A stretch of DNA of 9,135 bases, taken from assembly GCA_030616165.1 (NCBI GenBank), contig JAUWXV010000153.1, positions 1 to 9,135 on the forward strand, in the 5' to 3' direction. The translations under genes and the position numbers were made by a program. Shown piece by piece: positions 1-9,135 of this stretch (position 1 is its first letter; every line of letters starts with the position of its first letter). Below the pieces are notes generated by a model. That model ran no database searches, was not told where the DNA came from, and was given only the letters and a program-made list of their open reading frames with translations. The stretch is from a bacterium (GTDB lineage Bacteria; SM23-31; JAUVVT01).

Positions 1-1
1 T

Positions 2-931
2 AAATTGCAGATTCAACGCATAGCTCCGAATACACTTACCATTGATTATTGTGATATAAAACTTGACGGGAAAGAAGAAAAAGATTTATACTCTAATGCG
101 GCGCAGAGAAAAATATATCAGCACCATGGCTTGAGAAGAAATCCATGGTACGGCAGTTATCAGTACAAAACAGAAATTCTCGATCTGGATAACTTCCCTG
201 CAAATTCTGGATTTGAAGCAACTTTTTCTTTTAATATAGATGAGGGAGTGGATAAAGCCTCTCTCCAGGCGGTGGTAGAACAGCCGAATATTTTCCGTGT
301 CTCGATTAATGGTCATTCTGTGGAACCGCACCCTGATGAATATTGGTTAGACTATGATTTTAAAATTTTTGACATCGGAAAGTATGTAGTCAACGGAACA
401 AATCGAATCACACTAAGGGTTTCTCCATTTACTATTAATGCGGAATTAGAGAGCATATATATCCTGGGTAACTTTGGTTTGAGTTCACAGGCGAAAGGGT
501 GGAAGATAGTACCATCTGCTCAATTATCAATAGGTGAATGGAATAAGCAGGGAATTCCATTTTATTCTGATAAGGTGGCATACAGCAAGACCTATAATCT
601 GTCATCCGTGGATAAAAAATATTTTGTAAAACTGGGAGCATGGCTTGGAACTGTTGCAGAGGTGCAAGTTAATAAAGAACATGCGGGAATAATTGCATGG
701 CCCCCATATAGTTTAGATATTTCAGATAAGGTAGGGAATGGCGAAAATGAGATTTCAGTGGTTGTTTATGGGTCATTAAAAAATTTACTGGGTCCGCATC
801 ATAACCCTGTCCGCGGCAGGACAGGACCAAGTAGTTGGGATGTGGCTCCTGAAAGGCAGCCAGGCGGAGAAAAGTATGATTTTATTGGGTACGGCTTATT
901 CGAAGATTTTTCGTTGATTGAGAAACAATAA
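2..931 (+). CDS. C-terminal part of a GH106-like glycoside hydrolase paralogue (5' end outside window)
   Basis: The reading frame is open to the left edge, so this is the 3' end of a longer gene. The TTG at 5 is unlikely to be a real start: the matching TTG in the downstream gene is an internal Leu codon (residue 729). The 308 visible residues align without gaps to residues 729-1035 of the protein encoded at 5696-8803, at about 84% identity by hand count. Two beta-sandwich-like parts can be seen. The first (about residues 1-165) contains NTLTIDYCDIKLDG and a VSINGHSVEP-type strand. The second (about 185-265) has the GH2 sugar-binding-domain look, with VEVQVNKEHAG-like and WPPYSLDISDKV motifs. 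Such modules are usually non-catalytic carbohydrate-binding or structural parts. The missing N-terminus is inferred, not seen, to be a GH106-like catalytic region. The gene ends in TAA, one codon later than its paralogue. Confidence 0.8.
   Translation, partial: KLQIQRIAPNTLTIDYCDIKLDGKEEKDLYSNAAQRKIYQHHGLRRNPWYGSYQYKTEILDLDNFPANSGFEATFSFNIDEGVDKASLQAVVEQPNIFRVSINGHSVEPHPDEYWLDYDFKIFDIGKYVVNGTNRITLRVSPFTINAELESIYILGNFGLSSQAKGWKIVPSAQLSIGEWNKQGIPFYSDKVAYSKTYNLSSVDKKYFVKLGAWLGTVAEVQVNKEHAGIIAWPPYSLDISDKVGNGENEISVVVYGSLKNLLGPHHNPVRGRTGPSSWDVAPERQPGGEKYDFIGYGLFEDFSLIEKQ
5..928 (+). repeat. Direct repeat copy 1: duplicated C-terminal module
   Basis: This stretch is homologous to 7880-8800 at a constant offset of 7875 bp, without indels. 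Homology covers coding sequence only: after the stop codons the two downstream spacers are unrelated. The best conserved tract is 704-759, where 55 of 56 bases match the other copy, including third codon positions. Confidence 0.9.
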
Positions 932-1101
932 ATATATAGTTTAACCTTTAATTAAAACTGATAATGACTTATTAATTAAAATTGTCTCAGATATTACATA
1001 TTACCTGGTGCCATGTTAAATAAAATATGTTTTTTTTGTAATTTTTATAAAAAAAGTTCCTTAATTTATAAATCTGTATAATTTTCAAAAATATTTTAAC
1101 T

Positions 1102-1178
1102 GACAGAAAGCTGTTCTGTCCCTACATAATAATCATTTGTAATTGAATATATTGTAGGGACAGGACATTGTCCTGTCC
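1102..1178. repeat. REP-like doublet (REPIN-type nested palindrome) with GTAG feet
   Basis: Two hairpins face each other. The right one reads GTAG (1154-1157), then GGACAGGACA (1158-1167), one base, then TGTCCTGTCC (1169-1178), a perfect 10-bp stem. The left one, read on the - strand, has GTAG (complement of 1122-1125), one or two G, then a 7-bp stem GACAGAA/TTCTGTC around a 5-base loop (1102-1120). The two outer heads, CTGTCCCTACA (1116-1126) and TGTAGGGACAG (1153-1163), pair perfectly over 11 bp across a 26-base loop. A GTAG foot beside a hairpin, in inverted pairs, is the known layout of REP/REPIN elements mobilised by RAYT (TnpA-REP, Y1 HUH) transposases. No such transposase is in the window. 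Confidence 0.65.
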
Positions 1179-1278
1179 TTCTGTGCTAAAGTAAAAGTTG
1201 ATTTTATTTCGTTTATTACTTCTCAATTTCAAAAAATGTCAGGAAAATATATATCATTTATTATTTAATAAGGCACTA
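1135..1278 (+). repeat. Inverted repeat arm, left copy (144 bp)
   Basis: The reverse complement of 8992-9135 matches this stretch at 138 of 144 positions without gaps; mismatches are at 1185, 1222, 1225, 1230, 1253 and 1276. The first 50 bases, including the GGACAGGACA palindrome, are identical. The inner end (TTAATAAGGCA) stops 10 bp before the rhaT start codon, so the repeat forms most of the rhaT leader. The match could extend outward beyond the right edge of the window. Confidence 0.92.
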
Positions 1279-1288
1279 AGAATATTAT

Positions 1289-2338
1289 ATGAATCCTTTT
1301 TTAGGTGTCTTCTTGCATACTATAGGCGGTTTTGCGGCTGGGAGTTTTTACATTCCGTTCAAGAAGGTTAGGAACTGGGCATGGGAGAGTTACTGGCTTG
1401 TGGGCGGTTTTTTTTCTTGGATTATTGTGCCGTGGATAGTGGCATACCTGACGGTGCCCGATCTTATAACTGTTTTGAGAGGTGCACCTGTAAGCAGTCT
1501 TGGCGCATGTTATTTATTTGGTGTATTGTGGGGTGTCGGTGGGCTCACATTCGGCTTGTCGATGCGTTATCTTGGGATGTCTCTTGGATATGCTTTTACA
1601 CTTGGATACTGTGCAGCCTTCGGCACTATTATACCGCCAATATATTTTAGGACGTTTAACGAGTTAATCAGCAGCGCATCCGGTATGGTTACGCTCGGTG
1701 GCGTTCTTGTGTGCCTTGCAGGCATTGCCGTATGCGGTTGGGCGGGCGTATCAAAGGAACGGGAGCTTTCGGATGCTCAAAAGAAAGAGACTATCAAGGA
1801 GTTTAATTTCAAGAAGGGCGTTTGGATTGCATTATTATGTGGTATTATGAGTGCGTGCTTTGCGTTCGGGATTGCAGCGGGGAAACCAATCGCCGAACGA
1901 GCGGTGTCTCTTGGCACGATGCCTATTTGGATGAATAGCCCAGTTTTTGTCGTTATACTTCTTGGTGGGTTTACAACAAATTTCATCTGGTGCATGATTC
2001 TGAATGTAAGAAACCATTCCTTGAATAATTACCTTGAGAGTGGCGACGCATCGCTTTTCATTAACTATTTATTCTCCGCGCTTTCAGGAACCATCTGGTA
2101 TTTCCAGTTTATGTTTTATGGAATGGGTACCACTAAAATGGGAAAGTATAATTTCTCAAGCTGGAGCATCCATATGGCTTTCATCATTGTTTTCAGCAAT
2201 ATTTGGGGGCTGATCTTTCGGGAATGGAAAGGTTCAAGGGTCCTTACACTCCGTATTATTATTTCAGGAATACTTGTGCTTATCATGTCAACAATTGTCA
2301 TTGGTCTGGGAAACTACCTTGCATCATTTGGAAAGTGA
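1289..2338 (+). CDS. rhaT: RhaT-family L-rhamnose/H+ symporter
   Basis: The 349-residue product is an integral inner-membrane protein with about ten hydrophobic segments. It matches E. coli RhaT (344 residues; drug/metabolite transporter superfamily) throughout. Recognised signatures are YIPFKKV (21-27) with the following WAWE and GGFFSWIIVPW (39-49), MRYLGMSLG (92-100), a cytoplasmic loop EFNFKKGVW after the fourth or fifth segment, and WYFQFMFYGMG in the second half. RhaT imports L-rhamnose, and in E. coli also L-lyxose and mannose, with a proton. The ATG at 1289 puts the N-terminus level with E. coli RhaT. Its ribosome site is weak: an AAGG at 1270-1273, 15 bp upstream and inside the repeated element. 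The gene ends in TGA. Sugar specificity is inferred from the family; a related deoxy-sugar or an oligosaccharide is possible. Confidence 0.9.
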   Translation: MNPFLGVFLHTIGGFAAGSFYIPFKKVRNWAWESYWLVGGFFSWIIVPWIVAYLTVPDLITVLRGAPVSSLGACYLFGVLWGVGGLTFGLSMRYLGMSLGYAFTLGYCAAFGTIIPPIYFRTFNELISSASGMVTLGGVLVCLAGIAVCGWAGVSKERELSDAQKKETIKEFNFKKGVWIALLCGIMSACFAFGIAAGKPIAERAVSLGTMPIWMNSPVFVVILLGGFTTNFIWCMILNVRNHSLNNYLESGDASLFINYLFSALSGTIWYFQFMFYGMGTTKMGKYNFSSWSIHMAFIIVFSNIWGLIFREWKGSRVLTLRIIISGILVLIMSTIVIGLGNYLASFGK

Positions 2339-2528
2339 GAAAGAGAGAAATATAATCACAGGGATGCAGAGAAAGAAATGTTTTCGTGAAAATCTCTGTA
2401 CTAACTTATGCTAATGTAAATGAAATAAATTTACCAATATTTTGTGGGGTCTAACAAGATTTGTACTTACTATAATAAACGAGTATGGTGTGAACAGTTA
2501 AATACGCAGATTTCATGTTTTACCGATG

Positions 2529-2534
2529 AGGAGG
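2529..2534 (+). promoter_or_regulatory. Strong Shine-Dalgarno AGGAGG for the URO-D-like gene
   Basis: A full AGGAGG lies 10 bases before the ATG at 2545. It supports that start over the in-frame ATG at 2563 (MTPRERV), although the conserved family sequence only begins there. Confidence 0.75.
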
Positions 2535-2544
2535 AAATACAATT

Positions 2545-3714
2545 ATGGGACATAAAGAGACGATGACGCCGCGGGAGCGTGTGTTAAAAGCTCTCAATCA
2601 TGAAATCCCTGACCGTGTACCCATTGACCTTGGGGGATTTCAAACAGGCATTCATCAAAGAGCATATGAAAATCTGCTTGTATTTCTGGGAATCGAGGAT
2701 AATATAACCATTCTTGATCCCGTCCAGCAGCTCGCAGTACCGTGCGAGGACATTCTTCAGCGATTCAGGGTTGACACTCGTTATATATGCGCACATGGAC
2801 CTGACAGTTTCAAGGGCACCATAGAAAAGAATATCCGGGACGGTAGGCTCTGGCATGATTTAAAGGATGAATTTGGTGTTATATGGTCAATGCCTGATGA
2901 CCAGCGGCTGTATATGGATATATCCCACCATCCTCTCAGGGATGCTACGATTGAAGATATCGCTGATTATCCATTCCCGGAAGGTAACGATCCGACCCGC
3001 TTCACAGATGTTCGGGAACATGCTCTGAAAATGCGTCATGAAACACCTTATGCTCTTTGTACATGCATCGGGGGTGTTGTATATGAGATCTGTTGGTATA
3101 TGAGAGGACTTGAGCAGTGGTTTGTCGATATGATAACACAACCTGCGTTCTGCGAAGCGCTGCTTGACAGTATGCTCAGGTTCTGGATGGATTTTTATGC
3201 TGGATTTATGGCGGAAGTGGGCGATCTTATTGACGTTGTAATGGTTGGTGATGACCTGGCAGGGCAAAGTGGTCCACTCTTTTCCCCGACATTTTACCGT
3301 AAGATAGTTAAACCGCGGCAGAAGATACTTATTCAGCATATCAAATCATTGACGGATGCGAAAATCTGGTATCATACCTGCGGCTCGTGCTATGAATATA
3401 TTAACGATTTTATTGACAATGGGGTGGATATTCTTAATCCGGTTCAGATTGGCATCATCAATATGGAACCGCAGAAACTCAAAAACGAATTCGGCGGCAG
3501 GATTGTTTTCTGGGGCGGTGGTATCGACGCCCAGCACATTCTGCCATTTGCGGAACCGACGGAAATTAAGAAACACGTGCGAAAGAATCTTGAACACTTT
3601 AAACCGGGAGGAGGATATGTCTTCAATTGTGTTCATAATATTCAGTATGGAATTCCTCCGGAGAATATTGTCGCAATGTTTGATACGGCGTATGAATTCG
3701 GATTTTATGAATGA
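2545..3714 (+). CDS. URO-D superfamily protein, MtaA/CmuA-like methyltransferase type
   Basis: The 389-residue product is probably cytoplasmic; no signal peptide or membrane segment is seen. The N-terminus MTPRERVLKALNHEIPDR (7-24) is typical of URO-D superfamily proteins of unassigned function. The Arg-rich substrate motif of true HemE (MRQAGRY type) is absent, so haem synthesis is unlikely. Visible features are GDDLAG (235-240), YHTCGSC with His277 and Cys279, ILNPVQ (296-301), FWGGGID (322-328), Cys362 in FNCVHN, and PPENIVAMFDTAYE near the end. His-x-Cys plus a distant Cys is the zinc-site pattern of the MtaA/MtbA/CmuA corrinoid-methyl transferases, which move a methyl group between a corrinoid and a thiol. 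Activity here is inference; such genes occur often beside sulfatases and sugar genes with no proven role. It sits 206 bp after rhaT and ends in TGA. Confidence 0.82.
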   Translation: MGHKETMTPRERVLKALNHEIPDRVPIDLGGFQTGIHQRAYENLLVFLGIEDNITILDPVQQLAVPCEDILQRFRVDTRYICAHGPDSFKGTIEKNIRDGRLWHDLKDEFGVIWSMPDDQRLYMDISHHPLRDATIEDIADYPFPEGNDPTRFTDVREHALKMRHETPYALCTCIGGVVYEICWYMRGLEQWFVDMITQPAFCEALLDSMLRFWMDFYAGFMAEVGDLIDVVMVGDDLAGQSGPLFSPTFYRKIVKPRQKILIQHIKSLTDAKIWYHTCGSCYEYINDFIDNGVDILNPVQIGIINMEPQKLKNEFGGRIVFWGGGIDAQHILPFAEPTEIKKHVRKNLEHFKPGGGYVFNCVHNIQYGIPPENIVAMFDTAYEFGFYE

Positions 3715-3778
3715 AACTGCATAAGTGTTTTTATTGTCAAAATAGCATCAAGTTTCCTGATTGGTTGAAAAAAGTATT

Positions 3779-3792
3779 TGAAATATATTTCA
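3779..3792. promoter_or_regulatory. Perfect 14-bp palindrome TGAAATATATTTCA, possible operator
   Basis: The site is fully self-complementary and lies in the 227-bp spacer before the sulfatase gene. A partial copy (TGAAATATATTT) occurs at 8907-8918 after the last gene. AT-rich palindromes can arise by chance in such spacers, and no regulator is encoded nearby. Confidence 0.25.
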
Positions 3793-3935
3793 TATAGTAT
3801 GAATGTTTTAATATTTCTCTACTGTCGGATTTTTAGTGAAGAACTTGATTTTCGGTTTACAGATTATTATATTTAATAGAAAATATTTCATTGACAGTGT
3901 AAAATAAATATTTTTGAAACATTAAAATAGTTACT

Positions 3936-3940
3936 GGGAG
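3936..3940 (+). promoter_or_regulatory. Shine-Dalgarno GGGAG that decides the sulfatase start
   Basis: Two in-frame ATGs occur, at 3942 and 3948. GGGAG is only 1 base from the first but 7 bases from the second, so the ATG at 3948 is the better start. The two choices differ by two residues before the Tat signal. Confidence 0.55.
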
Positions 3941-3947
3941 AATGACT

Positions 3948-4922
3948 ATGGAATATCAAAAAGATCCGGTAAAATTAAGTCGCCGGCAATTTATTAGAAA
4001 GACAGGAATGGCAGGAGCGTTCATATCGGTTGCAGGAACGTTGAGTTCTTGTGTTCAGAAAGACAAATCTTCTAGGAGACCAAATGTCATCTTTCTTCTA
4101 ACCGATGACCAGCGTTGGGATGCAGTGGGGTGTATGGGGAATCCAATCATCCAGACTCCTAATATGGATCGACTGGCTGAAAAGGGAGTATTGTTTGAAA
4201 GTAATTTTGTTACAACTTCTATTTGTGCTGCAAGTCGTGCCAGCATCTTTGCCGGGCAATATACACGCCGTCATGGAGTTATCGATTTTAAAACCGACTT
4301 TTCCCCCTCTGCCCTGAGACAAACGTATCCACTTCTAATGCGCAGGGCGGGTTACCGCATTGGCTTTATCGGCAAATGGGGAGTGGGGAATAACTTACCC
4401 GAAAAGGAATTTGATTACTTTAAAGGATTTCCGGGGCAGGGCAGATATTTTCATGAGGAAAATGGTAAGCAGGTTCATTTAACCAGCATCATGGGCAGGC
4501 AAGCCATCGAGTTTCTGAATGGCAGTTCGGAAAATCAGCCATTTTGTCTTTCCGTAAGCTTCAAAGCACCGCATGTCCAGGATAATGATCCCAGGCAATT
4601 CCTTTACGATCCAACTTACGAAAACCTTTACAAGAACGTAACCATCCCGGTTCCCAAGACTGCACATCCGCGTTACTTTGAGTCGCTTCCGGAATATATC
4701 CGCAATTCGGAAGCACGGAGAAGGTGGAAGATTCGCTTTAGCACACCGGAAAAATTTCAGGAATCAGTTAAAGGATACTACCGACTCATTTACGGCGTTG
4801 ATGTGGTGTTGGGTAGAATCATGGCTGCCTTGAAAGAACTAAAGTTCGAAGATAATACAATCATCATTTTGACCGGGGACAATGGATTCTATCTCGGTGA
4901 ACATGGACTGGCTGGCAAGTAG
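3948..4922 (+). pseudogene. Type I sulfatase, N-terminal part up to an in-frame TAG
   Basis: This is 324 codons of an arylsulfatase-family (S1) enzyme that hydrolyses sulfate esters, here probably on a polysaccharide. Numbering is from the ATG at 3948. A twin-arginine motif SRRQFIRK (11-18) is followed by a hydrophobic stretch and LSSC (Cys35), so Tat export and lipid anchoring are predicted. Asp53-Asp54 (LLTDDQRWD) are calcium ligands. The maturation site is CAASR (93-97): Cys93 would become formylglycine, and Ala replaces the common Pro at the third place. GKWG lies in the middle, and GDNG (310-313) carries the second metal-ligand pair. The frame stops at GLAGK plus TAG, just before the conserved FMHEES. 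Without the remaining third the fold should be incomplete. It is a nonsense mutant, a sequence error or a read-through codon; the rest of the frame is intact in the next entry. Confidence 0.85.
4920..4922 (+). other. In-frame amber codon replacing the conserved sulfatase Trp
   Basis: The codons around it read Gly-Lys-TAG-Phe-Met-His-Glu-Glu-Ser. Related sulfatases have Lys-Trp-Phe-Met or Lys-Trp-Phe-Tyr here, so a single TGG to TAG change explains it. The other visible gene ends use TAA (931, 5366, 8803) or TGA (2338, 3714); none uses TAG, but five stops are too few to infer a recoded TAG. Confidence 0.85.
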
Positions 4923-4925
4923 TTT

Positions 4926-5366
4926 ATGCATGAAGAGTCGATTCGAACCCCATTAATTGTTTATGACCACAGATTGCCGGTATCTTTACGAGGCAAGCGG
5001 AGGCAGGAAATTGTGTTAAACATTGACTTGGCGCCAACCATTCTTGACCTTGTTGGATTGGATATTCCAGCACCTGTGCAGGGACGCACTCTCCGGGGAT
5101 TGATCTATGGCAAAGAAGAGCCATGGAGAAACGACTTTTTCTACGAACACCTTTTCGAACATCCCACAATTCCAAAATCTGAAGGAGTTCGTAATGAACG
5201 GTGGAAGTACGTTCGATATATTGACCAGCATCCGACTCATGAAGAGCTGTATGATTTGGAAAATGACCCACATGAAGAACGTGATATTGCAATGATAAAG
5301 GGTAACAGTGAAGTTCTCAATTCCCTGCGTAAGCGATGGCGTGAACTCCGGGATAACTTGCGATAA
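4926..5366 (+). pseudogene. Type I sulfatase, C-terminal part after the in-frame TAG
   Basis: This part is in the same frame as the upstream half; only TAG and one Phe codon lie between them. It encodes the sulfatase C-terminal subdomain: MHEESIRTPLIVYD, then IDLAPTILDLVGLDIP and GRTLRGLI, then the closing strand region with RNERWKYVRYI and EELYDLENDPHEERD, a standard family ending. Together the halves span 472 codons, a normal length for this family. The ATG at 4926 has no good ribosome site in front of it, and the fragment lacks the formylglycine site and the metal ligands, so independent function is unlikely. The frame carries no further stops or frameshifts, so the damage is either recent, an error in the sequence, or bypassed by read-through. 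It ends in TAA. Confidence 0.85.
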
Positions 5367-5695
5367 AAAATATTACAATTGTCTCTAAATCTAAAAAATA
5401 CCGCAATATCAGACATTGGATTTGGATAGAAGTACACTGAAAAGGCCGCTTAATTTTGTCTTGACTTTTAGGGTGCAGTAAAGTAACTTTATTTTGATAT
5501 TAATTTTTCACTGGTTTGACTGTTATAATTACCATTATAGCATATAAATAATTTTACCTCTGGAAAATATTCAATTAAACATATATGGACATTTACTATT
5601 ATTTGTGATGAAAGTTTTTTATCCATTCTCTGCTCTTCGTTCAAATGACAACTAAAAATTTTAATAACAATTTTTTAACATAGGAGGAAGTAATT
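5367..5695. other. AT-rich spacer between sulfatase and GH106-like gene
   Basis: No coding potential or RNA gene is recognised. It holds two TTGACT hexamers (5461-5466 and 5516-5521) without a convincing -10 partner at normal distance, and a 13-bp near-perfect palindrome TAAAGTAACTTTA (5479-5491). The only clear signal is the ribosome site at 5682-5687. The spacer presumably contains the promoter of the large gene. Confidence 0.5.
5682..5687 (+). promoter_or_regulatory. Strong Shine-Dalgarno AGGAGG for the GH106-like gene
   Basis: AGGAGG lies 8 bases before the ATG at 5696, the ideal distance. The start is also supported by the signal peptide that follows it directly. Confidence 0.8.
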
Positions 5696-8600
5696 ATGCA
5701 ATCAAAGTATTTCTCATTTATAATTACAAGTTTCATTTTGATAGCATTTTTTCAGATGCTTTCTTGTTCGAGAGAAAAATCATTGGAAATCAATTCCTTT
5801 CAAGAGATAAAAGAATATTTCGGTAATCCGCCAGCGGAATTTCGGAGTGTTCCGTTTTGGGTGTGGAATGATGAAGTAACAGAAGAGAAGATTGAGGAAC
5901 AGTTAACCGAATTACACTCTCAGGGAATTGGTGGTGTATTTATTCATGCACGCTATGGTTTAATCACGCCTTATCTTTCGGATAGATGGTTTTCTCTATA
6001 CCAATTTGCTTTTGACAAGTTAAAAGAGTTGGGGATGAAAATGTGGATTTACGATGAAGATGGTTATCCGAGCGGTTTTGCCGGTGGGTATGTCCACGCA
6101 GAAATGCCAGAAGCCCCCGGGAAAATATTGGTGTTTCGCCGCTACGATGTTCTCCCGGCAGATATAAAGGGTGAGGTATTAGTTGTTTTAAAAAAGGATG
6201 GTTCAGATTTCGTCGATATCACCAATCGGCTGGATGATGAAAAGTCAAAAAGTGGAGAGTATTATATCTATGAATTAATTGATAATCCTTCATCAAAGTC
6301 TGTCGATTTAATACTTGATGGTGTTACTGAAAAATTTTTAGAGATTACGGTAGAAAGGGGATATAAAAAATACTTTGAGCATGAGTTTGGAAAAATGATA
6401 CCGGGGATTTTTCAGGATGAAGCCAATATCCGACCTCGTGGCAGAAACTCTTTAAAATGGACACCGACTATGTTTTCGGAATTCCAAAAAAAATGGGGGT
6501 ATGATTTGAAACTCCATCTACCCTCTCTTTTTGAAGAAGTCGGTGATTGGAAAAAAATACGGCATAATTATTATTCCATTTTATTAGATATTTTTATTGA
6601 ACGTTGGGGCAAGGTATACTATCAGTATTGTGAGGAGAACAATTTAAAGTTTACCGGTCACTACTGGGAGCATTCTTGGCCCTCTCCCTCGAATGGTCCC
6701 GACAATATGGCGATGTATGCATGGGCTCAGATGCCCGGTATAGATATTCTCTTTAATGAGTATGGAGAAGACACCGGGGCACAATTCGGTAATGTCCGTT
6801 CTGTGAAGGAAGCAAGCAGTGTTGCCAATCAGATGGGCTTTTCACGCATATTAAGCGAAACGTATGGCGGGAGTGGATGGGGATTGCGGTTTGAGGATAT
6901 GAAACGCATAGGCGATTGGGAATATGCTTTGGGTGTTAATTTTATGAATGAACATCTTATTCATATGACGCTTAAAGGTAAACGAAAACAAGATTGGCCG
7001 CAGTCATTTATTCATAGTCCATATTGGAAATTTTACCGCACTTTAGCAGATTATTTCGGTCGCCTCTCTATGGTGCTTTCTTCGGGAGAAGAAATAAATA
7101 AGATTTTAGTCATTGAACCAACAACATCGGGCTGGATGTATTATTCTCCGACAAATCCGAATAAAAATATTCGATACCTCGGAGATGCGTTCCAGGAATT
7201 TATAACGAAATTGTCAAAACTTCAAGTCGGGTATGACCTCGGATGTGAGAACATAATCAAGGATATCGGAAAAATTGAAAATGGTAAATTTGTCGTGGGG
7301 GAAAGGGCTTATGAGATTCTTATTCTTCCTCCGGGTCTCGAAAACCTGGACTCTTCAATAGTTCCTCTGGTCGAAAAATACCTTCAGGAAGGTGGTAAAG
7401 TTATTTCATTTGTGGAGACACCGAAATATATCGATGGTTCAGAATCAGATAAAATCGGCTTACTTGCTTCAAAATACGGCGCAAATTGGCTGAAATTAGA
7501 CCAATTGAATGAGCAGGTCGCATCCGATTTACTTACTCCGGAAGACTTTCAAGTGTTAAATCCAGAAAACATCACCGGTATATTGTATCATCTCCGCCGG
7601 CAATTAGAGGATGGTGAGTTCTTGTTCCTGGTAAATACCAGCCTTGAAGAAAATGCTGCCGGCAGGGTAAAGGTCAAAGGGCAATCTGTTTTAGAATTAA
7701 ATGCATTGAATGGTGATATTGCTCCATATCCTGCAGCAATTGAAGGTGGTTCGGTAACTATAGACTTTGATTTGCCGCCGGTTGGCAGCCTATTATTATT
7801 TATTAGTCCATCCTCTTCAACGACTTCACCTATTCCAGAAGACACTACTCCAGGAACAATTCTTACACCAACCGGCAATTTGCAAATTCAGATGATATCA
7901 CCGAACACACTTACCCTCGATTATTGTGATATAAAACTTGATGGAAAAGTAGAAAAAGGTTTGTATTATAGTGCTGCGCAGTCAAGAATCTTTCAGCACC
8001 ACGGCTTGAAGAGAAATCCATGGTACCAGAGTTATCAATATAAGACAGATATTATCGATAAGGATAAATTCCCTGCAGATTCGGGGTTTGAAGCAACTTT
8101 TTCTTTCCAGATAGATGAGGGGGTAGATAAAGCCTCTCTTCAGGCAGTAGTGGAACAAACGAATATTTTCCAGGTCTCGGTTAATGGCAATTCAGTTGAA
8201 CCACGACCTGATGAATGGTGGTTGGATTACTCTTTCGGAATTTTTGACATAGGCAAGTATGTAGTCACTGGAACCAATCGGATTACATTACGGGTTTCTC
8301 CTTTCACTCTTCATGCTGAATTGGAGCGCATATATATCCTTGGTAACTTTGGTTTGAGTCCACAGGCGATAGGCTGGAAGATAGTGCCATCTTCACAAAT
8401 ATCTATCGGTGAATGGCATAAACAAGATATTCCCTTTTACTCTGACGGTGTAGCATACAGCAAAACATATAATCTATCATCTGTGGATAAGAAATATATT
8501 ATAAAATTAGGTGCATGGCTTGGAACTACTGTAGAGGTGCAGGTTAATAAAGAGCATGCTGGACTCATCGCATGGCCTCCATATAGTTTAGATATTTCAG

Positions 8601-8803
8601 ATAAGGTAAGGAATGGCGAAAATGAGATTTCAGTTATTGTTTATGGGTCATTGAAAAATTTACTGGGACCGCATCACAATCCAATCCGTGGTAGGACACC
8701 GCCTAATAGTTGGGATAGGGCTCCTGAAAGACAGCCAGGCGGAGAAAAATATGATTTTATAGGGTATGGCTTGTTCGAGGATTTCTCGGTGATTGAAAAG
8801 TAA
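5696..8803 (+). CDS. Large GH106-like glycoside hydrolase, putative alpha-L-rhamnosidase lipoprotein
   Basis: The 1035-residue product begins with a signal peptide (residues 4-23 hydrophobic) and MLSC with Cys24, a slightly non-standard lipobox. Residues 45-460 look like the GH106-type barrel: PFWVWNDE (53-60), IGGVFIHARYGLITPY (78-93), WIYDEDGYPSGFAGG (117-131), FQDEANIRP with Asp241-Glu242, SETYGGSGWG with Glu388, then a LIHMTLKGKRK and SPYW stretch. Glu242 and Glu388 are candidate catalytic or metal residues by position only. Residues 466-575 resemble a GATase-like domain (NKILVIEP, ILPPGLENLDS, YLQEGGKVISF). A beta-sandwich ends near 702, then a Ser/Thr/Pro-rich linker (703-727). The last 307 residues are two jelly-roll-like modules, the second GH2-like (WPPYSLDISDKV), duplicated in the upstream gene. 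GH106 enzymes remove terminal L-rhamnose, which fits the nearby rhaT. Membership is by motif recognition; another glycosidase activity is possible. Confidence 0.72.
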   Translation: MQSKYFSFIITSFILIAFFQMLSCSREKSLEINSFQEIKEYFGNPPAEFRSVPFWVWNDEVTEEKIEEQLTELHSQGIGGVFIHARYGLITPYLSDRWFSLYQFAFDKLKELGMKMWIYDEDGYPSGFAGGYVHAEMPEAPGKILVFRRYDVLPADIKGEVLVVLKKDGSDFVDITNRLDDEKSKSGEYYIYELIDNPSSKSVDLILDGVTEKFLEITVERGYKKYFEHEFGKMIPGIFQDEANIRPRGRNSLKWTPTMFSEFQKKWGYDLKLHLPSLFEEVGDWKKIRHNYYSILLDIFIERWGKVYYQYCEENNLKFTGHYWEHSWPSPSNGPDNMAMYAWAQMPGIDILFNEYGEDTGAQFGNVRSVKEASSVANQMGFSRILSETYGGSGWGLRFEDMKRIGDWEYALGVNFMNEHLIHMTLKGKRKQDWPQSFIHSPYWKFYRTLADYFGRLSMVLSSGEEINKILVIEPTTSGWMYYSPTNPNKNIRYLGDAFQEFITKLSKLQVGYDLGCENIIKDIGKIENGKFVVGERAYEILILPPGLENLDSSIVPLVEKYLQEGGKVISFVETPKYIDGSESDKIGLLASKYGANWLKLDQLNEQVASDLLTPEDFQVLNPENITGILYHLRRQLEDGEFLFLVNTSLEENAAGRVKVKGQSVLELNALNGDIAPYPAAIEGGSVTIDFDLPPVGSLLLFISPSSSTTSPIPEDTTPGTILTPTGNLQIQMISPNTLTLDYCDIKLDGKVEKGLYYSAAQSRIFQHHGLKRNPWYQSYQYKTDIIDKDKFPADSGFEATFSFQIDEGVDKASLQAVVEQTNIFQVSVNGNSVEPRPDEWWLDYSFGIFDIGKYVVTGTNRITLRVSPFTLHAELERIYILGNFGLSPQAIGWKIVPSSQISIGEWHKQDIPFYSDGVAYSKTYNLSSVDKKYIIKLGAWLGTTVEVQVNKEHAGLIAWPPYSLDISDKVRNGENEISVIVYGSLKNLLGPHHNPIRGRTPPNSWDRAPERQPGGEKYDFIGYGLFEDFSVIEK
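7880..8800 (+). repeat. Direct repeat copy 2: duplicated C-terminal module
   Basis: This stretch is homologous to 5-928 without indels, with about 49 amino-acid differences in 307. In this copy the module follows a low-complexity Ser/Thr/Pro linker encoded at about 7802-7876, the kind of boundary across which modules are exchanged. Confidence 0.9.
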
Positions 8804-8816
8804 TTACTGTAAATTT

Positions 8817-8842
8817 CAACCTTCCGACCAAAGCGAAGGTTG
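8817..8842 (+). terminator. Stem-loop after the GH106-like gene, weak terminator candidate
   Basis: CAACCTTC (8817-8824) pairs perfectly with GAAGGTTG (8835-8842) around a 10-base loop. No T-run follows (TCAGGCAC), so it is not a standard intrinsic terminator; it could protect the 3' end of the message. Confidence 0.3.
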
Positions 8843-8991
8843 TCAGGCACAGCAGATATGTTACATTTCAGATGGCAGAAGTTGCGATAAGCAAGAGGAA
8901 ATCTACTGAAATATATTTTCTGACCAAACGATTACATTATTGTCCGGTTTAACGCAACACTTTCAGATATGAATCAGTGGGCAATCGTATC

Positions 8992-9135
8992 TAATGCCTT
9001 ATTAAATAATAAATGACATATATTTTCCTGACATTTTTTAAAATGGAAAAGTAATAAACGAAATAAAATCAACTTTTACTTTAGAACAGAAGGACAGGAC
9101 AATGTCCTGTCCCTACAATATATTCAATTACAAAT
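8992..9135 (-). repeat. Inverted repeat arm, right copy (144 bp, reaches window edge)
   Basis: This is the reverse complement of 1135-1278 with six mismatches. It contains the REP palindrome GGACAGGACA/TGTCCTGTCC (9092-9112) and CTAC (9113-9116), which is the GTAG foot on the - strand. The window ends inside what would be the loop of a REP doublet, so the partner hairpin is expected just beyond the edge. Confidence 0.92.

Follow-up and report, generated by a model that had tools for sequence, protein, structure and literature searches.

The bacterial elements Nezha and NEMIS are linked to parents of the IS630 type. Both are named as bacterial MITEs (PMC3733652). For the IS630-family element ISY100, insertion occurs almost exclusively at TA, which is duplicated (PMC2170065), and a paper cited in PMC2170065, Tenzen and Ohtsubo 1991, names a CTAG preference in its title. 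The repeat described here has much in common with bacterial IS630 and Tc1/mariner MITEs: it is short and non-coding, with matching terminal inverted repeats, the ends of an IS630-type parent, a preference for TA or CTAG, and dispersed intergenic copies. It differs from them in end sequence and host, in the inverted pair of GTAG REP hairpins that it carries, and in that its parent transposase was not found in the host assembly. With REPs and REPINs of the GTAG type (PMC3733652), it shares the GTAG tag beside a palindromic stem, the inverted pairing, and the occurrence of the hairpins elsewhere in the genome; what sets it apart is that a MITE with IS630 ends encloses the pair, and that no RAYT flanked by the same hairpin was found.

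The window analyzed is one whole contig, C54 (9135 bp), from a draft genome that comprises 343 contigs and 3.74 Mb, is ~90% complete and is broken at repeats. Profile matches confirm the four genes that the first-pass annotation placed between two copies of the repeat, all on the + strand: rhaT, encoding an L-rhamnose-proton symporter (1289–2338; Pfam PF06379, E 4.7e-77); directly after it, a gene of the URO-D superfamily (2545–3714; PF01208), an adjacency also present in a relative of the same family (G001); a sulfatase reading frame (3942–5366; PF00884 and PF16347 in its two halves); and a GH106-like alpha-L-rhamnosidase (5696–8803; PF17132, E 6.8e-21). That description needs amending in two respects. 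The sulfatase frame is interrupted by a TAG at 4921–4923, and the C-terminal part of a second GH106-type gene (2–931, + strand), 84% identical to the GH106 C-terminus, lies just outside the repeat pair. The TAG is probably a nonsense mutation or a sequencing or assembly error; recoding was rejected, as TAG is an ordinary stop that ends 11 of 68 sampled long frames.

Structure of the repeat and its parent insertion sequence

The sequences at 1135–1278 and 8992–9135 are inverted matches of one another, identical at 138 of 144 positions, as previously noted. This is far beyond chance, and dozens of strong matches to the same sequence are present in the genome. The match is real, but 144 bp is not a unit, only a fragment of a longer element: it consists of the right half of the left copy (1008–1276) plus a flanking TA, and the right arm ends at 9135 because the contig ends there. 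Unlike the truncated right-hand copy, other copies in the genome run on past the 144-bp extent. We are highly confident that the repeat is a dispersed, non-coding IS630-type MITE, that is, a shrunken IS630-type insertion sequence (IS).

Copy 1 is complete (269 bp; 1008–1276, + strand), as defined by its termini and the alignment of complete copies of a genome-wide family, and runs from an A-type end on the left to a T-type end on the right. Its left terminal inverted repeat, GTGCCATGTTAAATAA (1008–1023, + strand), matches the end pattern exactly and is the counterpart of the parent 3′ end, with 47 bp of homology to an IS630 3′ end. Its right terminal inverted repeat, GTGCCTTATTAAATAA (1261–1276, − strand), corresponds to the parent 5′ end on the basis of a pattern match, the alignment of copies, and comparison with the IS. 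In copy 1, the frame of the ancestral transposase would have run along the − strand, starting at the T-type end. The TA at 1277–1278 lies outside the right terminal inverted repeat and is the flank of copy 1. Copy 2 (8994–9135, − strand) is in the opposite orientation, is flanked by a TA at 8992–8993, and is represented by its T-type half only, cut by the contig end within the hairpin region. The 12 complete copies that were aligned span 238–338 bp and have 16-bp terminal inverted repeats (GTGCCATGTTAAATAA / GTGCCTTATTAAATAA) with GTGCC(A/T)T(G/A)TTAAATAA-type termini; the family is thus short, non-coding, bounded by terminal inverted repeats and present in many copies, as expected of an IS630-family MITE. 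A search of Rfam yielded no family at the gathering threshold.

The end of copy 1 (1276) is 12 bp upstream of the rhaT ATG (1289). Upstream of the rhaT orthologue in G001, the sequence CCGGAGGTGCTATATG has a clear ribosome-binding site; the corresponding sequence in the window, GGCACTAAGAATATTATATG, has no obvious one. From this comparison of sequences, it is possible that the MITE affects expression of rhaT by reducing its translation.

The type of the parent is identified as an IS630-family IS like that on contig NGFL01000007 of a candidate division TA06 MAG. When the species-genome collection was scanned for exact matches to GTGCCNNNNTAAATAATAAATGA, five stretches were found. On NGFL01000007 (L182:4105-5269), GTGCCNNNNTAAATAATAAATGA starts an IS of 1165 bp that ends in TTATTTAACAAGGCAC and whose reading frames match the IS630 transposase NF033545 and the DDE_3 domain, so the MITE ends are shared with an IS that has an IS630 transposase. 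Homology extends inward from both ends: the consensus T-end of the MITE aligns over 42 bp with the 5′ end of the IS (score 62 versus a shuffled maximum of 31) and the consensus A-end over 47 bp with its 3′ end (score 59 versus a shuffled maximum of 31). Reading out through the A-type end, the MITE encodes KLQKRTYVI-stop versus KLQKTTYVI-stop in the IS, and the last transposase codons are therefore common to both. What differs is the interior, where a transposase gene, split into two frames, takes the place of the REP-bearing core. A decayed second relative is present in an Atribacteria MAG (L180), and a T-type end is present in G001 with a different hairpin. Exact-pattern matches in Rickettsia and in a Bacteroidota MAG lack a second end in the vicinity and look like chance.

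Searches with DDE_3 and with the NGFL01000007 transposase found no IS630 transposase in this genome, as represented by its ~90% complete assembly broken at repeats, or in its five closest relatives. A transposase of this kind in the host would be required for the MITE to be active now, but not for it to have been derived from an IS. Two other candidate sources were rejected. The search of the genome itself for DDE_Tnp_1 (IS4/IS5-type) yielded one fragment, whose contig has no matching terminus among those listed. Five matches to GTGCCATGTTTTATAA, considered as candidates for an autonomous copy, proved to be a repeated membrane-protein-like gene that resembles the MITE end pattern by chance. 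This gene (~330 aa) is repeated on contigs C26, C44, C67, C222, and C239 of G000, and its copies have ~84–90% DNA identity.

The NGFL01000007 IS sits in the context CTA|IS|TAG and interrupts a putative MFS-like transporter gene, named by reading of the sequence. Removing the IS and one TA restores the interrupted frame, indicating that this type of IS duplicates TA in a CTAG context, in agreement with IS630-family behavior as published for ISY100. Among the 12 complete MITE copies, TA is found at 15 of 24 flanks, and the remainder are TG or CA, with one AG. Agreement between the two flanks of a copy was no better than in permutations, and flank comparison thus demonstrated no target-site duplication for the MITE copies. 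Target duplications of 2 to 11 bp were likewise considered with the boundaries shifted, and rejected: apparent 4-bp CTAG/CTAA duplications are seen in three copies, which is no excess (3 exact pairs, permutation p 0.48).

A REP hairpin pair inside the element

The first-pass annotation held that the match was more than a bare REP, and this is correct: the REP hairpin pair is real and lies inside the IS630-type MITE. The palindrome at 1102–1178 (+ strand; fold z-score −4.46) consists of two inverted hairpins that bear the tag of GTAG REPs (PMC3733652), with GTAG beside a palindromic stem in GTAGGGACAGGACATTGTCCTGTCC and in its inverted partner (…CTAC spacer GTAGGGACAGGACATTGTCCTGTCC). Nine examined loci outside MITEs, seven in this genome and two in G001, have similarity to the hairpin region with no full MITE. 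Since the same hairpin type occurs outside the MITE, we infer that the MITE probably took in the REP pair first and amplified afterwards. Such a nested arrangement is mildly unusual.

An insert of ~13–15 bp (TGCCTGCACACTGTG) is found in either hairpin of different MITE copies (C134, C208, C284, C87, and others). It is duplicated in some copies and inverted in C284, a pattern that suggests template switching within the palindrome.

Of the seven Y1_Tnp matches in the genome, some have hairpins of the GTAGGGGC type nearby. None of the seven loci carries a hairpin of the GTAGGGACAG type, and a cognate RAYT flanked by the same REP was thus not found among them. One Y1_Tnp gene lies amid several GTAGGGGC-type hairpins (L083; G000:C268:5500-9500), likely a RAYT/REP locus of another REP family.

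The captured pair raises the question of whether the repeat is best regarded as a hybrid, an IS630-type MITE in which the REPs hitch-hike, spread by a DDE transposase while possibly still being a RAYT substrate. We regard this as unlikely. If true, one unit would have two unrelated mobilization routes, and one such copy would have displaced the ribosome-binding region of rhaT.

Two insertions around a gene cluster

Two origins had been proposed for the inverted pair, namely two insertions of one element or the ends of a mobilized cassette. The former is borne out, the element being the IS630-type MITE that contains the REP hairpin pair. Under the latter, the two copies would bound a composite transposon or cassette, with rhaT, the URO-D gene, the sulfatase, and the GH106 gene moved as one block. 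The copies are indeed inverted and enclose no further copy, and reports of both an IS630-associated composite transposon and a MITE-like composite are cited in PMC2170065 and PMC3189936. But the distribution of the element, the relationship between the two copies, and the organization of the genes in a relative all argue against a moving block, which is not supported and which we consider very improbable.

The element is dispersed. A search with 1090–1290 and an end-sequence search found ~47 copies or fragments in the 3.74-Mb draft genome; the tally covers the matches listed from query 1090–1290 and end sequence GTGCCWTRTTAAATAA, and is hand-compiled with some ends approximate. None of 15 copies checked is inside a long reading frame. 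Dozens of copies adjoin unrelated genes, including those for NusB, PhoH, AcrB, HlyD, Nramp, a radical SAM protein, an amidase, PcrB, UDG, POR, an ABC transporter, an oxidoreductase, a 3-keto-disaccharide hydrolase, and sulfatases. The element therefore occupies many unrelated spacers with random gene content, the very situation in which, according to the first-pass annotation, the flanking would be a coincidence. Because the element is dispersed ~47 times through the draft genome, the flanking of these sugar-degradation genes by two copies is most likely a coincidence.

The neatness of the flanking is also partly an effect of assembly because contigs here tend to break within MITE copies: 30 of the 47 copies are within 50 bp of a contig end, compared with ~5.5% expected per copy. 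Contig C122 (C122:3765-5921, L073) covers residues 1–709 of a GH106 paralogue, and residues 729–1035 of one stand at the start of C54, so the two contigs probably adjoin, with C122 on the left and an assembly gap dividing a single GH106 paralogue; no sequence overlap between C122 and C54 was found. C122 has two further MITE copies, around two sulfatases. Counting the pair in C54, four or more copies thus lie in the region, and the pair is nothing special, which speaks against a cassette.

The two copies in the window are not each other's closest relatives. Copy 2 is closest to a copy on C17 (98.6%) and to a partial copy on C13 (116/116), versus 95.8% for copy 1. Copies 1 and 2 belong to different subgroups and are independent insertions. 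We looked for relatives without exactly the block between the repeats and found none. In G001, rhaT (82% identical) is followed ~70 bp later by the URO-D gene (85%) with no MITE before rhaT, and no MITE follows the GH106 orthologue (74%); contigs of G001 are short and were compared by gene edge. Hence, the rhaT–URO-D pair and a GH106 orthologue exist in a relative with no element at the start of rhaT or at the end of GH106.

A further and very improbable reading, in which the whole repeat is a REP or REPIN moved by a RAYT (a Y1 tyrosine transposase) with the 100-bp tail as a passenger, would fit the inverted GTAG-type hairpins inside the element, those outside it, and the seven Y1_Tnp matches, some of them near GTAGGGGC-type hairpins, but is largely refuted by a conserved unit whose two precise IS630-type ends lie well outside the hairpins and by the absence of the GTAGGGACAG hairpin type from every Y1 locus examined.

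Proposed origin and spread of the element

The copies are, with little doubt, independent insertions of a MITE derived from an IS630-type IS and spread in trans, with no support for a moving block. The MITE, a non-autonomous element of the IS630 family (Tc1/mariner-type) of 238–338 bp with a GTAG-type REP hairpin pair inside, would have arisen by internal deletion of a ~1.2-kb IS630-type IS that left both ends and the last transposase codons. Its copies are then predicted to have spread by cut-and-paste transposition, presumably using transposase provided in trans from a related IS that the assembly no longer shows, and to have targeted intergenic TA sites, with CTAG preferred. Two such independent insertions happen to lie on either side of the rhaT–URO-D–sulfatase–GH106 genes.

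What appeared to be the boundary of a gene cassette is thus explained by an ordinary dispersed element combined with an assembly effect, and the same trap will recur wherever repeats terminate the contigs of draft genomes. The element also shows REP hairpins carried by an unrelated transposon, and it clearly exemplifies a MITE that can be traced to its type of parent IS as far as the final codons of the transposase.
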